The notes under the pieces were generated by a model, which was given only the letters and a program-made list of their open reading frames with translations, searched no databases and was not told the origin of the DNA. A program made the position numbers and the translations under genes. A DNA stretch of 5,576 bases from Deltaproteobacteria bacterium (lineage in GTDB: Bacteria; Desulfobacterota; Desulfobacteria; Desulfobacterales; JAFDDL01), in assembly GCA_019310865.1 (NCBI GenBank), contig JAFDDL010000275.1, forward strand, positions 1-5,576, in the 5' to 3' direction. Positions 1-5,576 of the stretch are shown in pieces; positions within the stretch are counted from its first letter, which is position 1; every line of letters starts with the position of its first letter.

Positions 1-1997
1 TGCTAGTCGGGTTGTTTGGCCTGGGCGCCTTCTGGATACCGGTCATCTGCCTGGTAACCAGCATTCAAATTTTGGGCAGCCAATCGGGCAAAACCATTGC
101 GCTGACCGTCGGCGGCGGTGCGCTGCTGAGCATCACCACCGGCGCGCTGCTGGCCTTGCAGCAAAACCATTATGAAATTTTCAGTGCAAAATTTTCATCG
201 GGCGGACTCATCGGTATCCCACTAAAGCGTTTTCTAGTGTCCTTTGCAAACCCCACCGGTGCATCGACGATTCTGATTCTGCTATGGGTCATCGGCTTTA
301 TTCTGGCAACGGGGTTTTCCTTTCAGGCCTTCTTCAAACGGTTCTGGCTCGCGTGCATCTTTGCAGCCGACCGGTTTCAAACCCTTCATATTAAATGGAA
401 GGAACGTCGGAAAAAAGCCAAAAAACGCCTCAAAACACAGCAAGTCAAACACACCCAGAGCCCGAAAAAAATAAAAATCAAGGCCCCTGAAATGCCCCGT
501 GTCCCCAAAACGCCCATTGCCAAACAGAAGGTGTTCGACTTTATGCGTCCCGAAAACGGATTTCAATTGCCATCCGTTAATTTTTTGGATGACGCGGACG
601 AAACGCTCGTGAAGCCGGATGACGAAAATCTGCGAATGCAGTCCAAAATGCTGGAAAAAAAGCTGGCGGATTTCGGGATCGAGGGAAAGGTGGTGGCCGT
701 CACCCCGGGGCCGGTCATCACGACCTTTGAATACGAACCGGCACCGGGTGTCAAAATCAATCGGATTGTCAGCCTCACAGACGATCTGGCGCTCACGCTT
801 CGTGCCATGAGCATTCGAATCGTTGCCCCCATACCGGGAAAGGCGGTCATCGGGATCGAGATTCCCAACGACAATCGCCTGATGGTCCGATTTAAAGACA
901 TCGTCATCTCCGGTGCTTTTCAAAAATCGAATTCGCTTCTGACCCTATGCCTGGGAAAAGACATTGTGGGCAATCCGGTTGTCGCCCAATTGAACAAAAT
1001 GCCCCATCTGCTCATCGCCGGCGCAACCGGTTCAGGCAAAAGTGTGGCCCTGAACACCATGATCTGCAGTTTCCTGTATAAAGCCTCACCGGAAACGGTC
1101 AAATTGATGATGGTCGACCCGAAACGCATCGAGCTGTCCGTTTATGACGGCATCCCCCATCTGATCACGCCGGTCGTGACCGACGTCAAGAAAGCGACCA
1201 ACGCATTGTATTGGGCGGTGCGCGAAATGGAACGGCGCTACGAATTGCTTTCAGAAAAAAAGGTCAGAAATATCGATCAATACAATAAAAAAATCGAAAA
1301 AGCGCTTAAGTCCGAAAACCCGGAAGCCGAGCCGCCCCCTGAAAAACTACCGTATATCGTTATTATCATCGATGAGTTGGCGGACCTGATGATCGTGGCC
1401 TCACGGGATGTGGAGGTGGCGCTCACCCGGCTCGCACAGATGGCCCGGGCAGCCGGCATCCATCTGATTCTTGCCACCCAGCGTCCGTCCGTGGATGTTC
1501 TGACCGGCATCATCAAGGCCAATTTCCCGACCCGCCTGAGCTTCCAGGTGTCCTCCAAAACCGATTCACGGACCATTATCGACATGAACGGGGCCGAGAG
1601 CCTGCTTGGCCATGGCGATATGCTTTTTTTACCCCCCGGTACCGCCAAGCTTCAGCGAATACACGGTGCATATATATCAGAGGCCGAAATTGCTCGCATC
1701 ATCGAGTTTTTAAAAACCCAGAAAAAACCCGAATACAACATCGACGTCACGGAAGACCAAAAGCAGGAGGCCGGACAAGACCAGGAGACCGAATACGATG
1801 AAAAGTATGACGAAGCCGTGGCCCTGGTGACAAAAACCCGCCAGGCCTCCATATCCATGGTCCAACGGCACCTGCGAATCGGGTATAACCGGGCAGCGCG
1901 CATCATCGAGGTGATGGAAAAAGAGGGCGTCGTCGGTCCGTCCGACGGCGCCAAACCCAGAGAGGTGCTGATCGCAAATTACGATGACATAAATTAA
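1..1997 (+). CDS. ftsK: DNA translocase FtsK (5'-partial)
   Basis: FtsK/SpoIIIE-family ATPase. In this family the protein sits in the inner membrane at the division septum, pumps double-stranded DNA as a hexamer and helps resolve chromosome dimers. The frame is open through the window's left edge. TTG at 12 falls inside a hydrophobic segment and is probably not the start; an estimated 60-80 residues, including the first membrane helix, are missing. Residues are numbered from the codon at 12. Hydrophobic segments lie near 1-21, 27-49 and 83-106. A Lys/Arg-rich linker covers about 128-175, and the alpha part of the motor about 205-300. Walker A is GATGSGKS at 337-344 (Lys343). The family block VDPKRIELSVYDGIPHL starts at 368. 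Walker B ends at Asp454-Glu455 (IIIDELADLM), and ATQRP is at 488-492. The C-terminal winged-helix gamma domain, which reads KOPS DNA signals in the family, covers about 596-655. All motor motifs are intact. The linker is short compared with E. coli FtsK, so the protein is closer to SpoIIIE in size. Confidence 0.97.
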   Translation, partial: LVGLFGLGAFWIPVICLVTSIQILGSQSGKTIALTVGGGALLSITTGALLALQQNHYEIFSAKFSSGGLIGIPLKRFLVSFANPTGASTILILLWVIGFILATGFSFQAFFKRFWLACIFAADRFQTLHIKWKERRKKAKKRLKTQQVKHTQSPKKIKIKAPEMPRVPKTPIAKQKVFDFMRPENGFQLPSVNFLDDADETLVKPDDENLRMQSKMLEKKLADFGIEGKVVAVTPGPVITTFEYEPAPGVKINRIVSLTDDLALTLRAMSIRIVAPIPGKAVIGIEIPNDNRLMVRFKDIVISGAFQKSNSLLTLCLGKDIVGNPVVAQLNKMPHLLIAGATGSGKSVALNTMICSFLYKASPETVKLMMVDPKRIELSVYDGIPHLITPVVTDVKKATNALYWAVREMERRYELLSEKKVRNIDQYNKKIEKALKSENPEAEPPPEKLPYIVIIIDELADLMIVASRDVEVALTRLAQMARAAGIHLILATQRPSVDVLTGIIKANFPTRLSFQVSSKTDSRTIIDMNGAESLLGHGDMLFLPPGTAKLQRIHGAYISEAEIARIIEFLKTQKKPEYNIDVTEDQKQEAGQDQETEYDEKYDEAVALVTKTRQASISMVQRHLRIGYNRAARIIEVMEKEGVVGPSDGAKPREVLIANYDDIN

Positions 1998-2004
1998 TGC
2001 CCAA

Positions 2005-2170
2005 CCAGAACTGGCATCGGAGTCTCGCAGGCTCGCTTACCTAAGGCCCAGGGCGGCGTTCTCGCATTTTTCCAATCCTCGGAGGTAAGCGAAGACTCCG
2101 ATAGTATGACTATGCCTGCGGTTGAAAAAATGCTGCGGCCTTGCCCTGAACCTTATGCTACCAATTCTGG
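2005..2170. repeat. Interleaved inverted-repeat element (A-B-C-B'-C'-A')
   Basis: Three pairs of complementary segments cross each other. Outer pair A/A': 2005-2017 (ccagaactggcat) with 2155-2170, one mismatch and a 2-nt bulge. Pair B/B': atcggagtct (2016-2025) plus tcgcttacct (2033-2042) is the exact reverse complement of 2083-2102, with 7 extra bases (cgcaggc, 2026-2032) bulged in B. Pair C/C': 2043-2078 with 2120-2154, imperfect, with cores cagggc/gccctg and gcattttt/aaaaatgc. A small central hairpin is atagt-atg-actat (2101-2113). The bulged cgcaggc is complementary to gcctgcg at 2114-2120. A, C, the centre, C' and A' thus form one long nested palindrome, and B and B' sit inside its left arm on either side of C. 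It may be a decayed MITE or REP-like element, a rearranged repeat, or a structured RNA. The pairing is seen directly; the function is unknown. Confidence 0.8.
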
Positions 2171-2261
2171 ATGGACATTAAAAAATCTGGTGACTATTTC
2201 ATTGCATGTTTGTTAGATTTTCGTTATGGTGTTGGGAAAATTTGCCGTGGGTTTCACGATT

Positions 2262-2265
2262 GGAG
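2262..2265 (+). promoter_or_regulatory. Ribosome binding site deciding the PilZ start
   Basis: GGAG lies 6 bases before ATG 2272. It supports the short 119-residue PilZ form over the upstream in-frame ATG at 2206, which has no comparable site. Confidence 0.65.
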
Positions 2266-2271
2266 CTGGTA

Positions 2272-2631
2272 ATGAATGACAGAAGAAAACACCCCCGTTA
2301 TCGTGTCAAAGATAAGGTGTTTGCGGTTCACTGGATGGCACCCACCCGAATCGGCCAAATTATCGACGTGAGCCTTTCGGGTTTGGCATTCAGCTATCTT
2401 GACCAGCATCCTTATCCCGATGAACCCACCGAAATCGGCATCCTGTTTTCAGATGACAAATTTTTCCTCAAGCAGATACCCTTTCAATCCATATCCGACA
2501 CCGCGATTCCCGGTCATCCGCTGAGCAGTGTTGCAATGAGACGCCATGGCGGCCAGTTTACCGAATTGACCCCGGCGCAAGAGAAAGAACTTCATTATTT
2601 CATAAAAAACCATACCACAACCCCTGCTTGA
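2272..2631 (+). CDS. Small stand-alone PilZ-domain protein
   Basis: Predicted cytosolic c-di-GMP receptor of 119 residues. The PilZ signature is complete: the first motif RxxxR is Arg5-Lys-His-Pro-Arg9, and the second (D/N)xSxxG is Asp32-Val-Ser34-Leu-Ser-Gly37, followed by beta-strand-like sequence. The end, GGQFTELTPAQ followed by an ELHYFI helix, is typical of single-domain PilZ proteins. I chose ATG 2272 because GGAG at 2262-2265 lies 6 bases upstream and the protein then begins directly before the binding motif. An in-frame ATG at 2206 would add 22 residues (MFVRFSLWCW...) that resemble no PilZ N-terminus and lack a good ribosome site. The stop is 3 bases before the lyase start, so the two are probably co-translated. 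With no output domain, it presumably acts by binding a partner; which partner cannot be read here. The ligand motifs make c-di-GMP binding likely but not proven. Confidence 0.9.
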   Translation: MNDRRKHPRYRVKDKVFAVHWMAPTRIGQIIDVSLSGLAFSYLDQHPYPDEPTEIGILFSDDKFFLKQIPFQSISDTAIPGHPLSSVAMRRHGGQFTELTPAQEKELHYFIKNHTTTPA

Positions 2632-2634
2632 CAC

Positions 2635-3567
2635 ATGTTCAAACCCGACATGACGTTGAATCTTCCGGATCGGGTGCACCTCATCGAAGTGGGCCTTCGC
2701 GATGGGTTGCAGATGGAAGCGGTCGTAATCCCCACATCATTGAAGCGCGATATTCTGGCCGGTTTAGAATCGGCCGGATTCGGCATGATTCAGGTGGCGG
2801 CCTTTGTCAATCCAAAAATCGTTCCCCAAATGGCGGATGCCGATACATTGGCAGCGACCCTTTCGAAAAAAAGTAACACCATTTACAATGCGCTGGTATT
2901 AAATCCCAGGGGCCTGGAGCGAGCCGTTCAGGCCGGCATTGCTTCCGTGGAAATCTCCGTTTCATCAAGCGACACACACAGCCGAAAAAATGCGGGTAGA
3001 TCCCGTAATCAGGCCATGAGTGAATCTCTGGAAATGGTGCGGATGGCCCTTGACAGCGGACTTCACGTTCGGGCCGGCATTCAAAGCGCCTTTGGCTGCG
3101 CTTACGAAGGCAGCATCGCCCAGGATCAAGTGCTGGAAACGGCAACCCGGTTCCTTGCGCTGGACATACACCAGCTGGCAATCGCCGACACCACGGGGAT
3201 GGCCACCCCCTTATCGGTCAAAACCCTGCTGGGGCAGCTGATGCCCCTGGCTGCAAGCATTCCGGTGGCCCTGCATCTGCACGACACCCATGGCCTGGGA
3301 TTGGCCAACGTGGTGGCCGCCATGGAATGCGGCGTGACCCATTTCGATACGGCATTCGGCGGACTTGGCGGCTGCCCCTTTGTGCCCGGCGCCGCCGGAA
3401 ATATTTCCACCGAGCAAACCGTGCGCATGATGACAAAGATGAACATTCAAACCGGAATCGATGCCACCAAAGTGTCCATCTGCACCCGCAGATTAAAAAG
3501 CTACATAGAAAAGGGGACGTACAAAACGGTACAAAACGGGGACGTTCGTCAGAATATAAGTTTCTGA
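2635..3567 (+). CDS. HMG-CoA lyase-like DRE-TIM metallolyase
   Basis: A 310-residue protein of the HMGL-like TIM-barrel family. Classical members cleave 3-hydroxy-3-methylglutaryl-CoA to acetyl-CoA and acetoacetate, in leucine or ketone-body metabolism. Visible family features are GLRDGLQ (Arg22-Asp23), FVNPKIVPQMAD from 58, the metal-ligand motif HLHDTHG (His214, His216), and the active-site loop GLGGCPF with Cys247 and Asn256 in the GN pair. One key position differs: where HMG-CoA lyases have IE before the TSF/SF strand, this protein has Ile52-Gln53 (codon cag, 2791-2793). The Glu of the 'DRE' signature is therefore Gln, so the exact substrate is uncertain. ATG 2635 lies 3 bases after the PilZ stop and has no obvious ribosome site, which points to translational coupling; Met6 (2650) is an alternative start. 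Residues from about 293 to 310 and the stop are encoded by a palindromic repeat, so the natural C-terminus appears to have been replaced. A related acyl-CoA lyase activity is possible. Confidence 0.87.
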   Translation: MFKPDMTLNLPDRVHLIEVGLRDGLQMEAVVIPTSLKRDILAGLESAGFGMIQVAAFVNPKIVPQMADADTLAATLSKKSNTIYNALVLNPRGLERAVQAGIASVEISVSSSDTHSRKNAGRSRNQAMSESLEMVRMALDSGLHVRAGIQSAFGCAYEGSIAQDQVLETATRFLALDIHQLAIADTTGMATPLSVKTLLGQLMPLAASIPVALHLHDTHGLGLANVVAAMECGVTHFDTAFGGLGGCPFVPGAAGNISTEQTVRMMTKMNIQTGIDATKVSICTRRLKSYIEKGTYKTVQNGDVRQNISF

Positions 3568-3605
3568 CTAGAAACTTATATTCTGACGAACGTCCCCGTC
3601 CCTTT
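3509..3605. repeat. REP/MITE-like palindromic repeat element
   Basis: A compact element between the convergent lyase and MFS genes. Its core is a perfect 30-bp inverted repeat (3536-3565 with 3570-3599) and a 4-base loop, gact. To the left are two tandem copies of tacaaaacgg (3520-3529, 3530-3539) and a second copy of ggggacgt (3513-3520, matching 3538-3545). The outer ends are nearly complementary: aaaggggacg on the left and cgtcccttt on the right (3597-3605), one G apart. This layout, with GGGGACG-type ends, resembles REP sequences or small non-autonomous elements mobilised by Y1 (REP-associated) transposases. That link is inference; no transposase is present here. The element contains the end and stop codon of the lyase gene. 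Confidence 0.8.
3536..3599. terminator. Possible bidirectional terminator hairpin (30-bp stem)
   Basis: The perfect 30-bp stem with a 4-base loop lies at the meeting point of two convergent transcription units. It would form a very stable RNA hairpin from either strand. There is no long T-run on either side (only ttt at 3603-3605 going right, and tttt at 3509-3512 on the minus strand, offset from the stem), so it is not a textbook intrinsic terminator. Its role in ending transcription is inferred from position and stability. Confidence 0.4.
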
Positions 3606-3610
3606 ACACC

Positions 3611-5011
3611 TTACGATCTTCGGGTTTTTCGAGAAGTAATGGCCCAGGTGACAACACCGTGCAAACAGGCCTGGGCGGCCAGCTGTCTTTTTTCCATCAG
3701 CGCCCAGGCCGCGTCGTCATCGCGCTCGATTCCCCCCTTTTGTTTTCCCAACAACAGAAGCGCCAGTATGCCGCCGATCAACGTCGTCAAGGCGCCGATC
3801 ATAAAGATCGTCTGCGGTGAGGTTCGTCCACTGATAATCGCCACCAGGGCCGGCCCGAGCACCCCCCCCAACGAAAGTGCCGACTCCTTTATCCCGATAA
3901 TTCTCGACCGATGTTCCTTTTTTGTAATATCCAAGTAAAAGGCACTGATGGCTGGGCCCTTTAACGCATCACCCACTCCGGAGATAAACGCCACCACCAT
4001 GATCAGAGAAAACAGCTGCACATATGCCAAGCCGACATAAAATGACAGGGAAAGCAAAAATCCAATGACAATGACCGGTCTGCGACCGAATCTGTCGCTC
4101 GATCTTCCTAAAATCATCTGGCTGGACACCATCGCCAGGCCAAATACCCCCACCACCAGTCCGAACCGCGTGGTGGACCATTTCAGGTCATCGTAGAAGT
4201 AAAAAACCATCTGGGGTTCTATAAATGAAAAGGCAAAGGAACCGATGAAATTCAGGGCCATCAGGGTGTAAAATATATACCGGGGCCTGGGAAGGGTTGA
4301 TAGAAACGAGGGCTCTATAATCGGTTCATGCAGGGGGTTCCGAAGGCCCCGGAGGCGGTCCCGGTTTCGAATCTTTGCTGTTCGCGTCTCCGGGACCAGA
4401 AGGCAGGCGGCCACAAATCCCAGAAAGCCGAAAACCGCCGACACCATGAACGGGGCGGAAAACCCTTGCCAATCATAGAGTGCGCCGCCGATGGCCGGAC
4501 CGAAAATGAAGCCGGCGCTATAGCTCCCCATCACGATGCCGATCCAATGTGCCCGCTTGTTTTCAGGCACCAAATCCGCCACGATCCCCATGGAAGCGGG
4601 AAAAAGGCCGGCAGTCAGAGCACCTTCCAGTGTTCGGATCAAAATGAATATGGCGATGGCCGGGGCGAACAGAAAACCCACATTGGAAAGGGCGAATACC
4701 GCCAGCGAAACAACCACCAGCGGACGCCTGCCGATGCGATCCGCCAGGGCCCCCATGAATGGTGCAGCGACCAACTGGGCCAGGGCAAAGGACATGGTCA
4801 TCAATCCCAGTGCCCCGACACCGGAGCCCAATTCACCGAATCGTTTCGCAAAAACGGGCATTATAATGCCGTAACCGGTCATCATCAATGCAACGCTACC
4901 GGCCAGCAGCCAGATAACCTTTCGAATCCGCCTGGGATCCAGGTTATCCGTAATGATATTATTGGCATATACAATCCGGCCAAGATTGGAATAATCGTTG
5001 GGGCTCGTCAT
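3611..5011 (-). CDS. MFS transporter, DHA1-like 12-TM exporter
   Basis: A 466-residue major facilitator superfamily protein predicted to lie in the inner membrane with 12 helices: about 33-55, 66-88, 97-115, 118-140, 155-178, 184-206, 246-268, 281-300, 312-330, 333-350, 373-394 and 401-422. Motif A between helices 2 and 3 reads GALADRIGRRP (87-97, Asp91). Its pseudo-repeat between helices 8 and 9 is GRSSDRFGRRP (302-312, Asp306). Helix 4 carries the motif B arginine (Arg126 in IRTLEG). Helix 5 carries GFIFGPAIGG (167-176), the motif C typical of proton-driven antiporters, which favours export over uptake. The substrate cannot be told; TetA/multidrug-like annotation by homology is expected. 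The start ATG overlaps the upstream SnoaL-like stop as ATGA, with GGAG 7 bases before it. A hydrophilic N-tail of about 30 residues and a basic C-tail (about 423-466) flank the membrane core. The 3' end nearly touches the palindromic element. Confidence 0.93.
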   Translation of the reverse strand: MTSPNDYSNLGRIVYANNIITDNLDPRRIRKVIWLLAGSVALMMTGYGIIMPVFAKRFGELGSGVGALGLMTMSFALAQLVAAPFMGALADRIGRRPLVVVSLAVFALSNVGFLFAPAIAIFILIRTLEGALTAGLFPASMGIVADLVPENKRAHWIGIVMGSYSAGFIFGPAIGGALYDWQGFSAPFMVSAVFGFLGFVAACLLVPETRTAKIRNRDRLRGLRNPLHEPIIEPSFLSTLPRPRYIFYTLMALNFIGSFAFSFIEPQMVFYFYDDLKWSTTRFGLVVGVFGLAMVSSQMILGRSSDRFGRRPVIVIGFLLSLSFYVGLAYVQLFSLIMVVAFISGVGDALKGPAISAFYLDITKKEHRSRIIGIKESALSLGGVLGPALVAIISGRTSPQTIFMIGALTTLIGGILALLLLGKQKGGIERDDDAAWALMEKRQLAAQACLHGVVTWAITSRKTRRS

Positions 5012-5517
5012 GTCATTACTCCGAGCTCTACCCAGAGCGTAGCCAGATCCATATACAGCGTTTCCTTTTTAATGAGGCCGTGATCAATCTCATATATCGA
5101 CGCGCCACGGAAACAAACCGTGTTCCCGGTGGGTTCCACCAACCGGTTGAATATCTCCAGATCTATCAGTCCGGTGTTCGTGCCCGTAAACGTCCACTCC
5201 AGCACGATGATGGATTCAGAGGCAATCGTGCGCGTCACCTCATAATCCAAATCCTCAAACCCGGCAAACCAGGCGCTCCAGAATTTTGAAACATCCTGGT
5301 TCGGTGCGGGGTTGTCCAGAAACGCGTCACCGGCAACCAGATCCCTGACAAAATCGGCAGAACGCAGTGCGTTCATCTTTACAATGTCTTTTTGCTGAAG
5401 GGCGGTGACATAACGAGACATGAGATCCAGGGATGATTTCGCTGCGGAACCGTCTTTTTTACCCGTTGGGCTGTATTTCCCCGAAGTCTTATCCAATAGT
5501 TGTTCTCCCGAGACCAT
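5008..5517 (-). CDS. SnoaL-like / NTF2-fold family protein
   Basis: A 169-residue protein with the cone-shaped alpha+beta fold of the SnoaL/NTF2-like superfamily, which includes polyketide cyclases, ketosteroid isomerase-like enzymes and non-catalytic ligand binders. Supporting features are the N-terminal helix LDLMSRYVTALQQKD (30-44), the helix around FWSAWFAGF (79-87), alternating strands (VTRTIAS, SIIVLEWTFTG at 102-112), and the typical ending VCFRGASIYEI-DHGLIKKETLYMDLATLWVELG, which closes the pocket. The first ~25 residues are polar and lie outside the fold, making it longer than usual members (about 130-145). There is no signal peptide or membrane segment, so it is presumably cytosolic. 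The start ATG is at 5517, with only a weak purine site (agcagg) upstream. Its TGA overlaps the MFS start (ATGA), so it is the first gene of a two-gene operon. Catalysis, if any, and ligand are unknown; a link to the transporter's substrate is plausible. Confidence 0.82.
   Translation of the reverse strand: MVSGEQLLDKTSGKYSPTGKKDGSAAKSSLDLMSRYVTALQQKDIVKMNALRSADFVRDLVAGDAFLDNPAPNQDVSKFWSAWFAGFEDLDYEVTRTIASESIIVLEWTFTGTNTGLIDLEIFNRLVEPTGNTVCFRGASIYEIDHGLIKKETLYMDLATLWVELGVMT
5019..5022 (-). promoter_or_regulatory. Ribosome binding site of the MFS gene inside the SnoaL-like gene
   Basis: On the minus strand GGAG ends 7 bases before the MFS ATG, within the last codons of the SnoaL-like gene. It supports the ATGA-overlap start and suggests coupled but independently primed translation. 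Confidence 0.6.
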
Positions 5518-5534
5518 TTAATATGCCTGCTATA

Positions 5535-5550
5535 TAAAGGCCGGCCTTTA
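5535..5550. promoter_or_regulatory. Perfect 16-bp palindrome, possible operator
   Basis: taaaggccggccttta is a perfect palindrome that ends 17 bases before the SnoaL-like start codon (minus strand). Its position fits an operator overlapping the promoter of the SnoaL-MFS operon. On the minus strand it lies between a -35-like cggaca and AT-rich tttatata, which match the sigma-70 consensus only moderately. No regulator gene is visible in the window. It could also be the stem of a short hairpin in the leader. Confidence 0.4.
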
Positions 5551-5576
5551 AATGGGTGTCCGATTGTAGATATAAA

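Follow-up and report, generated by a model that had tools for sequence, protein, structure and literature searches.

Two short dispersed units in a MITE-like palindrome behind ftsK of a Desulfobacterales-like genome: a probable nested repeat

The ftsK locus and its palindromic element

The window, a stretch of 5,576 nucleotides (contig JAFDDL010000275.1), comes from a Desulfobacterales-like lineage: over the best segment, its ftsK shares 66-72% identity with those of the eleven nearest MAGs listed, which are classified as Desulfobacteraceae, Desulfobacterales or 'Deltaproteobacteria'. A repeat element lies between ftsK and a PilZ-like ORF (Table 1). The order of its parts, A-B-C-B'-C'-A', is that given in a preliminary description of this DNA, which placed the element at 2005..2170; all of the arms are present, but alignment with related copies makes the element longer, at approximately 1997-2180. 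With its ends set by this alignment, of 18 copies, the element begins on the final base of the codon that stops ftsK. Within the inner stem, C and C' were detected as 2064-2075 paired with 2122-2133 (92%).

Table 1. Features of the window, with the evidence or properties recorded for each
Feature	Position	Strand	Evidence or remark
ftsK	3..1997	+	Pfam FtsK_SpoIIIE, alpha, gamma, 4TM; 5' end outside window
ftsK stop codon TAA	1995-1997	+	touches host element
Host element with two inserts	1997..2180	+	aligned with insert-free copies (G014, G005, G002, G011) and with L365 of G046; search matches
Outer stem, left arm (A)	1998..2017	+	sequence, alignment; homologous columns covary in insert-free copies (helix 1)
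Insert 1 (B), long allele, 26 nt	2017..2042	+	26/26 identical in L087, L091 (G010) and L063; same allele many times in G046
B, fixed end GGAGTCT	2019-2025	+	
B, centre CGCAGGCT	2026-2033	+	
B, fixed end CGCTTACC	2034-2041	+	
Inner stem, left arm (C), up to CCTCGG beside loop	2043..2082	+	alignment; helices 2-3
Insert 2 (B'), short allele, 19 nt	2083..2101	-	1-nt centre at 2092; near-loop site; 19/19 identical in L094 (G008)
Apical hairpin atag-tatga-ctat of host	2101..2113	+	sequence; helix 4
Inner stem, right arm (C')	2114..2154	+	sequence, alignment, covariation
Outer stem, right arm (A')	2155..2177	+	sequence, alignment, covariation
PilZ-like ORF	2206-2631		weak, below Pfam's cut-off
HMG-CoA-lyase-like gene	2635-3567		
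MFS transporter and SnoaL-like gene		other strand	

The element at 1997-2180 goes beyond chance, because the MFE of 1990-2190 (-68.7 kcal/mol) lies below those of all 200 dinucleotide shuffles (-53.4, sd 4.2; z -3.6; 0/200 as low) and because homologous copies of both host and inserts exist elsewhere. No Rfam model matched within 1997-2180 up to E 1, and nothing in the plasmid and phage collections matched the element. An intrinsic terminator of ftsK was rejected, as no terminator-like site was found in 1900-2320. No such element was seen in the 200 bases 3' of ftsK at 12 related loci (L002 masked), and a BLAST search of the element against 80 ftsK loci (E<=0.01) recovered the host only in L044 and B alone in L063. 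The L044 copy (4616-4760; genome G014) is an insert-free member of the same host family and, unlike that of the window, lies on the upstream side of ftsK. Elsewhere in the window, a long near-perfect palindrome (ggggacgttcgtcagaatataag...cttatattctgacgaacgtcccc, 3533-3602) overlaps the 3' end of the HMG-CoA-lyase-like gene, the last residues of which appear to be repeat-encoded; its Rfam matches were sub-threshold miRNA models only.

Without inserts, the host is a palindrome of approximately 145 bp with the ends AGTGYCCATCC...GGATGGACACT, as judged from 18 copies in four genomes aligned end to end, all of which lack both B and B'. A search with positions 2000-2175 gave matches in seven of 20 related genomes (E<=0.01): at least 47 in G014 (MAG PL24a_bin.4, with 40 of 457 candidates scored), seven in G005 and two to three each in G002, G008, G009, G010 and G011. 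These matches are aligned pieces rather than copies, some copies yielding two, and the two in G010 are confined to B, as some in G008 and G011 are to B or B'. In G014 the copies span the window on either side of B and B' and omit both inserts.

Among 17 distinct copies, 95.3% of cells were paired, and 17 of 51 pairs carried changes on both sides, whereas shuffles gave 9.2 (sd 1.4) and slid versions no more than 8; the covariation score was 0.233 versus 0.103. The host palindrome is thus kept by structural constraint or by arm-to-arm copying. With its many dispersed copies, inverted arms that align end to end and compensatory changes, the host is, to judge from its sequence, a MITE-like palindromic repeat. 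The preliminary description would have taken an absence of other copies and of conserved pairing as the mark of a one-off structure; copies exist, those of G014 lack both inserts, and covariation is seen in both the A and the C stem of insert-free copies.

The aligned copies also differ between strands in their potential for pairing. Where columns 38-43 face columns 108-113, four pairs are mostly G-T or T-G (15, 16, 16 and 11 of 17 copies), the remainder of the last two being T-A. Pairing of these four would be limited to the + strand, a possible clue to the single strand that folds. The asymmetry is incomplete, since C-A is frequent on the + strand at two further column pairs.

Two inserts within the palindrome

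As the preliminary description stated, B and B' match over 20 bp with a 7-base bulge: 2016-2025 pairs with 2093-2102 and 2033-2042 with 2083-2092, each block being 10 bp long and perfect, and on the left side cgcaggc (2026-2032) stands between the two. Written on its own strand, however, each insert has the same ends around a different centre, B being CGGAGTCT-CGCAGGCT-CGCTTACCT and B' CGGAGTCT-T-CGCTTACCT (8 nt versus 1 nt). The exact 26-mer and the exact 19-mer are each found singly, without the partner, in other genomes, and one carrier of an exact B (L063) is a Desulfobulbaceae MAG. The flanks of these single exact copies differ, and several of them, including those in L094, are palindromes with a similar core.

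By this comparison, B and B' are two alleles of one short dispersed unit in opposite orientation, and not the arms of one palindrome. They are complementary because the same unit, with its fixed ends, stands in both orientations; since single copies have the same ends, the complementarity is no evidence for pairing. The 7-nt 'bulge' is the difference in length between the long and the short allele. The match between cgcaggc and gcctgcg, to which the preliminary description drew attention, does occur (2114-2120), but it is best read as coincidence, because it joins the variable centre of B to host sequence, GCCTGCGG, that is also found in 15 of 18 insert-free copies. What had been taken for a second palindrome threaded into one arm consists of two separable, non-palindromic units, each found alone elsewhere. 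The further suggestion of an insertion into a mobile repeat stands in that the lineage holds relatives, copies without B and B', and an inserted second repeat; it fails in that this repeat is no palindrome. The segment is very probably a nested repeat, in which a host palindrome carries two ultra-short units.

Alternatively, the element could act as an RNA (or ssDNA) switch between a B:B' and a C:C' helix, regulating ftsK or the downstream PilZ-like gene, as the preliminary description had also envisaged. Predicted energies of the two folds are similar enough for either to form: for + strand RNA (1997-2180), the free fold reaches -64.9 kcal/mol, compared with -64.1 when B:B' is forced and -62.5 when C:C' is forced, and with DNA parameters the free fold is B:B' (-31.4) versus -29.4 for forced C:C'. 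The free fold of the - strand (-77.5), however, keeps the A and C stems, and host copies with only one unit or none exist. Moreover, the centres of B and B' mismatch within one element (8 versus 1 nt in the window; CGCGAGCT versus CCACTTCGTTT in G046), the complementarity is a by-product of invariant unit ends, and neither a terminator-like site nor a recurrence behind ftsK was found over the ranges given above. B:B' was accordingly rejected as a conserved helix, the units being separable and their centres different, and we regard a regulatory switch as very unlikely.

Distribution of the short unit and occupancy of its sites

The unit, CGGAGTCT-(1 to 11 nt variable centre)-CGCTTACCT, occurs in many copies and shared alleles, in different contexts and with a preference for extragenic positions; its sites are found both empty and filled, with an orientation that goes with the site. 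A search of 50 of the 80 genomes collected, for the ends GGAGTCT and CGCTTACC around any centre of 1-8 nt detected it in 12, while the reversed control pattern gave one match in all. Counts were highest in G047 (175 in 2.4 Mb), G046 (157) and G043 (Desulfogranum marinum DSM 2058; 125), followed by 60 in the complete chromosome of G049 (Desulfosediminicola flagellatus IMCC35005), 24 in G011, 13 in G041, 11 in G045, three in G008, two each in G010 and G042, and one each in G037 and G013, the last being an 18-nt match. A stricter pattern, run on a sample of 297 genomes from the phylum to which G049 belongs, found the unit in six (46 in G121, 29 in G049, five in G139, and one each in G037, G266 and G308), with no control matches. 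Such exact-end patterns favour copies with intact ends, and most of the genomes are MAGs.

Including the fixed 7- and 8-nt ends, units measured 16-26 nt. Among the centres were a single A, G or T, two bases, stretches of 7-8 nt (mostly CG...CT) and longer ones of 9 nt (CCCTCCGGT type) or 11 nt (CCACTTCGTTT). In 94 distinct contexts, the preceding base was C in 88 and the next base T in 82. The 121 distinct flank-plus-unit sequences fell into 30 context clusters (single linkage, 70% over 20-nt flanks, exact ends required), of which the largest is over-merged, the window is one and another (L231) is probably a chance match. Only 17 of 119 units lay inside an ORF of >=100 aa, compared with 447 of 595 random positions from the same loci. 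Single copies, same-strand tandem copies and inverted pairs 40-60 nt apart were all listed, the tandem runs having a step of 17 bp in G043 and of 23 bp in G049.

Constant ends, high copy number and extragenic location would suit a functional signal, such as a protein-binding, uptake or segregation site under selection. The patchy distribution (none in 38/50 genomes, and none in 291/297), the tandem runs and the frequent location inside other repeats argue against such a role, which we consider scarcely credible. A hairpin formed by the unit alone was likewise rejected, as its fold is no better than that of shuffles (z 0.1 to 1.2). Within the centres, positions 3-6 (31 8-mers) and 2-8 (8 9-mers) gave a weak sign of compensatory change, at a shuffle fraction of ~0.02, uncorrected, and other pairs did not. 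The 200-nt flanks with the unit removed folded more strongly than random intergenic sequence (median -52.7, n=111, versus -45.5, n=100; Mann-Whitney p 9e-5), in a comparison whose sets overlap, whose copies are non-independent and whose composition is unmatched.

Among the matches listed from a viral-contig collection, most mixed centre length and lay in coding-like contexts, and most look like chance. Full ends were present in at least 20 of those listed, versus none for the reversed pattern, although these include fragments or close duplicates of a single contig, and the same coding-like context surrounds two of them; several adjoin degenerate ATTCG-type repeats. Such repeats accompany several units in L154, L204, L218 (IMG/VR 3300033153_011881), L122, L141 and L230, and these contigs, filed as viral, may be bacterial.

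Copies of one host family in G046 include some without units (e.g. L353), one with a left-arm unit only (L345), some with a second unit beside the loop (L346-L348) and some with further inserts (L356, L357, L362). When the near-loop site was anchored on host sequence, with no unit required, 60 intervals were recovered: 35 were a single nucleotide long, 19 held a plain unit (18, 25 or 28 nt), two more held one with N, one measured 4 nt and three were unrelated. The B' of the window is an 18-nt case at this very site, and the 19 plain units include 12 from G046 and five from G121, so these copies are not independent. Scoring of 54 host copies gave 30 with neither unit, three with the left only, six with the core only and 15 with both; another scoring, of 72 copies, gave 43, nine, six and 14. 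Both tables depend on the search expressions, which covered just the + strand for the upstream unit and just the - strand for the near-loop one, and most doubles come from non-independent copies in G046. In a separate test of orientation, near-loop units lay on the - strand in 21/21 cases and upstream units on the + strand in 18/19 (the exception being L324).

No target duplication was visible in pairs of empty and filled sites. Beside the loop, the unit either takes the place of a single T (unit strand) present in empty copies or keeps that T at its end. In the left arm, empty and filled copies also show differences of one or two bases in their flanks. Among the matches listed, an empty counterpart was found for at most 90 of 121 contexts, an upper bound because tandem arrays in part matched their own sequence and a filled copy was hit at least once.

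These sites could also be read in the opposite direction, with B and B' as ancient built-in modules of a palindrome superfamily that drifted at the centre and were lost cleanly from many copies. Both the near-loop and the upstream (left-arm) position are occupied in G041, G046, G121, G139 and the window, and the near-loop filling in these five genomes, with differing centres, could go back to an early insertion passed on within the host family; a single ancient event per position would account both for this occupancy and for the near-constant orientation. Loss, however, would have to be base-precise in 35 intervals, the same site holds units of 18, 25 and 28 nt, and units also occur in many other contexts (the 30 clusters) and in tandem arrays. 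Built-in modules therefore seem rather improbable to us.

Possible mobilisation and comparison with known repeats

A nested mobile repeat with a moving ultra-short unit is the overall explanation that we consider probable. A MITE-like palindrome directly behind ftsK would host two units, one in the left arm (+, long allele) and one beside the loop (-, short allele), each behaving as a tiny, non-autonomous mobile element of 18-28 nt and recurring at particular positions in hairpin-forming repeats, with a preferred orientation per site and without visible target duplication. We infer that the unit itself moves, perhaps through a dedicated process that targets hairpins extruded as single strands of DNA or RNA, in which the fixed ends would be the recognised part and the centre tolerated cargo. 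That a hairpin-directed, enzyme-driven process moves it is a tentative proposal, and a doubtful one. More speculative still, and in our view unlikely, is that the unit could represent the smallest mobile DNA, with 8-9 nt recognition ends and a 1-11 nt payload, written into hairpin repeats of Desulfobacterota at one chosen position and in a set orientation, without duplicating its target, through an enzyme or RNA-templated process new to science.

Neither of two candidate mobilisers gained support in the loci and genomes compared. Y1 transposase matches were found in all 12 genomes tested (10 unit-bearing, G014 without the unit and G051 outside the unit search), but none of the 30 Y1 loci fetched, a subset of the matches, held an exact unit, and degenerate units numbered two versus one for the reversed control. 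Reverse transcriptase gave no signal, being present in six of nine unit-bearing and 11 of 17 other genomes, with G013 counted among the latter despite its one 18-nt match. The Y1 results also bear on a REP/REPIN reading, in which a RAYT (Y1) transposase would mobilise the repeats and B and B' would together form one REPIN as its pair of REPs. The units are short and extragenic, some form inverted pairs 40-60 nt apart or clusters, and Y1 matches are present in all ten unit-bearing genomes tested; the unit, however, is non-palindromic and folds no better than shuffles, singles and same-strand tandems are frequent, and the Y1 loci yielded the counts just given. We judge a REPIN origin to be very improbable.

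Small dispersed repeats (SDRs) are very small mobile repeats in Nostoc and its relatives. They were reportedly described in cyanobacteria by Elhai et al. (Genome Research 18:1484, 2008) as dispersed repeats of 21-27 nt, nested in minitransposons and in each other, and SDR4-6 are said to share a common secondary structure backed by compensatory mutations. We know of no protein that mobilises SDRs, and the spread of 20-30 nt repeats is, to our knowledge, an unsolved problem. SDRs resemble the unit in size, high copy number, dispersal, restriction to a lineage, nesting in repeats and precise insertion with empty counterparts, although the short end of the unit's range (16 nt) is slightly below theirs. 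The unit differs in phylum, in its sequence (not known to be related) and in its bipartite form of two fixed ends around a 1 to 11 nt centre. Cyanobacterial SDRs would be the nearest known analogue. The neisserial dRS3 / NIME repeats are 20-bp repeats with conserved ends and a variable core that form mosaic intergenic arrays. The unit is similar in its shortness, conserved ends, variable centre and mosaic intergenic arrays, but the ends of dRS3 are inverted repeats, whereas the two ends of the unit are unrelated.

Precise insertion of SDR5 within HIP1 is cited in PMC4390886; our unit would instead prefer a particular place within a hairpin to any fixed octamer. PMC3116915, which describes REPINs, names SDRs among the repeats whose origin might be studied likewise. 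Compared with those REPINs and REPs, the unit is alike in being very short, extragenic, apparently non-autonomous and sometimes arranged in inverted doublets and clusters, and unlike them in not being palindromic, in its frequent singles and tandems and in the lack of an exact unit at the fetched Y1 loci. In PMC4853749, Thiomargarita MITEs are large hairpins; our host, at ~145 bp, is called MITE-like from its size, inverted ends and many copies, and the two inserts of the window are no part of that MITE-like host. Searches on the halves of the unit, and on extragenic, palindromic and dispersed repeats of Desulfobacterota and sulfate reducers, found no published description of it, and its novelty is claimed only against that literature.

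Hundreds of copies in several alleles, two named strains that carry the unit, and sites that are empty or filled with base-level precision make both the movement of the unit and the factor responsible testable. More generally, a strange fold in a single sequence can be the fossil of a nested insertion and not an RNA switch.

Other inserts and other hosts were seen among the palindromes. Five G046 copies (L350, L356, L357, L362, L363) have a further insert (ACCCCAAGGGTACTTCTTGCAGGGC type) in the right arm of the host, and in some of them a unit-like GGAGTGTCGCAGGCTCCCTTACC lies inside it, making an insert within an insert within a palindrome. A different palindrome family (GGACGAAATAACTTCC...CAAGTAGGCG type) carries the unit in L087 (G010) and has a unit-free counterpart in L027, where a similar end sequence also stands directly after ftsK. 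In L109 (G014), two copies of the host family (near 924-1060 and 1-130) hold a different short hairpin insert, AATGGCGGAGCCATT..., near the loop; G014 has no exact units, and the near-loop position may thus be a general hot spot.
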